A program made the translations under genes and the position numbers. A stretch of 64,000 nucleotides of DNA from Clostridia bacterium. GTDB taxonomy: Bacteria; Bacillota; Clostridia; Oscillospirales; Acutalibacteraceae. Of this stretch, positions 1 through 64,000 are shown in pieces (position 1 is the first letter of the stretch; every line of letters starts with the position of its first letter). The stretch spans positions 1 through 64,000 of the forward strand of contig JAFQVM010000006.1 in the NCBI GenBank assembly GCA_017407995.1. Reading direction: 5' to 3'. The notes below the pieces were generated by a model that saw nothing but the letters and a program-made list of their open reading frames with translations, searched no databases and was not told the DNA's origin.

Positions 1-594
1 GCTTCCGGTGAGAACGTAAACATCATGGTATTCGATACCGAGGTTTACTCCAATACAGGCGGTCAGGCTTCTAAGGCTTCTCAGATCGGTCAGGTTGCTC
101 AGTTCGCAGCAGCTGGTAAGGCAATTGCTAAGAAGAGCCTTGCAGAAATAGCTATGAGCTACGGCTATGTTTATGTTGCACAGATCGCTATGGGCGCTAA
201 CATGAACCAGACTATCAAGGCTATCGAAGAGGCTGAGGCTTATCCGGGCCCGTCAATCATCATCGCTTATGCTCCTTGTGAGATGCACTCAATCAAGGGC
301 GGCATGATTAACTGCCAGAAAGAGATGAAGAAGGCTGTTGAGTGCGGTTACTGGAATATGTTCCGTTACAATCCTGCTCTTAAGGCAGAGGGCAAGAACC
401 CCTTCACAATCGACAGCAAGCCTGCAACAGGCAGCTATCGTGAGTTCCTGCTCAACGAGGCTCGTTACTCTGCTCTTACCCGTTCGTTCCCCGAGCGTGC
501 TAATGAGCTGTTTGATGAGGCTGAGAAGAAGTCTGTTGAGAGATATGAGCACCTGCTCAGACTCAAGGACCTCTACGCTCCTAAGGCTGACTAA
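1..594 (+). CDS. nifJ: Pyruvate:ferredoxin (flavodoxin) oxidoreductase, C-terminal part
   Basis: The reading frame is open from the first base, so the 5' end lies outside the window and only the last 197 residues are present. The protein oxidises pyruvate with CoA to acetyl-CoA and CO2 and passes electrons to ferredoxin in the cytoplasm. The segment DTEVYSNTGGQASK is the conserved thiamine diphosphate/Mg binding stretch of the last PFOR domain, followed by the usual C-terminal features (AYAPCEMHSIKGG and PFTIDSK). It ends with a normal stop and is followed by two hairpins. As the source of reduced ferredoxin it is the natural supplier of the Rnf complex encoded about 18 kb downstream. Family identity is firm; the full domain content cannot be checked here. 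Confidence 0.95.
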   Translation, partial: ASGENVNIMVFDTEVYSNTGGQASKASQIGQVAQFAAAGKAIAKKSLAEIAMSYGYVYVAQIAMGANMNQTIKAIEEAEAYPGPSIIIAYAPCEMHSIKGGMINCQKEMKKAVECGYWNMFRYNPALKAEGKNPFTIDSKPATGSYREFLLNEARYSALTRSFPERANELFDEAEKKSVERYEHLLRLKDLYAPKAD

Positions 595-616
595 TAACAG
601 TCTGAAACTTAAAATG

Positions 617-698
617 ACCGCCGCAGGCAACTGCGGCGGTTTGAAAAAAACAGTTAACAGGCACAGTGGTTTTGTCCGCTGTGCCTGTTATTGTATGT
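617..698 (+). terminator. Two consecutive hairpins after nifJ
   Basis: A perfect 10-bp stem with a GCAA tetraloop lies at 617-640, followed by a purine run. A perfect 12-bp stem lies at 655-666 and 679-690, followed by TTGTATGTTT. The second resembles a weak intrinsic terminator. The first may be a processing or pausing hairpin. Confidence 0.6.
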
Positions 699-753
699 TT
701 ATATTCCTTATGATATAATATCTAAAAGAATTGATTGAGGTTGATGGTCATAT

Positions 754-1242
754 ATGTCTATAATGTTTAGAAAGATGAAAACTGAAGAGTTTGATACATT
801 CTACCAATGGAGTGTTGAGCACCACGCAAAGGAGCTAATGGAAGAATGTCATATGTCTCAAAGAAAGGCTATAAAAGAAACGAAAAAAGAAGTTGCACAA
901 ATGCTTCCCAATGGATTGAATACGGAGCATAACTATTTGATGACGATTGAAGAAAAGGATAATAAGGAAATCATTGGATTTATTTGGACTATTCACGAGG
1001 AAACAGCGGGACATAAGCAGAGCTTTTTGTGTGATTTTGTCATTTTGGAGTCTAAACGTCGTAAAGGGTATGCAACAGCAGCTTTGCATTTGGCAGAAAA
1101 GAATGCTGCAGAAGCAGGTTGTCAAGAAAGTGTACTGTTTGTGGCAGATAGGAATTATGCGGCAAGAACGTTATATGAAAAATGTGGTTATAAGTTCTTA
1201 AAACAAGAAGATTATGGTAAATATATGACAAAACAACTATAA
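754..1242 (+). CDS. GNAT family N-acetyltransferase
   Basis: This 162-residue protein has the GNAT fold pattern. A central beta strand (SFLCDFVIL) is followed by the acetyl-CoA pyrophosphate loop ESKRRKGYATAALHL, the R/Q-x-x-G-x-G/A motif A. The C-terminal segment AARTLYEKCGYKF is the usual motif B. It probably transfers an acetyl group from acetyl-CoA to a small molecule or peptide amine in the cytoplasm; the substrate cannot be told. The start is ATG 754, with GAGG at 737-740 as a somewhat distant ribosome site; ATG 763 is an alternative. The gene is AT-richer than nifJ and stands alone. Confidence 0.8.
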   Translation: MSIMFRKMKTEEFDTFYQWSVEHHAKELMEECHMSQRKAIKETKKEVAQMLPNGLNTEHNYLMTIEEKDNKEIIGFIWTIHEETAGHKQSFLCDFVILESKRRKGYATAALHLAEKNAAEAGCQESVLFVADRNYAARTLYEKCGYKFLKQEDYGKYMTKQL

Positions 1243-1421
1243 TGATGATTTCAGACAAACAGAACTGGCGCACTTCTATAGAACCCTGTTGATTATTGTG
1301 TGATTTGTGTTGCGGCAAAGCGGTTATCAAGGAGGTCTCGGAACGTAGTTCTGAGTGTGCTTTTCTTTTGCGAGCGTTTTCTTTTTCACATAAAAAGAAA
1401 ATGCTCAAAGAATCAAAAACG

Positions 1422-1456
1422 AAAAGGCTGCATCAAAACGACACAGCCTTTTTTTG
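1422..1456. terminator. Bidirectional terminator in the 1243-1466 gap
   Basis: A 9-bp stem AAAAGGCTG (1422-1430) and CAGCCTTTT (1444-1452) is flanked by A and T runs, so it can end both the acetyltransferase gene and the converging GDPD gene. The rest of the gap, 1243-1421, holds no convincing gene. A 70-codon open frame there starts without a ribosome site and runs through this hairpin into the GDPD gene. Confidence 0.65.
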
Positions 1457-1466
1457 CTATTAAAAC

Positions 1467-2513
1467 TTATTTATTAAGGTCTTTAACTATATCATATGCC
1501 ATCTGCGGATAGTCGGTCATCACACAGTCAGCACCGTTTTTGATAAGAAGCTCAGTCTCTTCCTCTTCGTTTATCGTCCAGTATTGAACAGCGATATCAT
1601 ATTTGTGAGCGTAGTTTATAAGCTCTCTTGTGCCGAGGTTTATAAGGTTGTTTGCACAGTTGTCGCCGTAGGGAATCTGCAGAGCGATATAAGAAACGTT
1701 AAGGTCGTCTAAGTTCCAATTCATTCTTGAGTATATATAGAATTGGATAATTTCTGTAATTCTTGCGGAACGAGGCATGTCAGGGTATTTGTGTTCCATG
1801 TACATGGAAACATCTTCTAATGATGTTGCCCAGATGACTCTGTCTTTCAGGTTGCGCTCGTTGATGATTGAGTAGAGCTTGTCAGCGGCTTTCATGCCGT
1901 TGATACCTGTACTCTTTATCTCTATTATGTATCTGTATTCTTTGTCGCCGCTGTTGGCTTCAATGTAATCGATAACGTCATCGCACTTTGCAACTCTGAG
2001 GTTTTCGGGGATTTTATCGCCTCTCAAACCACGGTAAGGATAGGTCTTACCGTCTGCGGTGAAGTTTTCGCCGAGATTGAGAACGTCGTAGGCCTCTTTG
2101 TATGTGAGCTTTGATGCGTAGACATTTTTGTGACCGAAAGCCTCAACAGCATTTGATGTATCATCATATGTCAGGTTGTGGAGAACAATCAGTTCGCCAT
2201 CGGAGGTAATCTGAACATCAAATTCAAAGGTGTCAACGCCGAGTGTCGCTTTCTCTTTAAGGACATATTCAAAAGCCATGAGAGTGTTCTGCGGAGCAAT
2301 TCCCGCACCTGAACGGTGAGCGGAAATGTCGGGGTCGAGATACTCATTGATGTAGGCGTTCTGAGCATTCTCGTTAGGGATAACGGGTGTGTTCGGGTCG
2401 CTGGGTTGACCCATTGTGAACATAAGCGGAATTATGACGACAATCGACATGATACCGTGATATACGTTTTTAATTAACGCAATCAGCTTAGGTAACGCTA
2501 AAAATTCAAACAT
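1467..2513 (-). CDS. Membrane-linked glycerophosphodiester phosphodiesterase family protein
   Basis: This 348-residue protein starts with a hydrophobic segment (about residues 8-34) that probably anchors it in the membrane, followed by a catalytic domain. GDPD-type residues are visible: His66 in ISAHRSGAG, the acidic pair Glu97/Asp99 in FEFDVQITSDG, and His112 in VLHN. The family hydrolyses glycerophosphodiesters to glycerol-3-phosphate and an alcohol, using a TIM barrel and a divalent metal. The position after His112 is Asn where many members have Asp, so activity or substrate may differ. A strong AGGAG site lies 10 bases before ATG 2513. It is a single gene converging on the acetyltransferase. 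Confidence 0.85.
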   Translation of the reverse strand: MFEFLALPKLIALIKNVYHGIMSIVVIIPLMFTMGQPSDPNTPVIPNENAQNAYINEYLDPDISAHRSGAGIAPQNTLMAFEYVLKEKATLGVDTFEFDVQITSDGELIVLHNLTYDDTSNAVEAFGHKNVYASKLTYKEAYDVLNLGENFTADGKTYPYRGLRGDKIPENLRVAKCDDVIDYIEANSGDKEYRYIIEIKSTGINGMKAADKLYSIINERNLKDRVIWATSLEDVSMYMEHKYPDMPRSARITEIIQFYIYSRMNWNLDDLNVSYIALQIPYGDNCANNLINLGTRELINYAHKYDIAVQYWTINEEEETELLIKNGADCVMTDYPQMAYDIVKDLNK

Positions 2514-2630
2514 TTTATCTTTCTCCTTTTCCCAAAGTACCTATTAATAATATAGCAATTAAAATGAAAAATCAACCATTGATTAGAATAAAGTCAATAA
2601 ATGTCATTTAGCTGTTGGCTTTGGTTTCGC

Positions 2631-2659
2631 TTTACTTAAAATTTTCTGTGTGTTATAAT
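2631..2659 (+). promoter_or_regulatory. Sigma-A type promoter for the FAD oxidoreductase gene
   Basis: TTTACT at 2631-2636 and TATAAT at 2654-2659 are separated by 17 bases. The start codon at 2692 follows 33 bases after the -10 box. Confidence 0.7.
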
Positions 2660-2691
2660 TTTGTTGTGAAAAACCGATGAGGGTGAAAAGT

Positions 2692-4023
2692 GTGAACGGA
2701 AGAGTAATAATAGTAGGTGCCAATCAGGCATCGTTGACTCTTGCAGAGTTTCTCGGCAAGGGCGGACTTGATGTATGCGTTTATGAAAAAGAAAAACGTG
2801 AGAATGTGTCATACGATTGGCATGACGATATGCACCCGTCTGTTTTTGATAAGGTCGGAATCCCCATGCCTGACAGTTCAATATATTTTCCCAAAGGCGA
2901 TTGGAGCTTTGTGTCGCCCGATGCAGGGAGTGTTACTCGAATTTATCAGGACAAGGAAAAGGTAGACCTTTCTATTGAACGCCGAAAGCTTAATGACTAT
3001 CTTTATAACCGTGCAAGACAGTATGCACAGTTTTATTATGAAACACCTGTCAGCGGTGTTATAACAGAGGGCGATAAGGTGACAGGCGTTAAACTTCATG
3101 ACGGCACTAAAATCAGTGCTGACCTTGTTGTTGATGTGTCGGGAGCACAGTCTGTGTGCCGCAGCAGTCTGCCTGAAAGCTTACGTATACAGCGTCAAAC
3201 CAATAAAGGCGATTTGTTCAAGGCATACAGAGCTTTTGTAAACCGCACCCCAGGAGTGCCTGCCCCTGAATTGCATACAAATAAAGCATATTTGAAACAC
3301 CTCGGTGAGGCGGGTATATCGTGGTGCATTTGGGACAAGCCGTCCGATACGGTGAATGTGCTTGTAGGCCGTATAGACGAGCTTAAAAAGCAAGATTTAG
3401 ACATAGCATATAAAGCCTTGAGGGAAGATAATCCGATAATCGGTGATGATGTGGTGCGTGGCGGCATAATGTGTACCATTCCTGTCAGACGTCCTATTTC
3501 TAAGATGGTGGCTGACGGTTATGCCCTTTTGGGTGACAGCGCTTTTATGACCATACCTATGCTCGGCAGCGGAATGGCAAGCGGTATAGTGGCGAGCAAA
3601 ATTCTTTCCGAGGTTATTTTACAGCCTTGCGGAGAGCCGTTTTCGGTTGAGAATCTGTACCGTTATCAGGTGCGTTTTATGCGTGAGATGGGGGCTCGCT
3701 TCAGCGGAGTGGAGATGCTTAAAAACTGGCTTCTCAGCGCCCCGTCTGATAAGGTTGCATTCTTGTTTAATGCGGGAGTAATGAGCGAAGAAGATTTAAA
3801 AGTCAGTTGTGTGGGAGAGCTTATAAGGCTGACCCCTGTTTCCATGATACAAAAAGCAATAAAGGGCAGAAAGCAACTTCCTTTACTTATCAAGCTGAGC
3901 ATGCTTTTGATGAGAATAGATAAACAGATAAAAATTGCCGAAAATATACCAGATAAATATGATGAAGATAAATTTGTTGACTGGCAGAAAAAATATTCCA
4001 AGGCATTTGGTACAGAGATTTAA
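2692..4023 (+). CDS. FAD-dependent oxidoreductase (geranylgeranyl reductase / UbiH-like)
   Basis: This protein of about 443 residues has an N-terminal Rossmann strand-loop-helix with a variant dinucleotide motif (VGANQASLTLAEFLG) ending in an acidic residue (YEKE). The downstream FAD contact DGYALLGDSAFMTIP followed by GSGMASG is typical of group A flavin monooxygenases and geranylgeranyl reductases. It probably oxidises or reduces a lipid-like or small organic substrate with FAD; the substrate is unknown. I prefer GTG 2692 as start because GAGGGTG at 2679-2685 sits 6 bases upstream. ATG 2677 overlaps that site. The YibE/F gene follows after 15 bases, so the two are likely co-transcribed. Confidence 0.75.
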   Translation: MNGRVIIVGANQASLTLAEFLGKGGLDVCVYEKEKRENVSYDWHDDMHPSVFDKVGIPMPDSSIYFPKGDWSFVSPDAGSVTRIYQDKEKVDLSIERRKLNDYLYNRARQYAQFYYETPVSGVITEGDKVTGVKLHDGTKISADLVVDVSGAQSVCRSSLPESLRIQRQTNKGDLFKAYRAFVNRTPGVPAPELHTNKAYLKHLGEAGISWCIWDKPSDTVNVLVGRIDELKKQDLDIAYKALREDNPIIGDDVVRGGIMCTIPVRRPISKMVADGYALLGDSAFMTIPMLGSGMASGIVASKILSEVILQPCGEPFSVENLYRYQVRFMREMGARFSGVEMLKNWLLSAPSDKVAFLFNAGVMSEEDLKVSCVGELIRLTPVSMIQKAIKGRKQLPLLIKLSMLLMRIDKQIKIAENIPDKYDEDKFVDWQKKYSKAFGTEI

Positions 4024-4038
4024 CGGGAGGAGTCACGG

Positions 4039-5190
4039 ATGAGAAAAAAGACAATAGTATATGTGGTGACAATAATCCTGTCAATTATATACCTGCTTGT
4101 GGCGGGCTTGATAGCTGTCGGCGATGACGGAGTGTTCGGCCAGGTTCAGGAAGAAAAGACGGTTAAGGCCGAGGTTTTACGTGTAACTGACCGAGAGAAG
4201 ATTTCCTATGAGAGTGACGGCGAAAGCACAACGAGCATGGAACTTATATATTTTGAGGCCAAAGCGTTGAACGGCGATGTTAAAGGACAGACACTCTATG
4301 CCGTGCAGGAGCTTGATTTGATGTTTGCTTTGCGACAGCCGGATGTCCAGGCGGGTGACAAAGTCATGCTTGCATATTCTCCGACAGATGACGGGGCTGC
4401 GGATTATTATTTGACTGATTTTTCACGAACGGGACCGTTGATTGCACTGTGTGCTGTGTTCTTTGTGCTGCTGTTGATTTTCGGCAGAAAGAAAGGTCTC
4501 GATACAATAATATCGCTTGCGTTTACGTGCCTTGCGGTGTTTGTAACACTTATTCCTGCAATACTTGACGGAAAAAATGTTTATTTCTGGTCTATTATAA
4601 CTTGTGTTTTTATAACTGTAATGACGCTTCTGATTGTAAACGGAGCAAATGTTAAGAGTTTGGCGGCGGGAGTCGGCTGTGTCGGCGGAGTGTTGGCGTC
4701 GGGTCTTATAGTGCTTATAGTCAGAGGTTCAATCAAGCTTACGGGTATGCTTGATGAGGAGTGGGTGTATCTAAGCACCATCAAACCAAACCAAACGATA
4801 GACTTGAAAGGTATAATTTTCGGAATGATAATCGTTGGTGCTGTGGGTGCTGTGATGGATGTTGCTATGTCTATAGCTTCATCGCTTCAAGAGATACATG
4901 AAAAAACACCGACCTTACCCGCACGTGAACTGCTCAAGTCAGGTCTTACCATAGGCCGAGATATTATGGGCACAATGGCGAATACACTTGTGCTCGCATA
5001 TATCGGCAGCTCGCTTGCAAGTGTATTGTTGCTTGTGACCTACAGCGCAAATGTAACACAGATACTAAACCGTGAGCTTATAGCCGTTGAGATATTGCAG
5101 GCTCTTGCAGGTTCACTCGGAATTTTGTTCGCATTACCGCTGACAGCAGTTGTGAGTGTATTCTTGCTAAAAAGGTTTGTGAGGAAATAA
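4039..5190 (+). CDS. YibE/F family membrane protein
   Basis: This 383-residue protein has an N-terminal membrane segment, an extracytoplasmic beta-rich region (about residues 30-130) and then about seven further hydrophobic segments. Two carry the YibE/F family signature, including KGIIFGMIIVGAVGAVMDVA and SLQEIHEKTP. The family is conserved in Firmicutes but its function is not established; transport has been suggested. GGGAGGAG lies just before ATG 4039, and the gene follows the flavoprotein gene by 15 bases. A strong bidirectional terminator comes right after the stop. Confidence 0.85.
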   Translation: MRKKTIVYVVTIILSIIYLLVAGLIAVGDDGVFGQVQEEKTVKAEVLRVTDREKISYESDGESTTSMELIYFEAKALNGDVKGQTLYAVQELDLMFALRQPDVQAGDKVMLAYSPTDDGAADYYLTDFSRTGPLIALCAVFFVLLLIFGRKKGLDTIISLAFTCLAVFVTLIPAILDGKNVYFWSIITCVFITVMTLLIVNGANVKSLAAGVGCVGGVLASGLIVLIVRGSIKLTGMLDEEWVYLSTIKPNQTIDLKGIIFGMIIVGAVGAVMDVAMSIASSLQEIHEKTPTLPARELLKSGLTIGRDIMGTMANTLVLAYIGSSLASVLLLVTYSANVTQILNRELIAVEILQALAGSLGILFALPLTAVVSVFLLKRFVRK

Positions 5191-5201
5191 ACAACAATGT
5201 A

Positions 5202-5240
5202 AAAAACACCGCAGACTTTATGTCTGCGGTGTTTTTATTT
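5202..5240. terminator. Strong bidirectional terminator
   Basis: A 15-bp stem (5202-5216 with 5222-5236) and a 5-base loop are flanked by A and T runs. It ends the YibE/F gene and the converging small regulator gene, whose stop codon lies in the T run. Confidence 0.9.
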
Positions 5241-5477
5241 AATTTCTTGTTCTAAGGTTTTAAAAATATCTGTGTTGAAAAAATCAAACAGGGATATGTC
5301 CAATCCGTCACACAGCTTTTTCAGCGTAACTATACCTGCATTTTGACTTCCACCGTTGATAATGTTCTTTAATGTTGACGGAGGCACCGCCGATATTCTT
5401 GCAAGACCGTTAACCGACAGCCTTCTTTGTTCGCAAAGTTCGAGTAGTCTGTTTGCTACAGCTTTTCGTGTATCCAT
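5235..5477 (-). CDS. Small XRE/Cro-type HTH regulator
   Basis: This 80-residue protein is a single helix-turn-helix domain. The recognition region is LSVNGLARISAVPPSTLKNI, followed by the DISLFDFFN end typical of Firmicute XRE regulators. It should bind DNA as a dimer in the cytoplasm and has no fused sensor. GGAG precedes ATG 5477. It is divergent from the SLOG-type gene at 5593, and the 115-base intergenic region is AT-rich with the near-repeat ACCATATATGG at 5539-5570. It may control that neighbour and itself; this is an inference from position. Confidence 0.85.
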   Translation of the reverse strand: MDTRKAVANRLLELCEQRRLSVNGLARISAVPPSTLKNIINGGSQNAGIVTLKKLCDGLDISLFDFFNTDIFKTLEQEIK

Positions 5478-5592
5478 AATTCAACGCTCCAAAAAATATT
5501 TTCATATTTAGTGTATCGTTATTTATAAAATCAAAACGACCATATATGGACTTTTTAGACCATATATGGTAATATTGCTTTGGAGGGATATT

Positions 5593-6057
5593 ATGAAAGA
5601 TAAAGTTTGCTGTTTTACAGGACATAGAGAAGTTTCAGAAGAAGAGATTGTCAACATAAAACAAAAGACGAAAAAAGAAGTAATTACTTTAATAGAAAAT
5701 GGTGTAGTTTATTTTTGTGCAGGAGGTGCAAGAGGGTTTGATACTTTTGCGGCTGAAATTGTGTTGGAGCTAAAAAAGCAATACCCTAACATAAAATTGA
5801 TTCTCATATTACCTTGTGTCAATCAAACTATGGGATGGAAAGAAGCAGACAAAGAAAAATATAATTATATAAAGAATAGAGCAGATGAAGTTAAAATATT
5901 ATCACAGAGTTATTACAGTGGCTGTATGCACGTAAGAAATAGGTTTATGGTTGACAATTCAGCATATTGTATTTGTTATTTTAGAAAAGGGAGAAGCGGG
6001 ACATCCTATACTGTGAATTATGCAATAAAAAGAAAAGTTAACATTATTTATATATAA
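5593..6057 (+). CDS. SLOG/DUF1273 (YpsA-like) nucleotide-binding family protein
   Basis: This 154-residue protein begins CCFTGHRE, the N-terminal strand and loop of the YpsA/DUF1273 branch of the SLOG superfamily. It also carries the glycine-rich CAGGARGFDTFAAE and the C-terminal RKGRSGTSYTVNYA. The superfamily binds nucleotides or nucleotide-derived ligands; no enzymatic role is established for this branch. I start it at ATG 5593 because GGAGGG lies at 5582-5587. Its composition is clearly AT-richer than the flanking genes, so it may be a recent arrival. It is divergent from an HTH gene and has its own strong terminator. Confidence 0.8.
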   Translation: MKDKVCCFTGHREVSEEEIVNIKQKTKKEVITLIENGVVYFCAGGARGFDTFAAEIVLELKKQYPNIKLILILPCVNQTMGWKEADKEKYNYIKNRADEVKILSQSYYSGCMHVRNRFMVDNSAYCICYFRKGRSGTSYTVNYAIKRKVNIIYI

Positions 6058-6085
6058 TCTTCCCATTGCTAATAACTCTTCACAC

Positions 6086-6127
6086 AAAAATGTCCCATGT
6101 AAACCACAGTTTACATGGGACATTTTT
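6086..6127 (+). terminator. Very strong hairpin terminator
   Basis: A perfect 19-bp stem (6086-6104 with 6109-6127) with a four-base loop ends in a T run. A-rich sequence on the left could let it work from both sides. Confidence 0.9.
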
Positions 6128-6158
6128 TACTTTTTTGTAAATTGTACAGTCTGATTGA

Positions 6159-6187
6159 TTGAATTTGCGGTGTTCTTATTATATAAT
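6159..6187 (+). promoter_or_regulatory. Sigma-A promoter of the HTH-lipase gene
   Basis: TTGAAT at 6159-6164 and TATAAT at 6182-6187 are separated by exactly 17 bases, 24 bases before the start codon. Confidence 0.75.
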
Positions 6188-6211
6188 TTTATGTAGACAG
6201 GAGGTTTTAAA

Positions 6212-7837
6212 ATGACTGTTGCTGAAAAGATTTTAAATTTAAGGAAAAACAGCGGGCTTTCGCAGGAAGCCTTTGCTCAAAAGTTGGGTGTATCACGCCA
6301 GTCAGTTTCAAAATGGGAATCAGGTTCGGCGGTGCCCGATATAGATAAAATTGTTGGCATGAGTGAGATTTTTGGCGTTTCAACAGATTATCTTCTTAAG
6401 GACGATGAAGCACAGCCTTCTTGCTCATCTTCGGACGATACGGCAGAGATACCTGTGATTGCTCCCGCAAATGAAATAGCGGAGCAAAATCAGACCTCAA
6501 CTGAAAGGAAAAGAGAGAGAAAGAAACCGTCTGTAAAGGCTGTTGTTGCCTGCGTTCTTGCGCTGTGCATTATTGTGACAGCTATTGGCGTTCCTGTCCA
6601 CTTTGGCGGAATCAAAGAGACATGGTGGGCGATAAATGGTGGAAAAATTGACTATCCTTATGTCCTTGTACACGGCCTTGGCGGATGGGGAGAGGGCAGC
6701 GGAATCAACGGTGCTGTGCAGTATTGGGGAGCCACATCGGGTAATCTTGTGACCTATTTGGAGTCCGAGGGTTATGAGGTCCACGCTCCGAGTGTTGGAC
6801 CTGTTTCAAGTGCGTGGGACAGAGCGTGTGAACTTTATGCTCAGTTAACGGGAACAACGGTTGATTACGGTGAGGCTCATTCTAAAGAACATAATCACGC
6901 CCGATACGGCAGAACATATACACAGCCTCTGGTTGAAAATTGGGGAGAAAAGCTCAATGGCGGACAGCGTCAAAAGATAAATCTCATTGGACACAGCTTT
7001 GGCGGCGCTACAGTCAGATTGCTTACATCTTTGCTCGAATACGGAAGCGAGGCAGAACAGGCTGTCGGCGGAGAAATTTCGCCGCTTTTCGAGGGCGGCA
7101 AAGGCGATTGGGTAAACAGTATCACAACGCTTTGCGCACCCCATAACGGCTCATCGCTTATAAATGTTATGGAGAGTATCGGAAGTGTTGCAGGCGTTGA
7201 AAACACCACGGATATGATAGCTAAACTTTGTTTTATAGCTGCAGGTGTAGCAGAGCCTGCAGATGGTGTTTATGACTTTATGCTTGACCAGTTCGGAATA
7301 GGAAAAGTTGAGGGTGACCTTGTTGATGAGGCGATAGAAAAGGTCACCAAAGCGGGCAATGACCATGCAGGTTACGACCTTTCGCCTGACGGTGCGGCAG
7401 AGCTTAACAAGACTATAAAGGTAGTTGAAGATGTCTACTATTTTTCCTATGCTTACAGCACTACTCAAGCGGGAACAATTTTAGGCGGACAGGTACCCAA
7501 GCTTTCAACTCTTATTGTGCTCCAGCCTACGGCATTGGCTATGGGCTCATATAAAGGTACAACCAAGGGCGGTATAGTTATAGACGAATCGTGGCAGGAG
7601 AATGACGGGCTTGTAAGCGTTATTTCTGCAAAGAAGCCGACTAACGATGAGGGCATAGAGCTTGAATATGATGTAACTAAAACCGAGGATGTCAAGGATA
7701 TCGAAAGAGGAGTGTGGTATATCTCTCCGACAAAAGACGGTGACCACGGAACAGTTATCGGTTTGGGTGGTACAACAGAGAAAACAAATGCCTTTTATAT
7801 CGACTTGTTTACCTTGGTTGACTCGTTAAAACGCTGA
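6212..7837 (+). CDS. HTH (XRE) - transmembrane - lipase fusion protein
   Basis: This 541-residue protein has three parts. Residues 1-60 are a clear XRE helix-turn-helix (LSQEAFAQKLGVSRQSVSKW). Residues 61-107 are a polar linker, and 108-129 form one membrane segment after a basic patch. From about residue 148 it is a lipase related to staphylococcal and Geobacillus L1 lipases (families I.5/I.6). Visible residues are VLVHGLGG, Ser262 in GHSFGG, Asp466 in ENDGLVS and His513 in GDHGTVIG, a complete triad. Asp203, His223, His229 and Asp390 match the zinc site of that family. The topology predicts a DNA-binding head inside the cell and a lipase outside. AGGAGG precedes ATG 6212. The domains are clear; the role of the fusion is unknown. 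Confidence 0.85.
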   Translation: MTVAEKILNLRKNSGLSQEAFAQKLGVSRQSVSKWESGSAVPDIDKIVGMSEIFGVSTDYLLKDDEAQPSCSSSDDTAEIPVIAPANEIAEQNQTSTERKRERKKPSVKAVVACVLALCIIVTAIGVPVHFGGIKETWWAINGGKIDYPYVLVHGLGGWGEGSGINGAVQYWGATSGNLVTYLESEGYEVHAPSVGPVSSAWDRACELYAQLTGTTVDYGEAHSKEHNHARYGRTYTQPLVENWGEKLNGGQRQKINLIGHSFGGATVRLLTSLLEYGSEAEQAVGGEISPLFEGGKGDWVNSITTLCAPHNGSSLINVMESIGSVAGVENTTDMIAKLCFIAAGVAEPADGVYDFMLDQFGIGKVEGDLVDEAIEKVTKAGNDHAGYDLSPDGAAELNKTIKVVEDVYYFSYAYSTTQAGTILGGQVPKLSTLIVLQPTALAMGSYKGTTKGGIVIDESWQENDGLVSVISAKKPTNDEGIELEYDVTKTEDVKDIERGVWYISPTKDGDHGTVIGLGGTTEKTNAFYIDLFTLVDSLKR

Positions 7838-7854
7838 AACTTGATATAAAAAAT

Positions 7855-7891
7855 GACCGTTTGGGCATTGCGCCCAAACGGTCTGTTTTTT
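7855..7891. terminator. Bidirectional terminator between lipase and mannosidase genes
   Basis: A 12-bp GC-rich stem (7855-7866 with 7872-7883) with a 5-base loop is followed by a T run and preceded by an A run. Confidence 0.85.
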
Positions 7892-7893
7892 GT

Positions 7894-10800
7894 TTAGAAT
7901 GAAACCTTAATGGTTTTAATCTCAAAGGGCTTGAACTCAAGATTGATTTCATCGCCGTTGACGGGAACTTCTTCCTCGTTTTCTTCGAGCAGGTTGCAGA
8001 TGTATACGCTCTTGGGAGCTTCTGCAAACTTGTATGAACAGGCGGTCTTTTTGTTCCATGTCTCGTAGGCTCTGATAACGATATCGTTGCTGTCCTCAGC
8101 TCTTTTGACGGTCTCGATAATGATGTTATCCTTGTCTGCCGAAACAAACGAATAGCTGCCGTGGTCTGCTGTGCTCTTTGCGCAATAAAGAGGAAGGTTG
8201 AGAGAATAGCCGTGGTTGACAACGTTGGAATTCTCAACTGTTCCTGCGTGCGGATAGAGAGCGTATGTGAAGTAATGCATCTCTCTGTCCTGAGCCCAGT
8301 TGGGATTATTGGCGCAGCGAAGCAAGCTTGTTCTGATGTGACCGTCCTTGATGTCGTGACCGTATTTGCAGTCGTTGAGGACGGAGAGTCCGAAGCCGTT
8401 GTCGCTAAGGTCGACCCACTTGTGACCTGAAACCTCGAACTGTGCGAAATCCCAGAGAGTGTTTCTTGTAGTCGAACGGCGATAGTTACCGAACTGAATG
8501 TCGTATGTTGCGCTTGTGGCGTTGACATCGACAGGGAAGTCAGCTTTAAGAAGAATATTCTTCTCTTTCCAGTCGACCTTGTAGTCGATATCGATGCGGT
8601 CAAGGTCAGCATAGAAGATGAAGTTCTGCTCAATGGTCGAAGCGAGGAACTTACGTGTTACCTTGATTACGGCACGTACGGGACCGTTTTCAACAACTTC
8701 GATACCGCTTACATCGTTTATCTCTGTATACTGCTGGTCAAAGTATGCTTTGATGTCCCACGCCTCATGATTGAAAGGCTGGTCAGTATAAGCGATAAGC
8801 TTATTAAGAACTTCTCCCTCGGGAGCAACTGTTCTGCCGCTCTCCTTGTGGAGCAGAGATGAGATGTTCATGTCTTTGTCGAAAGCTACGCTGAAGAAGC
8901 GGTTTTCGACACGAAGATTTTCAACCTTGATAGGCTCATCGGTGGGCTTAGCACCGTCGGCTATGCGGAAAACCTTGAAGCCCTTTGCGGGAACGTCCTT
9001 TGCAAAGAATGCGAGTTTACCGTCTGCAGTGCGCTGCCATGCGAGCTTACTGCCGTCGGCATCAAGAATGCTGAAAGAGTCTGAAACGGGCATATCGGTG
9101 ATAACAACATCACTTCTCTTAGCACCGTAGGTGTTGAAAACGATAAGTGAGTTTGCGTTGTCGGCGATAGAACCGGCAATCTTTTTGACGGTTTCGCCTG
9201 CAAGTGCACGACCTTCTTCGAGAAGTTTATCATACTGTTCTTTAGAGTCGTCATAGACCTCCTTTATAGAGGAACCGGGAATAATATCGTGGAACTGGTT
9301 GAGAAGTATAATCTTCCAGCCTTCGTTTATCTGCTCTTTCGGATACTCAGCAAGGCCTCTGTGGTCAGCAATGGCGCAGAGAGTTTCTATGTCGTGATAG
9401 AGAAGCTCGCTCTTTCTGTTGTAGCGCTTGTTGCGTGACTGAGAGGTGAGTGTTCCACGGTGGAACTCAAGGTAGAGTTCGCCTGCCCATTTCGGGAGCC
9501 TGCGGCTGCCTATGACATCTTTCTCGAGGTCACGGTAGAAGTCAATGCTGAACTCCTGCTTGATTTTCGGGCATCCGGGAATGCCTTTTTCCATACGGCG
9601 ACCATATTCAAGCATATCACGGGTCGGTCCGCCGCCGCCGTCACCGTGACCGAAGGTGCACAGGTATTCACGGTTGAGGTCTTTCTGTGAATAGCGTTGC
9701 CAGCCACCCATGATTTCGGGCGGAGATAAGTATGCGTTGTATGTAGTCTGCCAGCGGTCACTCTCGTCTGTACAGTCGGTACTCGGTGAGAAGTGAGAGA
9801 GAATCTCAGTGCCGTCGATGCCTTTCCACATGAATGTATCATAGGGAACTTTGTTAAACTCGTTCCATGAGATTTTTGTTGTCATGAAGTAGTCGATTCC
9901 GGCCTTCTTCATAATCTGAGGCAGGGCTGCGCTGTAACCGAAAACGTCGGGCAACCACATGATTTTGTTGTCAACGCCGAATTCATCCTTGAAGAAACGT
10001 TTGCCTATAAGGAACTGACGGACAAGTGACTCACCCGATGTGACGTTTGTATCAGATTCGACCCACATACTGCCTTCAACTTCCCAGCGTCCTGCAGCAA
10101 CCATCTTTTTAATTCCCTCATAGACTTCAGGATAGTCCTGCTTTACGAAGTCATAAAGCTGAGCCTGTGAAGACATGAATTTGTACTCGGGATACTCCTC
10201 CATGAGTTTGAGAACGGTTGCAAAAGAGCGGCCGGCCTTTTCTCTTGTCTGGCGGAGTCTCCAAAGCCAAGCGACGTCTATGTGTGTGTGGCCTATGCAG
10301 CAAGCCATAGCGTCCATTGCTTCCTTTGAGTAAATCTCTTTTTCAAGAAGCTCGATAGCGGCGTTTGCGGAAGCTGCAAATTTATCATAATCGGTTGTGT
10401 TAAAATCGATAAGATTTACTGCGTCTGTCAAAGCCTTAACGATATCTATTCTCGGAATATCGTCTACGGTATAGCGTGAAGCGACCAGAAGAGGTGTTTT
10501 AAGGTCGAAGATAAGGCGTTTTACAAGGTCGTCGATAACGACGAGTCTTGCACGCATACGAACGGGACCTTTGAACTCCCATGCATCGGTATGAGCGTTG
10601 ATGCAGCAGTCGAACTCCTCGCCGCCGTTGGCGCACTCAAGCAGACGGACTTCACGGTGATTGGAGTCGCCGCCCTGAGTAAGCTTTCCGTTAAAGTAGA
10701 AAATAAGCTGCGGGTTAACCTGTCTCCAGGGGCCCTGTGCAGACGGCATGACCTCGTAAAGAACGGGCTTGCCTGCAAAGCGTTCGGGGATTTTGAAGCT

Positions 10801-11046
10801 GTGACGGAACCACGCATAGCACTCGGGGTACCCCCAGTAGTCTTTCTCGCTGTCAAAAGGCTTCCATTCGCCCTCGTCAATCTGTGAAATTTTGTACTGA
10901 CCGTCTCTGAAACTGAAACCGCTGAGTGGCTCACTGTCAGGATAGAGATAATCGGATTCAAGGATTTCAATTATCTTGTAAACTCTTTTGGCTAACATAT
11001 AGCGTTCAGAGTTCTTGTCAGCAAAGCGTACGTCGATATGACCCAT
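7894..11046 (-). CDS. Alpha-mannosidase, glycoside hydrolase family 38
   Basis: This 1050-residue enzyme removes alpha-linked mannose from oligosaccharides. It has an N-terminal ligand-like domain and then the GH38 catalytic domain. The zinc ligands are His255 and Asp257 in GHTHIDVAWLW, and the probable nucleophile is Asp367 in WLPDVFGYS. After these come the mid-domain (FGHGDGGGGPTRDMLE) and C-terminal beta domains. The length is normal for bacterial members. No signal peptide is present, so it acts in the cytoplasm on imported sugars. AGGAG precedes ATG 11046. The sugar symporter gene lies just upstream on the same strand, which suggests import followed by trimming. A short inverted repeat lies in its 5' region. 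Confidence 0.95.
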   Translation of the reverse strand: MGHIDVRFADKNSERYMLAKRVYKIIEILESDYLYPDSEPLSGFSFRDGQYKISQIDEGEWKPFDSEKDYWGYPECYAWFRHSFKIPERFAGKPVLYEVMPSAQGPWRQVNPQLIFYFNGKLTQGGDSNHREVRLLECANGGEEFDCCINAHTDAWEFKGPVRMRARLVVIDDLVKRLIFDLKTPLLVASRYTVDDIPRIDIVKALTDAVNLIDFNTTDYDKFAASANAAIELLEKEIYSKEAMDAMACCIGHTHIDVAWLWRLRQTREKAGRSFATVLKLMEEYPEYKFMSSQAQLYDFVKQDYPEVYEGIKKMVAAGRWEVEGSMWVESDTNVTSGESLVRQFLIGKRFFKDEFGVDNKIMWLPDVFGYSAALPQIMKKAGIDYFMTTKISWNEFNKVPYDTFMWKGIDGTEILSHFSPSTDCTDESDRWQTTYNAYLSPPEIMGGWQRYSQKDLNREYLCTFGHGDGGGGPTRDMLEYGRRMEKGIPGCPKIKQEFSIDFYRDLEKDVIGSRRLPKWAGELYLEFHRGTLTSQSRNKRYNRKSELLYHDIETLCAIADHRGLAEYPKEQINEGWKIILLNQFHDIIPGSSIKEVYDDSKEQYDKLLEEGRALAGETVKKIAGSIADNANSLIVFNTYGAKRSDVVITDMPVSDSFSILDADGSKLAWQRTADGKLAFFAKDVPAKGFKVFRIADGAKPTDEPIKVENLRVENRFFSVAFDKDMNISSLLHKESGRTVAPEGEVLNKLIAYTDQPFNHEAWDIKAYFDQQYTEINDVSGIEVVENGPVRAVIKVTRKFLASTIEQNFIFYADLDRIDIDYKVDWKEKNILLKADFPVDVNATSATYDIQFGNYRRSTTRNTLWDFAQFEVSGHKWVDLSDNGFGLSVLNDCKYGHDIKDGHIRTSLLRCANNPNWAQDREMHYFTYALYPHAGTVENSNVVNHGYSLNLPLYCAKSTADHGSYSFVSADKDNIIIETVKRAEDSNDIVIRAYETWNKKTACSYKFAEAPKSVYICNLLEENEEEVPVNGDEINLEFKPFEIKTIKVSF

Positions 11047-11075
11047 AATTTTCTCCTCTCAATTGTATATTTTTT

Positions 11076-11101
11076 AAGGAGAAACTAAACTTTTTCTCCT
11101 T
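11076..11101 (-). promoter_or_regulatory. Inverted repeat upstream of the mannosidase gene
   Basis: A 9-bp inverted repeat, AAGGAGAAA (11076-11084) and TTTCTCCTT (11093-11101), lies 30 bases before the start codon on the minus strand. It could be an operator for a sugar regulator or an mRNA leader hairpin. It also contains an AGGAG sequence, and no clear -35/-10 pair was seen around it. Confidence 0.35.
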
Positions 11102-11135
11102 ATATTTAACGACTTAATTCTAACATTAACACACT

Positions 11136-11173
11136 AAAAAAAGCAACCCGCCAAACCAAAAAAGTTCGGCGGG
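11136..11173 (-). terminator. Terminator after the symporter gene
   Basis: On the minus strand CCCGCC (right arm 11168-11173) pairs with GGCGGG (left arm 11147-11152). It is followed by TTGCTTTTTTT, and the loop is long. Confidence 0.6.
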
Positions 11174-11193
11174 AAAAGAAAATTTTATAAGTT

Positions 11194-12732
11194 TTATTCA
11201 GCAGCTTCTTCACTGTGTCTCTTTGAGTTGAGTTCTTCAAGTATTCTCTTGTGCTCCTTGTCGGGAAGAGCATATTTCCAAGTGGGGATAACTGAAAGAA
11301 TACAACCTATTGCAGGTGGAATAGAGACGATGAAGAACAGAATCATCATAAACGGCTCATATTCGGGATTGAGTCTGGGTGAGAAGCCTGCGTTTATGTA
11401 TTCGTTAACTTCAGCGACCTTAGCATCAGAGAAGCCGACTGCAGAGTAAGCGATACCGTTGATGACTGTCGCAATACCTGCTGTAATCTTAGCAATAAAG
11501 GTCTGGCCGGAAAAGAACACACCATCGGGACGGATACCTGACTGGTATTCCTCGTAGTCAACAGCATCAGCAATCATAAGAGACTGAAGAACGCTGGTGA
11601 TTCCCATTGCAAAGCCGCAAGCAAAGAAAAGAATGGCACAGATTGCAACATAGAAAGCTGTTGTGAGGTCGTGGTTGGGTGCGGCCATATAAAGCAGGAA
11701 AATAGCGGCATAGGGAACAATACTTATGATGTTTGAGCCGTTATAAAGAGTTTTCTTCTCGAACTTCTTAAGAAGACGTGGTGCAATACCCATTGAAAGG
11801 AACTGGCCGATAAACAGCGCACCGCCGAGAAGAAGAATATAAAGCATTGCTTTCATGGGGTCTTTGTCGGCGTAGTAGTAAGAAACGAGTGACATAGCAG
11901 CAAGAGAAATTGTTGATTTCGGGCTGCCGAGAACGCCTGAGAGAAGAATCTGTCTGAAGGGCTTGTTTTTCCACATGAGAGCAAAATTCTCTTTAAGAGA
12001 GTAACTCTTTTCACTTGAGGATACACGCTCTCTTACAAAGAATCCTGCAGGCTGATAGAGAGCGTAACCTACAACGGCGAAAACAACTGCGGCAATGATG
12101 AAGCCGATTCTCTCGGCTTCTGCGGCAGAACCAACCTTTTTAACAAGTGCATCTCTGAAGCCGAAAGCTACGGAGTTGATTGAAAGAAGAGTGATGCCTG
12201 CGCCGACACTTGCCCAAATTCTCGCAAAAGAGAGAAGCTTGTTTCTGTCGTCAGCACTCTCTGTCATGCGGGCGGTGATGCCCCAAAGCGGAATGTCACC
12301 GACAGTGTATGTCATGCCCCAAAGGACATAAGTGAATGCGGCGTAAGCGACGATAAGCACATTGTGCATATTTGTAGCGCCAAGTGAGGCATCATAGAAG
12401 CCGAAGTTAGTAAAGCACAAAATAGTGATTATCAAAATCGGCAGCGGAACGAAAAGAAGATAAGGTCTGCACTTGCCCCATTTTGAGTGGGTCTTGTCAA
12501 CGATAGTGCCCATCATCGGGTCATTGAAAGCATCCCAGACTCTTGCCAGAGCCATGATGACGCTGACGGTGAAAGCGGGGATAAGAATGGTGAACTGCAG
12601 ATAGTAGGTTAAAGCAGTTCCGATGATGTTATAAAAGATGTTCTGACCCGCAAGGCCTATGTAGTACATAGTTTGCTCTTTTTTAGTGTAGGTCTTAAGA
12701 GTCTTGCCTGACGGGCTTGCTGAGTTAGCCAT
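11194..12732 (-). CDS. GPH-type sugar:cation symporter (MFS, melibiose carrier family)
   Basis: This 512-residue protein has about twelve membrane segments. The signature DAFNDPMMGTIVDKTHSKWG followed by KCRPYLL is characteristic of the glycoside-pentoside-hexuronide symporters, which import sugars with Na+ or H+. I place the start at the ATG at 12732 because GGAGG lies 8 bases upstream; an upstream in-frame ATG at 12795 falls inside the promoter. It precedes the GH38 mannosidase on the same strand, separated by a hairpin. A mannose-containing disaccharide or oligosaccharide is therefore a reasonable but unproven substrate. Confidence 0.9.
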   Translation of the reverse strand: MANSASPSGKTLKTYTKKEQTMYYIGLAGQNIFYNIIGTALTYYLQFTILIPAFTVSVIMALARVWDAFNDPMMGTIVDKTHSKWGKCRPYLLFVPLPILIITILCFTNFGFYDASLGATNMHNVLIVAYAAFTYVLWGMTYTVGDIPLWGITARMTESADDRNKLLSFARIWASVGAGITLLSINSVAFGFRDALVKKVGSAAEAERIGFIIAAVVFAVVGYALYQPAGFFVRERVSSSEKSYSLKENFALMWKNKPFRQILLSGVLGSPKSTISLAAMSLVSYYYADKDPMKAMLYILLLGGALFIGQFLSMGIAPRLLKKFEKKTLYNGSNIISIVPYAAIFLLYMAAPNHDLTTAFYVAICAILFFACGFAMGITSVLQSLMIADAVDYEEYQSGIRPDGVFFSGQTFIAKITAGIATVINGIAYSAVGFSDAKVAEVNEYINAGFSPRLNPEYEPFMMILFFIVSIPPAIGCILSVIPTWKYALPDKEHKRILEELNSKRHSEEAAE

Positions 12733-12766
12733 TGTTTTTCCTCCTTTGATTATAATTATCAATGTT

Positions 12767-12795
12767 ATTATACATTGGTTTTGGAAAGTATACAA
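12767..12795 (-). promoter_or_regulatory. Promoter of the symporter gene
   Basis: On the minus strand TTGTAT (12790-12795) and TATAAT (12767-12772) are separated by 17 bases, 34 bases upstream of the start codon. Confidence 0.65.
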
Positions 12796-12831
12796 GCCTT
12801 TTTATTAAAAGGCAGTATTTTACTAATGAAA

Positions 12832-12854
12832 AGCACGCACTGTTCGTGCGTGCT
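12832..12854 (-). terminator. Terminator after recO
   Basis: A perfect 9-bp stem (12832-12840 with 12846-12854) directly adjoins the recO stop codon. It is followed on the minus strand by TTTTCATT. Confidence 0.7.
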
Positions 12855-12855
12855 G

Positions 12856-13599
12856 TCAGACGTCTTTTACTGTTTTGTAAAACTCAAGAGTTTTAAATCT
12901 TCGCTCCACCTGTGAAAGCAGAAAACGTTCTGAGATTTCCGAAAGGATTTTTAGAGAGCTGTCGGGCATCTTAAAAGAGAAAAGGGAGCGGTCATCGGCG
13001 GTACAGATATGCCGCATGGCATTGATAACTCCAAGTGTTGCGTTTATACCGCTGACAGGTGAACAGCTTTGACAGAAAAAGCCTGCGTGTGTTGTGCTGA
13101 AAACAGGATTTTCGGGGCTTTCATTTGCACATTTAAGACATCCGGAAAGGTCAGGCATATATCCGGCATAAGCGAGCATGCGAAGCTCGCACACGGGCTT
13201 TAAAAAAGATGCAGAACGCTTACCCTCAGATAACATATAAAGAGCATTTAAAAGCAAACGCAAAAACTCACCGGCATCTGTGTTTTCGGGTGCGAATTCG
13301 CCTGCAAGCTCGCAGAAATACTGTGCAAGCGAAAGCTTTTCAATATCGTCCCGAAGTCCGAAAAAAACCTCAACAGCCTTTGCGTCGTCGATTATGTAGC
13401 TGTCACGTCCCCGATAGAGAGTCAGACGTGAGTAGGTCATGGGAGATACAGCGGCACCGGCGGCTCTGCTCTTGAGGCGTTTTGAACCGTTTGCAAATGC
13501 AGAAATAAGGCCGTAATCCTTTGTAAGGATGGTTACGACCGTATCATTTTCACCTATATCTCTTGTTCTGATAATCAGACCCTCTGTCGACGTCTGCAT
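12856..13599 (-). CDS. recO: DNA repair protein RecO
   Basis: This 247-residue protein helps load RecA on SSB-coated single-stranded DNA in the RecFOR pathway. The N-terminal OB-fold is recognisable (EGLIIRTRDIGENDTVVTIL and FANGSKRLKSR). The C-terminal region has the four-cysteine zinc site (CLKC and CQSC). The ribosome site CGGAGGAAAA lies inside the end of the overlapping yqzL gene, so translation is probably coupled. The order era-yqzL-recO is the common Firmicute arrangement. Confidence 0.93.
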   Translation of the reverse strand: MQTSTEGLIIRTRDIGENDTVVTILTKDYGLISAFANGSKRLKSRAAGAAVSPMTYSRLTLYRGRDSYIIDDAKAVEVFFGLRDDIEKLSLAQYFCELAGEFAPENTDAGEFLRLLLNALYMLSEGKRSASFLKPVCELRMLAYAGYMPDLSGCLKCANESPENPVFSTTHAGFFCQSCSPVSGINATLGVINAMRHICTADDRSLFSFKMPDSSLKILSEISERFLLSQVERRFKTLEFYKTVKDV

Positions 13600-13714
13600 T
13601 GAGGTTTTCCTCCGTAGAAACGTGCTGATTTTGCAGCATGGTAAAGGTCAGGTAATCCTCAACCTTACCGCTTGTGCTGAATGTTGTCCATGCCTTGTTT
13701 ATCTTATCTTTCAT
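13550..13714 (-). CDS. yqzL: YqzL family small protein
   Basis: This is a 54-residue open frame found by reading the minus strand between era and recO. It begins MKDKINKAWTTFSTSGKVED and continues YLTFTML, which matches the YqzL family pattern (a short helix with W..F..TG....YL.F..L). Bacillus carries yqzL at exactly this place between era and recO. Its role is unknown. The last 50 bases overlap the start of recO in another frame. No good ribosome site lies directly before ATG 13714. The nearest GGAGG is at 13741-13745, 26 bases away, inside a hairpin of the folded element upstream. Confidence 0.7.
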   Translation of the reverse strand: MKDKINKAWTTFSTSGKVEDYLTFTMLQNQHVSTEENLNADVDRGSDYQNKRYR

Positions 13715-13721
13715 GTATTAA

Positions 13722-13878
13722 AATGCGCCCTTGAGGCGTTCCTCCGAGTGTGAAAGTAATAAGGCAGCGAACACTCAGGATAAATCCTTTTGGTGCCTGT
13801 TGCATATTCCCTGATTCTCTCGAACAGGGAATATGCGTTGCTGCCTTATCAATATTGTCTTCACACCGAGGGCGCATT
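13722..13878 (-). ncRNA. Strongly folded element between era and yqzL (candidate structured RNA or MITE-like repeat)
   Basis: Nested complementary arms cover almost the whole 209-base gap between era and yqzL. The outer arms are 13722-13731 with 13869-13878 (10 bp, perfect). The helix continues as 13745-13754 with 13860-13868, with one bulged base. A small hairpin at 13733-13744 is extruded between these two segments. Further in are 13759-13768 with 13840-13849 (10 bp, perfect), a 12-bp terminal stem 13802-13813 with 13825-13836, and a small AGGA/TCCT hairpin at 13777-13788. A long rod with one asymmetric loop of about 160 nt recalls 6S RNA, but the 5' side of its bubble is very short. The inverted arms extend weakly to TGTA at both ends, so a small mobile repeat is also possible. 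Direction and function are inference. Confidence 0.45.
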
Positions 13879-13923
13879 ATTACAGGAAAATTTTTTGTTT
13901 GATGTTTATTTTTGTGTTTGGTT

Positions 13924-14823
13924 TTATTGGTTGTCCAGACCGAAGTTTCTTATCAATCCTTCACGGTTGCGCCATCCCTCTTTTACCTTTACCCAACAGC
14001 GCAGATTGATTTTGCACATGAAAAATCTTTCCATATCTTCACGTGCTTTTGTGGAAACTTTTTTAAGCATCTCGCCTTTTTTGCCTATGATGATGCCTTT
14101 ATGGCTGTCACGTTCGCAGTATATAGTTGCTTCAATGTCGGTAATCTCACTGTCAGGACGCTCTTTCATCAGCTCGATACAAACAGCAACACCGTGAGGG
14201 ACTTCATCATCGAGCAGATTGAGAAGTTTTTCACGGATTATCTCCGCAGCAAGAACTCTCTCAGGCTGGTCTGTCAAGGTGTCGTCGGGGAAGAAGTGAA
14301 CAGACGGTTGAGCCTGATTTTTAAGCTCGTCGAGAAGTTCGGGAAAGCTCTCTCCTTTTAGTGCTGAGCAGGGGACGATAGCCTCAAAATCATAGAGCTG
14401 TGAAAACTGCGCTATACGCTCTATAAGCAGTTCTTTGCGCTGAACGCTGTCTATCTTGTTTATGGCGAGTATGACAGGCATACGCTCTGATTTGAATTTT
14501 TTAAGAAGTTCCTTTTCTGCATCACGCAGTTCACCTGACGGCTCAACTACGAAAAGGCAGGCATCAACGCCCGATATACTGTCACCGACAGCCTTGACCA
14601 TTTTTTCGCCGAGTTTTGTTCGTGGACGATGAAAGCCTGGAGTATCTGTGAAAACGAGCTGAATATCACCTTCGGTGAGCACGCCCATGATTTTTGTGCG
14701 TGTAGTCTGCGGTTTTGGTGAAACCACGGCAACCTTTTGACCGAGCAGACGGTTTAATATCGATGACTTGCCGACATTCGGACAGCCGACAATTGCTATG
14801 AATGCTGTTTTAGTCTGAGACAT
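13924..14823 (-). CDS. era: GTPase Era
   Basis: This 299-residue protein is an essential GTPase that binds the 3' end of 16S rRNA and assists 30S assembly. G1 is GCPNVGKSS, G3 is DTPGFHRP, G4 is NKID, and the C-terminal KH domain contains GIIIGKKGEMLKK. AAGGAG precedes ATG 14823. It follows dgkA by 10 bases and is probably co-transcribed with phoH-ybeY-dgkA upstream, although a hairpin separates ybeY from dgkA. Confidence 0.97.
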   Translation of the reverse strand: MSQTKTAFIAIVGCPNVGKSSILNRLLGQKVAVVSPKPQTTRTKIMGVLTEGDIQLVFTDTPGFHRPRTKLGEKMVKAVGDSISGVDACLFVVEPSGELRDAEKELLKKFKSERMPVILAINKIDSVQRKELLIERIAQFSQLYDFEAIVPCSALKGESFPELLDELKNQAQPSVHFFPDDTLTDQPERVLAAEIIREKLLNLLDDEVPHGVAVCIELMKERPDSEITDIEATIYCERDSHKGIIIGKKGEMLKKVSTKAREDMERFFMCKINLRCWVKVKEGWRNREGLIRNFGLDNQ

Positions 14824-14833
14824 GAGTTCTCCT

Positions 14834-15337
14834 TTAACCTTGTTTCTTTTTATTTATACCTAACATCTTGTCCGGTCCTGCAAAAATAAATATTGTGCTG
14901 ATAATGATGCTTATCACCAGTGCGACAAACATAAATATGTTTTCTTTGTAGTACTGGAACATAGCTTTGAAAGCAACGGGTTGCCACAGTATGGCTATAC
15001 CCACAGCGACAGCGAATATTGCTCCTATAAGGACGGCGCCGGCAGCGGTGTCCTTAGCCAGTTCTGCAATTTTATTATAGTTTTCGTTATGTTTTTGTTC
15101 GACGAGGTTTACCGCAGATTCGATGGAGGTGTTTATAAGCTCGCCCATCATTACAATGGCGTTTGCAACAAAAAGTATTGCAAACTGTGTTCTGCTGACT
15201 TGAAAAAAGTCGTACAACCCTAAAAAACAGTACATATAGACCATGCACACAAAATGTATTCTCATATTGCGCTCACATCTTATGCAGCTGATAATACCCT
15301 TGCCTGCATAGACAAAGCTTTTCAAAAGAGCCTTCAT
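14834..15337 (-). CDS. dgkA: DgkA-type kinase (undecaprenol/diacylglycerol kinase family)
   Basis: This 167-residue integral membrane protein has the family signature GELINTSIESAVNLVE, followed by AKDTAAGAVLIGA. In Gram-positive bacteria this family mainly phosphorylates undecaprenol to recycle the cell-wall lipid carrier. The family length is normally about 120-130 residues. Here the C-terminus carries one or two extra hydrophobic segments (about residues 115-160) and ends in a basic tail. It sits between ybeY and era, the classic location. Confidence 0.9.
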   Translation of the reverse strand: MKALLKSFVYAGKGIISCIRCERNMRIHFVCMVYMYCFLGLYDFFQVSRTQFAILFVANAIVMMGELINTSIESAVNLVEQKHNENYNKIAELAKDTAAGAVLIGAIFAVAVGIAILWQPVAFKAMFQYYKENIFMFVALVISIIISTIFIFAGPDKMLGINKKKQG

Positions 15338-15359
15338 AATTATATTCCCTCAAAAATAC

Positions 15360-15396
15360 AGGAAGACCGTTGTGCCCAAAAGCACAAAGTCTTCCT
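15360..15396 (-). terminator. Hairpin after ybeY
   Basis: An 8-bp outer stem (15360-15367 with 15389-15396) and an inner TGTGC/GCACA stem are followed on the minus strand by TGTATTTTT. It may attenuate read-through from phoH-ybeY into dgkA-era. Confidence 0.65.
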
Positions 15397-15410
15397 TTGT
15401 TTGATTATGT

Positions 15411-15917
15411 TTATTCGTCGCCCATGTAGTAGCTGCCGTTGCGTGGCAGACCGAGCTGAGTAAGAACAGTCTCCTCTTTCTCACGCATATGCACGCTCTC
15501 GATTCCGCCAGCCTCATGGTCGTAGCCGAGAAGATGAAGCATTGAGTGAACGGTTAAGAATGCTATCTCTCTCTGTAAAGAGTGGCCGAATCTTTCTGCC
15601 TGACTTATGGCATGAGGTATGGAGATAACAATATCTCCCAAAATTTTTGCACCTGTGTCGTTGTTGGTGTCATATACTCCGTTCTCGCCCATCGGGAATG
15701 AGAGCACATCGGTGCTGCTGTCAACGTTGCGGTACTTGAGGTTGAGTGCATGGATTTCGTCGTCGTCAACAAAGCGCACGCTAATCTCAGCGGGGTCCTC
15801 AAATTTTTCGAGTACAAGAACAGCGGTACAGCATCTTCGTACAAGCATACGCACACCGGTAGGTATTTTGACCTCAGCCTGGTCGTTTGTGATAATTACT
15901 TTGATTTTCCCTCTCAT
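15411..15917 (-). CDS. ybeY: Endoribonuclease YbeY
   Basis: This 168-residue zinc-dependent endoribonuclease acts in 16S rRNA 3' maturation and ribosome quality control. The metal site H-x3-H-x5-H is visible as His124, His128 and His134 in HSMLHLLGYDH. The substrate-side motif STDVLSFP is also present. Its ATG overlaps the phoH stop in an ATGA junction, showing translational coupling. Confidence 0.96.
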   Translation of the reverse strand: MRGKIKVIITNDQAEVKIPTGVRMLVRRCCTAVLVLEKFEDPAEISVRFVDDDEIHALNLKYRNVDSSTDVLSFPMGENGVYDTNNDTGAKILGDIVISIPHAISQAERFGHSLQREIAFLTVHSMLHLLGYDHEAGGIESVHMREKEETVLTQLGLPRNGSYYMGDE

Positions 15918-16879
15918 TTTCTTCTCTTCACATCCTCATGATTTTCATAAGCTTTGATAATATCCTGAACAAGCTTGTGTCTGACAACATCACGCTCGTT
16001 AAATCTTACAATTTGAATATCGTCCACATCTTTAAGAACTTTGACAGCGTCAACAAGACCGCTTTTTCTGCCGTCAGGCAGGTCTATCTGGGTGACGTCG
16101 CCTGTGACTACCATCTTTGAGTTGAAGCCCAGACGTGTTAAGAACATCTTCATTTGCTCAATGGTGGTGTTCTGTGCCTCATCGAGAATGATGAAACTGT
16201 CATCCAATGTACGTCCACGCATATATGCGAGGGGAGCAACTTCGATGTTTCCACGCTCAAGGTGTTTTTGGAAGTTTTCAGCACCGAGCATATCAAAAAG
16301 AGCATCATAGAGCGGACGCAGATACGGGTCAACCTTGTGCTGCAAATCACCAGGCAGGAAACCGAGCTTTTCGCCTGCTTCAACAGCAGGACGTGTAAGA
16401 ATTATTCGGTTGACTTCCTTGGCTCTGAATGCTGTTACAGCCATTGCAACAGCGAGATAAGTTTTACCTGTACCCGCAGGGCCTACACCGATTGTAACGG
16501 TGTGTTGGCGTATGGCTTCGATATATTTTTTCTGACCTAAGGTTTTCGGTTTTACGGGCTTGCCTTTTGATGTGATACACACACAGTCGGCGGTCATCTG
16601 TGAAAGCTTGTCCTCGTTGCCCTCGTTTACGAGCGACATCACATATCGGACATTCTGTTCGCTGAGCGCTTCGCCACGGTTGATGAGCATGAGCAATCCG
16701 TCAATGGCACGAACGCCCTTTGAGACGTTTTCGGCATCGCCTGTCACTTTTATCTCAGACCCACGGCTGACGACGGTCACCTTAAATTCGGACTCAATCA
16801 GACGTATATTTTCATCAAAACTGCCAAACAGGCTCACAGCCTGCTCCATTCTGTCAACGTTTATAATCTGTTCAAACAT
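15914..16879 (-). CDS. phoH: PhoH-like ATPase
   Basis: This 321-residue protein has an N-terminal KH-like domain (about residues 30-70) and a P-loop ATPase domain. Walker A is GVGPAGTGKT near residue 131, and Walker B is SFIILDEAQN. The family is linked to RNA metabolism with YbeY, and gene order here supports that pairing. The exact reaction is not settled. The stop overlaps the ybeY start. Confidence 0.92.
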   Translation of the reverse strand: MFEQIINVDRMEQAVSLFGSFDENIRLIESEFKVTVVSRGSEIKVTGDAENVSKGVRAIDGLLMLINRGEALSEQNVRYVMSLVNEGNEDKLSQMTADCVCITSKGKPVKPKTLGQKKYIEAIRQHTVTIGVGPAGTGKTYLAVAMAVTAFRAKEVNRIILTRPAVEAGEKLGFLPGDLQHKVDPYLRPLYDALFDMLGAENFQKHLERGNIEVAPLAYMRGRTLDDSFIILDEAQNTTIEQMKMFLTRLGFNSKMVVTGDVTQIDLPDGRKSGLVDAVKVLKDVDDIQIVRFNERDVVRHKLVQDIIKAYENHEDVKRRK

Positions 16880-17220
16880 AATAGACCCCGTTTAAAACAT
16901 ATATTTCACAGTCAGACTTTTTAATTTTCGTCATAACTGATAATATTATTAAAATATTTTGTTAGATTATAACATATTTTTTTTTATATGTCACTACCAA
17001 ATGTTTGTTTTTTTATTAACTTTTAATAAAAAATCCTTGTTTTTTTGTGAAGCGGGCATAAAAAGCTTTTATTTTATCGATAAACAAAGATTTCTTTGTT
17101 TTGAGCTTGGCTTGCAGTGGTAAATATAAATTCTTGAAGTTTTTGCAGAAAACAGTTAAAATATAGTGTGAAATAGTTTTTATAGTAGAAATCAAGGGAC
17201 TTTCGGCGGGGTATTGTTTT
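16880..17220. other. AT-rich divergent intergenic region
   Basis: These 341 bases separate phoH from the Rnf operon and must carry both promoters. No -35/-10 pair with good spacing stands out; TATAGT at 17162 and 17181 are possible -10 boxes for the Rnf side. A perfect short inverted repeat (AAACAAAGA/TCTTTGTTT, 17091-17110) and long T runs are present. A 74-codon minus-strand frame here lacks a ribosome site and overlaps the ApbE start, so it is not called. Confidence 0.5.
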
Positions 17221-18258
17221 ATGGAAAAGCATAAAATCAAGAAAATCGCAGCAGTGTGCGTGTGTTTATGCGTAGCAGTTGTAGCTGTGATAATTGCCGC
17301 TGACCTTGTTTCGTCTGCGAGAGAGTATCAAGGCAGCACCACGCTGATGAACACGGTTGTCAGCTTCAATATTGGGGGCAAGGATGCAAAGAATGTCGGA
17401 ACGGCGGTTACTAGTCGTATAGGCAAACTTGAAAACGCATCGCTTTCACGTTATTCTGCAGCATCGGCTGTGAGCAGGGTGAATGCTAACGCAGGGACTT
17501 TCTGCGAAGCAGACAGTTTGGTTGTATCGCTTGCAGGCAGATGTGCGGAGCTTTCCGAGAAAAGCGAAGGAGCTTTCAGTCCGCTTTTGGGCGGCGTAAG
17601 TGACCTCTGGGGATTTGGTACACAGAATGCATCAATACCCGATAATGAAGATTTAAGCATAGCTTTAACCGCTGCAAAGGACGGTACAATAGAGACAAAC
17701 TCAAATTCGGTTAAAATTCCTAACGGAACGCTTCTTGATTTCGGGGCTGTAGGTAAGGGCGTCGCCTGCGATGAGGCGAGAAAAGTGCTTGAAGAAAGCG
17801 ATGTTGAAAGAGCAGTTATATCTGTCGGCGGCAGTGTGTTGCTGTACGGTGAGGGACAAAGCTTCAGCGTGGGCGTCAGGAATCCGTTGGGAAGTTCCAA
17901 TGACTGTATAGGCACTCTGAACTTATCTGAAACCTGCGTTTCCACTTCGGGAAGCTATGAGAGAAACTTTACACAGGACGGAAAAACATATCATCATATC
18001 TTAGACCCAAAGACGGGCTATCCCGTTGAAAACAACCTTTTGAGCGTAACGGTTGTCAGCGATGATGGCTTTTTGTCTGATGCGCTTTCTACTGCGTGTT
18101 TTGTGTTGGGATATGAGAAGTCAGTTGGTTTGTTAGAGTCGTATGGTGCTAAAGCGCTGTTTGTTTTTAAAGATAAAAACATTCGAATAACTAAAGGTCT
18201 TTCGGAAAACTTTGAGCTTTCGGATGACAGCTTTACCATTTTAAACGGTGATATTTGA
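17221..18258 (+). CDS. FAD:protein FMN transferase (ApbE family)
   Basis: This 345-residue protein has an N-terminal membrane or lipoprotein-like hydrophobic segment (about residues 8-28) and an ApbE domain. Typical motifs are LDFGAVGKGVACDEARKVL, VSVGGSVLLYG, VSTSGSYERNF and HHILDPKTGYPV. The enzyme transfers FMN from FAD to threonine in target proteins such as RnfG and RnfD on the outer face of the membrane. It heads the Rnf operon, which supplies exactly such targets. Its stop overlaps the next start by one base. The ribosome site (GGCGGGG at 17206-17212) is modest. Confidence 0.92.
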   Translation: MEKHKIKKIAAVCVCLCVAVVAVIIAADLVSSAREYQGSTTLMNTVVSFNIGGKDAKNVGTAVTSRIGKLENASLSRYSAASAVSRVNANAGTFCEADSLVVSLAGRCAELSEKSEGAFSPLLGGVSDLWGFGTQNASIPDNEDLSIALTAAKDGTIETNSNSVKIPNGTLLDFGAVGKGVACDEARKVLEESDVERAVISVGGSVLLYGEGQSFSVGVRNPLGSSNDCIGTLNLSETCVSTSGSYERNFTQDGKTYHHILDPKTGYPVENNLLSVTVVSDDGFLSDALSTACFVLGYEKSVGLLESYGAKALFVFKDKNIRITKGLSENFELSDDSFTILNGDI

Positions 18259-18635
18259 TGAAGAAAAACAACCTTTTGAAAAAAGGTGATATTGTTATAA
18301 TTGCGGCGGTGTTGGTTTTAAGCATCTTGCTGATTATTCCGAGTTTTATAGGCAGCGATACGGTTACGGCTGTTATATATGTAGACGGTGAGGAATATGA
18401 GCGAGTGGAGCTTGGAACGGTCAAAGAGCGGACAATAGCTCTTGACACTCAGTTGCACGCTGTAATAAAAGTAAAGGGCGATGCCATATATTTTGAAAGT
18501 GCGGATTGTCCGGATAAGCTGTGTGTAAGTTCCGGTAAACTCACTCGTGCAGGTGAGACGGCTGCGTGCCTGCCCGACGGAGTGGTTATAACACTTGTGG
18601 GTGGCAGCGATACACCTGATGCGATAACAGGATGA
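18258..18635 (+). CDS. NusG domain II-containing protein
   Basis: This 125-residue protein has one N-terminal membrane segment (about residues 12-30) followed by a small beta domain of the NusG_II type. Recognisable stretches are IYVDGEEYERVEL, ADCPDKLCVSSGKL and CLPDGVVITLVG. The cysteines at CPDKLC and the later AACLP are conserved in this family. It has no NusG transcription domain. Such genes commonly sit next to ApbE and the Gx transporter near Rnf operons. A role in flavin or redox-protein maturation is plausible but unproven. The ATG overlaps the ApbE stop. Confidence 0.8.
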   Translation: MKKNNLLKKGDIVIIAAVLVLSILLIIPSFIGSDTVTAVIYVDGEEYERVELGTVKERTIALDTQLHAVIKVKGDAIYFESADCPDKLCVSSGKLTRAGETAACLPDGVVITLVGGSDTPDAITG

Positions 18636-18655
18636 TTAGGCGGAGAGGGGTTCAT

Positions 18656-19180
18656 ATGAAGGCGAGAAAAACTGCGCTCATGGGAATACTCTGCGCACAG
18701 GCGTTGGCGTTATCGTTTCTTGAAAATCTGATTCCTGCCATGCCGTTTATGCCGCCGGGGGCGAAACCCGGATTTTCGAATATCGTCACAATGTTTACAG
18801 CACTTACAATGGGCTTGCCGCAGGCGATGTGTGTAACGGTTATAAAGGCTGCGTTTGCGGGGGTTACCCGTGGCTTTACAGCCTTTTGCATGAGCTTGGC
18901 AGGCGGAGTGCTCAGTACACTTGCCATGTGGCTGTTGACGAGGGTAAAGTCGGAGTGGTTTGGATTTATAGGAGTGGCTGTGATATCGGCTGTGTGTCAT
19001 AATATCGGTCAACTTTTGGCGGCCGTGATTTTTACAGGCACAAAAGCTGTTTTGGGATATGCACCGGTACTGATGATTTTCTCGGTTGTTACGGGAATTG
19101 TTACGGGTACTATACTTTGTGTAATCATGCCTGTACTGCAAAAACAGAGCAGGTTTTTTATGAGTGAGAAACTTAAGTAA
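18656..19180 (+). CDS. Gx transporter family protein (heptaprenyl diphosphate synthase component I-like)
   Basis: This 174-residue protein has about five hydrophobic segments and the Gx-type pattern ENLIPAMPFMPPGAKPGFSN near its N-terminus. The family was once named after heptaprenyl diphosphate synthase component I but resembles ECF-type substrate-binding membrane proteins. I start it at ATG 18656 because GGAGAGG lies 7 bases upstream; ATG 18632 is an in-frame alternative. Its constant place beside ApbE and the NusG_II gene suggests a role in supplying a precursor, possibly a flavin or quinone-like compound. Confidence 0.75.
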   Translation: MKARKTALMGILCAQALALSFLENLIPAMPFMPPGAKPGFSNIVTMFTALTMGLPQAMCVTVIKAAFAGVTRGFTAFCMSLAGGVLSTLAMWLLTRVKSEWFGFIGVAVISAVCHNIGQLLAAVIFTGTKAVLGYAPVLMIFSVVTGIVTGTILCVIMPVLQKQSRFFMSEKLK

Positions 19181-19207
19181 TTTGATATACAGTAAGGAGT
19201 TGAAAAG

Positions 19208-20563
19208 ATGGGCTCAGTAAATTTAGACGGTGTTCTTAAAGCTGTCAAACAGGTGCGTGGAGGCGTGGCTGTTTCGCACAACAAGAACACCGCAGATAGT
19301 GAGGTCGTCAGGCTTCCTGTCCCCGATAAGGTTGTGCTGCCCATGCAGCAGCATATCGGCGCACCGTGTATACCGACGGTGAAGGTCGGGGACAAGGTGA
19401 AGGTAGGTCAGGTTATCGGTGACAGCGACAAGTTTGTCAGTGCGCCGATACACGCATCCGTTTCGGGCACAGTCAGCGCAATAACCGAGGTGAAGCTCCC
19501 CAACGGCGTTATTTCGCAGGCGGTGGAGATTGAGTCCGACGGTGAGATGTGTCTGTATGAGGGGATTACTCCTCCTGTTGTTACAGGCAAGGAGACCTTT
19601 TTGCGTGCGGTTCGTGATTCGGGACTTGTAGGTCTTGGAGGAGCGGGCTTTCCAACTCATGTAAAGCTCAGAATTCCGCCTGACAAAAAGGTTGATACGC
19701 TTATCGTCAACGCTGCGGAGTGTGAGCCCTACATAACGGTAGACTACCGTGAATGTCTTGACAATTCATGGGATATTCTTTCCAGCATCTTTACTATTAA
19801 AGAGATACTCGGAATTAAGAATGTGGTTATCGCTGCAGAGGATAACAAACCTGAGGCATTTAAGATTCTTAAGAACATAGCGGACCACAAGCTGGACAAG
19901 GACGACGAAGTTCGTCTTATGGTGTTGAAGTCCAAGTACCCGCAGGGTGCGGAGAAGATGATGGTTCTCTCTGCGACGGGCCGCAAGGTGCCACCAGGAA
20001 AGCTTCCTGCTGATGTTGGCTGTATAGTTATGAATGTTGCGAGTGTTGCGTTTATCGCACGCTATTTAAAGACGGGTAAACCGCTTGTCAGCCGTTCAAT
20101 GACGATTGACGGTTCAGCTATAGCAAAACCGCAAAACGTGCGTGTTCCGATAGGGACCAATATTGGAGATATTATTGATTTCTGCGGAGGATTCAAAGCT
20201 GAGCCAGGCAAGATAATTACAGGCGGCCCGATGATGGGACTTTCGATAATAGATACCAATTTGCCTGTACTGAAGCAGAATAATGCTATCCTCGCTTTTG
20301 CCGAGGGCGACCAAAAGGTAATGAAAGAGCGTGACTGTATCCGTTGCGGAAGATGTGCTGCAGCGTGTCCGCTGAGCCTTATGCCGACTCTCATTGAGCG
20401 TTATTCTAAGGCTAAGGACGTTGAACGTCTTGAAAAGGTCGGCGTCAATGTCTGTATGGAATGTGGTTCATGCGCATTTTCGTGTCCTGCGGGCAAACCG
20501 CTTGTTCAGTATATGCGTCTGGCAAAACAAGTTTTAAGAGAGGAGAAGTCTAAAAATGCCTGA
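19208..20563 (+). CDS. rnfC: Rnf complex subunit C
   Basis: This 451-residue peripheral subunit binds NADH/FMN and two [4Fe-4S] clusters. The N-terminal domain has the NuoF-like glycine loop VGLGGAGFPTHVK. The C-terminal cluster motifs are CIRCGRCAAACP and CMECGSCAFSCP. In the ferredoxin:NAD oxidoreductase it is the site that passes electrons to NAD. AAGGAG precedes ATG 19208. Its 3' end overlaps rnfD by 8 bases. The order C-D-G-E-A-B is the clostridial one. Confidence 0.97.
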   Translation: MGSVNLDGVLKAVKQVRGGVAVSHNKNTADSEVVRLPVPDKVVLPMQQHIGAPCIPTVKVGDKVKVGQVIGDSDKFVSAPIHASVSGTVSAITEVKLPNGVISQAVEIESDGEMCLYEGITPPVVTGKETFLRAVRDSGLVGLGGAGFPTHVKLRIPPDKKVDTLIVNAAECEPYITVDYRECLDNSWDILSSIFTIKEILGIKNVVIAAEDNKPEAFKILKNIADHKLDKDDEVRLMVLKSKYPQGAEKMMVLSATGRKVPPGKLPADVGCIVMNVASVAFIARYLKTGKPLVSRSMTIDGSAIAKPQNVRVPIGTNIGDIIDFCGGFKAEPGKIITGGPMMGLSIIDTNLPVLKQNNAILAFAEGDQKVMKERDCIRCGRCAAACPLSLMPTLIERYSKAKDVERLEKVGVNVCMECGSCAFSCPAGKPLVQYMRLAKQVLREEKSKNA

Positions 20564-21524
20564 TAAAAAATTAACAGTAAGCGCCTCTCCTCACGTGCAT
20601 TCAGTTCCTACGGTAACGGGAATAATGCTCAATGTTATAATAGCTCTCATTCCTGCGCTGATTGCATCAGTTTTAATTTTCGGACCGAGAGTTCTTCTTG
20701 TGTGTGCGGTCACAGTAGGTGTGAGCGTGCTTGTAGAGTACATATCAAGACTCGTAATGAAGCGTCACAATACAATAGGCGATTTAAGCGCAGTTGTAAC
20801 AGGTCTTATCTTAGCTTTCAACCTGCCCGTTTCCATTCCGCTTTGGATGGCGGCTATCGGTGCGGTTGTCGCAATAGTTGTTGTTAAGCAGTTCTTTGGC
20901 GGTATCGGTCAGAACTTTGTAAACCCTGCAATAGCGGGCAGAATCATTCTCATGGTATCCTTCCCGACTGCTATGACCACTTGGACAGCACCATTTGCGT
21001 ATAAGACCGGTGAAGCTGTGACAACAGCAACACCTCTTGCAATGCAGGAGAGTGAATTGCCCGGCATGCTTGAGATGTTCCTCGGCGTGAGAGGCGGAAG
21101 CATGGGTGAAACCTGCGCATTAGCACTCATTGTCGGCGGAGTTTATCTTATGATAAGAAAGATAATCTCACCAATTATTCCGCTTACTTTTATCGGTACA
21201 GTTGCGGTTATTATGCTCATAGCCGGCAAGGGCGATTTGCAGTTTGTGGTCTATCAGCTTTTGAGCGGCGGACTTATGCTCGGAGCGTTCTTTATGGCAA
21301 CCGACTACGCAACCTCACCTATTAACTTTAAGGGTAAAATAATTTTCGGTATCGGTTGCGGCCTTATAACATCTCTCATAAGACTTTTCGGCAGTCTGCC
21401 CGAGGGTGTATCGTTTGCAATTATACTGATGAATATACTTGTTCCTCACATTGAACATCTTACAACTCCGAAGCCATTCGGCAGCGTTAAGGAGAAAAAG
21501 AGCAAGGAGGGAGCAAGCAAATGA
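20556..21524 (+). CDS. rnfD: Rnf complex subunit D
   Basis: This 322-residue integral membrane subunit has eight or more hydrophobic segments. The segment TTATPLAMQ contains the threonine region that carries covalent FMN in homologues. GGIGQNFVNPAIAGRI and the C-terminal VPHIEHLTTPKPFG are family hallmarks. It forms the ion-translocating core with RnfA and RnfE. It overlaps rnfC by 8 bases and rnfG by 4. Confidence 0.97.
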   Translation: MPDKKLTVSASPHVHSVPTVTGIMLNVIIALIPALIASVLIFGPRVLLVCAVTVGVSVLVEYISRLVMKRHNTIGDLSAVVTGLILAFNLPVSIPLWMAAIGAVVAIVVVKQFFGGIGQNFVNPAIAGRIILMVSFPTAMTTWTAPFAYKTGEAVTTATPLAMQESELPGMLEMFLGVRGGSMGETCALALIVGGVYLMIRKIISPIIPLTFIGTVAVIMLIAGKGDLQFVVYQLLSGGLMLGAFFMATDYATSPINFKGKIIFGIGCGLITSLIRLFGSLPEGVSFAIILMNILVPHIEHLTTPKPFGSVKEKKSKEGASK

Positions 21525-22078
21525 AAAATATAAAAGTTTTTGCAATTCCCGCACTTGCACTCTTTTTGATATGTCTTATCGCAACAACACTTTTGGCTGT
21601 TACAAACAGTGTCACAGCCCCCATGATAGATGAGCTCGCACAGCAGACAGAGCTTGAAACAAGGCAGATAGTTTTACCTTCTGCTACAGCTTTCAGCGAA
21701 GAAAAAACCGTTCCGGGTGCGAGTGCCACATATGTTGAAGGCACAAAAGACGGAGCAGTTTCCGGTTATGTTTTTGTAACGGTTACAAAGGGCTACGGCG
21801 GAGACGTCAAAATCATGACAGGCGTGGATGCAGATGGTAAAGTCACAGGCGTTTATCCGCTTGAGCTTAACGAAACTGCAGGCCTCGGTATGAATGCAAA
21901 GAATGACAGTTTCTTAAATCAGTTCCTCGGAAAAGTCGAGGGAATTAAAGTTACAAAATCGGGAGCCACCGGCAATGAAATACAGGCTCTCACAGGTGCA
22001 ACAATAACTTCTAATGCTGTGACAGGAGCCGTCAACGAGGCGCTCGGATACTATAAAATGATAAAGGAGGCGGAGTAA
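21521..22078 (+). CDS. rnfG: Rnf complex subunit G
   Basis: This 185-residue protein has one N-terminal membrane anchor (about residues 8-28) and an extracytoplasmic FMN-binding domain. LTGATITSNAV holds the threonine (about residue 161) that becomes covalently linked to FMN by ApbE, whose gene is in the same operon. NETAGLGMNAK is the other conserved loop. Overlaps with both neighbours indicate tight coupling. Confidence 0.96.
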   Translation: MKNIKVFAIPALALFLICLIATTLLAVTNSVTAPMIDELAQQTELETRQIVLPSATAFSEEKTVPGASATYVEGTKDGAVSGYVFVTVTKGYGGDVKIMTGVDADGKVTGVYPLELNETAGLGMNAKNDSFLNQFLGKVEGIKVTKSGATGNEIQALTGATITSNAVTGAVNEALGYYKMIKEAE

Positions 22079-22079
22079 A

Positions 22080-22808
22080 GTGGCAAAGAAAAAAGGTTTA
22101 TTGCATGAGTTTACCAAGGGTCTTGTCATAGAAAATCCCGTACTCCGTCTGGTGCTTGGTACTTGTCCCACTCTTGCGGTTTCAACATCGGTTGAAAGTG
22201 CGCTGGGAATGGGTGCTGCGGCATCGATAGTTTTAATTTGTTCAAACATAGTAATATCAGCACTAAAAAAGGTTATCCCCTCAAAAGTAAGAATTCCGGC
22301 ATATATAGTTATAATTGCCTCATTTGTTACTATAGTTCAGATGGTAGTCAAGGCTTTTGCACCGCAGATTGACGAACAGCTCGGCGTGTATCTGCCTTTG
22401 ATAGTTGTTAACTGCATCATTCTTGGCAGAGCCGAAGCTTTTGCCTGCAAGAATTCCGTTATTGCATCGGCAGTTGACGGAATGGGAATGGGTGTCGGAT
22501 TTACTGCAGCACTGCTGTTGATGGGTGCTATCAGAGAGTTTTTTGGTACGGGCGCAATAGCCGGTATGCAGATTCTCCCCGAATCAATAAGCCCAATGCT
22601 TATCTTCATTCTTCCTCCCGGCGGATTCTTCGTATTTGGTATGCTTATAGCTTGCGCTAACAAGCTTGCCGATAAGAAAGGATTGTCCAAGGCAGAGCTT
22701 AAGGGCTGTGAGGACTGTCCTATGGCGGGCTCCTGTTCAATCCGTGAGGAGATAGAGAATTCGCAGAAAGCTAAAAAAGAAGACGGTAAGGAGGCGGTTA
22801 ACTCATGA
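22080..22808 (+). CDS. rnfE: Rnf complex subunit E
   Basis: This 242-residue membrane subunit has about six hydrophobic segments and the family motifs LRLVLGTCPTLAV and VNCIILGRAEAFACKN. The start is GTG at 22080, with AAGGAGG inside the end of rnfG. RnfA and RnfE are homologous and together bind an iron-sulfur cluster within the membrane. The C-terminal extension here carries extra cysteines (GCEDCPMAGSC) and a charged tail, more than is usual for the core subunit. Confidence 0.95.
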   Translation: MAKKKGLLHEFTKGLVIENPVLRLVLGTCPTLAVSTSVESALGMGAAASIVLICSNIVISALKKVIPSKVRIPAYIVIIASFVTIVQMVVKAFAPQIDEQLGVYLPLIVVNCIILGRAEAFACKNSVIASAVDGMGMGVGFTAALLLMGAIREFFGTGAIAGMQILPESISPMLIFILPPGGFFVFGMLIACANKLADKKGLSKAELKGCEDCPMAGSCSIREEIENSQKAKKEDGKEAVNS

Positions 22809-23392
22809 AAATGATGCTTGCTATTCTTCTGACCGGTATACTTACTGAGAACTTTGTTCTTGCAAAGTTTTTGGGAATTTGTCCGTTTTTGGGCGTTTCA
22901 AAGAAGCTCAATACGGCAGTGGGTATGAGTGCGGCTGTTATCTTTGTTATGGTGCTTTCAACCGCCGTTACATATCCGATAAATATTCTGCTTGTAAAAA
23001 ATGACCTTGAATATCTTCAGACGATAGTTTTCATTCTTGTTATCGCAGCGCTCGTTCAGCTTGTTGAGATAGTGCTCAAAAAGTATATTCCTGCACTCTA
23101 TAATGCATTGGGAATATATCTTCCGCTTATCACGACAAACTGTGCAGTGCTCGGCGTAGTTCTGCTCAATATTGAAAACAGTTACACTTTTGTTCAGTCT
23201 GTAATGAACTCACTTGGAGCAGGTCTTGGCTTTATGCTTGCGATGGTTATGTTTGCGGGTGTACGTGAGCGCCTTGAAAGCTGCGACGTGCCGAAGTTTT
23301 TGCAAGGCTTACCTATAACACTGATTGCCGCTTCGCTTGTGTCCGTGTCGTTCCTTGGATTTTCGGGCATAATCGAAGGCATATTCGGTTAA
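22805..23392 (+). CDS. rnfA: Rnf complex subunit A
   Basis: This 195-residue membrane subunit has six hydrophobic segments and the conserved LAKFLGICPFLGVS and TTNCAVLGVVLLN motifs, whose cysteines belong to the intramembrane cluster. It pairs with RnfE. The ATG overlaps the rnfE stop by 4 bases. Confidence 0.96.
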   Translation: MKMMLAILLTGILTENFVLAKFLGICPFLGVSKKLNTAVGMSAAVIFVMVLSTAVTYPINILLVKNDLEYLQTIVFILVIAALVQLVEIVLKKYIPALYNALGIYLPLITTNCAVLGVVLLNIENSYTFVQSVMNSLGAGLGFMLAMVMFAGVRERLESCDVPKFLQGLPITLIAASLVSVSFLGFSGIIEGIFG

Positions 23393-23410
23393 GAAAGGAC
23401 GGGATAATAC

Positions 23411-24244
23411 ATGGAAATATTAACAGCTGTTATCATCGTCTCGGTAATAGGTCTTATAGCAGGTCTGGGACTTGCGATTGCTTCAAAGGTTATGGCGGTA
23501 CCCGTTGATGAAAAAGCGGAGGAGATTCAAGAGGTGTTGCCGGGTGCCAACTGCGGTGCCTGCGGATTCTCCGGTTGTTCAGGTTATGCGGCTGCTCTTT
23601 CGCAGGGCAAGACTACAGATACAGGTTTGTGCGCTCCCGGTGGAGCAGAAGTTAGCGAGGCTGTAGCAAAAATAACAGGTCTTGCAGCGGGAAGTGTCAC
23701 GCCGATGGCTGCTGTTGTGCTCTGTCAGGGCAACAAGCATAATACAGATACAAAGCTCAATTATATGGGTGTAAAGAGCTGTACAATGGCGAATCAGCTT
23801 TTTGGTGGTCCTAAGGATTGTATCTACGGTTGTATAGGCTTCGGCGACTGTGTAGAGGTTTGCCCATATGAAGCTATTCACATTTGTGACGGTGTAGCGA
23901 GAATAAATCCGCTTGCATGCCGTGCGTGTAAGATGTGTATCAAAACTTGTCCGAAAGGACTTATCGAGCTTATGCCCCTGCATGAAGCTAAGGCGGCGGT
24001 ACTGTGCAACAATCATGAAAAGGGAGCTGTTGCAAGAAAACAGTGTAAGGCTGCCTGCATCGGATGCATGCGTTGCGTGAAGGCATGTGAATACGATGCC
24101 GTTAAGGTTGAGAACTTCTGTGCAAAGGTTGATTTTGAAAAATGTATCGGCTGTGGTAAATGTCACGAGGTTTGCCCTGTAAAGTGTATTGACGTTATTG
24201 AACCGGGAAAGAAAATAACCGCCGCAGAAGTCAAGGCAAAATAA
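23411..24244 (+). CDS. rnfB: Rnf complex subunit B
   Basis: This 277-residue ferredoxin-accepting subunit has an N-terminal membrane helix, then the four-cysteine motif NCGACGFSGCSGYA. At least three further ferredoxin-type cluster motifs follow (GDCVEVCP, CRACKMCIKTCP, CIGCMRCVKACE and CIGCGKCHEVCP). It receives electrons from reduced ferredoxin, for example that made by PFOR, at the membrane surface. It is the last gene of the operon and is followed by a strong terminator. Confidence 0.97.
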   Translation: MEILTAVIIVSVIGLIAGLGLAIASKVMAVPVDEKAEEIQEVLPGANCGACGFSGCSGYAAALSQGKTTDTGLCAPGGAEVSEAVAKITGLAAGSVTPMAAVVLCQGNKHNTDTKLNYMGVKSCTMANQLFGGPKDCIYGCIGFGDCVEVCPYEAIHICDGVARINPLACRACKMCIKTCPKGLIELMPLHEAKAAVLCNNHEKGAVARKQCKAACIGCMRCVKACEYDAVKVENFCAKVDFEKCIGCGKCHEVCPVKCIDVIEPGKKITAAEVKAK

Positions 24245-24267
24245 TGCTGAATTAATATTGATAATAA

Positions 24268-24310
24268 AAAAAACCAAACACAGTATTTTTAGTACTGTGT
24301 TTGGTTTTTT
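24268..24310 (+). terminator. Terminator of the Rnf operon
   Basis: An 18-bp stem (24268-24285 with 24293-24310) and a 7-base loop end in a T run. Confidence 0.92.
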
Positions 24311-24331
24311 TAGTCAATTGCTAAAATTATA

Positions 24332-24360
24332 TTGTAAAAAACGGCTTTTAAGCGTATACT
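24332..24360 (+). promoter_or_regulatory. Promoter of kdgK
   Basis: TTGTAA (24332-24337) and TATACT (24355-24360) are separated by 17 bases, 47 bases before the start codon. Confidence 0.7.
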
Positions 24361-24407
24361 ATACATTGGTTAATTTTGCAGAATTGAAATGAAAGGATGT
24401 AGTTTTT

Positions 24408-25505
24408 ATGTTGCTTAATTTAAGACCTGCAGATGAATGTAAATTTGATGAGATATCCCTTGGAGAAATTATGCTCAGGCTTGACCCTGGCAGTGGAAGA
24501 ATAAAGAACAGCAGAAGTTTTACTGCGTGGGAAGGCGGCGGAGAGTACAACGTAGCTCGTGGACTTCGCCGTTGCTTCGGACTTCGCACCGCTGTTATCA
24601 CAGCCCTTGCAGACAATGAGATAGGCCGTCTTGTTGAGGACTTCGTTCTTCAGGGCGGAGTTGATACCTCTTTTATAAAGTGGATGGATTATGACGGAAT
24701 CGGACGTGCTGTAAGAAACGGACTCAACTTCACAGAGCGTGGATACGGTATTCGTGGTGCTGTCGGCGTTTCGGACAGAGGCAACACAGCCGCATCTCAG
24801 CTCAAGGCAGAAGACGTTGATTGGGAGTATATCTTTGGTACACTCGGAGTCAGATGGCTTCATACAGGCGGAATTTTTGCCGCTCTCTCTGAGACCAGCG
24901 CCGAGACAGTTATCGAGGCTGTCAAGCAGGCTAAAAAGTACGGCACAGTTGTCTCCTATGACCTTAACTACCGTCCGTCACTTTGGAAAGGCATAGGCGG
25001 CAAGGAGAAGGCACAGGAAGTTAATAAGGAAATTGCAAAGTATATCGATGTTATGATAGGTAACGAAGAGGATTTCACAGCCTGCCTCGGACTTGAGGTT
25101 GAGGGCAACGATGAAAACCTTAAAGAGCTCAATCTTGACGGCTACTGCAAGATGATTGAAAATGCAGTTAAGGTATACCCGAACTTCAAAGTTGTTGCAA
25201 CAACTCTCAGAGGTGTAAAGACAGCAACAGTTAACGACTGGAGCGCAATGTGTTGGGCAGACGGTCAGCTCTATCATGGTTTGAAGCTTGATAATCTTGA
25301 GATTTTCGACCGTGTCGGTGGTGGCGACTCTTTTGCTTCCGGACTTATTTACGGTCTTATGACTACAGGCGATGCACAGAAAGCCGTTAACTACGGTGTA
25401 GCTCACGGAGCATTGGCAATGACCACTCCCGGCGACACTTCCATGGCAAGCAAGAAGGAAGTTGAAGCGGTAATGAGTGGTGCAGGCGCCCGTGTACAGA
25501 GATAA
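24408..25505 (+). CDS. kdgK: PfkB-family 2-keto-3-deoxygluconate kinase
   Basis: This 365-residue sugar kinase phosphorylates 2-keto-3-deoxygluconate to KDPG with ATP. PfkB features are the substrate loop EGGGEYNVARGLRRCFG near the N-terminus and the ATP/catalytic signature DRVGGGDSFASGLIYGL with its catalytic Asp. The specificity is inferred mainly from the adjacent KDPG aldolase gene and from overall resemblance. AAAGGA precedes ATG 24408. The aldolase follows after a 240-base spacer that holds a duplicated sequence. Confidence 0.85.
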   Translation: MLLNLRPADECKFDEISLGEIMLRLDPGSGRIKNSRSFTAWEGGGEYNVARGLRRCFGLRTAVITALADNEIGRLVEDFVLQGGVDTSFIKWMDYDGIGRAVRNGLNFTERGYGIRGAVGVSDRGNTAASQLKAEDVDWEYIFGTLGVRWLHTGGIFAALSETSAETVIEAVKQAKKYGTVVSYDLNYRPSLWKGIGGKEKAQEVNKEIAKYIDVMIGNEEDFTACLGLEVEGNDENLKELNLDGYCKMIENAVKVYPNFKVVATTLRGVKTATVNDWSAMCWADGQLYHGLKLDNLEIFDRVGGGDSFASGLIYGLMTTGDAQKAVNYGVAHGALAMTTPGDTSMASKKEVEAVMSGAGARVQR

Positions 25506-25508
25506 TAG

Positions 25509-25666
25509 ACGTAGGGTTTGAATAATCTTGCGCACATTGAACGCCTTTCGCACCCAAACTCACGTATCATTATACGCTTCGGGGTGCGAAAAACGCCCAC
25601 TGCACGCAACCTAATCCAAACGCAGAATTGCAACGTAGGGTTTGAATAATCTTGCGCACATTGAAC
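25509..25666. repeat. Pair of 34-bp direct repeats enclosing a hairpin
   Basis: The same 34 bases, beginning ACGTAGGGTTTGAATAATCT, occur at 25509-25542 and 25633-25666, 124 bases apart. Between them TTTCGCACCC (25546-25555) pairs with GGGTGCGAAA (25582-25591). No open frame is evident. The layout resembles a locally duplicated or mobile-derived intergenic block inserted between kdgK and eda. The rest of the gap has a hairpin GGGCGCAC/GTGCGCCC at 25697-25716, just before the eda ribosome site. Confidence 0.8.
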
Positions 25667-25746
25667 TTTTTTGACTAACATTAAATTAACTTTCAGGGGC
25701 GCACAGCCGTGCGCCCATACTGTGTAATTTTGAAAGGATGAAAATC

Positions 25747-26388
25747 ATGGATAAAGAATTGATACTTACTAAAATACAGGAATGCGGAATTGTTGCCGTA
25801 GTAAGAGCTGAAACCACAGAGCAGGCTGAGCGCATTACAGATGCTTGTATCGAGGGCGGTGTTGCAGCGATTGAGCTTACTTTTACAGTTCCCCATGCTG
25901 ATAAGGTTATTGAGGACCTTGCAAAAAAATATACACCCGACGAGATTATTCTCGGCGCAGGTACAGTTATGGATGCAGCAACTGCAAGAATAGCTTTGCT
26001 TTCGGGTGCACAGTATATCGTAAGTCCTTATCTTGATATTGAAACTGTCAAGATGTGCAACCGTTACAGAACAGCTGTTATGCCCGGTGTTATGTCTGTG
26101 CGTGAGGCTGTTATGGCAATGGAAGCGGGTGCTGATATCCTCAAGATATTCCCCGGCGACCTTTTCGGTCCCAAAATCATAAAGGCAATCAAAGGCCCCA
26201 TTCCTTATGCTAAGATGATGCCCACAGGCGGTGTTGATGTTGACAACGTCGGCGAGTGGATAAAAGCAGGAGCAGTTGCAGTCGGAGCGGGTAGTTCACT
26301 GACAGCAGGCGCAAAGACAGGCGACTATCAGAAGATAACTGAGACTGCACGTAAGTTTGTAGAAAACATCAAGGCAGCCCGTGCATAA
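25747..26388 (+). CDS. eda: KHG/KDPG aldolase
   Basis: This 213-residue class I aldolase cleaves 2-keto-3-deoxy-6-phosphogluconate to pyruvate and glyceraldehyde-3-phosphate. The Schiff-base lysine is in ADILKIFPGD, and the acid/base glutamate is in AAIELTFTVP. The glycine-rich phosphate loop is MPTGGVD. I start at ATG 25747 because AAAGGA is 8 bases upstream; ATG 25738 lies directly against the ribosome site. With kdgK it forms the lower Entner-Doudoroff/hexuronate branch. Confidence 0.93.
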   Translation: MDKELILTKIQECGIVAVVRAETTEQAERITDACIEGGVAAIELTFTVPHADKVIEDLAKKYTPDEIILGAGTVMDAATARIALLSGAQYIVSPYLDIETVKMCNRYRTAVMPGVMSVREAVMAMEAGADILKIFPGDLFGPKIIKAIKGPIPYAKMMPTGGVDVDNVGEWIKAGAVAVGAGSSLTAGAKTGDYQKITETARKFVENIKAARA

Positions 26389-26421
26389 TTATTATTCAGC
26401 GTTTAACTGAGAGGACAGTTT

Positions 26422-27693
26422 ATGTTTGTAGATGTTGCAAAAATCAAGATAAAAGCGGGGTCTGGCGGCGATGGAGCCGTCACGTTCCACCGTGAAAAGT
26501 ATGTTGCCTCAGGCGGTCCTGACGGCGGTGACGGCGGCAAGGGCGGAGATATAATCTTCGAGGTCGATGATAACCTTGCTACTCTTGCGGATTTTCGTTA
26601 TAAGCGCAAGTATACCGCACAGGACGGTAAAAAAGGTGAGGGCAATCGCCGCAGGGGCAAGAGCGGTGAAAACCTTGTTATCCGTGTGCCAAGGGGGACA
26701 ATAATAAGAGAAGTTCAGAGTAACGCTGTCATGGCGGATATGTCTGAAAAGACCTCATTTGTCGCAGCCAAGGGTGGCCGTGGCGGATGGGGCAATACCC
26801 ATTTCAAGACCCCTACAAGACAGACTCCTCGTTTTGCAAAGAACGGAACTCCCGGCGAGGAGTGGGAGGTTGTGCTTGAATTAAAACTCCTTGCAGATGT
26901 AGGATTGCTCGGATTTCCGAATGTAGGTAAATCTACATTTATATCCGTTGTCAGCGAGGCAAAACCGATTATTGCGGATTATCATTTTACCACTATAACA
27001 CCCGTTCTCGGAGTTGTTAGCATGGGTGAGGGAGAGTCCTTTGTAATAGCGGATATTCCCGGTCTTATTGAGGGTGCAAGCGAAGGCATTGGTTTAGGTC
27101 ATCAGTTCCTGCGCCATGTTGAGCGTTGCCGTATGCTGTTGCATATAATTGATGCAGCAGGCAGCGAGGGCAGAGACCCGATAGAAGATTTTGAAAAGAT
27201 TAATACAGAGCTTGAAAAGTTTAATCCTGAGCTGTCAAAGCTTCCGCAGATAGTAGCCGCCAACAAGATAGACATGGCGGAAGATGCGCAGATTGAGAAG
27301 TTGCGTGAGTATTTCACCGACAGAGGATATGAATTTTTCACCATGTGCGCTCCGATTCAGGAGGGTACGTCTGAAATTATAAATTCTGTAGCTGTAAAGC
27401 TTAAGACCTTGCCACCTATAAAACGCTATGAGACCGAAGAGATACCTGTTGAAATGTTTGAAAAACAGAAAGATACAGGTTTCACTATTAAGGAAACAGA
27501 CGGAATATACAGCGTTGAGGCTCCGTGGCTACTGAAGATTCTTCAGCAGACCGACCTTGATGACTATGAGTCTCTGCAGTATTTTCAGCGAGTGCTTCAT
27601 TCAAGTGGTATAATAGATGCGCTTGAGGATAAAGGCATCCAGCAGGGTGATACCGTCGAGATATATGACCTTGAGTTTGACTATATGCCGTAG
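26422..27693 (+). CDS. obgE: GTPase ObgE/CgtA
   Basis: This 423-residue GTPase is involved in 50S ribosome assembly and stress control. The glycine-rich Obg domain (about residues 1-157) has KAGSGGDGAVTFHREKYV. The G domain has GFPNVGKSTF and DIPGLIEGAS, and a C-terminal OCT domain follows from about residue 345. AGAGGACAG precedes ATG 26422. It is followed closely by mrnC. Confidence 0.97.
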   Translation: MFVDVAKIKIKAGSGGDGAVTFHREKYVASGGPDGGDGGKGGDIIFEVDDNLATLADFRYKRKYTAQDGKKGEGNRRRGKSGENLVIRVPRGTIIREVQSNAVMADMSEKTSFVAAKGGRGGWGNTHFKTPTRQTPRFAKNGTPGEEWEVVLELKLLADVGLLGFPNVGKSTFISVVSEAKPIIADYHFTTITPVLGVVSMGEGESFVIADIPGLIEGASEGIGLGHQFLRHVERCRMLLHIIDAAGSEGRDPIEDFEKINTELEKFNPELSKLPQIVAANKIDMAEDAQIEKLREYFTDRGYEFFTMCAPIQEGTSEIINSVAVKLKTLPPIKRYETEEIPVEMFEKQKDTGFTIKETDGIYSVEAPWLLKILQQTDLDDYESLQYFQRVLHSSGIIDALEDKGIQQGDTVEIYDLEFDYMP

Positions 27694-27705
27694 GGCGGTG
27701 AGCTT

Positions 27706-28110
27706 TTGATAGGAATAAGCGAAGAAATTAAAAATGCAGACCCATCATTGCTGAGTCCGCTGACTCTCGCATTTGTGGGCGACACGGTGTTTGATTTGTT
27801 GGTGCGTGGAAATCTTGTCATGCAAGCGAACCGACCTGTAGGCAAGCTTCATCCGCAGGCTGCTAAGAAAGTCTGTGCTCCGGCACAGGCACAAGCGGCA
27901 GAGCAGATTATAGACCTTCTCACTGAGCAGGAGGCGGACATATATCGGCGAGGCAGGAATGCCCACACAGGGAACATACCGAAAAACGCTACAGCTGCGC
28001 AGTATCATAGCGCAACAGGGCTTGAAGCGCTTTTCGGATGGCTTTATCTTTCGGGTAAGGATGAGCGGATAGCAGAGCTTTTTAAAGTTATCAGCGAAAA
28101 TGATATTTAG
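27706..28110 (+). CDS. mrnC: Mini-ribonuclease III
   Basis: This 134-residue protein is a stand-alone RNase III catalytic domain without a dsRNA-binding domain. It matures the ends of 23S rRNA in Firmicutes. The signature LAFVGDTVFDLLVR holds the catalytic acidic residue, and the second site is in TGLEALFGWLYL. The start is TTG 27706, with GGGCGGTGAG 3-4 bases upstream. The gene is linked to obgE here rather than to cysS. Its stop overlaps nothing; the YitT gene begins 20 bases later. Confidence 0.92.
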   Translation: MIGISEEIKNADPSLLSPLTLAFVGDTVFDLLVRGNLVMQANRPVGKLHPQAAKKVCAPAQAQAAEQIIDLLTEQEADIYRRGRNAHTGNIPKNATAAQYHSATGLEALFGWLYLSGKDERIAELFKVISENDI

Positions 28111-28129
28111 CTTTTTGGGAGGTAACTCC

Positions 28130-29074
28130 ATGGGCAAAGATAAGATATCCTCCGGCGATGAGCGACGTCGCCGTAAAATGCAAAAAAGAGTATTTGGCGC
28201 ACCAAAGACAAAAGGGCAAAGATTTCTCGATGTTGTTATAGATAATTTGTGCTGGGTAGTTGGCAGTTCCCTTTATTCAATAGCAGTCATAGCTTTTGCA
28301 ATACCTAATAATATTGCACAAAGCGGAGCCACGGGACTTGCGATTATAATTAACCATTTGACAGAGATTCCGATAGGCGTAGCAAACCTTATAGTGAATA
28401 TTCCGCTGCTGATTCTGGCGGGGGTATTTATAGGCTGGAAGTTTGTTGCAAAGACCATGTGGGTGACGGTTATACTCTCTGTGTTACTTGATGTGTGGAA
28501 TATATTTTTGCCTGTATACACCGGAGACAGGATTCTTGCGGCGCTTTTCTGCGGAGTTATTTCGGGCGTGGGACTGTCGATAGTCTTTATGCGTGGAGCA
28601 ACAACCGGCGGTACGGATATTGTCGGACGGCTTATCCGCAAATGGTGGCCGCACGTATCAATGGGCAAGGTTATCCTTGCGGCAGATGCATTTATAGTAG
28701 TGCTTTCTGCGATAGTGTTCAGAAGCTTCGAGTCAGCTATGTATGCGATAATAGTAATATTCGTAAACTCACGGCTGATAGACTATATTCTTTACGGTAC
28801 GGGCAGCGGCAAGATGCTGATGGTTGTTACCGAGAAGGCGCAGGAGATATCGGCGCTCATAACAAGCGATATGCATAGGGGTGTAACGATTCTACCCGTT
28901 CAGGGAGGTTACACGGGAAAAGAGAAGAATATGCTTGTCTGCGCTGTACGAAACAGCGAGGTTTCAAGACTTACAAAACTTATTTGGAGTGTTGACGAGA
29001 ATCCGTTTATTATAGTTTCCGAAGCCGGCGAAATTCTTGGTGAAGGATTTAAAAACCCCGATAATGGAGAATAA
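28130..29074 (+). CDS. YitT family membrane protein (DUF2179)
   Basis: This 314-residue protein has a basic N-terminus, five to six hydrophobic segments (about residues 35-215) and a C-terminal cytoplasmic DUF2179 domain (GVTILPVQGGYTGKEKNMLV). The family is widespread in Firmicutes and its transport role is not established. I start it at ATG 28130 with GGGAGG at 28117-28122; an upstream in-frame ATG at 28100 lies inside mrnC. Confidence 0.88.
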   Translation: MGKDKISSGDERRRRKMQKRVFGAPKTKGQRFLDVVIDNLCWVVGSSLYSIAVIAFAIPNNIAQSGATGLAIIINHLTEIPIGVANLIVNIPLLILAGVFIGWKFVAKTMWVTVILSVLLDVWNIFLPVYTGDRILAALFCGVISGVGLSIVFMRGATTGGTDIVGRLIRKWWPHVSMGKVILAADAFIVVLSAIVFRSFESAMYAIIVIFVNSRLIDYILYGTGSGKMLMVVTEKAQEISALITSDMHRGVTILPVQGGYTGKEKNMLVCAVRNSEVSRLTKLIWSVDENPFIIVSEAGEILGEGFKNPDNGE

Positions 29075-29076
29075 AG

Positions 29077-29110
29077 AAACACCGATTCATTAAAAGTGAA
29101 TCGGTGTTTT
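29077..29110. terminator. Terminator after the YitT gene
   Basis: A 13-bp stem (29077-29089 with 29097-29109) with a 7-base loop and T run. Confidence 0.88.
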
Positions 29111-29113
29111 ATA

Positions 29114-29142
29114 TTGTTTTAATCTTTTTGATATGCTATAAT
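29114..29142 (+). promoter_or_regulatory. Promoter of the zinc-ribbon protein gene
   Basis: TTGTTT (29114-29119) and extended -10 TGCTATAAT (29134-29142) are spaced by 17 bases. Confidence 0.7.
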
Positions 29143-29192
29143 ATTTCAAAAGGTAAAAAACGAGCCTTTTTGAAAAACGGGAGGAGAAATAT

Positions 29193-29975
29193 ATGAATAT
29201 TCATTGCGAATATTGCGGCGCAAAATTTGATTCTGCAAGCAACAAGGCTTGTCCTCATTGCGGAGCAAGCTTTGAGGGTAATGATACTATCGAGGCGGCG
29301 CAGGAAAGGCAGCAAAAGCTTGATGACCTTGAGATGCGTCAGCAGCAGATGGAGTTGGAAGAGCGTCAGTCACAGATAGAGTATAGTCGAAAACAACGTC
29401 AGCAGGTACAACGCAGTCAGAAAAGAGTAAAATACGGCTGTATAATTCCTGTTTTTATTTTTATAGCAATAGGATTTATTTTTACGATAGGCTCTGTTGT
29501 TTTCACTTTTTTGAACAGACCATCTGAAGATGTTTTTTATGATGATACTGATATCATAGCAGACTTTCCGGAAGAAGATGAGTCGGAACCCCTTACTACT
29601 GAAGTTGACTTCAATGTGGTTGCTGAAATGGGTGACTACACAATTGTTTGTGATGAAATTATAGAAACGGACAGAGGCGGTTTTAAACCGGCTAAAGGCT
29701 ATATGTATGTGGCGTTTCACTTCGTAATGAAAAACACAAGCGAAGAATCTCTTTCTCCATTTTCAACATTGATTTGTGCAGTTGACGGTGTTGTCTGCGA
29801 GGAAAAGTTCCTCTTTGATGAAAAGAAATTCGACCCTGATGATATTCCTGCAGGCTTGAGCGCAGACGGATACATTTGTTTTGAGGTGCCTGAGGATGCA
29901 GAACGCTTTGAACTTCGACATGAAAGCTCGGATGGTAGCAGCGTCACATTTTATATTGACAACACGCTTTCTTAA
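29193..29975 (+). CDS. Zinc-ribbon membrane protein with DUF4352-like extracytoplasmic domain
   Basis: This 260-residue protein starts with a zinc ribbon (CEYCGAKF and CPHCGASF, residues 5-29). A Gln/Glu/Arg-rich coiled-coil-like stretch follows (about 35-77), then one membrane segment (about 83-107), an acidic linker and a C-terminal immunoglobulin-like domain. The domain, with YMYVAFHFVMKNTSEESLSP and YICFEVPEDAERFEL, matches DUF4352/TELO-type lipoprotein folds. The topology places the ribbon inside and the beta domain outside. Function unknown. GGGAGGAG precedes ATG 29193. Confidence 0.75.
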   Translation: MNIHCEYCGAKFDSASNKACPHCGASFEGNDTIEAAQERQQKLDDLEMRQQQMELEERQSQIEYSRKQRQQVQRSQKRVKYGCIIPVFIFIAIGFIFTIGSVVFTFLNRPSEDVFYDDTDIIADFPEEDESEPLTTEVDFNVVAEMGDYTIVCDEIIETDRGGFKPAKGYMYVAFHFVMKNTSEESLSPFSTLICAVDGVVCEEKFLFDEKKFDPDDIPAGLSADGYICFEVPEDAERFELRHESSDGSSVTFYIDNTLS

Positions 29976-29993
29976 ATCAGATACATAAAATGC

Positions 29994-30023
29994 AAAAAGC
30001 TCACTCGAAAGAGTGAGCTTTTT
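29994..30023. terminator. Bidirectional terminator shared with tRNA-Thr
   Basis: A 13-bp stem (29994-30006 with 30011-30023) with a GAAA tetraloop has A and T runs on its flanks. It ends the zinc-ribbon gene and the oppositely oriented tRNA-Thr gene. Confidence 0.9.
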
Positions 30024-30099
30024 TGGAGCTACTGGCCGGACTCGAACCGGCGACCTGCTGATTACGAATCAGCTGCTCTACCAACTGAGCCACAGTAGC
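30024..30099 (-). tRNA. tRNA-Thr (anticodon CGT)
   Basis: All four arms fold. The acceptor GCTACTG pairs with CAGTAGC, the anticodon loop is TTCGTAA (anticodon CGT, reads ACG), and the T arm contains GGTTCGAGTCC. The CCA end is encoded (30024-30026). A promoter lies immediately upstream on the minus strand. Confidence 0.95.
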
Positions 30100-30113
30100 A
30101 TCGACAGCTATAT

Positions 30114-30142
30114 ATTATAATAGACAGGGAATAAATTTGCAA
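30114..30142 (-). promoter_or_regulatory. Promoter of tRNA-Thr
   Basis: On the minus strand TTGCAA (30137-30142) and TATAAT (30114-30119) are separated by 17 bases. Confidence 0.75.
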
Positions 30143-30198
30143 TACCTTTTTGGATTTTTGATAAAGGTTAAAAATAAATTATTGGTGTGGTGCCGCTA

Positions 30199-30227
30199 TT
30201 GCGAAGGGAGATTTTGTGTGATATAAT
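30199..30227 (+). promoter_or_regulatory. Promoter of tRNA-Arg
   Basis: TTGCGA (30199-30204) and TATAAT (30222-30227) are 17 bases apart, 10 bases before the tRNA. Confidence 0.7.
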
Positions 30228-30237
30228 ACCAAAGTAT

Positions 30238-30314
30238 CCGCCCGTAGCGAAGCTGGATATCGCAGCAGATTCCGATTCTGAAGGCCGGGGGTTCAAATCC
30301 CTCCGGGCGGGCCA
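30238..30314 (+). tRNA. tRNA-Arg (anticodon CCG)
   Basis: The acceptor CCGCCCG pairs with CGGGCGG. The D arm is GCGA/TCGC, and the anticodon loop TTCCGAT gives CCG (reads CGG). The T arm is GGGGG/CCCTC with loop TTCAAAT, and CCA is encoded at 30312-30314. The top pair of the anticodon stem (G-A) is mismatched. A spurious long open frame runs across it. Confidence 0.9.
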
Positions 30315-30316
30315 TG

Positions 30317-30350
30317 AACCCCGCTTACTATATGCAAGCGGGGTTTCACT
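30317..30350 (+). terminator. Terminator after tRNA-Arg
   Basis: A perfect 10-bp stem AACCCCGCTT (30317-30326) with AAGCGGGGTT (30336-30345) is followed by a T-rich stretch. Confidence 0.8.
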
Positions 30351-30372
30351 TTTCGTTTTTGGAGGTAGTTTG

Positions 30373-30741
30373 ATGGACTTAGTTGAAAAATATCTGATGC
30401 TGGTTAATGAGATGGCAGAGTTTAACAGTTATGACGATAAAAAGGAAGTTGCTAAATATAATAAAAAGACAACTAAAATCAGGGAGATAGCTTCAGCGAT
30501 TGAAAAGGAACAATCCGAACTGAAAATAGCGTTTTGTCAGTTGCTTTCTAATGAAAATCCTACGATACGACTTTGGGTAGCACATCATATGCTTGAGGTT
30601 ATGAATTATGAAGATTGTTACAGAAAAAAAGCGCTCCAAGAGATAAAACAGAGGGCTAAAGATAAAACAGCAGATGGCTATGGGAATAAGCTTTGGCTGA
30701 AAGAATGGTATAAAGACCATCCGAAAGACAGGTTGCTGTAA
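30373..30741 (+). CDS. DUF2019-like HEAT-repeat protein
   Basis: This 122-residue soluble, all-helical protein has one recognisable stretch, ENPTIRLWVAHHMLEV, which resembles the DUF2019 family. Some members are encoded near toxin/immunity loci. It has no signal peptide or membrane segment. GGAGGT (30361-30366) fixes the start at ATG 30373; the tRNA terminator lies just before. Function unknown. An immunity role is only a possibility and no toxin gene is adjacent. Confidence 0.65.
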   Translation: MDLVEKYLMLVNEMAEFNSYDDKKEVAKYNKKTTKIREIASAIEKEQSELKIAFCQLLSNENPTIRLWVAHHMLEVMNYEDCYRKKALQEIKQRAKDKTADGYGNKLWLKEWYKDHPKDRLL

Positions 30742-30789
30742 TTCATAGGTAATAGAATTTATGATATGATTTGTTTAAAGGAGAGCCTC

Positions 30790-31281
30790 GTGAATACACG
30801 TTTTGAATATGCTGATAAGCAAAAGATGCAAGAAATTCTGCCTGTGCTGTTTGATATTCTGCATTCCAACATGAGTATAATTGCACCAACAGGTAATACA
30901 TATGAGAATGATATGGAACAGTGGCTGTCTAATGTATTGCCTGCAATGCAAAAGGAAGTCCGCCAAATCGTTTTGATGTATGCTGATGATAAGCTGGTCG
31001 GGTATTTTCAATATTATGTTAATTCGGGCGCACTGATGATGGAGGAGATACAGATTGCAAGCGAATATCAGGGGAGCGGACTGTTTGGTTTGTTTTACCG
31101 ATGGCTTGTAAAGGTTTTGCCTAAAGACATTAAATATGTTGAGGCCTATTCAAATAAGAAAAACCATAAATCACAAGCAATCTTAGAGCATTTGGGGCTT
31201 TCTAAAGTCGGAGAAAACAAAAACGGTAATTCATTTTATTATAAAGGCGATTATGTTATTTTGCTGAATAGGTATAATTAA
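30790..31281 (+). CDS. GNAT family N-acetyltransferase
   Basis: This 163-residue protein shows the GNAT pattern. The strand GALMMEEIQIASEYQGSG covers strand beta4 and the acetyl-CoA loop, followed by YVEAYSNKKNHKSQAILEHL as the C-terminal motif. The substrate is unknown. GTG 30790 is preferred because AAAGGAGAG sits at 30777-30785; ATG 30766 lies upstream of that site. It has its own terminator. Confidence 0.75.
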   Translation: MNTRFEYADKQKMQEILPVLFDILHSNMSIIAPTGNTYENDMEQWLSNVLPAMQKEVRQIVLMYADDKLVGYFQYYVNSGALMMEEIQIASEYQGSGLFGLFYRWLVKVLPKDIKYVEAYSNKKNHKSQAILEHLGLSKVGENKNGNSFYYKGDYVILLNRYN

Positions 31282-31300
31282 TATTTGTCATCCCAAGATG

Positions 31301-31335
31301 AAACGGCTAAACTCAATAGAGTTTAGCCGTTTTTT
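31301..31335. terminator. Terminator, probably bidirectional
   Basis: A 14-bp perfect stem (31301-31314 with 31319-31332), AATA loop and T run on the plus side. The minus side is weaker. Confidence 0.88.
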
Positions 31336-31379
31336 AGTGTATTTATATGTAAAGATTTCTCATTTTTACCTTGGGACAA

Positions 31380-32270
31380 TTATTCTTTTATCTGTTTTTT
31401 ATCAAAAAAGCTTGTGAAGTTTATTGTGAAAAGCAAGATATACGCTACCCACATTGGAAGATTTTCGATGAATGCGCTTTTGCCGACAGTTACCAGAAGT
31501 ACAAGCATAACAGCGAGAATAATGATAAAAGCGACAGTAGCTACTATGTATTTTTTATCTTTTTCTTTAACCTTGTGGAAAAGGAATATAATCACACCTG
31601 CAGCACCGAAGAAAGCAAATATTAAAGCAGAAGCCCAATGTCCTAAGCATCTGGGAGTCATAATAAGCTCAAGCCCTGCCGACGGAACGTTTATTGTTAC
31701 GAATAGAGCGGCACAACCGAGCGAGGTTATAATAATTCCGGCTTTGCTGTAATAGTTGTTTTTGCGGTACATATAAAGAACATTTGTGAAAATTGAGACG
31801 GAAGAAAGCACGCCCCAGATTTTATAGTATAAAGGATATTTAAGACCTAACATACTTGCAGTTACATCTGTGAGGATATTGCCGAACTGCTCAGGGAAAC
31901 TTAAAAATCCGTACCAAGTAATAAAAGCGAACCCGGCAATTAAGTTTAAAACACAAAAGCCTGTTGTCAACTTTGTAAGCTTTTCGGCAAAAAGGATTTT
32001 TTTAATAAAAAGTGCATACGCAAAAAGGAGTATTGTTGAACCGATTACCCATAACCAATAGACGGTTGCATTTGCATACATGGGTTCATAGAGCATACCG
32101 TCAAACTTTGCAATAAAGTCTTCAGCGGACAAAAGCAAGTCATCACTTGTTGGAATGATGTACGGATATTTATCCCAACTCATAACAAAAGTCATCCACA
32201 ACCCGTAGACCAATGCGATTATTACCCACATTACGGTGTATTTTTTCATCATTTTTTTATTGTCACTCAT
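31380..32270 (-). CDS. Polytopic membrane protein of unknown function
   Basis: This 296-residue protein has about eight hydrophobic segments, for example TVMWVIIALVYGLWMTFVMS near the N-terminus and VATVAFIIILAVMLVLLVTV near the C-terminus. No transporter or enzyme motif was recognised. The second loop is acidic and tyrosine-rich. GGGGTGA just before ATG 32270 fixes the start; the longer in-frame start at 32318 has no ribosome site. It is relatively AT-rich and stands alone. Confidence 0.7.
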   Translation of the reverse strand: MSDNKKMMKKYTVMWVIIALVYGLWMTFVMSWDKYPYIIPTSDDLLLSAEDFIAKFDGMLYEPMYANATVYWLWVIGSTILLFAYALFIKKILFAEKLTKLTTGFCVLNLIAGFAFITWYGFLSFPEQFGNILTDVTASMLGLKYPLYYKIWGVLSSVSIFTNVLYMYRKNNYYSKAGIIITSLGCAALFVTINVPSAGLELIMTPRCLGHWASALIFAFFGAAGVIIFLFHKVKEKDKKYIVATVAFIIILAVMLVLLVTVGKSAFIENLPMWVAYILLFTINFTSFFDKKQIKE

Positions 32271-32423
32271 AATATCACCCCATTTACAAATTATAACACG
32301 AATTAAAAATTTATACAATAAAATAAAAATCGAAGATACTTCGTCGAGCGTTTACAAGATAGTATATTTTTAATCTCACTCTATGAAGCTGTGGCATATC
32401 ATAGGTGGGAGGCGATAAAGTAT

Positions 32424-32906
32424 ATGAGGGAAAGAATTTATGACAGAGTGGCAGCGGTTGCCTATGCACGCAGATGGGCGCTTGACAGAAACACAGCTTA
32501 TTATGATTTTGAAAAGAACGGAGGGGACTGCACGAACTTTGCATCTCAGTGCATATACGCAGGAGTAAAGGCTATGAACTTTACACCTGTTAATGGGTGG
32601 TACTACCGTTCATCCTATGACCGCACGGCTTCATGGAGCGGAGTGGAGTATCTTTATAACTTTCTTATTAACAACAAATCTGTAGGACCGTATGCACACG
32701 TAGTACCGCTTGAGGAAGCGGAGCTTGGAGATATCGTACAGCTCGGAAAGCAGGACGGTGATTTTTATCATACACCGGTCATAACCGCTTTAAAACCGAT
32801 TATATTGGTTGCGGCGCACAGCTACGATGCTTTGGACAGACCTCTGTTCTCGTATAATTACGGTGCAGTGCGTGTTCTTCACATTGACGGTGTGAGAATG
32901 TGGTGA
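32424..32906 (+). CDS. Amidase-like domain protein (Amidase_6 family)
   Basis: This 160-residue protein matches the putative amidase domain found in Firmicutes (YhbB-type). AVAYARRWALDRNTAYYDFE and then GGDCTNFASQCIYAG provide a Cys of a likely Cys-His hydrolase, and HTPVITAL and AAHSYDA provide histidines. Such domains are usually linked to spore or cell-wall peptides. There is no signal peptide, so it is either cytoplasmic or active in the spore compartment. ATG 32424 follows GGGAGG (32407-32412); ATG 32391 is an in-frame alternative upstream. Confidence 0.8.
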   Translation: MRERIYDRVAAVAYARRWALDRNTAYYDFEKNGGDCTNFASQCIYAGVKAMNFTPVNGWYYRSSYDRTASWSGVEYLYNFLINNKSVGPYAHVVPLEEAELGDIVQLGKQDGDFYHTPVITALKPIILVAAHSYDALDRPLFSYNYGAVRVLHIDGVRMW

Positions 32907-32973
32907 GGGGACATTTGTTATAATATTGAATTTGATTTAGTAGCAAAAACAGAAATATTTTTTAATTAATAAC

Positions 32974-33002
32974 TTGCTTTAATTAAAATCGTGTGCTATA
33001 AT
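32974..33002 (+). promoter_or_regulatory. Promoter of the tyrS leader
   Basis: TTGCTT (32974-32979) and extended -10 TGCTATAAT (32994-33002) are spaced by 17 bases. Transcription should start about 20 bases before the leader ATG. Confidence 0.8.
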
Positions 33003-33029
33003 GCGAAAAAACGTGAAAGGTGAACGAAT

Positions 33030-33116
33030 ATGAATTTAACTTTTAAAACAAATTCATATTATTGCGAGTCTGTTTCTTATTATTACGGAAACGGGCTTTG
33101 GCTGCGTTTGTCTTAA
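33030..33116 (+). CDS. Tyr-rich leader peptide of tyrS
   Basis: This 28-codon open frame, too short for normal gene calling, begins MNLTFKTNSYYCESVSYYYG and ends NGLWLRLS. Five codons are Tyr: codons 10, 11, 17, 18 and 19. AAAGGTGA (33015-33022) is a good ribosome site. A strong intrinsic terminator starts 21 bases after the stop and lies before tyrS. By analogy with trp, his and phe leaders, ribosomes should stall at the Tyr codons when charged tRNA-Tyr is scarce. Codons 22-25 (33095-33104) are complementary to the 5' arm of the terminator, as an antiterminator requires. The peptide and pairing are visible; the mechanism is inferred. Confidence 0.8.
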   Translation: MNLTFKTNSYYCESVSYYYGNGLWLRLS

Positions 33117-33173
33117 CGGATATTTCGGGCAAATTACAGACCAAAGCGTAAATGGCTTTGGTCTGATTTTTTT
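33095..33173 (+). promoter_or_regulatory. tyrS transcription attenuator (terminator/antiterminator)
   Basis: Terminator: CAGACCAAAGC (33137-33147) pairs with GCTTTGGTCTG (33155-33165) and is followed by seven T residues (33167-33173). Antiterminator: GCTTTGG-CTG (33095-33104), inside the leader frame, pairs with CAG-A-CCAAAGC (33137-33147) with one bulged A, which blocks the terminator. A ribosome at the stop codon (33114) covers the antiterminator arm. A ribosome stalled at codon 17 leaves it free. Confidence 0.8.
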
Positions 33174-33196
33174 GTTTATTTTGGAGGGTGACAACA

Positions 33197-34351
33197 ATGG
33201 AAACAAAGGAATTTATGAGAATTCTTAAAAGGGATGCAGTATCGATTTACTCGGAGGAGGCGTTGATTCAAAAGCTTGAAAGCACAAAGAGATTGATTAT
33301 CAAGCTTGGCGCAGACCCGAGCCGACCGGATTTGCACCTGGGACATTCGGTTGTTTTGCGTAAACTGCGTATGTTTCAGGAGATGGGACATGAGATAGTA
33401 TTTGTTATCGGTGACTTTACGGGTATGATAGGCGACCCGTCCGGCAAGAGCAAAACGAGAGTGCCGCTGACCTTTGAACAGACCCGTAAAAACGGACAGT
33501 CATACTTTGAGCAGGTTACAAAGATTCTTGATAAGGAAAAGACGAGAATAACCTACAATTCGCAGTGGCTTTCGGATATGAATTTTGCCGATGTGCTGTC
33601 GCTCTGCGGCAAGTACACACTGGCGAGGATAATGGAGCGTGATGATTTTTCAAAGCGTTTTACTGCCAATCAGCCAATCGGAATCCATGAGATTCTGTAT
33701 CCGCTCATGCAGGGCTACGACAGCGTTGCTCTTCACGCTGATATAGAGGTTGGAGGTACAGACCAGACGTTTAATCTGCTTGTCGGCAGGGAGCTGCAAA
33801 AGGATTACGGACAGGAGCAGCAGGTGGTAATAACATTTCCGATTCTGGTCGGTCTTGACGGTGTAGAGAAGATGAGCAAATCACTTGATAATTACATCGG
33901 AATTGACGAGCCTGCCGAGCTTATGTTTGAAAAGTGTATGAAAGTTCCGGACAGTATTTTACCCGATTACTTCCGTCTTACGACCGACATTGAAACTATA
34001 CCTGATGATATCCGTGAGGCACATTTTGTATATGCCAGGGAGATAGTCAGGATGTATCACGGAGAAAGTGCTGTGGAGGAAGCGGAGAACAGATATAGAG
34101 AGGTAGCTAAGGGAAAACTGCCTGAAAATATGGACTCTGTCACTCTCGATAAAGCACCTATTGGTATTATCGAATTGGTCAGAGCTGTAGGCTTTGCCGG
34201 CTCTAACGGCGATGCAAGACGCCTTATTACAGGCAGAGGCATAAAGATAAACGGCGAAACTGTTGAAGATATGTCTCTTGTGATTGACAATCAAGAGGAA
34301 ATCGTATTGAGCAGGGGCAAAAATAAATTTATCAAGGTCTTGTTTGATTAG
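33197..34351 (+). CDS. tyrS: Tyrosyl-tRNA synthetase
   Basis: This 384-residue class I synthetase charges tRNA-Tyr. The HIGH-type motif is DLHLGHSVVL, the second signature is KMSKSLDN, and a C-terminal S4-like RNA-binding domain follows (DARRLITGRGIKINGETVED). I start it at ATG 33197 because GGAGGGTGA (33183-33191) lies 6 bases upstream; the in-frame GTG at 33188 is part of that site. It is controlled by the leader peptide attenuator just upstream, with no T-box elements visible. Confidence 0.96.
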   Translation: METKEFMRILKRDAVSIYSEEALIQKLESTKRLIIKLGADPSRPDLHLGHSVVLRKLRMFQEMGHEIVFVIGDFTGMIGDPSGKSKTRVPLTFEQTRKNGQSYFEQVTKILDKEKTRITYNSQWLSDMNFADVLSLCGKYTLARIMERDDFSKRFTANQPIGIHEILYPLMQGYDSVALHADIEVGGTDQTFNLLVGRELQKDYGQEQQVVITFPILVGLDGVEKMSKSLDNYIGIDEPAELMFEKCMKVPDSILPDYFRLTTDIETIPDDIREAHFVYAREIVRMYHGESAVEEAENRYREVAKGKLPENMDSVTLDKAPIGIIELVRAVGFAGSNGDARRLITGRGIKINGETVEDMSLVIDNQEEIVLSRGKNKFIKVLFD

Positions 34352-34400
34352 TAAAAGTGTGTTAAATTATGACTGATAAATCAATGAGAGGGAGCGGCAA

Positions 34401-35420
34401 ATGAGCAACATCGAGTGGTTTAAAAAAGCTGGATACGGTATGATGGCACATTGGGGTCTATATTCTGTTTTGGGCGGAGAGTGGCGAGGCCGCCATGTAC
34501 TCGACTATGCAGAGTGGATACAGAGCTATATGCCTATCCCGAATGCCGAATACTCAAAGCTTGCGGACGTTTTCAATCCTATATATTTCGATGCGGAAGA
34601 GTGGATTCGTCTTGCAAAGGATTGCGGAATGAAATACTTTGTGTTTACTTCAAAGCACCACGACGGATTTGCTATGTATCATTCAAAAGTTGATTCTTTC
34701 AACGTGGTTGAAGCAACTCCTTTTAAGCGGGATGTTGTCGGAGAGCTTGCAGAGGCATGCTACAAACACGGACTGAAATTCGGTCTTTATTACTCACAGG
34801 AGCTTGACTGGCATCACCCTCATGGCGGCGGATACGATAAGTTTACGGGTTGTTCAGGTGTGTCATGGGATAACAGCTGGGATTTTGCTGACAGAAGTAA
34901 AAAAGACTTTTCAATTTGTTTTGAGGAGAAGATAAAACCGCAAGTCAAAGAGCTTTTAACAGAATACGGCGATTTGTGTTTGATGTGGTTTGACGTTCCG
35001 CATACGATAACACCTGAGCAAAGCCTTGAGCTTAATCACCTTGTCAAGGAATATCAGCCGAATTGTCTGATAAACTCACGCATCGGCAACGGTGCATATG
35101 ATTATGTTTCGCTGGGCGATAACGAATATCCGTCTGAGCGTGCACAGGCAGACGAAAATACCGACCCCAACAGCCTTGACGGTTTTAAGGTCTCGCCTTA
35201 CGGTTTGTATGAGACGGCGGGAACACTCAACAGTTCATGGGGCTATAAGTATTATGACAACAATTGGGTAACTCCTGAAGAAATAGCTCAGCGCCGATTT
35301 AAGCTTAACGAGTTGGGTATCAACTATCTGTTGAATGTGGGACCTGATGCCTTGGGACGAATACCTGCAAAGTCGGTTGAAGTTCTGAAGAGAGCGGCTG
35401 AGATTGTTGATAAACGATAA
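34401..35420 (+). CDS. Alpha-L-fucosidase-like glycoside hydrolase, family 29
   Basis: This 339-residue protein contains the GH29 catalytic barrel: FKKAGYGMMAHWGLYSVLGG, VFTSKHHDGFAMY, and the probable nucleophile Asp in LCLMWFDVPH. It ends just after LNVGPDALGRIP, so the C-terminal beta-sandwich common in longer fucosidases is absent. There is no signal peptide; it acts on imported fucosides or similar sugars. GAGAGGGAGC precedes ATG 34401. It follows tyrS by 49 bases and may be partly read through from it. Substrate specificity is not fixed by the sequence. Confidence 0.88.
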   Translation: MSNIEWFKKAGYGMMAHWGLYSVLGGEWRGRHVLDYAEWIQSYMPIPNAEYSKLADVFNPIYFDAEEWIRLAKDCGMKYFVFTSKHHDGFAMYHSKVDSFNVVEATPFKRDVVGELAEACYKHGLKFGLYYSQELDWHHPHGGGYDKFTGCSGVSWDNSWDFADRSKKDFSICFEEKIKPQVKELLTEYGDLCLMWFDVPHTITPEQSLELNHLVKEYQPNCLINSRIGNGAYDYVSLGDNEYPSERAQADENTDPNSLDGFKVSPYGLYETAGTLNSSWGYKYYDNNWVTPEEIAQRRFKLNELGINYLLNVGPDALGRIPAKSVEVLKRAAEIVDKR

Positions 35421-35421
35421 T

Positions 35422-35453
35422 AAAAAGGTGCTTGTATCACAAGCACCTTTTTT
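35422..35453. terminator. Bidirectional terminator between GH29 and mscL
   Basis: A 14-bp stem (35422-35435 with 35439-35452) is flanked by A and T runs. Confidence 0.88.
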
Positions 35454-35474
35454 GTTAATATTAATTGAGTTGAA

Positions 35475-35966
35475 TTATTCAGCAGCTTCTTCGGGGATAT
35501 CGCTTGTGCAGTTGGGACACTTGACAGCGGCGATATCAATTTCGCTGCAGCAGAAAGGACATTTCTTTGTAGTTGCGGGAGCGGGCTCTTCTTCTTCCTT
35601 TTCCTTGGAGAGCTTAGTCTTCATTACAGCCATGACCTTTATCACAACGAAGATAGACAGTGCGATAAGAACGAAATCGAGAATGGTCTGAATGAAGTTG
35701 CCGTAGTTGAAAGTGGCGAAGCCTGCCTCTGTTGCGAGAGCAGGAGTTGTCATTGTTGCGGGGTCAAAGCCTGTCTTGTCGCCGAGGACAACAAACATAT
35801 CCTTGAGACTGCCGCCGCCTGTGAGAAGTCCTACAAGGGGCATAATCAAGTCGGATACGAGCGAAGTGACGATTTTGCCGAAAGCACCGCCGACTACAAC
35901 GCCGACTGCCATGTCTACTACATTGCCTTTTGAAATAAACTCTTTGAACTCTTTTACAAATTTCAT
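35475..35966 (-). CDS. mscL: Large-conductance mechanosensitive channel MscL with C-terminal zinc ribbon
   Basis: This 163-residue protein is longer than typical MscL (about 120-150 residues). The channel part has the family N-terminus FVKEFKEFISKGNVVDMAVG, the pore helix VVVGGAFGKIVTSLVSDLI, a periplasmic loop and a second membrane helix. After the basic helix TKLSKEKEEEEPAPATTKK comes a zinc ribbon, CPFCCSEI and CPNCTSDI. MscL releases solutes when membrane tension rises. The added ribbon sits on the cytoplasmic bundle and could bind metal or a partner. The ribosome site before ATG 35966 is GGATGTGATACT-like and weak. Confidence 0.93.
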   Translation of the reverse strand: MKFVKEFKEFISKGNVVDMAVGVVVGGAFGKIVTSLVSDLIMPLVGLLTGGGSLKDMFVVLGDKTGFDPATMTTPALATEAGFATFNYGNFIQTILDFVLIALSIFVVIKVMAVMKTKLSKEKEEEEPAPATTKKCPFCCSEIDIAAVKCPNCTSDIPEEAAE

Positions 35967-36052
35967 AGTATCACATCCATTATGTATTTTTTACTATTAT
36001 ATCAGTGCTGAAAAATTAATACAAGTCTATTAAAGCAGAAAGGGAAAAATTT

Positions 36053-36547
36053 ATGCATGAACTTCAATTTCATACATTTGAGCCGATATTTAATGAGGAT
36101 TCAAAAATTCTGGTGCTCGGCACATTTCCGTCTGTGAAGTCACGTGAACAGGGCTTTTATTACGGCCATGCACAAAACAGATTTTGGCGAGTGGTGTCTC
36201 AGCTGCTGGGTGTATCGACTCCGCAGTGCATAGACGAAAAGCGTGATATGCTGCTTAAAAATAATATAGCTCTTTGGGATGTTGCGGCAAGCTGTGAGAT
36301 AGTGGGGTCAAGCGACAGCAGCATGAAAAATGTAAGGGCAAATGATATCGAAAGGATACTTTCAGCCGCTGAGATAGGACGTGTGTTTGCAAACGGAAAA
36401 ACAGCGGCACGGCTTTATGAGAGATTGATATATCCTAAAAGCGGAGTCCCGATTTATACTTTGCCGTCTACAAGTCCTGCGAACGCTTCATACAGTCTTG
36501 AACGCCTTATAGAGGAATGGAGTGTTATATTGCCGTTTATAAAGTAA
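36053..36547 (+). CDS. DNA glycosylase of the uracil/hypoxanthine-DNA glycosylase superfamily
   Basis: This 164-residue protein carries the superfamily motif 1 LVLGTFPS and motif 2 LPSTSPANA. These fit the family 6 hypoxanthine-DNA glycosylase branch rather than classic Ung. It would excise deaminated bases such as hypoxanthine from DNA in base excision repair. YGHAQNRFWRVVSQLLG is another conserved part. AGAAAGGGA precedes ATG 36053. It is a single gene with a terminator downstream. Confidence 0.85.
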   Translation: MHELQFHTFEPIFNEDSKILVLGTFPSVKSREQGFYYGHAQNRFWRVVSQLLGVSTPQCIDEKRDMLLKNNIALWDVAASCEIVGSSDSSMKNVRANDIERILSAAEIGRVFANGKTAARLYERLIYPKSGVPIYTLPSTSPANASYSLERLIEEWSVILPFIK

Positions 36548-36560
36548 AAGCACTTAACAA

Positions 36561-36597
36561 AAAACAACTTCCGTCAAAAGACGAAAGTTGTTTTTAC
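36561..36597. terminator. Bidirectional terminator between glycosylase and thrS
   Basis: A 15-bp stem with one mismatch (36561-36575 with 36580-36594) is flanked by A and T runs. Confidence 0.8.
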
Positions 36598-36601
36598 TTT
36601 T

Positions 36602-38515
36602 TTACCAGATAACTTTATCGGCAATGTCTTTCTTTGCGCTATCGAGGAATTCTTCAACGCTTATTGCGCCGATGTCGCCCTCACCACGTTTTCTTACGCT
36701 GACAGTGCCGCTTTGTTCCTCTTTCTCGCCGATGACAAGCATGTACGGAACTTTCTGAAGCTGAGCTTCACGAATCTTATATCCGATTTTTTCACTGCGG
36801 TCATCAACTTCAACTCTGAAGCCTTCGTTAAAGAGTCTGTCACGAACAGCGTTTGCGGTGTCCATAAATTTATCGGAAATAGGAAGAATTCTGACTTGTT
36901 CGGGAGCAAGCCACAGCGGGAAAGCTCCTGCAAAATGCTCTGTTATAACACCGATAAAGCGTTCGATTGAGCCGAGTACAACACGGTGAATCATAACAGG
37001 TCGGTGCTTTTCACCGTCTGCGCCTGTATATTCGAGCTCAAAGCGCTCAGGAAGCTGCATATCGAGCTGGATTGTACCGCATTGCCATGTGCGTCCGATA
37101 GAGTCGGAGAGGTGGAAGTCAAGTTTCGGACCGTAGAAAGCACCGTCGCCCTCGTTTATGATGTAGTCCTTACCCATTTCGCTGACAGCCTCTTTAAGAG
37201 TCTGAGTTGCGAAATCCCAATCTTTTTCATCGCCCATGTGGTCCTCGGGCATTGTGGAAACTTCTATCTGATATGAAAGACCGAAAACGGAGTAAACCTC
37301 ATCAAACAGGCGGACAACGTTTTTAATTTCGTCCTTCATCTGCTCCCAGGTCATGAAGATGTGAGCGTCATCCTGTGTGAAGCAACGCACACGGAACAGA
37401 CCGTGAAGTGTACCGCTGAGTTCATGTCTGTGGACGAGTCCAAGCTCACCGACACGCATGGGGAGGTCACGGTAGGAATGGGGCTTGGTTTTATATACAA
37501 GCATTCCGCCGGGACAGTTCATGGGCTTGATGGCGAAATCGGTTTCGTCAATAACAGTGGTATACATATTCTTCTTATAATGTGTCCAGTGACCGCTGCG
37601 CTCCCAAAGAGCACGGTTAAGCATCATGGGAGTTGATATTTCTACATATCCGTAGCGATTGTGAACCTCACGCCAGTAGTCTATCAAGGTGTTGCGCAAC
37701 TTCATACCGTTGGGCAGGAAGAACGGGAAACCGGGACCCTCGTCCATGACTGTGAAAAGTCCGAGGTCTTTTCCGAGCTTTCTGTGGTCACGCTTTTTTG
37801 CTTCTTCAAGCATTGTAAGGTAAGCATCAAGTTCATCTTTTTTGGTAAAGGCGGTACCGTAGATTCTCTGAAGCATCTTGTTGTCAGAGTCGCCACGCCA
37901 GTATGCGCCTGTACATGAGGTGAGCTTGAAAACCTTTATGCGTGACGTGTCGGGTATGTGTGGACCTGCACACAGCTCGTCAAATTCACCCTGCTTGTAG
38001 AAAGAAATTTTTTCTCCCTTGTCAGCATGCTCTTTGATAAGCTCAACCTTGTATTCCTCTCCCTTGTTCTCCATCATTGCAATAGCATCTGCGGGGTCGA
38101 GTTCATAATGTTCAAGAGTTAAGCCCTCTTTGACAATCTTTTTCATCTCAGCTTCGAGCTTTTCGAGAACTTCGGGAGTGAACGGCACGTCGACATCAAA
38201 GTCATAATAGAAGCCGTTGTCGACAGCCGGGCCGATGGCAAGTTTAGCCTGAGGATAGAGTCTCTTGACAGCCTGAGCGAGAATGTGAGAAGCGGTATGT
38301 CTGAAAGCACGCTTACCCTCGTCGTCGTCAAAAGTGACTATCTCAAGTTTACAGTCTTTTTCAATTGGGGTGCGAAGGTCTTTGACCTCGCCGTCAATGC
38401 GGCATACGCATGCAGCCTTGTAGAGTCCCATGCCGAGGCTCTTTGCAACTTCAGCAGCGGTGATACCTTTTTCAAACTCTTTAATTTCGCCGCCTCTTAG
38501 TTCGATTTTTACCAT
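36602..38515 (-). CDS. thrS: Threonyl-tRNA synthetase
   Basis: This 637-residue class II synthetase has an N-terminal TGS domain (residues 1-60). The editing domain has HTASHILAQAVKRLYP and CAGPHIPDTS. The catalytic core holds MNCPGGMLVYK and the zinc ligands, and an anticodon-binding domain follows. I start it at the ATG at 38515 because GAAAGGAG is 8 bases upstream; the longer in-frame start lies inside the T-box. Expression is controlled by the T-box leader upstream. Confidence 0.97.
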   Translation of the reverse strand: MVKIELRGGEIKEFEKGITAAEVAKSLGMGLYKAACVCRIDGEVKDLRTPIEKDCKLEIVTFDDDEGKRAFRHTASHILAQAVKRLYPQAKLAIGPAVDNGFYYDFDVDVPFTPEVLEKLEAEMKKIVKEGLTLEHYELDPADAIAMMENKGEEYKVELIKEHADKGEKISFYKQGEFDELCAGPHIPDTSRIKVFKLTSCTGAYWRGDSDNKMLQRIYGTAFTKKDELDAYLTMLEEAKKRDHRKLGKDLGLFTVMDEGPGFPFFLPNGMKLRNTLIDYWREVHNRYGYVEISTPMMLNRALWERSGHWTHYKKNMYTTVIDETDFAIKPMNCPGGMLVYKTKPHSYRDLPMRVGELGLVHRHELSGTLHGLFRVRCFTQDDAHIFMTWEQMKDEIKNVVRLFDEVYSVFGLSYQIEVSTMPEDHMGDEKDWDFATQTLKEAVSEMGKDYIINEGDGAFYGPKLDFHLSDSIGRTWQCGTIQLDMQLPERFELEYTGADGEKHRPVMIHRVVLGSIERFIGVITEHFAGAFPLWLAPEQVRILPISDKFMDTANAVRDRLFNEGFRVEVDDRSEKIGYKIREAQLQKVPYMLVIGEKEEQSGTVSVRKRGEGDIGAISVEEFLDSAKKDIADKVIW

Positions 38516-38544
38516 AATATTACTCCTTTCAGTGTTTGAGAGGA

Positions 38545-38785
38545 TGAAAAAAAGCTTCACCCCTCCTGATAAAGGGATGAAGCTAATGCTCCACGGTTCC
38601 ACCCAATTTGCGGCTAACGCCGCCACTCTGAGACCTTAACGCAGTCATACGTCGCAGCCTATCCCGACGGGCTTCGGTGCGCACTCAGCAGCGGTAATTC
38701 ATTTCTGCTCCCGCAGACGCTTTCAGCCCATGACGTCCGCTCTCTTGGAGAGTGTTGTGAAATAAATCTTCTGCTTCACAGCTTT
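38545..38785 (-). promoter_or_regulatory. T-box leader of thrS (Thr specifier ACC)
   Basis: On the minus strand the core T-box GGGTGGAACCGTGG lies at 38591-38604. It is followed by the terminator stem 38553-38564 with 38573-38584 and a run of T. Stem I is visible upstream, with the base pair block CACTC/GAGTG, the AGAGAG motif and the GGCTGAAAGC distal part. A specifier loop shows ACC (Thr) at 38693-38695. Uncharged tRNA-Thr(GGT) should stabilise the antiterminator. Confidence 0.93.
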
Positions 38786-38794
38786 ATTAAAACT

Positions 38795-38822
38795 ATTTTA
38801 TCACCAACTTAAAAAAAGTCAA
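38795..38822 (-). promoter_or_regulatory. Promoter of the thrS T-box leader
   Basis: On the minus strand TTGACT (38817-38822) and TAAAAT (38795-38800) are 16 bases apart. Confidence 0.7.
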
Positions 38823-38826
38823 TACC

Positions 38827-39669
38827 TTAAAAAGCGAGGATAACTCCGCCTCTGCCTGCATACATGCTGCTTAAGCCTGAAGTTTTGCTTATAATAATTT
38901 CCTTGAAGTTATACAGTTCTTTAACAGCCTTTGCAACATACTGTGCGGCAGCTTCATTTTCGCAGTGAGTTATGACAAGCGTACGCTCATGAAGATTCTT
39001 TGACTGTTCTCCGATAACTTCAATCATGCGCTTAATAGCAGCGTTAAAGCCCTTGGCTTTAGAGAAAATTTTGATTTTTCCGTCTCCGTCATCGCCAAGA
39101 ACAAACTTTATGTTGAGGAGAGTTACAGCCTTACCCAGAAGAGAAGGGATTCTGCCGTTTTTAACAAGGTAATCGGTGGTCTCAAGCACGAAATGAGTTT
39201 TCATTTCTTTGATAAAGTTTTCTACCTTCTCAATGATTTCGGCTCTGTCGAGACCTTTTTCTACGAACTCTCTTATCTTAATGGCGATAAGCATCTCGCC
39301 TGCAGAAGCACTCTTTGAGTCAAAGATATGAACCTTTTTGTCGCTTTCCTCTTCGGCAATCTGAGCACCCATAACAGCGCTGCTGTAGGAGCCGGAAAGA
39401 CGTGAAGAGAGGGTTATGCTGAAAACATTTTCAGCTTCGCTGTTCTTAAAGGCCTGCGCAAAAGCATCGGGGGACGGACAAGCTGAAGTGATTCTCTCCT
39501 TCGATTCGTCAACCTGTCTTAAGTAGTCTGCTATGTCAAGGTTTTCATCGTCGATGAATTCCTTTTCGCCTATTCTGAGGATAAGCGGTACGTTTTTACC
39601 TCTTGCGGCTTCTCTGAGGTCATCAGACATTTCACAGCTGCTGTCAGCAATAATTTGATAATCCAACAT
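38827..39669 (-). CDS. DegV family fatty-acid-binding protein
   Basis: This 280-residue soluble protein starts with the DegV pattern DYQIIADSSCEMSDDL and has the later motifs TSACPSPDAF and TLSSRLSGSYSSAV, which line the fatty acid pocket. In Gram-positive bacteria these proteins hand exogenous fatty acids to the FakA kinase. No fakA gene is adjacent. AAAGG lies upstream of ATG 39669 and a good promoter precedes it. Confidence 0.92.
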   Translation of the reverse strand: MLDYQIIADSSCEMSDDLREAARGKNVPLILRIGEKEFIDDENLDIADYLRQVDESKERITSACPSPDAFAQAFKNSEAENVFSITLSSRLSGSYSSAVMGAQIAEEESDKKVHIFDSKSASAGEMLIAIKIREFVEKGLDRAEIIEKVENFIKEMKTHFVLETTDYLVKNGRIPSLLGKAVTLLNIKFVLGDDGDGKIKIFSKAKGFNAAIKRMIEVIGEQSKNLHERTLVITHCENEAAAQYVAKAVKELYNFKEIIISKTSGLSSMYAGRGGVILAF

Positions 39670-39724
39670 AGTTATTTACCTTTTCACTTTCCCAATTTTG
39701 GTTAGACTAATATCAACCAAAACT

Positions 39725-39753
39725 ATAATATTTCAAAAACAATTTGGTGTCAA
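39725..39753 (-). promoter_or_regulatory. Promoter of degV
   Basis: On the minus strand consensus TTGACA (39748-39753) and TATTAT (39725-39730) are spaced by 17 bases. Confidence 0.8.
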
Positions 39754-39861
39754 TTAAAATAAAGAAATTAAATGTAAATTTTTGAAAAAATCAAAGCTTA
39801 AAGACTGCATACTCTTTTGCAATTTTATTCATATTTTTGTTTTGTTTGGTATAAAAACGGC

Positions 39862-39890
39862 TTGACATTTGCTTATAATAAGTTTATTAT
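39862..39890 (+). promoter_or_regulatory. Strong promoter of rny
   Basis: Consensus TTGACA (39862-39867) and TATTAT (39885-39890) are spaced by 17 bases. A leader of about 100 bases follows, with a small inverted repeat CATAATA/TATTATG at 39893-39913. The remainder of the 39670-39996 gap is AT-rich without genes. Confidence 0.8.
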
Positions 39891-39996
39891 ACATAATAAT
39901 GGTGGTATTATGTGCCAAGCTGTATCCGCCATGTTTATTTTTACAAAGTAGTTTTACAATATCTAAAATTTTTTTTAACAGGAGGTGTTGATTCGT

Positions 39997-41550
39997 TTGG
40001 AATTGTGGTTAGTGATTCTTATAGCCGCCATTAGCGCCGTAGTTGCGGGTGTTATATGCTTTATTTTGGGCGGTTTACATAGGAAGAAGGTTGCCGAATC
40101 TGCCATTGGCTCCGCTACTAAGGAGGCCAACCGCATAGTCAGTGAGGCTATGACTCAGGCAGAGGCAAAGAAAAAAGAAGCCATCCTTGAAGCTAAGGAC
40201 GAGATTCATAAGCAGAGGTCCGAAACTGAGCGTGAGTTGCGTGAGAGACGTAACGAAGTTCAGCGTCAGGAGCGTCGAATAATCCAGAAGGAAGAAAATC
40301 TGGATAAGAAGAGTGAGAATCTTGAGAAGAAGGATGAAACGCTAAATCGCAAAATCAAAGAGGTTGAAGACAAGCTTGTAGAAGTCGAAAGCCTTAAAAA
40401 GAGCCAGTTTGATATGCTTGAGAAGATATCGGGCTATACAAAGGAACAGGCAAAGGAATTTTTGCTCAAGAATCTTGAAGATGAGCTGGTTCATGAAAAA
40501 TCGGTCAAAATTATGGAGTATCAGCAGAAGGCAAAGGACGAGGCTGAATCCATGGCAAGGGAGATTATAGCAACAGCTATTCAGCGCTGTGCCGCAGACC
40601 ATACTGCGGAAGCAACAGTTTCCGTTGTCACTCTGCCCAACGATGAGATGAAGGGTAGAATCATCGGCCGTGAGGGTCGAAACGTACGTACACTTGAAAC
40701 TATTGCAGGTGTTGACCTTATAATTGACGATACACCCGAAGCAATAACAATTTCCAGCTTTGACCCGGTACGCCGTGAGGTTGCAAGGGTAACGCTTGAA
40801 AAACTTATATCTGACGGTAGAATACATCCTGCACGCATTGAAGAGATGTATGAGAAAGCTCGCAGAGAAGTCGATGCTACAATTAAGCAGGCTGGCGAGC
40901 ACGCCTTGATTGATTCCGGAGTAAACGGAATTCATCCGGAGCTTGTAAAGCTTCTCGGTAAGCTCAAATATAGAACGAGTTATGGTCAGAATGTACTCAA
41001 TCACTCGCTTGAGGTTTCATATATTGCAGGTCTTATGGCGGCGGAACTTGGCGCTGACGTCAAACTTGCAAAGAGAGCAGGCTTACTGCACGATATCGGT
41101 AAGGCTCTCGACCATGAGATGGACGGCTCCCACGTTGAACTCGGCGTTGAATACGCTAAGAAATACCGTGAGAATGAGGGCGTTCTTCATGCTATCAAAG
41201 CTCACCACGGTGATGTTGAGGCAAAGACACTTGTTGCTTGTCTTGTTCAGGCAGCAGATGCTGTTTCGGCTGCACGTCCCGGCGCAAGACGTGAGAATGT
41301 TCAGAACTATATCAAACGCCTTGAAAAGCTTGAGAGCATTGCTTCTTCATTTGACGGTGTTGACCGCACATTTGCAATTCAGGCAGGCCGTGAGATTCGT
41401 ATAATGGTCAAACCTGAGGTTATCAGCGATGAAAAGATGGTGCTGGTTGCACGTGATATTGTCAAAAAGATTGAAGACGAGCTTGAATATCCCGGTCAGA
41501 TTAAGGTAAACCTTATCAGGGAGAGCCGTTTCAGCGACTACGCAAAATAA
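39997..41550 (+). CDS. rny: Ribonuclease Y
   Basis: This membrane-anchored endoribonuclease of about 517 residues starts mRNA decay in Firmicutes. It has one N-terminal membrane helix ([20 protein letters not shown]), a long charged coiled coil (about residues 30-200), a KH domain ([15 protein letters not shown]) and an HD domain ([13 protein letters not shown]). I propose TTG 39997 as the start: AGGAGGTG at 39980-39987 is 9 bases upstream, and the resulting N-terminus ELWLVILI fits the family. GTG 39985 lies inside the ribosome site. Confidence 0.95.
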
Positions 41551-41572
41551 GTCAATTACCAATAGGTATTTG

Positions 41573-41600
41573 CTCCCGCCGTTTTTCGGCGGGAGTTTTT
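41573..41600 (+). terminator. Terminator between rny and ymdB
   Basis: A 9-bp GC-rich stem (41573-41581 with 41587-41595) ends in TTTTT. It lies only 18 bases before the ymdB start, so it may reduce rather than abolish read-through. Confidence 0.75.
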
Positions 41601-41617
41601 CAAAGAAAGGTATTTTT

Positions 41618-42388
41618 ATGAACATTTTTGTTATCGGTGATATTGTTGGCAGCGAGGGCTGTGAGTTCTTGCGTTCAAAGCTGCCCGCATTCAAACGTTT
41701 TAAGGGAATAGATTTAACTATAGCCAACGGTGAAAATGCAGCACCCGGTAATGGTATAACCAAAGCCGCTGCAGAATTTATATTTGACAGCGGAGTCGAT
41801 TTCATAACCACGGGCAACCATGCATTTCGCCGTAGTGAGGTTTATCATTTCCTTGATGAGCGAGATGACATTATCCGACCTGCAAATGTTGATTCATCGT
41901 GCCCCGGCTCAGGTTATGGCATAATTGATATGGGCAGTGTTAGGGTAGGTGTGATAAATCTGCTCGGCAGAGCTTATATAAATGGTTCAGATAACCCGTT
42001 TAGCGTTGTTGATGATTTGCTTGAAAAAATTAAAGATTGTAAAGTTAAAATACTTGACATGCATGCCGAAGCTACTGCTGAAAAGTTAGCAATGGGATTT
42101 TATCTCGACGGCAAGGTCAGTATCGTTGTGGGAACGCATACACACGTTCAAACAGCTGACGAGAAGATTCTGCCCAACGGAACAGGCTATATCACCGATT
42201 TAGGTATGACAGGCCCTGAATTATCAGTGCTTGGAGTTCGTCCTGAGGCTTCTATTTCATGGCTGAAAACGGGCTTGCCGACACGCTTTGAGATAAGCGA
42301 TGCACCGTGTATGATGTGTGGCTGTATTTTTGAAACAGACGATAAAACAGGTAAAGTTTTAAATATAGAAAGAGTATGCGTAAAGTGA
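41618..42388 (+). CDS. ymdB: YmdB family metallophosphoesterase
   Basis: This 256-residue two-metal phosphodiesterase belongs to the family linked with 2',3'-cyclic nucleotide hydrolysis and, in Bacillus, with biofilm and colony behaviour. Metal-binding residues are in FVIGDIVGS, TIANGENAAPG, FITTGNHAF, LDMHAEAT and VGTHTHVQTAD. GAAAGG precedes ATG 41618. Linkage to rny matches other Firmicutes, where YmdB affects RNase Y. Confidence 0.93.
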   Translation: MNIFVIGDIVGSEGCEFLRSKLPAFKRFKGIDLTIANGENAAPGNGITKAAAEFIFDSGVDFITTGNHAFRRSEVYHFLDERDDIIRPANVDSSCPGSGYGIIDMGSVRVGVINLLGRAYINGSDNPFSVVDDLLEKIKDCKVKILDMHAEATAEKLAMGFYLDGKVSIVVGTHTHVQTADEKILPNGTGYITDLGMTGPELSVLGVRPEASISWLKTGLPTRFEISDAPCMMCGCIFETDDKTGKVLNIERVCVK

Positions 42389-42423
42389 TATAGCTTTACA
42401 AACCAAACAAAGGATTTGACAAA

Positions 42424-42900
42424 ATGTTAAAAGATATAAGACCTGCACAAGACAAAGATTGTCCAAGAATATTAGAACTTCTGCAACAGATTTGCGCATT
42501 GCACAGCGAAATAAGACCTGATTTGTTTAAAAACGGCAATTCAAAGTATACGGCAGAGAGTCTGTCTGAATTGCTTGAAGATGAAAGCAGGCTGACTTTT
42601 GTTGCCGTAGATGAAAATGATTTTGTTCTCGGCTACATATTCTGCATTCTTATCGACCATACGCAGAACAGTGCACGTTGTGATAACAAGGAGCTGTATA
42701 TAGATGACCTTTGCATTGATGCGCCGTTTCGCCGTGAGGGAATAGGTGATGCACTCTTCAAAAAGGCACTTGATACAGCCAGAGAGCTTGGATGTCACAA
42801 TGTTACACTCAATGTTTGGGAAGGTAATGACAGCGCCCTGCGCTTCTATGAGAAGCACGGAATGAAGATTCAAAAACGTGAGATGGAGATAATATTATAA
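42424..42900 (+). CDS. GNAT family N-acetyltransferase
   Basis: This 158-residue protein is a complete GNAT domain. The strand ELYIDDLCIDAPFRREGIGD contains the acetyl-CoA loop R-R-E-G-I-G, and NDSALRFYEKHGMKI is the C-terminal motif. It resembles the ribosomal protein/aminoglycoside-like acetyltransferase group, but the substrate cannot be fixed. AAAGGA precedes ATG 42424. It follows ymdB by 35 bases and may be co-transcribed. Confidence 0.85.
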   Translation: MLKDIRPAQDKDCPRILELLQQICALHSEIRPDLFKNGNSKYTAESLSELLEDESRLTFVAVDENDFVLGYIFCILIDHTQNSARCDNKELYIDDLCIDAPFRREGIGDALFKKALDTARELGCHNVTLNVWEGNDSALRFYEKHGMKIQKREMEIIL

Positions 42901-42906
42901 TTGTAT

Positions 42907-42943
42907 AAAAAAGGCGGACAGTTCATTGGACTGTCCGCTTTTT
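42907..42943. terminator. Bidirectional terminator
   Basis: A 9-bp stem GCGGACAGT (42914-42922) with ACTGTCCGC (42930-42938) is flanked by A and T runs. Confidence 0.85.
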
Positions 42944-42944
42944 G

Positions 42945-43409
42945 CTATTTTAGGTTATATGATGTTAAATCTTCACTTAATGGGAAAGCTTTCCTAAATG
43001 AATTTACAATGCTTTGTTCCTTGGCAAATAAGAGCGTAGATACACCATCCCAAACGACAATCTCTATTTCTGCCAACGGATGTTGTATAGAAGCAGGATT
43101 TTGCCAAAAGCCTGAATATCCATTTGCGTACGGTAACGGATATTCTAATATATGCTCAAGCGGGATATCTTTTATAAAACCGGATAAAACAACCCAAATA
43201 CAAGAAAAATCATCAGTATTTACAATAGATGTTAACTTATTACCGCTAAGCCAACAATATTCCCTGTGTAAGAGGTTTTCGGTTTCATATGATGGGGAAA
43301 AACATTCACAATTTGTAACTAACCAATTATATTCATTTTGAATGTTATTGATTGAAGAAAATATTTCATTTAACTTACAGTTTTCATTAATGATAGCTGC
43401 ATGAACCAT
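42945..43409 (-). CDS. Hypothetical protein, 154 residues
   Basis: I do not recognise this protein with certainty. It is soluble, acidic and rich in aromatic residues, with segments such as SCIWVVLSGFIKDIPLEHIL and AEIEIVVWDGVSTLLFAK, and an end SFRKAFPLSEDL. The form suggests a small alpha/beta protein of the kind seen among immunity-like proteins, but no family is claimed. GGAG precedes ATG 43409, and the gene follows the DUF1292 gene by 4 bases, so the two are co-transcribed. Base composition is AT-richer than its neighbours. A longer frame that runs through the DUF1292 gene is an artefact. Confidence 0.65.
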   Translation of the reverse strand: MVHAAIINENCKLNEIFSSINNIQNEYNWLVTNCECFSPSYETENLLHREYCWLSGNKLTSIVNTDDFSCIWVVLSGFIKDIPLEHILEYPLPYANGYSGFWQNPASIQHPLAEIEIVVWDGVSTLLFAKEQSIVNSFRKAFPLSEDLTSYNLK

Positions 43410-43413
43410 GGTT

Positions 43414-43785
43414 TTAGTTCTCCAAATCAAACCCAAAATCATCAACGATTTCAAGGTCATCCATACCGGCAATCTCTTGTTGAAGCTGTTCCTGGAAAAT
43501 GTCGAAAACCTCATCAAATTCAGGCTCATTGCCTGAAACGTATGAATACTCGCCGCTCTCTTCATCAAACTCGATTTTAAGAATAGCAACCTCCATATTT
43601 CCCGATGCCATGTTTTCAACAGGTAGCAGAACAACGTACTGCGCATCCTTGTGTTCAATAACATCAAGTACAGCCATTTCAACCTCGTTGCCTTCTTCAT
43701 CGACAAGGGTAAGGGTGGAACCGTCATTCTCTTCTATATCTTCCTCGCCTTGAGGGACAAAATCTAAAATCTTATCGTCGCACAT
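43414..43785 (-). CDS. DUF1292 family acidic protein
   Basis: This 123-residue, strongly acidic protein has the DUF1292 core STLTLVDEEGNEVEMAVLDV and YVVLLPV. The C-terminal half is almost entirely acidic and aromatic. Members are common in Firmicutes, often near cell-division or RNase genes, and the function is unknown. The start at 43785 has TAAGGAGAT just upstream. The hypothetical gene follows it. Confidence 0.88.
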   Translation of the reverse strand: MCDDKILDFVPQGEEDIEENDGSTLTLVDEEGNEVEMAVLDVIEHKDAQYVVLLPVENMASGNMEVAILKIEFDEESGEYSYVSGNEPEFDEVFDIFQEQLQQEIAGMDDLEIVDDFGFDLEN

Positions 43786-43796
43786 TTTTTATCTCC

Positions 43797-44891
43797 TTAA
43801 ACATTAAATCTGAACAGCACAACGTCGCCGTCTTTCATCACATATTCTTTGCCTTCGCTGCGGACAAGACCTTTTTCCTTAGCTGCGGGCAGTGAGCCAC
43901 AGGCTACAAGGTCATCAAAGCTTATTACCTCAGCACGTATGAAACCACGTTCAAAGTCGGAATGGATTTTTCCTGCAGCCTGAGGAGCCTTTGTGCCCTT
44001 GGTTATTGTCCAGGCTCTGACTTCGGGAGTGCCTGCGGTCAGGTAGGATATAAGACCGAGAAGATTGTAACTGCGTTGAACGAGCAAGTCGAGACCGCCT
44101 TGCTCGATTCCGAGGTCAGAAAGGAACATCTCTTTTTCGTCTTTTTCGAGAGATGCAATCTCAGCTTCAAGTTCTGCGCATATAGGAAGAACTTCTGCGC
44201 CCTCAGTTTGTGCTAAATCCTTAACAGCGAGGTAGTGCTTGTTGTTATCAATCTTATTGGCAAAATCATCTTCGCTCATATTGCAAGCATAGATAACGGG
44301 TTTTGATGTGAGCAATGCTATCTGAGAAAGGAATTCAGCCTCGTTTTCATCACATTCGACATTTCTTGCAGGAATTTCGCTTTCAAGTTCCGCTTTGAGT
44401 CTTTTTAAGAACTCAAGCTCTGCAGCTGCAGATTTGTCACCCTTGAGCTGTTTTGCAACTCTGTCGATTCTGCGGTCAACCATCTCAAGGTCAGAGAGTA
44501 TCAACTCAAGGTTGATGGTTTCAATATCTCTTTTTGGGTCGATAGTAGCATCAACGTGGACGATATCATCGTTTTCAAAACAGCGGACAACGTGAATTAT
44601 AGCGTCGACCTCTCTTATATGTGAGAGAAACTTGTTGCCCAAGCCTTCGCCCTTTGATGCGCCACGCACAAGACCTGCTATGTCAACGAACTCAATCATT
44701 GCGGGAGTGGTCTTTGCAGGGTTATACATTTCTGTGAGCTTGTCGAGTCTTGCATCTGGGACAGCGACGACACCGACATTTGGCTCTATAGTGCAGAACG
44801 CATAGTTTGCGGACTGTGCGCCTGCATTGGTTATAGCGTTAAAAAGAGTGCTCTTGCCGACGTTTGGCAAGCCAACAATTCCGAGTTTCAG
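43797..44891 (-). CDS. ychF: YchF family ATPase/GTPase
   Basis: This 364-residue Obg-like P-loop ATPase binds ribosomes and responds to oxidative stress. The P-loop is GLPNVGKSTLF; the modified G4 and the C-terminal TGS domain (FERGFIRAEVISFDDLV) are present. The family always begins xKLGIVGLPNVGKS. Here the codon at that place is CTG (44889-44891), directly after an in-frame TAG, with AAAGGA about 9 bases upstream. I therefore propose a CTG start. The first ATG/GTG/TTG, a TTG at 44870, would cut off the P-loop strand. A sequencing error is the alternative. Confidence 0.9.
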   Translation of the reverse strand: MKLGIVGLPNVGKSTLFNAITNAGAQSANYAFCTIEPNVGVVAVPDARLDKLTEMYNPAKTTPAMIEFVDIAGLVRGASKGEGLGNKFLSHIREVDAIIHVVRCFENDDIVHVDATIDPKRDIETINLELILSDLEMVDRRIDRVAKQLKGDKSAAAELEFLKRLKAELESEIPARNVECDENEAEFLSQIALLTSKPVIYACNMSEDDFANKIDNNKHYLAVKDLAQTEGAEVLPICAELEAEIASLEKDEKEMFLSDLGIEQGGLDLLVQRSYNLLGLISYLTAGTPEVRAWTITKGTKAPQAAGKIHSDFERGFIRAEVISFDDLVACGSLPAAKEKGLVRSEGKEYVMKDGDVVLFRFNV

Positions 44892-45037
44892 AGCCTAACA
44901 TCCTTTGTCTTTTTTGGTCATACAACACATTATAACCCCTGACGGATAAAAAAACAACCGAAACGACAATAAAAAATTGCAAAAGATGTGTGTTTGGTGT
45001 AAAATAGATATAATGATGTGCAAAAGGAAGTGCCGCA

Positions 45038-45748
45038 GTGACCCCTTCAAGATTTTCAAGAAGCTCGATGCTCATAGGCGAGGATGGGCTTTTAAAACTT
45101 AAAAGCAGCCATGTAGCGGTTTTCGGTCTTGGCGGTGTCGGTTCATACACCGCAGAAGCTTTAGCACGTGCCGGCGTAGGTGAGTTTACACTTGTTGACA
45201 GTGACACTCTGTCAATTACAAATATCAACCGTCAGCTCTATGCGCTGAGTTCAACCGTCGGAATGAAGAAAACCGAGGTTGCGGCAGCACGAATAAAGGA
45301 TATAAATCCTGATTGTATTGTTCATGTTATAGACGGTTTCTATCTGCCTGAAAACTCCGAGGAGTTTTTTGTGTCAAGTTATGACTATATAGCGGATGCT
45401 GTTGATACCGTGAGTGCAAAGATTAGTCTTGCTTGTGAGGCTAAGGAGAGGGATATACCGATAATTTCATGCATGGGAACAGGAAATAAGCTTGACCCGA
45501 CGTTGTTCAAGGTGTCGGATATATATCAAACAAGTGTCTGTCCGCTGTGCCGTGTAATGAGGCGTGAGCTTAAAGCACGAGGTGTTGACTCTCTTAAGGT
45601 TGTCTGGTCTGAAGAGCCGCCTATCAAATCCGACGAGCCGGGAGAGGACAGTGCGAAGCGAGCCGTGCCGGGAAGTGTGTCATTTGTGCCGCCTGTTGCA
45701 GGCATGATAATGGCAGGAGAGATAATTAAAAATATTATTAAGAAATAA
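45038..45748 (+). CDS. tcdA: tRNA threonylcarbamoyladenosine dehydratase (TcdA/ThiF family)
   Basis: This 236-residue E1-like enzyme closes the t6A modification on tRNA to its cyclic form using ATP. The nucleotide loop is VAVFGLGGVGSYTAEALARA, the acidic residue is in LVDSDTL, and ITNINRQLYAL is the ThiF-type arginine motif. The CPLCRVMRR cysteines fit the family. The start is GTG 45038 with AAAGGAAG 7 bases upstream. It is divergent from ychF. The lipoprotein gene follows 46 bases later. Confidence 0.92.
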   Translation: MTPSRFSRSSMLIGEDGLLKLKSSHVAVFGLGGVGSYTAEALARAGVGEFTLVDSDTLSITNINRQLYALSSTVGMKKTEVAAARIKDINPDCIVHVIDGFYLPENSEEFFVSSYDYIADAVDTVSAKISLACEAKERDIPIISCMGTGNKLDPTLFKVSDIYQTSVCPLCRVMRRELKARGVDSLKVVWSEEPPIKSDEPGEDSAKRAVPGSVSFVPPVAGMIMAGEIIKNIIKK

Positions 45749-45794
45749 AATGCGTAAAGCAATAAAACTTTACAAATGTTGTAAGGAGAGGGCT

Positions 45795-47378
45795 ATGAAC
45801 CGAAGAGTTTTAAAAATATTTGCTGTTGTTATAGTTTTTGTTTTGTCAATTCCCCTTATTTTCGGCGGTTGTTCCGATAAACCCGGCGAAACAGATGAAA
45901 CAACATCCGTCTCTGGTGAAACACCGGAGGCGCACTCCTTAAAACTGCCATATTCGCAAAATGACAAGTTAAATCCCTTTACAGCAGAGAGTATGCTCAA
46001 TCAGAGTGTCTGTGAGCTGATATATGACGGACTTTTTTCTTTAGATAAAAATTACAATGCTAAACCGATGCTTGCATCAAATTACAGCCAAAGCGGACGT
46101 ACACTTACTGTTACTTTAGGCTCTGTTAAATTCTCTGACGGTTCATCTGTCACACCATCTGACGTAGTGGCATCGTTTAACAGCGCAAAGGAGTCTCCGG
46201 CGTATAAATCATCTCTCGCAGGGTTTGGAAAAGCTACGGTAAGCGGCAACAGCGTGGTGTTTGAGCTGTCAGCGGATGACCCGTATGCAGTCAACTGTCT
46301 TACTTTTGCCGTTACAAAGGGCGGCTCGACGGAGGAAAAGGCTGTCGGTTCTGGCAGATATGTGCTTGATATTAATGCCGGAGGGGCTGTGCTTAAGGCT
46401 CGAAGCTCCCGCACGGCGGATTTTTCACCTAAGATAAAGCAAATAAGCTTATACGGTGTTCAGGATGTAAACTCTCTTAAATATACACTTGCAATAGGTA
46501 ATATCAGCTTTGCTTTTGATGATTTGCGTCTGGGCAACTACACAAGATTTTCGGCTTCTACAGCGAGCGTTTTAATGAATAACATGGTGTTTATGACCTT
46601 TAATAAAGGTAATTCGGCACTTGCATCCGAAAAAGTCAGACAGGCGATAAGTTTGCTTGTAGACAGGAGTAAGATAGCCGATACTGCTTTTCAAGGGCAT
46701 GCCAAGGCGGCATACACACCGTTTAATCCTGATTGGAACGTAATTTCAGGCAAGGATTACACGAGTACAAAGGCGGCATACACACCGTCTAATCCTGATT
46801 GGAACGCAATTTTAGGTGAGGATTACACGATTACAACAGATATTGAAGCCGTTGAAAAGCTGCTTGATGAGGCGGGATATAAGACTTCCGGCGGGTCTGT
46901 TCGTTCAAACGGTTCAAATGCACTTTCGTTTAAGCTGCTTGTGAACAAGGACAATGCTTTTAAAACGCAAGCGGCGGATTATATAAAGGAAATGCTTAAA
47001 AAGGCAAATATCAGCGTAACTGTTGAGTCGCTTGAGGAAAAGGCATACAAATCGGCGGTGGCTTCGGGTAAGTATGATATGTATATAGGCGAAATCAAGC
47101 TTTCCGATAATATGAATCTGTCGCCTATACTCTTGCCTAAGGGTGCTGTTTCCTACGGCATTAATACTTCGGGTGCATCGAGCACGGCATACGCTGCAAT
47201 GCTTGCAGGCACCTTGGATGTTTACGAATTTTTGGAAATATTTAACAGCGATTTGCCATTTTTACCGCTTTGTTACCGCAGCGGTATAGCGGCATATACA
47301 CGCAGTATATCATTTGACGGAGATGCCCATATAAACGATATTTATGCGGATATAGAGAGCTGGCAATTTATTTCATAA
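45795..47378 (+). CDS. Extracellular solute-binding lipoprotein, family 5 (orphan)
   Basis: This 527-residue protein has a lipoprotein signal peptide ending in IPLIFGGC, so it should be anchored outside the membrane at that Cys. The mature part has the family 5 (peptide/nickel/opine) binding protein layout: LKLPYSQNDKLNPFTAES, CELIYDGLFSLDKNY and VRQAISLLVDRSKIADTAF. No permease or ATPase genes are near, so it either serves a distant transporter or has another role. AAGGAGAGG precedes ATG 45795. A 22-residue tandem duplication lies in the middle (see repeat). Confidence 0.9.
   Translation: MNRRVLKIFAVVIVFVLSIPLIFGGCSDKPGETDETTSVSGETPEAHSLKLPYSQNDKLNPFTAESMLNQSVCELIYDGLFSLDKNYNAKPMLASNYSQSGRTLTVTLGSVKFSDGSSVTPSDVVASFNSAKESPAYKSSLAGFGKATVSGNSVVFELSADDPYAVNCLTFAVTKGGSTEEKAVGSGRYVLDINAGGAVLKARSSRTADFSPKIKQISLYGVQDVNSLKYTLAIGNISFAFDDLRLGNYTRFSASTASVLMNNMVFMTFNKGNSALASEKVRQAISLLVDRSKIADTAFQGHAKAAYTPFNPDWNVISGKDYTSTKAAYTPSNPDWNAILGEDYTITTDIEAVEKLLDEAGYKTSGGSVRSNGSNALSFKLLVNKDNAFKTQAADYIKEMLKKANISVTVESLEEKAYKSAVASGKYDMYIGEIKLSDNMNLSPILLPKGAVSYGINTSGASSTAYAAMLAGTLDVYEFLEIFNSDLPFLPLCYRSGIAAYTRSISFDGDAHINDIYADIESWQFIS
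46704..46835 (+). repeat. 66-bp in-frame tandem duplication
   Basis: Two 66-base units (46704-46769 and 46770-46835) encode KAAYTPFNPDWNVISGKDYT and KAAYTPSNPDWNAILGEDYT plus two to three residues each. They differ at several positions, so the duplication is not brand new. In this protein family the region follows the helix after VRQAI and faces the ligand cleft. Confidence 0.9.
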
Positions 47379-47475
47379 TTCTTTTTTCTCTTTTGGACTT
47401 GTAATATATCGAAAGAGCGACTATAATATATGTGGTTTGTAACCGTTTTGTAATATTTTCAAGGAGGCGGACATT

Positions 47476-49518
47476 TTGGATAAAAATAAAACAGAAGAAG
47501 AAAAGCTCCGCTCGAATGAAAATGGTGTTTCTCTTTTGGAAAAAGAAGAGGATGTAAATGCGAAATATGCGGAGCTGCTTGAAAAAATAGACATTGATAA
47601 TGACTATGATGATATTTTATCAAAATATGAAAAGACGATAGAACAGCGTACAAAGAGTACAATAAAAAGGATAAGCGGGGATGAGCTGGAGCCTATTGAG
47701 GAGAAGACAGAGCAACCCGTGACTGAAGATGAAAAGATTGAAGAAGAAAAGCTTGAGGAAGAGGAGTCCCGGGAGCCTGAGACTCAGGAAGAAGATGGTG
47801 TGAGCTTTGTACAGACCGTTTATGACTTAATAGAAGAGTTTGGACTGTCTGTGGGCAACGGCGTGAAGCGTGCGCTTCGCAGACCGAAGAAGCTCATAGG
47901 CTGGATAGTCTCGTTCTTTAAATATGTTTTGCGATTTGTTTGGCTGTCTGTAGTGAATTTGATAGACCTTGTTACACATAAGTTCGTGGAGCAGGTCAAA
48001 GATTTCCGTAAAGATGTCAAGAAGGCTTCTAACTATCTTAAGCGCAGCAATAAGAGTCCGACAACATCTATTGCTGTTTTTATGCACTATATAAAGAAAG
48101 GCGTAATACGTCACAAGGCTTTGATAAAGACGGTTTTAAACGTTGCAATGCCTGTTTTGGCGACGATAGCTTTTATTATTACGGTAAACTATTGGAGCAA
48201 CGTTACATTTGCGCTCAGGGTCAGTTATGATGATAAGGAAATCGGCTATATAGCTGATGAAACAGTCTATAATGAGGCTCAAACTGCCGCAAAAGCAAGA
48301 TTTGATACCGGTAAGGATGCCGGAACAGCAGATTTTAAGGAGCCGACATATGAGCTGGCACTTGTATCTTTGAATCAGCTTGTGGATTCAACAGTTTTGT
48401 GTGACAGGATAATCGAAAACTCGGGTGACAATGTAACCAATGCGTGCGGCATTTATATTGACAATGATTTTATCTGTGCAATAAAGAATGAGACTGATGC
48501 AACGAGTGTTTTCAATGCGATTCTTGAGCCTTTTGAGGAACAGGTTAAGGACGAGAACAGTTTTGTTGACTTTGTTGAAAAGGTCGAGTATGTCCAGGGG
48601 CTTTATCCTGAGGACAAGGATACAATGTGGGATGCTTCAAGGCTTGCTGAGCAGCTTTCTCAGACAAAGCAGGCAGCCGTAAAGTATACTGTCAAGGACG
48701 GTGACACCATTTACGGAATAGCTGTTGCTCACGGTCTTACGGAGAGAGAGTTAATAGCGCTTAATCCGAGTATGGGAGATAATATTTATTCAGGCGATAC
48801 AGTTATAATATCAAATGAAGTAAACTACGTACGTGTTAAGGTTATGAAAACTGAAACCAGAACGCAAGAGGTTGATTACGAAACTGAATTTGTTAATAAT
48901 GCCTCGATGTTCAAGGGTACAAAGCGTACAGTCCGAAACGGTGAGCCCGGTGAGGATAAGGTTACTGAGCTTGTAACATATGTTGACGGTCAGCGTGTGT
49001 CGGCAGAGGAAGTCTCACGAGAGAGAATAAAGGAGCCTGTCAATGCAAAGGTGCAGGTGGGTACGAAATCCGCCTCAGCTTACGGCTATAACTATAATGT
49101 TTCTGTGTCGGGAAGCGGTTTTGTATGGCCCGCTCCTGCGTGCAGCTACATCAGTTCTTATTACGGCTGGAGAACGTTGAGAGGTTATTCAGACTTCCAT
49201 ACCGGTATCGACCTTACGAGACCTGGCGGCGGTTCAACGGGAGCTATCATAGTAGCATCTCTTGACGGTACTGTTGAAAGTGTACAGCGCAGCTATTCAG
49301 GATACGGCCACAGCATTGTTATCAATCACGGCGGCGGACTTAAAACACGATATGCCCACTGCTTACAGGACTCAATTTCGGTCTATGTCGGTCAGAGAGT
49401 AAGTGCAGGTCAGGCGATAGCAAGAGTTGGCTCGACCGGAAACGTAACAGGACCGCACCTTCACTTTGAAATAATAATAAACGGAAACAGAGTAAACCCG
49501 CTTCCGTATATAAGATAG
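47476..49518 (+). CDS. Membrane-anchored M23 peptidase with LysM and G5 domains
   Basis: This 680-residue protein begins with a highly acidic cytoplasmic region (about 1-125), then a basic stretch and a membrane helix near 215-240. Outside are a LysM domain (YTVKDGDTIYGIAVAHGL) that binds peptidoglycan, a G5 domain (VKVMKTETRTQEVDYETEFV) and a C-terminal M23 peptidase. The peptidase residues HTGID, YAHC and HLHFE give a full zinc site. It should cut peptidoglycan cross-links at the wall. The start is TTG 47476, with AAGGAGGCGG at 47461. The acidic cytoplasmic tail is unusual and could link activity to an internal partner. Confidence 0.92.
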   Translation: MDKNKTEEEKLRSNENGVSLLEKEEDVNAKYAELLEKIDIDNDYDDILSKYEKTIEQRTKSTIKRISGDELEPIEEKTEQPVTEDEKIEEEKLEEEESREPETQEEDGVSFVQTVYDLIEEFGLSVGNGVKRALRRPKKLIGWIVSFFKYVLRFVWLSVVNLIDLVTHKFVEQVKDFRKDVKKASNYLKRSNKSPTTSIAVFMHYIKKGVIRHKALIKTVLNVAMPVLATIAFIITVNYWSNVTFALRVSYDDKEIGYIADETVYNEAQTAAKARFDTGKDAGTADFKEPTYELALVSLNQLVDSTVLCDRIIENSGDNVTNACGIYIDNDFICAIKNETDATSVFNAILEPFEEQVKDENSFVDFVEKVEYVQGLYPEDKDTMWDASRLAEQLSQTKQAAVKYTVKDGDTIYGIAVAHGLTERELIALNPSMGDNIYSGDTVIISNEVNYVRVKVMKTETRTQEVDYETEFVNNASMFKGTKRTVRNGEPGEDKVTELVTYVDGQRVSAEEVSRERIKEPVNAKVQVGTKSASAYGYNYNVSVSGSGFVWPAPACSYISSYYGWRTLRGYSDFHTGIDLTRPGGGSTGAIIVASLDGTVESVQRSYSGYGHSIVINHGGGLKTRYAHCLQDSISVYVGQRVSAGQAIARVGSTGNVTGPHLHFEIIINGNRVNPLPYIR

Positions 49519-49531
49519 TATATATATTGAA

Positions 49532-49566
49532 CACCCCGAAAGCATAGTCTTCCGGGGTGCTTTTTA
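49532..49566 (+). terminator. Terminator after the M23 gene
   Basis: CACCCCG (49532-49538) pairs with CGGGGTG (49553-49559), followed by a T run. Confidence 0.75.
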
Positions 49567-49570
49567 TATA

Positions 49571-49603
49571 AAAAACGGGCTCAAAGCTTTTTGCTTTGAG
49601 CCC
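49571..49603 (-). terminator. Terminator after the small 31-residue gene
   Basis: An 11-bp perfect stem GGGCTCAAAGC (49577-49587) with GCTTTGAGCCC (49593-49603) is followed on the minus strand by a T run (49571-49575). Confidence 0.75.
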
Positions 49604-49658
49604 TTGTCAGGAACTTAATTAGCCTTTGTCTGCACATGACGTTGGCGTGAAAAGCGAG

Positions 49659-49754
49659 TTACGGGTCTGTTCTTTCGACCTCTGTTCCGCTTGCGGCTAC
49701 TACAGACATAGCCACGGCTAAAACCAATATAATTCCTAATGCTTGCAGTACCAT
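49659..49754 (-). CDS. Candidate 31-residue single-span membrane peptide
   Basis: The frame reads MVLQALGIILVLAVAMSVVA, followed by a short polar end (SGTEVERTDP). It is one hydrophobic helix with an outward or inward polar tail. AAGGGGGAAG lies 4-5 bases before ATG 49754, and TATACT at 49808-49813 on the minus strand is a possible -10 box. A terminator lies downstream. These signals support a real small gene, but no family is recognised. The remaining gap 49755-49906 shows nothing else. Confidence 0.5.
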   Translation of the reverse strand: MVLQALGIILVLAVAMSVVAASGTEVERTDP

Positions 49755-49906
49755 TTTACTTCCCCCTTGAATAATAGCTTTTGATACATTCTGTATCTTA
49801 CGACTATAGTATATACTTGGGAAAGACGAAAAGCTACCACAAAACAATTACAGTTTAAGACAAAACGGTTACAAAACGGACTGAAATGTTACAAAAATGT
49901 TACAAT

Positions 49907-50857
49907 TCAGCTTGTGAGCTCCATAATTTCCTGTGCGCTGAGTGTAGGTTGCAGCGCACAGTTTATCGCCATAGACAAGAATTTTGAAGCCCTTTCTATC
50001 ATTATATCTATTTCTTTTGGCGTTATCATCATCATTGAGCTGTGTGGCTCGATTTGGTGCTGAAGTTCGGGCGTGTCACTGCCTTTGCTGTCGTTTATGA
50101 TGTCATAGGCGAGTGTGGCTGCATCAACGACGGTAGGTATACCTATTGAAATAACGGGAACACCTAAGGTGTTCTCGCTGATTTCGGCTCTTGCGTTACC
50201 GACACCTGAGCCCGGTATAATGCCGCATGTTGCAATCTGCACCGTACAGCCGAGTCTTGACAGGCGTCTTGCGGCGAGGGCGTCAATTACGATTACGGCG
50301 CTTGGCGCTACAGTTCTGACAGCGCCCGCAATCGTTTCACCGGTTTCAACTCCCGTTTGACCGAGTACTCCGGGACTTATGCAGGCTACGGGACGAAGAT
50401 TGCCGAGACCGAGCTTTTGAGCAAATTCCTCTTTCAGGTGCCGTGTGGCAAAGATACTTTCGGAGCATTTCGGGCCGAGAGCATCGGGAGTGATTTTCAT
50501 ATTGCCGAGTCCCGCAACCAAAACGCTGCCTTCTTCGGGCAGCAGTCTTATCAGCTCATCACGCACGGTTTCCATGCGCTCGTCAGCTATAGAATAGCAT
50601 TTTGAAAACGAGTCGGTCTCGACCGTCACGTAACTGCCCATTGGTTTGCCCAATGTTTTTTCGCCTGTTTCGTTTATTACTTTTATTCTTGTGATTTTTG
50701 AACTGTTGCGCTTGAAAGTCTCGCAAAGCACGCCGTCAAGAACATCTTTTTTCAGATATTCCTTTTGTTCGAGGGCGAGGTCTGTTCTGAAATTCATATT
50801 TATCATCAGATGAGTTTTGCTATACCCGTCTGACTGTGTCCCACCTTTCACAAACAT
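49907..50857 (-). CDS. gpr: Germination protease GPR
   Basis: This protein of up to 316 residues is the aspartic-like endopeptidase that degrades small acid-soluble spore proteins at germination. FRTDLALEQKE matches the usual N-terminus. SVLVAGLGNMKITPDALGPK, SPGVLGQTGVETGETI and VIVIDALAARRLSRLGCTVQ are the family core. The start is uncertain: ATG 50857 has no good ribosome site, while family members usually begin near MNFRTDLA, about 20 residues later. The family is made as a precursor in the forespore. It is direct evidence for sporulation in this organism. It is divergent from rpsT. Confidence 0.93.
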   Translation of the reverse strand: MFVKGGTQSDGYSKTHLMINMNFRTDLALEQKEYLKKDVLDGVLCETFKRNSSKITRIKVINETGEKTLGKPMGSYVTVETDSFSKCYSIADERMETVRDELIRLLPEEGSVLVAGLGNMKITPDALGPKCSESIFATRHLKEEFAQKLGLGNLRPVACISPGVLGQTGVETGETIAGAVRTVAPSAVIVIDALAARRLSRLGCTVQIATCGIIPGSGVGNARAEISENTLGVPVISIGIPTVVDAATLAYDIINDSKGSDTPELQHQIEPHSSMMMITPKEIDIMIERASKFLSMAINCALQPTLSAQEIMELTS

Positions 50858-50936
50858 AAAAAAATTTACTTTTTCTCTTGCATTTGTACGAACTCTATGA
50901 TAAGATAATTACCTGTATGATGAAGGAGGTGCAAAA

Positions 50937-51194
50937 ATGCCTAATATAAAGTCAGCAAAAAAGCGTGTTATCGTTAACAAGACAAAGGCCGCTCGTAACA
51001 AGTCCCGCAACTCAGCTCTTAAAACAGCTATCAAGAAGGCAAACGCTGCTGCTCAGTCCAATGCAGATAATAAGGTAGAAGTTATCAACGCAGCTATCAA
51101 AAAGGTTGATCAGGCCGCTGCTAAAGGACTTCTTCATAAGAATAATGCGGCTCACAAGAAGTCTGCTCTGGCAAAGCTTCTTAACGAGGGCTAA
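50937..51194 (+). CDS. rpsT: 30S ribosomal protein S20
   Basis: This 85-residue, Lys- and Ala-rich protein begins MPNIKSAKKRVIVNKTKAAR, the S20 signature, and ends with HKNNAAHKKSALAKLL. It binds 16S rRNA in the small subunit. GAAGGAGGTG precedes ATG 50937. TTGCAT at 50878 with TAAGAT at 50901 may be its promoter. The downstream leader contains two near copies of ACAATTGAAGATTAA before a hairpin. Confidence 0.97.
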   Translation: MPNIKSAKKRVIVNKTKAARNKSRNSALKTAIKKANAAAQSNADNKVEVINAAIKKVDQAAAKGLLHKNNAAHKKSALAKLLNEG

Positions 51195-51227
51195 TAGTAC
51201 AATTGAAGATTAATGTTACAACTGAAG

Positions 51228-51265
51228 ATTAACGGTTTTGGGGTTTCCGATACCGTTAATTTTTA
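51228..51265 (+). terminator. Terminator of rpsT
   Basis: ATTAACGGT (51228-51236) pairs with ACCGTTAAT (51252-51260), followed by TTTTATTT. Confidence 0.8.
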
Positions 51266-51289
51266 TTTGTAAACTTTCTTTTATAGTGT

Positions 51290-51318
51290 TTGACTTTTGG
51301 ACTTGTTTATCGTATAAT
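51290..51318 (+). promoter_or_regulatory. Strong promoter of the 75-residue protein gene
   Basis: TTGACT (51290-51295) and TATAAT (51313-51318) are spaced by 17 bases. Confidence 0.85.
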
Positions 51319-51353
51319 CAATTATGATAAATTTTATTTAAGGAGGCAAAACC

Positions 51354-51581
51354 ATGGAGAAAGTAAAAAAGATTTTAAAAATCGTTGCAATTGTTGTTGC
51401 TGTGGCCGGTGCAATTGCCGCAATAGCATTTGCAGTTAAGAAGATTGTTGATAAGAAAAAGGCTGCTGCCGATGAGCCTGAAAATTATGTTTCATGCTCC
51501 TGCTGTGATGCAGCACCCGTAGCTGAGACTGTTGCAGAGCCTGTAGCAGAAGTTGTTGCTGAGGAAGCTGCAGCTGAATAA
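51354..51581 (+). CDS. Small membrane protein with Ala/Val/Glu-rich tail
   Basis: This 75-residue protein has an N-terminal hydrophobic helix (ILKIVAIVVAVAGAIAAIAF), a basic stop-transfer stretch (KKIVDKKKAA), a cysteine cluster (VSCSCC) and a low-complexity tail with VAE repeats (VAEPVAEVVAEEAAAE). It has a near-consensus promoter, AAGGAGG ribosome site and its own terminator, so it should be well expressed. Function unknown. Similar tails occur on small clostridial membrane proteins; a link to the envelope is an inference. Confidence 0.8.
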   Translation: MEKVKKILKIVAIVVAVAGAIAAIAFAVKKIVDKKKAAADEPENYVSCSCCDAAPVAETVAEPVAEVVAEEAAAE

Positions 51582-51591
51582 AATATGATTG

Positions 51592-51627
51592 AAACTGCGG
51601 CATAAAATGCCGCAGTTTTTATTTTTC
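51592..51627. terminator. Bidirectional terminator between the small protein gene and spoVAE
   Basis: An 11-bp stem AAACTGCGGCA (51592-51602) with TGCCGCAGTTT (51608-51618) and T run. It overlaps the end of spoVAE. Confidence 0.85.
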
Positions 51628-51984
51628 TTTAGGTCTTGAAAGCAGTGATGCTATCAAACCGCACAGAACAGCAACGGTGATTCCGGCAGAGGCGGCGGTA
51701 AGGGGGCCTGTCAGTATACCTATGGGTCCGCTTTCGGCAATCGCTTCTTTAACACCTTTGACCATAGCAAAGCCAAAACCTGTCAACGGAATGGTGGCGC
51801 CTGCACCTGCCCATTCGACCAGAGGAGCGTATACTCCGATGCCGCCGAGAAATACGCCGATAACAACGAACGAAACAAGTATGCGTCCCGGAGTAAGTTT
51901 TGTTGTGTCCATGATTATCTGACCGACGGCACAGATAGCACCGCCTACAACGAACGCTTTTAAAAAATCAAGAAATATGTCCAA
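51619..51984 (-). CDS. spoVAE: Stage V sporulation protein AE (SpoVAE family)
   Basis: This 121-residue protein has about four hydrophobic segments and the SpoVA-type motifs AVGQIIMDTTKLTPGRILV and AGATIPLTGFGFAMVKGVKE. SpoVA proteins move calcium dipicolinate into and out of the spore. The other spoVA genes (spoVAC, spoVAD) are not in the window next to it, so this is a detached copy. The start is TTG 51984 with AAAGGAAAG close upstream. Confidence 0.9.
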   Translation of the reverse strand: MDIFLDFLKAFVVGGAICAVGQIIMDTTKLTPGRILVSFVVIGVFLGGIGVYAPLVEWAGAGATIPLTGFGFAMVKGVKEAIAESGPIGILTGPLTAASAGITVAVLCGLIASLLSRPKEK

Positions 51985-52116
51985 CTTTATCTTTCCTTTC
52001 TGGCCAAAAGCATTTTTACGTGTTAATATTCTTTCAAAAGTGCTGCTGAATATGCGAATAAAGGGTCGAGAGCATAAAATAAAAGAAAAGTTTAAAAAAT
52101 ATTTGCAAATTTACTA

Positions 52117-52145
52117 TTGACAAATGGCGAGAATGTTAATAATAT
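52117..52145 (+). promoter_or_regulatory. Promoter of acpP
   Basis: Consensus TTGACA (52117-52122) and TAATAT (52140-52145) are spaced by 17 bases. Confidence 0.8.
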
Positions 52146-52201
52146 CTATAGTGTAATCCGAAATTAGTTAATTAAAAAATCATTGGTAAGGAGAAATGAA
52201 A

Positions 52202-52432
52202 ATGTCAACCTTTGAAAGAGTACAGAAGATTATTTGCGAGCAGCTCGAGATAGACCGTCACCTCGTAACTGAGGATGCATCAATCTCAGGCGACCTCGGA
52301 GCAGACAGCTTGGACCTTGTTGACCTTGCTATGTCTATCGAAGAGGAATTCAACATTGAAGTTCCCGACGATGCTCTTGATAATGTAAGAACAGTCAACG
52401 ACATTGTTAAGTTCATTGACGACCACGAGTAA
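52202..52432 (+). CDS. acpP: Acyl carrier protein
   Basis: This 76-residue acidic protein has the 4'-phosphopantetheine attachment site LGADSLDLVDL (Ser after Asp). It carries growing acyl chains in fatty acid synthesis. I start it at ATG 52202 because AAGGAG (52188-52193) is 8 bases upstream; ATG 52196 is too close. No other fatty acid genes are adjacent, so it is transcribed on its own. Confidence 0.96.
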   Translation: MSTFERVQKIICEQLEIDRHLVTEDASISGDLGADSLDLVDLAMSIEEEFNIEVPDDALDNVRTVNDIVKFIDDHE

Positions 52433-52446
52433 TTTAAACAATTAAG

Positions 52447-52484
52447 AAAAGGCTGTTTCATTGTTTGATGAAACAGCCTTTTTT
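52447..52484 (+). terminator. Terminator of acpP
   Basis: A 14-bp perfect stem (52447-52460 with 52469-52482) with a T run. Confidence 0.9.
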
Positions 52485-52540
52485 AAGCCGCAGATTTGCA
52501 GACTGAGAAAAATTGTTTCATCATGAAAGGATACGATTCC

Positions 52541-53665
52541 ATGATTCTGAAAAATGCAGAGATATTTGACAATGAATTTAACCGTCGCAAGGCGGATATA
52601 AGGATAGATGGGGAGAAGATAGCTGAGATAGGTGATAATCTCAGCGGTGGGCAAGAGGTAGACTTGAGCGGGTGTGTGATACTGCCGGGCTTTATCGATA
52701 TTCATATTCATGGCTGTGGCGGCGCTGACTTTTGCGATGCAAAAGAGGACACTCTTGAAACAATGTCAAAAACGCTGGCATCCTTTGGCGTAACATCTTT
52801 TTGTCCTGCAACAATGACGCTGCCCTATGATGAGATTGAAAAGGCATTTGTTTGCGCTGCGGAGTATAAAGGGAAAGAGTGCGGAGCCTATATACATGGA
52901 ATCAATATGGAGGGTCCTTTTTTGTCAGTCGAGCGCAGGGGAGCTCAGCCTGCCGAGTATATAAAGAAGCCTGATATCAATGAGTTTAAAAGGCTTAACG
53001 GTATTTGTAATATCAGCCTTGTTTCGCTTGCGCCTGAGGTGGAGGGTGCTGTTGAGTTTGCACGTGAGGCATCAAAGATTTGTACGGTTTCTGCAGCCCA
53101 TACTGTTGCTACATACGAACAGGCGAAGGAAGGCTTCGAAAACGGCATAACACATACTACACATCTGCTCAACGGAATGAATCCGATATCAAACCGCAAT
53201 CCGGGACCGCCCGTGGCAGCTTTAAATGCGCAGGGAACAACGGCGGAGCTGATAAGTGACGGTATACACATTCACCCCGAGTACCTTGCTTTGATTTACA
53301 GCATTCTCGGCGAGGACAGGTCGGTTGCCGTAAGCGACTCAATGCGGGCATCAGGCATGGGTGACGGTGAGTATACCCTTGGTGGTCAGACGGTATATGT
53401 TAAAAATGGAAAAGCGACTCTGATTGATGGCACCATTGCAGCCAGCACAACGAATGTTTTTGATGAATTTAAGAATATTTTAAGATTCGGCGTGCCGTTA
53501 AAACAAGCTTTGAAGTCATGTACAATAAATCCAGCTCGTGCAATTGGTGTCGACGGTGTTACAGGCAGCATAGCAGAGGGTAAAAATGCTGATTTGCTTG
53601 TAATGGCTAATGACTTTACAGAGCGCCGTGCGGTCTATGTAAAGGGCAGAAAAGTGAGTAACTGA
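52541..53665 (+). CDS. nagA: N-acetylglucosamine-6-phosphate deacetylase
   Basis: This 374-residue amidohydrolase removes acetate from GlcNAc-6-phosphate. Metal and active-site residues are in FIDIHIHGCGG, NMEGPFLS, SAAHTVATY, THTTHLLNGMNP, SDGIHIHPEY and VSDSMRA. It feeds amino sugars to glycolysis. nagB is not adjacent. AAAGGA (52525-52532) precedes ATG 52541. Confidence 0.95.
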   Translation: MILKNAEIFDNEFNRRKADIRIDGEKIAEIGDNLSGGQEVDLSGCVILPGFIDIHIHGCGGADFCDAKEDTLETMSKTLASFGVTSFCPATMTLPYDEIEKAFVCAAEYKGKECGAYIHGINMEGPFLSVERRGAQPAEYIKKPDINEFKRLNGICNISLVSLAPEVEGAVEFAREASKICTVSAAHTVATYEQAKEGFENGITHTTHLLNGMNPISNRNPGPPVAALNAQGTTAELISDGIHIHPEYLALIYSILGEDRSVAVSDSMRASGMGDGEYTLGGQTVYVKNGKATLIDGTIAASTTNVFDEFKNILRFGVPLKQALKSCTINPARAIGVDGVTGSIAEGKNADLLVMANDFTERRAVYVKGRKVSN

Positions 53666-53677
53666 TTGATATAAAAA

Positions 53678-53713
53678 TTATCCCCGTAATGACAGCTGTC
53701 ATTACGGGGATAA
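53678..53713. terminator. 36-bp perfect palindrome between nagA and the MBL-fold gene
   Basis: The 18-base arm TTATCCCCGTAATGACAG is followed directly by its exact complement, with no loop. As RNA it would form a hairpin of about 16 pairs. It lies between converging genes and is followed by T-rich sequence on both sides, so it probably terminates both. Confidence 0.75.
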
Positions 53714-53718
53714 ACATT

Positions 53719-54987
53719 TTATTTGCCGCTTTTTCGGCGCAGAAACTCATTATATAACTGAGCTTTTCTTTTATCGGTATATTCATAACTCCAAAGATTA
53801 TAAATTCCGTTGAAATCCTCAAACGTTTCGTCAGGTAAAATTTTTGTCTGGCCGAATTTGTATGGCAATGGCAGTTCGACTGTTCCGTTGGATGCAATAT
53901 GATATTCCTTTGCAAGGGCTATAGCAACACGGTTTGCCTCCTGTCTTGGCAGTTCTTCGTCGAATTTTATTTGTGTTATAGGGAAGAGTGCGCATTGAGC
54001 ATTTGTTCTGCGATAAAATTCAGGTGATGTGCCGGAATGTCCGTGATGCGACATTTGAACTACATCGCATTTCAGATACTCATTATAGCGGCGAACCAAA
54101 ACCTTGTCGCTCTCATTGGAACAGTCGCCGGGAAACAGAACTTTGCATCCGTCAACCTCCATCATAAGTGCTGTTGAGGAGTTGTTATAGTCCGCAATCG
54201 AATTTGGAAATATATCTTCGTGGGTGCAAAGAACGGTGAACTCAATGTTGTCAATATAAAAACGCTGGCCTGTGTGGAGTCGTATGTTTTTAACTTGGGG
54301 ACTCTCGTCTATAATTCTTTCAAAGCGGTCAGTGACAATTCTGTCAGATTCTGCCCAGTGATTTCTGTCTCTGTGATTGGTTGTCGGAAAGTTGTAGTAT
54401 ACTGCCTGTATGTCTATTTCATCTTTGTGATAAAGCAGAATGTCAAGAAATTTTGCAACATGGTCAACATGGCTGTGAGAGAAAAACCATCCTTCAACAA
54501 CAGGCTTTTTGCCTCCGTTAAGCTTTTTAAGAAACTCACAGATTCTTATGTCATCGTTGACCGAATAGATATGAGGGCTGTCTATTACAAAAAAACTGCC
54601 GTTGCCGCAGCGGATTATATAGCACATGCCGCAGTCAATAAGTGAGTGGTCAACCTCAAACTGCCACAGAGTAGTGTCACCGCTTCTTATGGCAGGAACG
54701 GTTTGATATCTGTTCGTGTTCGGGTCTGCAATAATACGCATCGTTTTTTCGCTTTCGCAAAAGTAGATGTGGACTGTTATATCGGAACTGTAGGTGCGGT
54801 GTTGATTTTGCTCAAGTGAAAGATTACTCACAAGAGTAAAGCCCGCTCTCTCAAGTAAGGTGCAAGTATTATCAAAGTCGACTTTTTCTGTGCTGTCGTA
54901 TTTTAGCATAAATGAATTTCTGCCGCAGTCGTATTCACCGCACGGCTGCAATTCCGGTAGCGGAATACGGTTAAAAATCTTATTCAT
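53719..54987 (-). CDS. Metallo-beta-lactamase-fold hydrolase
   Basis: This 422-residue protein has an N-terminal region of about 130 residues with no clear match, then an MBL domain. The metal site is FFSHSHVDHVAKF (H-x-H-x-D-H), and later ligands are in LFPGDCSNES and VVQMSHHGHSG. The pattern HHGHSG is typical of the ComEC/Rec2-like MBL branch, which lacks known nuclease proof. There is no signal peptide. The ribosome site is weak. It may be a phosphodiesterase or nuclease; the substrate is unknown. The gene ends near the palindrome. Confidence 0.8.
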   Translation of the reverse strand: MNKIFNRIPLPELQPCGEYDCGRNSFMLKYDSTEKVDFDNTCTLLERAGFTLVSNLSLEQNQHRTYSSDITVHIYFCESEKTMRIIADPNTNRYQTVPAIRSGDTTLWQFEVDHSLIDCGMCYIIRCGNGSFFVIDSPHIYSVNDDIRICEFLKKLNGGKKPVVEGWFFSHSHVDHVAKFLDILLYHKDEIDIQAVYYNFPTTNHRDRNHWAESDRIVTDRFERIIDESPQVKNIRLHTGQRFYIDNIEFTVLCTHEDIFPNSIADYNNSSTALMMEVDGCKVLFPGDCSNESDKVLVRRYNEYLKCDVVQMSHHGHSGTSPEFYRRTNAQCALFPITQIKFDEELPRQEANRVAIALAKEYHIASNGTVELPLPYKFGQTKILPDETFEDFNGIYNLWSYEYTDKRKAQLYNEFLRRKSGK

Positions 54988-55131
54988 ATTATCTTGGACA
55001 ATCGGTTTGCTTCAAATATCAACAAATCGATTGTTGCCTCCCTTTTTATGGACGTTGATTAAATTATATCATCCACAGAATAAAACGACAACGTTTTCTT
55101 TTGAAAGCGGATATTCAAAAGGTAAATTTTG

Positions 55132-55140
55132 TGATATAAT
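55132..55140 (+). promoter_or_regulatory. Extended -10 promoter of polA
   Basis: TGATATAAT (55132-55140) is a good extended -10 element 36 bases before ATG; no strong -35 box is seen. Confidence 0.6.
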
Positions 55141-55175
55141 AAAAAAGATATGATGAATTTCTCAGGAGGACAGAC

Positions 55176-57740
55176 ATGAATTTTCTTGTTATCGACGGAA
55201 ACAGCATACTCAATCGTGCGTTTTACGGCATAAAGATTCTGACAACTAAGGACGGCAGGTTCACAAATGCCATTTACGGCTTTATGAATATCTTTCTGCG
55301 CCTTAAGGAGGAGTGCTCTCCTGATGCGATAGCCGTAGCCTTTGATGTAAAGGCACCTACCTTTCGTCATGAGATGTACGGTGGATATAAGGCGACAAGA
55401 AAAGGAATGCCTGAGGAGCTTGCTCAGCAGCTCCCTGTTGTCAAAGAATTGCTCATAGCCATGGGTGTTACGGTCGTCGAGAAGCCCGGATATGAGGCTG
55501 ATGATATTCTCGGTACGCTTGCAAAGCACAGCGGAGAGGATGTTTGTACGATAGCTACAGGCGACAGGGACAGTCTTCAGCTCGTGTCGGACAGCGTAAA
55601 TGTCCTGCTTGCATCAACCAAGATGGGCAGACCTGTTACAGAAAGATATACTCCTGCTGCCGTTTTTGAAAAGTACGGCGTAGAACCTGTAAAACTTATA
55701 GATATCAAAGCTCTTATGGGCGACAATTCGGATAATATTCCCGGTGTTGCAGGTATCGGTGAAAAAACAGCGGGAACTCTTGTCAGCAGTTTCGGAACCA
55801 TAGAGGATATATATGAGAAAATTGACGAGATAGATGTCCGCCCTGCTGTTAGGGAGAAGCTTAAAGCGGATAAAGACATGGCTTTTCTGAGCAAAAAGCT
55901 CGGTACAATCAATTGCGATATCCCGATAGAGAAGAATACATCGAACTATGTTTTGAAAAAACCCGACAATTTCAAGGTTACAAAGATGCTTGCCGACCTT
56001 GAGATGTTTAAGCTTATTGACCGCCTCGGACTCGAAATAGCCGATGTATCACGCAGTGAGCAGGAGGAAATAAAGGCGGTTCCCGTATGTGAAGAAAACG
56101 ACATTTCCCTGCTTATGACACGCATAAAAGCTGACGGTGAGAGCTATTTTATCTGGGATGAAGAAAACTGTTGGTTTGACTTTTCGGACAAGGTTGTTTT
56201 TGTGCGCTGTGAAAAAGAAGATTTTTATCCGTTCTTTATTAAGATGCTCGAGGATAAAAAGATAAAGAAATATACAGCCGATATCAAAAAGCTTTATAGC
56301 TTTGCGGCTGCCTGCGGCTCAAAGGCGGAGAGCCTGTGTGGCGATATACAGCTTTCGGGATATGTTCTGAATCCCTCTTCAACATCGTATGATGTGTTGC
56401 GACTTGCAGGTGAATACTCTGCGGTAATACCCGTTGAGGAAGAGGCTGACGGTGCACGTTCTGCGGCTTGTCTCAGAAAGCTTTTTGCTGCTATGAATGA
56501 AAAGATTGCCCAAAATGGACAGGAGCATCTTCTTAATGATATAGAGTTGCCGCTTGCCCGTGTGCTTGCGTCTATGGAACGGATAGGCTTTGCGGTAGAC
56601 AGCGACGGTATAGCCCGATTCGGCGAGCAACTTGGGGAAAAGATTGAGGAGATAGAATCGGAAATTTATCAGCTTGCGAGCTATGAGTTCAATCTGAACT
56701 CTCCCAAACAACTCGGCGAGGCACTTTTTGAGAAATTGGGACTGCCTGCGAAGAAAAAGACAAAGAGCGGATACTCAACTGATGCAAAGGTGCTCGAATC
56801 CCTTGCGGACAAACATCCTGTTGTTCGTGATATATTGGAATACAGAACTCTCTCAAAGCTCAAGTCCACTTACTGTGACGGACTTTTAAAAGTTATCGGT
56901 GAGGATGGTCGTATACATTCAACCCTCAATCAGACAGAAACAAGGACGGGGCGAATATCTTCTACTGAGCCAAATCTTCAGAATATACCCGTGCGTTCGC
57001 CGCTCGGCAGAGAGATGCGCCGATTCTTTGTGGCGGCACCGGGCTGTGTGCTTGTAGATGCCGACTATTCGCAGATTGAACTGCGAGTGCTTGCTCACAT
57101 TTCGGGCGATAAGCATATGACTGAAGCTTTTAATAACAACACGGATATCCATACCGTGACCGCTTCTGAAGTTTTTGATATGCCGCCACAGTTGGTTACA
57201 CCACTTATGCGAAGCCGTGCAAAGGCTGTCAATTTTGGCATAGTTTATGGTATAGGAGCTTTCTCACTGGCAAAGGATATCGGAGTTACAAGAGCTCAGG
57301 CTGACGAGTATATAAAGGGTTATCTCGGCCATTATTCGGGAGTAAACGAATATATGGAGCGGGTAGTTAAAAATGCAAAAGATACAGGTTATGCTGAAAC
57401 TATATTTGCACGACGCCGCTATCTTCCTGAACTAACTGCCTCAAATGCGATGACAAGAGCTTTCGGAGAGCGTGTGGCCCGTAATATGCCTATTCAGGGA
57501 ACTGCAGCGGACATAATTAAAGTTGCCATGATAAAGGTTTATAACACTCTCAAAGAACGCAATCTTGCCGCAAGACTTATAATGCAGGTGCACGATGAAC
57601 TGATAGTAGAAGCTCCTGAAAATGAAGTGGCAGAGGTTGCGGAGATTCTTAAAAATGAGATGGAAAATGCTGTAAATTTAAGCGTTGCTTTGACTGCGGA
57701 TGTACACAGTGGAAAGACATGGTACGAGGCGAAAGAGTGA
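55176..57740 (+). CDS. polA: DNA polymerase I
   Basis: This 854-residue enzyme fills gaps in replication and repair. Residues 1-290 form the 5' nuclease (VIDGNSILNRAFYG and DLKALMGD-type loops, here IKALMGDNSDNIPGVAGIG). Residues about 300-480 are a degenerate 3'-5' exonuclease fold: the D-x-E motif is replaced by YFIWDEENC and later acidic motifs are absent, so proofreading is likely lost. The polymerase domain has VDADYSQIELRVLAHISGD, RSRAKAVNFGIVYGIGAF and MQVHDELIVEAP. CAGGAGGAC precedes ATG 55176. Confidence 0.96.
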   Translation: MNFLVIDGNSILNRAFYGIKILTTKDGRFTNAIYGFMNIFLRLKEECSPDAIAVAFDVKAPTFRHEMYGGYKATRKGMPEELAQQLPVVKELLIAMGVTVVEKPGYEADDILGTLAKHSGEDVCTIATGDRDSLQLVSDSVNVLLASTKMGRPVTERYTPAAVFEKYGVEPVKLIDIKALMGDNSDNIPGVAGIGEKTAGTLVSSFGTIEDIYEKIDEIDVRPAVREKLKADKDMAFLSKKLGTINCDIPIEKNTSNYVLKKPDNFKVTKMLADLEMFKLIDRLGLEIADVSRSEQEEIKAVPVCEENDISLLMTRIKADGESYFIWDEENCWFDFSDKVVFVRCEKEDFYPFFIKMLEDKKIKKYTADIKKLYSFAAACGSKAESLCGDIQLSGYVLNPSSTSYDVLRLAGEYSAVIPVEEEADGARSAACLRKLFAAMNEKIAQNGQEHLLNDIELPLARVLASMERIGFAVDSDGIARFGEQLGEKIEEIESEIYQLASYEFNLNSPKQLGEALFEKLGLPAKKKTKSGYSTDAKVLESLADKHPVVRDILEYRTLSKLKSTYCDGLLKVIGEDGRIHSTLNQTETRTGRISSTEPNLQNIPVRSPLGREMRRFFVAAPGCVLVDADYSQIELRVLAHISGDKHMTEAFNNNTDIHTVTASEVFDMPPQLVTPLMRSRAKAVNFGIVYGIGAFSLAKDIGVTRAQADEYIKGYLGHYSGVNEYMERVVKNAKDTGYAETIFARRRYLPELTASNAMTRAFGERVARNMPIQGTAADIIKVAMIKVYNTLKERNLAARLIMQVHDELIVEAPENEVAEVAEILKNEMENAVNLSVALTADVHSGKTWYEAKE

Positions 57741-58002
57741 TTTTGAGGTATGGAGAGGACTCGAAAATCAAGCAGCAACAGTATGTCGGATTTAGCTTGG
57801 AAAAAATATGATTGTATATTTTGTATAAAAAAGAATTTTAAAAATATTAAAAATGCTAATAGAAAAACTTTTTAAAACAGTTTAATATATAATATAAGTC
57901 TGAAAAATGGAAATATGTTCTTCAGATTCAAAAGAATCAGTCTTTTCTTAATACTTTTAAAGGAGAGATTGTAAAAAACTCTAAAAACAGGAGGAAAAAC
58001 AA
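57741..58002 (+). promoter_or_regulatory. Leader and possible promoter of the secreted-protein cluster
   Basis: The 262-base gap is AT-rich. TATAAT at 57888-57893 is a possible -10 box without a clear -35 box. About 110 bases of leader follow, with two short hairpins (GATTC/GAATC near 57925) and a strong AGGAGG before ATG 58003. No terminator for polA was obvious. Confidence 0.5.
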
Positions 58003-59094
58003 ATGAAAACAACAAAAAAACTTTTAGCAGTTCTTTTGTCAGTTGTGATGCTTCTCGGCATTCTGCCGCTTAGCGTTTTGGCAGAAGAGACTCAAACAGT
58101 TGAACAGGGCATTTGGGTTGCAGGCACAAAGGTTTCAGACGGAACCTCAAACACCGTAACCTACTGGGTCAATGACGGCAACGGCGGTATTACTCAAGAG
58201 GGCGCTACTGAGAAAAAGTACAACGTAAAAGTTCAGTATAGCAATATTACTCTGAAAAATGCAAACCTCAGCAAGCTCTATGAGTATTATTCTGAGGAAG
58301 CAACTGACTATCAGGGCAACAGCCTGGGCTACACTTTGAAAGAAGCAGCAGTTATCTATTCTAATATATATTCCTTAAACCTTGTGCTTGAGGGAAAGAA
58401 TAACACCATTACAGCAAAGGTTGATGATACTCAAACCGTAAGATATCAAAGTGTAGCAGGTATTTGTTGCTTTAACGAAAAGGTAACTATGGGCAACTAC
58501 AATAACCCCCAGTATAGCTATAACGGTACAATAGAATTAAGAGGAAAAGGAAAGTTAGACCTTAACGTTTCAAAGGGCAATAAGGTTTATGATGATTATT
58601 ATAAAGCTAAAGAAGTTTGCAAGGGTATATACTTTTATACACTTAACATTAGAGATAATTCAAAAATTACGGTTTCTGACAGTGATGTAGCATTTTTCTG
58701 CGGTCGGGTATATGGCATAGGGAACACTCGTGCCGGTAGCATGCATATTTATAACGGAACAATCGAAGCTAAATGCAATTACATGGTGTTTAACACACAG
58801 CCTTATAACAAATATATAAGAGATCCCAAGATAGTAGTCAGCGGAGATAAGAGCGGGGAAACTACTGAAAAGTATGAGGAAAGCCTTGGTAGCTTGAGCG
58901 GTTTGAACTATAAATATGTAAAAATTACTGCTCGTTCTGCAGTTTCAGCATTTTTCTTAAATACTTTTGAGGATGTTGCAGAGTATCTTGTTCCCCAGTA
59001 TGTTTTCTTCCTCTTAGAAGTATTAATGCAGTTCCCGCTGGCATTTAGAGCTTTATTAAATTGGATTATTGAACTTATTTTAGGACTTCTTTAA
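58003..59094 (+). CDS. Secreted repeat-family protein, type A (copy 1)
   Basis: This 363-residue protein has a Sec signal peptide (AVLLSVVMLLGILPLSVLAE, cleavage near residue 28). It carries the family N-terminal motif QGIWVAGTKV, then YWVNDGNGG, YNVK and TLKNANLSKLY. The centre (about 110-290) is a string of short beta strands such as LNLVLEGKNNTITAKV, GTIELRGKGKLDLNVSKG and DNSKITVSDS, which looks like a right-handed beta-helix. The last 45 residues are a hydrophobic, aromatic helix-forming tail (FFLNTFEDVAEYLVPQYVF). No LPXTG, dockerin or SLH motif is seen. AGGAGG lies 10 bases before ATG 58003. Resemblance to carbohydrate-binding beta-helix proteins is an inference. Confidence 0.8.
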   Translation: MKTTKKLLAVLLSVVMLLGILPLSVLAEETQTVEQGIWVAGTKVSDGTSNTVTYWVNDGNGGITQEGATEKKYNVKVQYSNITLKNANLSKLYEYYSEEATDYQGNSLGYTLKEAAVIYSNIYSLNLVLEGKNNTITAKVDDTQTVRYQSVAGICCFNEKVTMGNYNNPQYSYNGTIELRGKGKLDLNVSKGNKVYDDYYKAKEVCKGIYFYTLNIRDNSKITVSDSDVAFFCGRVYGIGNTRAGSMHIYNGTIEAKCNYMVFNTQPYNKYIRDPKIVVSGDKSGETTEKYEESLGSLSGLNYKYVKITARSAVSAFFLNTFEDVAEYLVPQYVFFLLEVLMQFPLAFRALLNWIIELILGLL

Positions 59095-59152
59095 TTAAAT
59101 TGTTTGTTTTGAATTAGTTTAAAAAAACGAAACTAAACAGGAGGAAAAATAA

Positions 59153-60157
59153 ATGAAGACGACTAAAAAACTTTTAGCAGTCGTAATAGCTGCTGTTATG
59201 CTTCTAGGTGTTATGCCGTTGAGCGTTTTTGCAGATGATGTAGTTATCGCTCCCAAGGGTGTTTGGGTTGCAGGAGTCAAAGTTGATTCGGATAAAGAGG
59301 CATATTGGGTAAGCGATGGTGCCGGTGGTATAACAGATGTTGGTGCAAGCGCAGAAAAATACAATGTTAAGTATATTCCTGCAATCACAGAAGAAGTTGA
59401 GAACAAAAAGGGCCAGATGGTTACTGAGGTAGTAGAACCTGCAGTCGTGACTTTGAAAAATATAACTCTTAGTAAAGCTCTCCAGTATAAAACGGCAAAC
59501 TATAGCTATTATAATACCTTGTCAGCAGTTATTTTTACCGAGAATAAGGTGGCTGTGACAATTGTTGTTGATGGTTCAATTGTTATCAACGCTGAGGCTG
59601 GATACGGTTTAAACTTAGGTGCTGAGTCAACAGTAAAAGGCCGTGGCAAGTTGGATATCTCTAACGTTGGCACTGGTATAAGCGGAACTGCTATTATTGA
59701 CGGACCAAAGGTTTCCATTAAAGCTGACTATGCATTTGGTAACAGTGAGTCTGCAGTTAAAAAAGGAACTCTTGAGGCAATTGGAACAATTGCTCTTAGC
59801 TCCTCTTCTTATTATGAGCTTAGCTTGCATGATTCACGCAGATGTACTGTAAAGCTTAATGCCGAAGCAACTGCTGATGGCGCAAAGAGATGGACCGGCG
59901 ATGATGACCCCATTGAAATGGACGACGGTATCCCTATGCATGTACGTGACATGACAGTTGAAACAAAGGGCTTCAAATATATCAAAGTCAGCTATTATCC
60001 TGAACCGATAGCAACAATGATTGTGTTGATGTTACAAAGCTTTGACCTTGCAATAGTATTCGGCAAAGGCTTATTCATAAGAATGCCGCTTCAAATCTAT
60101 AATGTTGTAAAAATTATTATAGAGAATATCGGCGATATTAGTGACGCTTATAATTAA
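59153..60157 (+). CDS. Secreted repeat-family protein, type B (copy 1)
   Basis: This 334-residue protein has a signal peptide (AVVIAAVMLLGVMPLSVFAD). It carries the shared N-terminal motif KGVWVAGVKVDSDKEAYWV, then YNVKYIP and TLKNITLSKAL. Its beta-rich centre is shorter than in type A. It carries a type B block, SRRCTVKLNAEATADGAKRW. The hydrophobic tail is distinct from type A (IYNVVKIIIENIGDI). It is preceded by the same AACAGGAGGAAAAATAAATG start region as its paralogs. A 14-bp terminator follows. It is separated from copy A1 by 58 bases and should be in the same transcript. Confidence 0.8.
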   Translation: MKTTKKLLAVVIAAVMLLGVMPLSVFADDVVIAPKGVWVAGVKVDSDKEAYWVSDGAGGITDVGASAEKYNVKYIPAITEEVENKKGQMVTEVVEPAVVTLKNITLSKALQYKTANYSYYNTLSAVIFTENKVAVTIVVDGSIVINAEAGYGLNLGAESTVKGRGKLDISNVGTGISGTAIIDGPKVSIKADYAFGNSESAVKKGTLEAIGTIALSSSSYYELSLHDSRRCTVKLNAEATADGAKRWTGDDDPIEMDDGIPMHVRDMTVETKGFKYIKVSYYPEPIATMIVLMLQSFDLAIVFGKGLFIRMPLQIYNVVKIIIENIGDISDAYN

Positions 60158-60181
60158 TCTGTAGATTTATATTACGTTTGA

Positions 60182-60213
60182 CAACAGCCCTGCACTTTTG
60201 TGCAGGGCTGTTG
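60182..60213 (+). terminator. Terminator after type B copy 1
   Basis: The perfect 14-bp stem (60182-60195 with 60200-60213) has a TTTT loop and T-rich downstream sequence. The AACAGCCCTGCAC arm is identical to that after type B copy 2. Confidence 0.85.
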
Positions 60214-60287
60214 TTGTGATTTTACATTTTTTTACTAATTTGTAAAAAATACCACTATTAATATAAATAAAAAACCCAAAAAACCAT

Positions 60288-60316
60288 TTTACAAATTGGA
60301 CAGGTTGTGTTATAAT
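60288..60316 (+). promoter_or_regulatory. Promoter of the second A-B pair
   Basis: TTTACA (60288-60293) and extended -10 TGTTATAAT (60308-60316) are separated by 17 bases. A leader of about 60 bases follows. Confidence 0.8.
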
Positions 60317-60383
60317 TGCAATGTATTTTTATGGATAAATATCCTATATAGAAATATTGAAAACAAAACAGGAGGAAAAACAA

Positions 60384-61376
60384 ATGAAAACAGCAAAAAA
60401 ACTTTTAGCAGTTCTTTTGTCAGTTGTAATGCTTCTTGGCATTCTGCCGCTTAGCATTATGGCAGAAGAGGCAGACCAGGGCGTTTGGGTTGCAGGTGTC
60501 AGAGTTGACAACGGCACAGCAGAAACCTATTGGGTCAACGACGGAGAGGGCAGCATTAAATCAGAGGGTGCCGATGCGAAAAATTACAATGTTAAATATG
60601 CACCCGGTAAGCTTACTCTTAAAAATGCAAACTTAAGCAAATTGTATTTGTATAAAGAGCAAAATTATACGTGGGTTATCTATAAATACGCATCAGTTAT
60701 ATATGCTGACATGGAAAACCTTGTAATTACTCTTGAAGGCAAAAACTTCATTAAAGCTGAAGTTAATGGTGGAAGCATTACTAACGAAGCCGGAAACACA
60801 ATTAATGTTAATTACAACAATGTATCAGGTATTATTAACGGTGAAACATATTACTCCTCAAATACAACAACTATAGAGGGAAAAGGTAAAATTGACATTA
60901 ACGTATCCAGAGGAGAAGGCATAAAAGCTTCTAGCGATGCTATAAACTACAGAGGCTTTACAGGCAGCAAATTCATTATTCAGGGCAAACCTAAGATTAC
61001 AGTTTCTGATTGCGATACCGGCTTCTACAGCAGCGGTATTGAAATGTACGGCGGAGATATTGAAATCAGTTCTAACGGTCGTATAATTAACGGAAGCATG
61101 ACCTTTAAACAATTCAGAGACCCCAAGGTGAGGGTTAGCACGAGCAAGGATGGCGAGGGTACTAAAAGCGGTAGCGCAACATCCTTAACCAGCAGTAAGA
61201 ATCACTATGCAAAAATTACAACCTACTCACGTTTTGGTGAACTGTTTTTGAATACTGCTGAGGACCTTCTTGGTTATCTTGCACCTGCATATCTGATGTT
61301 TGTGCTTGAGATAATTATGCAGTTCCCGATAACTGTAAAGAAGCTGTTGGAAAAGATTATAGGTTCACTTCTGTAA
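60384..61376 (+). CDS. Secreted repeat-family protein, type A (copy 2)
   Basis: This 330-residue close paralog of copy A1 has the same signal peptide (AVLLSVVMLLGILPLSIMAE). It continues QGVWVAGVRVDN, YWVNDGEGS, YNVKYAPGK and TLKNANLSKLYLY. Central strands include LVITLEGKNFIKAEV, TTIEGKGKIDINVSRGEG and KPKITVSDCDTGFYSS. The hydrophobic tail is the type A form (FLNTAEDLLGYLAPAYLMF). I start it at ATG 60384, after AGGAGG at 60370-60375; an in-frame ATG-like start at 60357 lies before that site. It opens the second pair. Confidence 0.8.
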   Translation: MKTAKKLLAVLLSVVMLLGILPLSIMAEEADQGVWVAGVRVDNGTAETYWVNDGEGSIKSEGADAKNYNVKYAPGKLTLKNANLSKLYLYKEQNYTWVIYKYASVIYADMENLVITLEGKNFIKAEVNGGSITNEAGNTINVNYNNVSGIINGETYYSSNTTTIEGKGKIDINVSRGEGIKASSDAINYRGFTGSKFIIQGKPKITVSDCDTGFYSSGIEMYGGDIEISSNGRIINGSMTFKQFRDPKVRVSTSKDGEGTKSGSATSLTSSKNHYAKITTYSRFGELFLNTAEDLLGYLAPAYLMFVLEIIMQFPITVKKLLEKIIGSLL

Positions 61377-61429
61377 TTTATTTGTTTTTGATTAGTTCAA
61401 AAAGCGATATTAATTAGGAGGAAAAATAA

Positions 61430-62656
61430 ATGAAAACGACTAAAAAACTTTTAGCAGTCGTGTTGGCAGCTGTTATGTTGCTTTGCGTTATGCCGCTGGG
61501 CGTTTTCGCTGACGAAGTTCTTACAACCATACCTCAGGGTGTTTGGGTTGCAGGCAAGAGAGTCGACTCTGACAAGGAAACATACTGGCTCAACGATAAC
61601 GGCAGCATAACATCTACAAATGCAACTGCAGATAATTACAATGTTAAGTATACTCCTGCAACAGAAACTGCAGATGCAAATCTGACTTTAAAAAATGCAA
61701 ATTTGAGTGACAGTGTTGTATATAAGTATGGTTCATATGATTATATGTCAGCTGTTGTTTATGTCTATGCTCAAAAGGATGTAAATGTAACAATTACTCT
61801 TGAGGGTTCAAATGCTATTACTGCTAAACCGGAATTAATAACAACTGGATATCAATCTAATAATTACATATATGGCATAAAATGTGCGGATAGCAGTAAT
61901 AGGAATGCAAGCGCAACAGTAATAGGCGACGGCTCTCTTGAAATAAAAGCTGAGCAGAACACAATCGACGATTACTATAGTAGTGTTGCGGTAAACGGAG
62001 CCGATGCTCTTAATGTTGCCGGCAAAGCGAAAGTTACAATTGATGCAAAAGTAAATAAGGTTGGCAACCAGACAGGTTATTGGACAGGCGCTTATGCTGT
62101 CAAAATATTGAATGTATCCGAAAAGGCTACTGTCAAAGCTACTGCAAGCAGCAATGCGGATCTTATGTTTATCTATGCCGCAAACAGCGTAGAGGTTTCT
62201 GATAAAGCTAATGTTTTCCTTAGCGGTAAGTATGCGTTCGAAAATGCGGAGGTTAACGGCGGAACATTTGAGGCTATCGGAACAACAAGCCTTAGCAGTG
62301 GTACTAGCAATGACCTTGATTTGTATGACAGCCGCAGATGCAGCGTAAGACTTAATACTGAAGCTACAGCTGACGGTGCAAAGAGATGGAACGGCGATGA
62401 GAAAAAAGACGAAGATTTTAATTTTGTAGGCGAAGATTTTACTGTTAGAGTAGATGGCTATAAATATATTAAAGTTAAGTATTATCCTCAGCCGTTGTCA
62501 ACAATCTCTTTGGTTTCTCAGACGATGTGGAATCTTTTTAGAGTATTTGTAAAGTATTTCGTAAGCGCTTTTATAAACTTCCCGATTAGATTCTATAACT
62601 CAATAAAGATAATTGTTGAAAACATCGGCGACTATATTGACTACTACAATAAATAA
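61430..62656 (+). CDS. Secreted repeat-family protein, type B (copy 2)
   Basis: This 408-residue protein is the longest of the four. The signal peptide is AVVLAAVMLLCVMPLGVFAD. The shared N-terminal motif follows: QGVWVAGKRVDSDKETYWL, YNVKYTP and TLKNANLSDS. The beta-rich centre has about 75 extra residues relative to type B copy 1, including ALNVAGKAKVTIDAKVN and LNVSEKATVKATASSN, which look like additional helix turns. The type B block SRRCSVRLNTEATADGAKRW and the type B hydrophobic tail (FYNSIKIIVENIGDYIDYY) are present. AGGAGG precedes ATG 61430. It ends the cluster and two hairpins follow. Confidence 0.8.
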   Translation: MKTTKKLLAVVLAAVMLLCVMPLGVFADEVLTTIPQGVWVAGKRVDSDKETYWLNDNGSITSTNATADNYNVKYTPATETADANLTLKNANLSDSVVYKYGSYDYMSAVVYVYAQKDVNVTITLEGSNAITAKPELITTGYQSNNYIYGIKCADSSNRNASATVIGDGSLEIKAEQNTIDDYYSSVAVNGADALNVAGKAKVTIDAKVNKVGNQTGYWTGAYAVKILNVSEKATVKATASSNADLMFIYAANSVEVSDKANVFLSGKYAFENAEVNGGTFEAIGTTSLSSGTSNDLDLYDSRRCSVRLNTEATADGAKRWNGDEKKDEDFNFVGEDFTVRVDGYKYIKVKYYPQPLSTISLVSQTMWNLFRVFVKYFVSAFINFPIRFYNSIKIIVENIGDYIDYYNK

Positions 62657-62688
62657 TATAGCTGATTTAGTTGTGCCATAAATAGCAT

Positions 62689-62718
62689 AACAGCCCTGCA
62701 CGTAAGTGCAGGGCTGTT
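62689..62718 (+). terminator. Terminator after type B copy 2
   Basis: A 13-bp stem (62689-62701 with 62706-62718) has a GTAA loop and the same arm sequence as the terminator after type B copy 1. Confidence 0.8.
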
Positions 62719-62724
62719 AATTTT

Positions 62725-62754
62725 AAAAGCGTGCGGATTATCTGCACGCTTTTT
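62725..62754 (+). terminator. Second terminator hairpin
   Basis: AAAAGCGTGC (62725-62734) pairs with GCACGCTTTT (62744-62753) and ends in a T run. Confidence 0.75.
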
Positions 62755-62791
62755 ACATATTATTATACCGACTGTTTTGAGGAGGTATAAT

Positions 62792-63712
62792 ATGAATTTT
62801 TTTGATTTACACTGCGATACTGTAACTGAAAGCATGGAACGTGGAATGGGTTTGCGAGAAAATGATTTGCACCTGTCTTTAAATAGGGCATCTGTTTTTG
62901 AAAAGTGGTGTCAGGTGTTTGCGGTGTTTGTGCCCGACACCCTCAATGAATTTGAAGCTGAGTCCTATTTTGATAATGCGTGTGAGTTCTTTTTTAAAGA
63001 AATTGCAGAAAACAGTGATAAAATTGCATTGTGTAAAGCAGCAAGTGATTTATGGGATTTTACTATGTCGGGGAAATGTGCTGCGATTCTTGCCATGGAA
63101 AATTCAAAAGCCGTAAATTCTATATCGAGGCTCCAAAAGCTTTATGAAACAGGGCTTAGGATTATAACCCTAACTTGGAACGGAACAAATTCAGCGGGCG
63201 GAGGAAGCAAAAGCGGAGGCGGACTTACTGCATGGGGTTGTGACCTTGTGCGTGCTGCACAGTCTATGGGTGTTGTTATTGATGCTTCGCATTTGAGCGA
63301 TGCGGCATTTTGGGATTTGACCAGAGTATCGTCAGCACCGTTTATAGCCAGCCATTCAAATGCCCGCTCGGTTTTTAATAATCGAAGGTCGCTCACGGAT
63401 GAACAAATAAAATTTATAGCAAAAAACGGTGGTCTTATAGGACTTAATTTTTATAGTGAGTTTCTGGGCAGTAACGGCGGCGTGGCTGAACTGCTACGAC
63501 ATGCACAGCACATGTTGGAGTTAGGAACTGAGGATGTGCTATGCATAGGTACCGACTTCGACGGAGCCCAAATCAGTTCAGAGCTTGCGGGCGTGGAGCG
63601 TGTACCTTGTGTAAGACAGTATTTTGAACAAAACGGAGTTTCTTCATCGCTTTGCGATAAAATATTTTTTGAAAATGCATTTAACTTTTTTGAAAATGTT
63701 TTACAACTGTAA
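62792..63712 (+). CDS. Membrane dipeptidase family (peptidase M19)
   Basis: This 306-residue zinc dipeptidase is of the renal dipeptidase type. The metal sites are FDLHCDTVTES, LAMEN, DASHLSD, ASHSNARSV and CIGTDFDGAQ. No signal peptide is present, so it acts in the cytoplasm, probably on dipeptides including D-residue or cyclic forms. GAGGAGG precedes ATG 62792. It is independent of the secreted cluster, which ends with terminators just upstream. Confidence 0.93.
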   Translation: MNFFDLHCDTVTESMERGMGLRENDLHLSLNRASVFEKWCQVFAVFVPDTLNEFEAESYFDNACEFFFKEIAENSDKIALCKAASDLWDFTMSGKCAAILAMENSKAVNSISRLQKLYETGLRIITLTWNGTNSAGGGSKSGGGLTAWGCDLVRAAQSMGVVIDASHLSDAAFWDLTRVSSAPFIASHSNARSVFNNRRSLTDEQIKFIAKNGGLIGLNFYSEFLGSNGGVAELLRHAQHMLELGTEDVLCIGTDFDGAQISSELAGVERVPCVRQYFEQNGVSSSLCDKIFFENAFNFFENVLQL

Positions 63713-63728
63713 TATGATGTGTTATAAT
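63700..63728 (+). promoter_or_regulatory. Promoter of thrC
   Basis: TTTACA (63700-63705) and extended -10 TGTTATAAT (63720-63728) are spaced by 17 bases. The -35 box lies in the end of the dipeptidase gene. Confidence 0.8.
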
Positions 63729-63768
63729 TTAATGTAATGTAATTATTATCTATAAAAGGAAGATTCTT

Positions 63769-64000
63769 ATGCGTTATACGAGTACAAGAGATAAAAATGT
63801 AAGCGTTGAGTCCGCACAGGCTATCGCTGCGGGAATATCTGCAGACGGAGGTCTGTTTGTGCCTGTTGATATACCCAAACTCACACTTGACGAAATAGCC
63901 GCAATGGCAAATCTCAGCTATATAGAGCGTGCAAAACGTATACTTTCGCTGTATCTGACAGACTTCACCGAGGACGAGCTTGATTGGTGTGTTTCGGGTG
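63769..64000 (+). CDS. thrC: Threonine synthase, N-terminal part
   Basis: Only the first 77 residues are in the window; the gene runs off the end. MRYTSTRDKNVSVESAQAIA and the segment GISADGGLFVPVDIPKL are the characteristic N-terminus of ThrC, the PLP enzyme that converts O-phosphohomoserine to threonine. AAAAGGAAG (63755-63763) precedes ATG 63769. No T-box is visible in the 56-base upstream gap. Confidence 0.93.
   Translation, partial: MRYTSTRDKNVSVESAQAIAAGISADGGLFVPVDIPKLTLDEIAAMANLSYIERAKRILSLYLTDFTEDELDWCVSG

Follow-up and report, generated by a model that had tools for sequence, protein, structure and literature searches.

The question raised by this locus is whether the tyrosyl-tRNA synthetase gene tyrS of a clostridial genome, lying in the 64,000-nucleotide stretch of DNA analysed here (the window), is governed by a Tyr-rich leader peptide and ribosome-mediated attenuation, as was proposed in an earlier note made from the sequence alone. 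That reading is supported by the relatives: the same anatomy precedes the tyrS genes of one TyrS clade in nine of the 38 loci examined, namely the window and loci from eight further genomes. A trp-type ribosome-mediated transcription attenuator that would sense charged tRNA-Tyr and control tyrS is considered the correct reading with a probability of about 0.9, and the strong evidence for it is comparative rather than contained in the window locus alone.

Leader frame, terminator and alternative arms at the window locus

The tyrS gene (33197..34351, forward strand) encodes a tyrosyl-tRNA synthetase of 384 amino acids from its ATG, recognised by NCBIfam TIGR00234 at 355 bits, and a possible GTG start is present in the ORF list three codons 5' of the ATG at 33197. 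The closest solved structures are tyrosyl-tRNA synthetases, with 1h3e as the best, and the gene is the only copy found in its genome, which is 86% complete. The neighbouring genes, assigned by Pfam, encode an Amidase_6 protein (32391-32906, forward), an alpha-L-fucosidase (34401-35420, forward), MscL (35475-35966, reverse) and a uracil-DNA-glycosylase-like protein (36053-36547, forward).

Upstream of tyrS, the 28-codon frame described in the earlier note was confirmed at 33030..33116 on the forward strand, from its sequence and from relatives. It starts with ATG, encodes MNLTFKTNSYYCESVSYYYGNGLWLRLS and contains five Tyr codons, at positions 10 and 11 (33057..33062) and, consecutively, at positions 17, 18 and 19 (33078..33086). 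The promoter and ribosome site claimed for it are also present on the forward strand, judged by motifs that we take to be those of promoters and Shine-Dalgarno sequences: TTGCTT (-35, 32974-32979) and TATAAT (-10, 32997-33002) are separated by 17 nt, with an extended -10 (TGC), and this element (32974..33002) ends 27 nt 5' of the leader start, followed by a Shine-Dalgarno-like AAGGTG at 33017..33022. A mechanical scan did not report this promoter, the -35 fitting in 3 of 6 positions where the scan threshold was 4. A chance ORF was rejected as the source of the Tyr-rich frame, as among the 816 mechanical ORFs of 15-45 amino acids in the window five have at least five Tyr and two have YYY, and the leader ORF is the sole one with both.

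The intrinsic terminator expected between leader and tyrS was found by scanning, and is supported by covariation, at 33137..33173 on the forward strand, 20 nt 3' of the leader stop. Its stem (33137-33165) has 11 pairs, six of them G-C, and a 7-nt loop, followed by an A and seven T residues (ATTTTTTT). Folding assigns the 5' arm of this terminator (arm 3, 33137..33147, forward) an alternative partner inside the leader ORF, the predicted antiterminator arm 2 GGGCTTTGGCTG (33093..33104, forward), which consists of a core at 33095-33104 and a lone pair at 33093; the pairing of 33095-33104 with 33137-33147 noted earlier thus exists, with one bulged A. In addition, a 1:2 (protector) hairpin is predicted at 33064..33102 on the forward strand, in which 33064-33077 pairs with 33087-33098 and 33101-33102, and the three control Tyr codons 17-19 form exactly its loop. 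This hairpin has a z of -2.87, with 11 of 1000 dinucleotide shuffles as stable.

The same features allow another reading, in which a plain constitutive attenuator, or the end of an upstream transcript, accounts for the terminator, and the Tyr-rich ORF arose by chance or is not translated. Terminator-like sites of such a score are indeed common, with two found in 32400-35000 against 2.0 expected from shuffles, and in one relative (G659) such a hairpin precedes tyrS with no Tyr leader present. However, the position of the leader ORF as the only one among 816 with five Tyr and YYY, the promoter-like pairs 26-44 nt 5' of the ORF in eight of the nine loci, and the recurrence in all nine of clustered Tyr codons with like spacing of the arms and of the terminator make this reading improbable.

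In these bacteria, the task of sensing tyrosine supply often falls to a T-box RNA, and tyrS is named as a T-box gene in a T-box survey (PMC2494555). T-box tyrS leaders (RF00230) share with the present locus the output gene, the signal (tRNA-Tyr charging) and their occurrence in Firmicutes, but their RNA binds the tRNA directly and no leader ORF is needed. The expectation that Firmicute tyrS genes usually have a T-box held in some relatives only: for the other tyrS type of the genus, Rfam placed a T-box upstream in only four of the 20 loci tested (29 fetched), and among 20 loci of the window-type tyrS set it found one only at L112. A divergent T-box, sensing uncharged tRNA-Tyr with no need for translation, would be in line with the T-boxes before tyrS in those relatives, but no T-box motif lies upstream of the window tyrS, and promoter and T-tract span about 165 nt, whereas the model has 219 positions. 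Furthermore, the only match at the gathering cutoff in the window belongs to thrS, with none at E values up to 10 over 32900-33300, so this explanation is held to be very remote. The T-box reported before thrS (38570-38788, reverse strand) is real but borderline, at 93.4 bits where the Rfam cutoff is 93. With Rfam 15, neither a leader family nor a T-box was found at the window tyrS site, and four matches to known families (mir-2329 twice, IS128 and rpsL_pseudo) were rejected, all lying at 12-15 bits and far below the cutoff.

Distribution of the leader in one TyrS clade

In the TyrS tree, which was built without L162, L177 and L179 (incomplete), G659 and G705, the window-type TyrS sequences together with L005, L006, L111 and G598 form one clade of 36 rows with support of 100/100. 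The order and class samples contributed 23 and 9 further genomes with more than 60% identity to the window TyrS over most of its length, the sampled class being taken as Clostridia, and the TyrS of G659 from the class sample is 71% identical to it over 202 residues. Five further-centre searches (11, 1, 4, 1 and 3 genomes) added no locus. An outgroup tyrS, in G705, is preceded by a T-box motif. Near the clade tyrS at L144 (G200), a THF riboswitch lies at 3570-3665 on the reverse strand.

The nine carriers of a Tyr leader with a terminator are the window, L167/G583 (identical to L003), L163/G587 (identical to L004), L111/G052, L156/G241, L165/G594, L168/G700, G598 (L205, L231) and G762 (L203, L232); the upstream regions of L003, L004 and L002 are identical to those of L167, L163 and L144, and each was counted once. 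The leaders are MKKRSLESNGSRAYVYAYSYYYGSGLGSPLPYGTGCFM in L167, MNDILLKVIYYYLPVYPNRPGLLRPFSRG in L163, MRNFNMTNSYSSYSSVSSYRNGLSAYVSRTNACIRGMS in L111 (with a GTG start), MRQFDMTNSYYYSYSSVVYYHNGLSLYMRN in L156, MNQFLLVMIRAYQSESVSYYYGDRLGLLLQK in L165, MAVNRQHSSNMYYYNYYYLNRLGLLLS in L168, MAASMQNNTYTHQYNYYYKSRLELLLS in G598 and MAAVNNKAYTYQYYYYYVNRLELLLS in G762. Over the nine leaders, 49 of 274 codons are Tyr, with four to seven Tyr per leader and lengths of 26-38 amino acids; the L111 leader has only four Tyr in 38 residues, and Ser outnumbers Tyr in it. All nine have a short ORF in which Tyr codons cluster and which has initiation signals. The promoter-like pair lies 26-44 nt 5' of the leader start in eight, by eye in L163, and in L167 the promoter is 9 nt from the start codon, without room for a Shine-Dalgarno sequence. 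An intrinsic terminator lies between leader and tyrS in each, with the tyrS of G762 on another contig.

Residues round the Tyr run recur between leaders (SVSYYYGNGL, SVSYYYGDRLG, YSYYYGSGLG), as they might if the ORF encoded a small functional peptide whose position before tyrS is incidental. Against this, the codons that recur 3' of the Tyr run are those forming arm 2, and beyond the Tyr run and these codons the sequences vary widely over 26-38 amino acids, and a functional peptide is hardly credible here.

Relatives that keep tyrS without the Tyr leader, named in the earlier note as evidence against its reading, make up the other 29 of the 38 clade loci, mostly with another arrangement in its place. 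In 20 of the 38, by a mechanical count, tyrS is preceded at no more than 125 nt by the end of a stop-to-stop open frame that is 80 codons or longer. A T-box motif, by pattern match only, precedes tyrS in two (L006 and L170), a Tyr-rich ORF without a terminator in one (L164), and a terminator-like hairpin with a U-tract in one (G659), where an unrelated open frame occupies the place of the leader; nothing was recognised upstream of tyrS in five (L005, L141, L143, L158 and L161). We infer that the absence of the leader in part of the clade reflects replacement of the regulator. G659 belongs to the clade, being 89% identical to the carrier L156 over 202 amino acids (L234, G659:C242, before 3456), and its arrangement suggests either a recent loss of the leader or a chimeric contig.

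At L193/L164 (G643), about 87 nt before tyrS, a promoter-proximal ORF of 24 codons with five Tyr, MYMYRNYAPIDCYIIDSYINADRG, runs into the Shine-Dalgarno region of tyrS. This ORF may be a counterpart of the Tyr sensor that acts on translation. It ends 6-12 nt before possible tyrS starts, and no terminator was seen there, which fits an account in which the leader in general couples or blocks translation of tyrS, by reinitiation or otherwise, with no terminator switch. Yet a U-tract intrinsic terminator follows the leader in nine loci, together with a matching arm, and translational control of this kind is rated as even less probable than a constitutive terminator.

The association with tyrS was also recovered by a search that made no use of tyrS. 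A covariance model (R1) was built from seven loci and run on 391 class genomes; its variable linker was masked with N because a plain MAFFT alignment from leader to terminator misplaced the terminators. Seven genomes scored above 50 bits, comprising five training members and the two later loci G598 and G762; in six of the seven, tyrS comes directly after the match, and the match in G762 is followed by an intron-like sequence. A tRNA-Pro followed by a hairpin gave the next-best match, at 36 bits, and was rejected; the six matches at or below 36 bits that were inspected (L206-L209 and contigs C10 and C19 of the window genome) look like gene ends, a tRNA or chance hairpins. In a phylum sample of 398 genomes, only the window genome reached E = 1e-4.

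In G598, leader and terminator are followed by the first 109 codons of tyrS and then by the contig end. One contig of G762 ends with leader and terminator, and the sequence after the T-tract resembles by eye the 5' end of a group II intron, with no Rfam match to it. The contig with tyrS starts in a reverse-transcriptase-like frame (by eye) and has a match to the group II intron family RF00029 just before tyrS. A group II intron probably splits the terminator from tyrS in this genome. Contigs L192 (G762:C24) and L232 (G762:C39, last ~65 bases) end at or in the apparent intron directly 3' of the T-tract.

Geometry, folding and the proposed switch

When Tyr-tRNA is plentiful, the ribosome would pass the Tyr codons and reach the leader stop; arm 2 would then be covered, or held by arm 1, and the 3:4 terminator would form and end transcription short of tyrS. 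Under a shortage of Tyr-tRNA, the ribosome is expected to stall on the clustered Tyr codons, with one of them in the A site, leaving arm 2 free to pair with arm 3 once this has been made, and the resulting 2:3 helix would block the terminator and allow tyrS to be transcribed.

The geometry of the nine loci is consistent with this attenuator. In each, the predicted arm 2 lies downstream of the control codons and is complementary to the 5' arm of the terminator, with a 2:3 helix of 9-13 bp. Between arm 2 and the nearest Tyr codon 5' of it lie 6-8 nt in all nine, as measured with the folded segment started 3 nt 3' of that codon. This places the start of arm 2 approximately at the front edge of a ribosome stalled on the codon. 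In L163 and L111, the Tyr codon before arm 2 is single and not part of a run. The predicted 1:2 hairpin has a nine-base loop of exactly three Tyr codons in L165 as in the window, and a six-base loop of two Tyr codons in L156.

The leader stop lies 17-31 nt from the terminator stem in the nine loci. For comparison, 20 of the 57 kept ORFs of the window end with a terminator within 120 nt, and in eight of these 20 the stem starts within 12 nt of the stop, a distance at which it would be disturbed by a closely trailing ribosome; all nine leader stops keep at least 17 nt. The claim that a ribosome at the stop codon hides the arm fits six of nine loci, where arm 2 ends 6-10 nt from the stop codon, but not for L167, L163 and L111, where the distances are 26, 21 and 37 nt. 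In these three longer leaders, arm 2 would be uncovered with a ribosome at the stop, so termination under Tyr-replete conditions would have to depend either on timing or on the 1:2 hairpin, and this hairpin lacks support in L167.

Both alternative structures were folded, a check proposed in the earlier note. For the seven loci found first, the stretch that a stalled ribosome would expose forms 2:3 as long as arm 4 has not been made, but once this stretch is complete the lowest energy belongs to the terminator, in seven of seven loci for a stall at the last Tyr codon and in five of seven for a stall two codons earlier. The switch would therefore need co-transcriptional timing.

The exposed 2:3 segment of the window has a z of -3.28, with 3 of 1000 dinucleotide shuffles as stable. 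With 1000 shuffles each, the values are -1.44 in L167, where the energy signal is weak, -3.80 in L163, -3.96 in L111, -4.34 in L156, -2.32 in L165 and -3.36 in L168, and the two later loci gave -3.43 (G598) and -3.51 (G762). Combined over the seven first-found loci, which are related and not independent, the Stouffer value is -8.5. The number of 2:3 pairs alone says less, being matched by 80 of 1000 shuffles in the window and reached by 29 to 240 of 1000 across loci. The bare duplex between leader and terminator 5' arm is at chance in three of seven loci and only moderately unusual in the window: of 2000 shuffles, 37 were as strong in the window, 694 in L167, 54 in L163, 947 in L111, 1033 in L156, 23 in L165 and 3 in L168. 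The 1:2 segment is not above chance by shuffles in L167 (z 0.26) and L168 (0.45), and in the other five of the seven its z ranges from -1.92 to -4.19 (L163 -1.92, L111 -2.60, the window at the value given above, L156 -3.67, L165 -4.19).

Covariation is clear for the terminator. In the 3:4 stem, 96% of cells are paired and 10 of 11 pairs have changed on both sides, with 0 of 500 shuffles as high, a count that leans upward as the alignment was fitted to this stem. The 2:3 pairing is conserved, with 82.7% of cells paired against 16.2-55.1% for slid controls, a share reached by 32 of 500 column shuffles; its covariation is weak and not above column shuffles, with two pairs changed on both sides and 313 of 500 shuffles matching. 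L111 and L156 pair in another register. The weak covariation may be due to the coding function of arm 2, which would limit its freedom to change. In an arm-swap test, cognate 2:3 arms paired better than non-cognate ones at p = 0.014 for nine loci and 0.074 for the six less-related ones, and the same test of 1:2 was not significant (p = 0.18 and 0.13, respectively); this test was weak, possibly since the arms resemble one another across loci and vary in G+C.

Related systems and history of the leader

Leader-peptide attenuators of the trp, his and phe type are well known from Proteobacteria, for example trpL of Escherichia coli and pheM, which precedes the synthetase genes pheST. The locus described here has the same parts, with a cluster of cognate codons in a leader ORF, a 2:3 antiterminator, a 3:4 terminator and predicted stall-dependent readthrough, but it involves Tyr, tyrS and another phylum, and neither a sequence relation nor a match to an Rfam leader family was found. 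In B. subtilis, transcription is uncoupled from translation.

In Firmicutes, two hisS paralogs of bacilli have been described as carrying a His leader peptide (PMC2965389), as have the his operons of some species, including C. difficile (PMC9413887). In these cases, too, a leader peptide replaces a T-box and synthetase paralogs carry a leader, but the codons are His and the genes and lineages are others. Translated leaders predicted to attenuate aminoacyl-tRNA synthetase genes are likewise described, as uORFC-8-2 before cysS in Rhodobacterales (PMC8632094) and before leuS and trpS in Streptomyces (PMC1262725); these differ in sensing Cys, Leu and Trp and in belonging to Alphaproteobacteria and Actinobacteria. 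Ribosome-mediated attenuation in B. subtilis has been reported for bmrCD (PMC4191407), and a tyrosine-regulated tyrS of Enterococcus durans is the subject of PMC3315439. The mechanism itself is known; no Tyr leader for tyrS was found among the literature matches listed, which took in few subscription journals.

Leaders occur in both halves of the TyrS clade, on branches with support of 96/70 and 94/90. If only the rows with a leader or a T-box are considered, leaving out 45 other rows, two changes suffice on the tree, which is midpoint-rooted, and the order of events is not pressed. An old leader with repeated replacement and a transfer of the leader together with tyrS would both fit. Since leaders stand on both sides of the deepest split of the clade, under a midpoint root and with moderate branch support, the Tyr leader may be the old regulator of this clostridial clade, displaced repeatedly by T-boxes or by transcription running on from a gene upstream, a history proposed tentatively and at somewhat less than even odds. 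If such an old leader has persisted, transcription and translation in such Clostridia would be coupled closely enough for a trp-type switch.

If the attenuator is confirmed, tyrosine would join the amino acids sensed by leader-peptide attenuation, and a synthetase gene would carry a leader switch in Clostridia, a group in which a T-box would be the expectation. One gene clade in which some members have a leader peptide, others a T-box motif and others neither of them would make the exchange of regulators traceable, and the locus would offer a natural test of whether ribosomes keep up with RNA polymerase in such bacteria.

Both in its own genus and in its family, the window TyrS type is rare. 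A match to the window TyrS was obtained in 37 of 44 other genomes of the genus, all at a far level, with long matches at 27-31% identity, and in a family sample of 150 a closer match was found in three other genomes, G052 (65%), G182 (50%) and G089 (45-56%, in two pieces). The window genome seems to have swapped the usual tyrS of the genus for this distant type, and G052, G182 and G089 carry both types.
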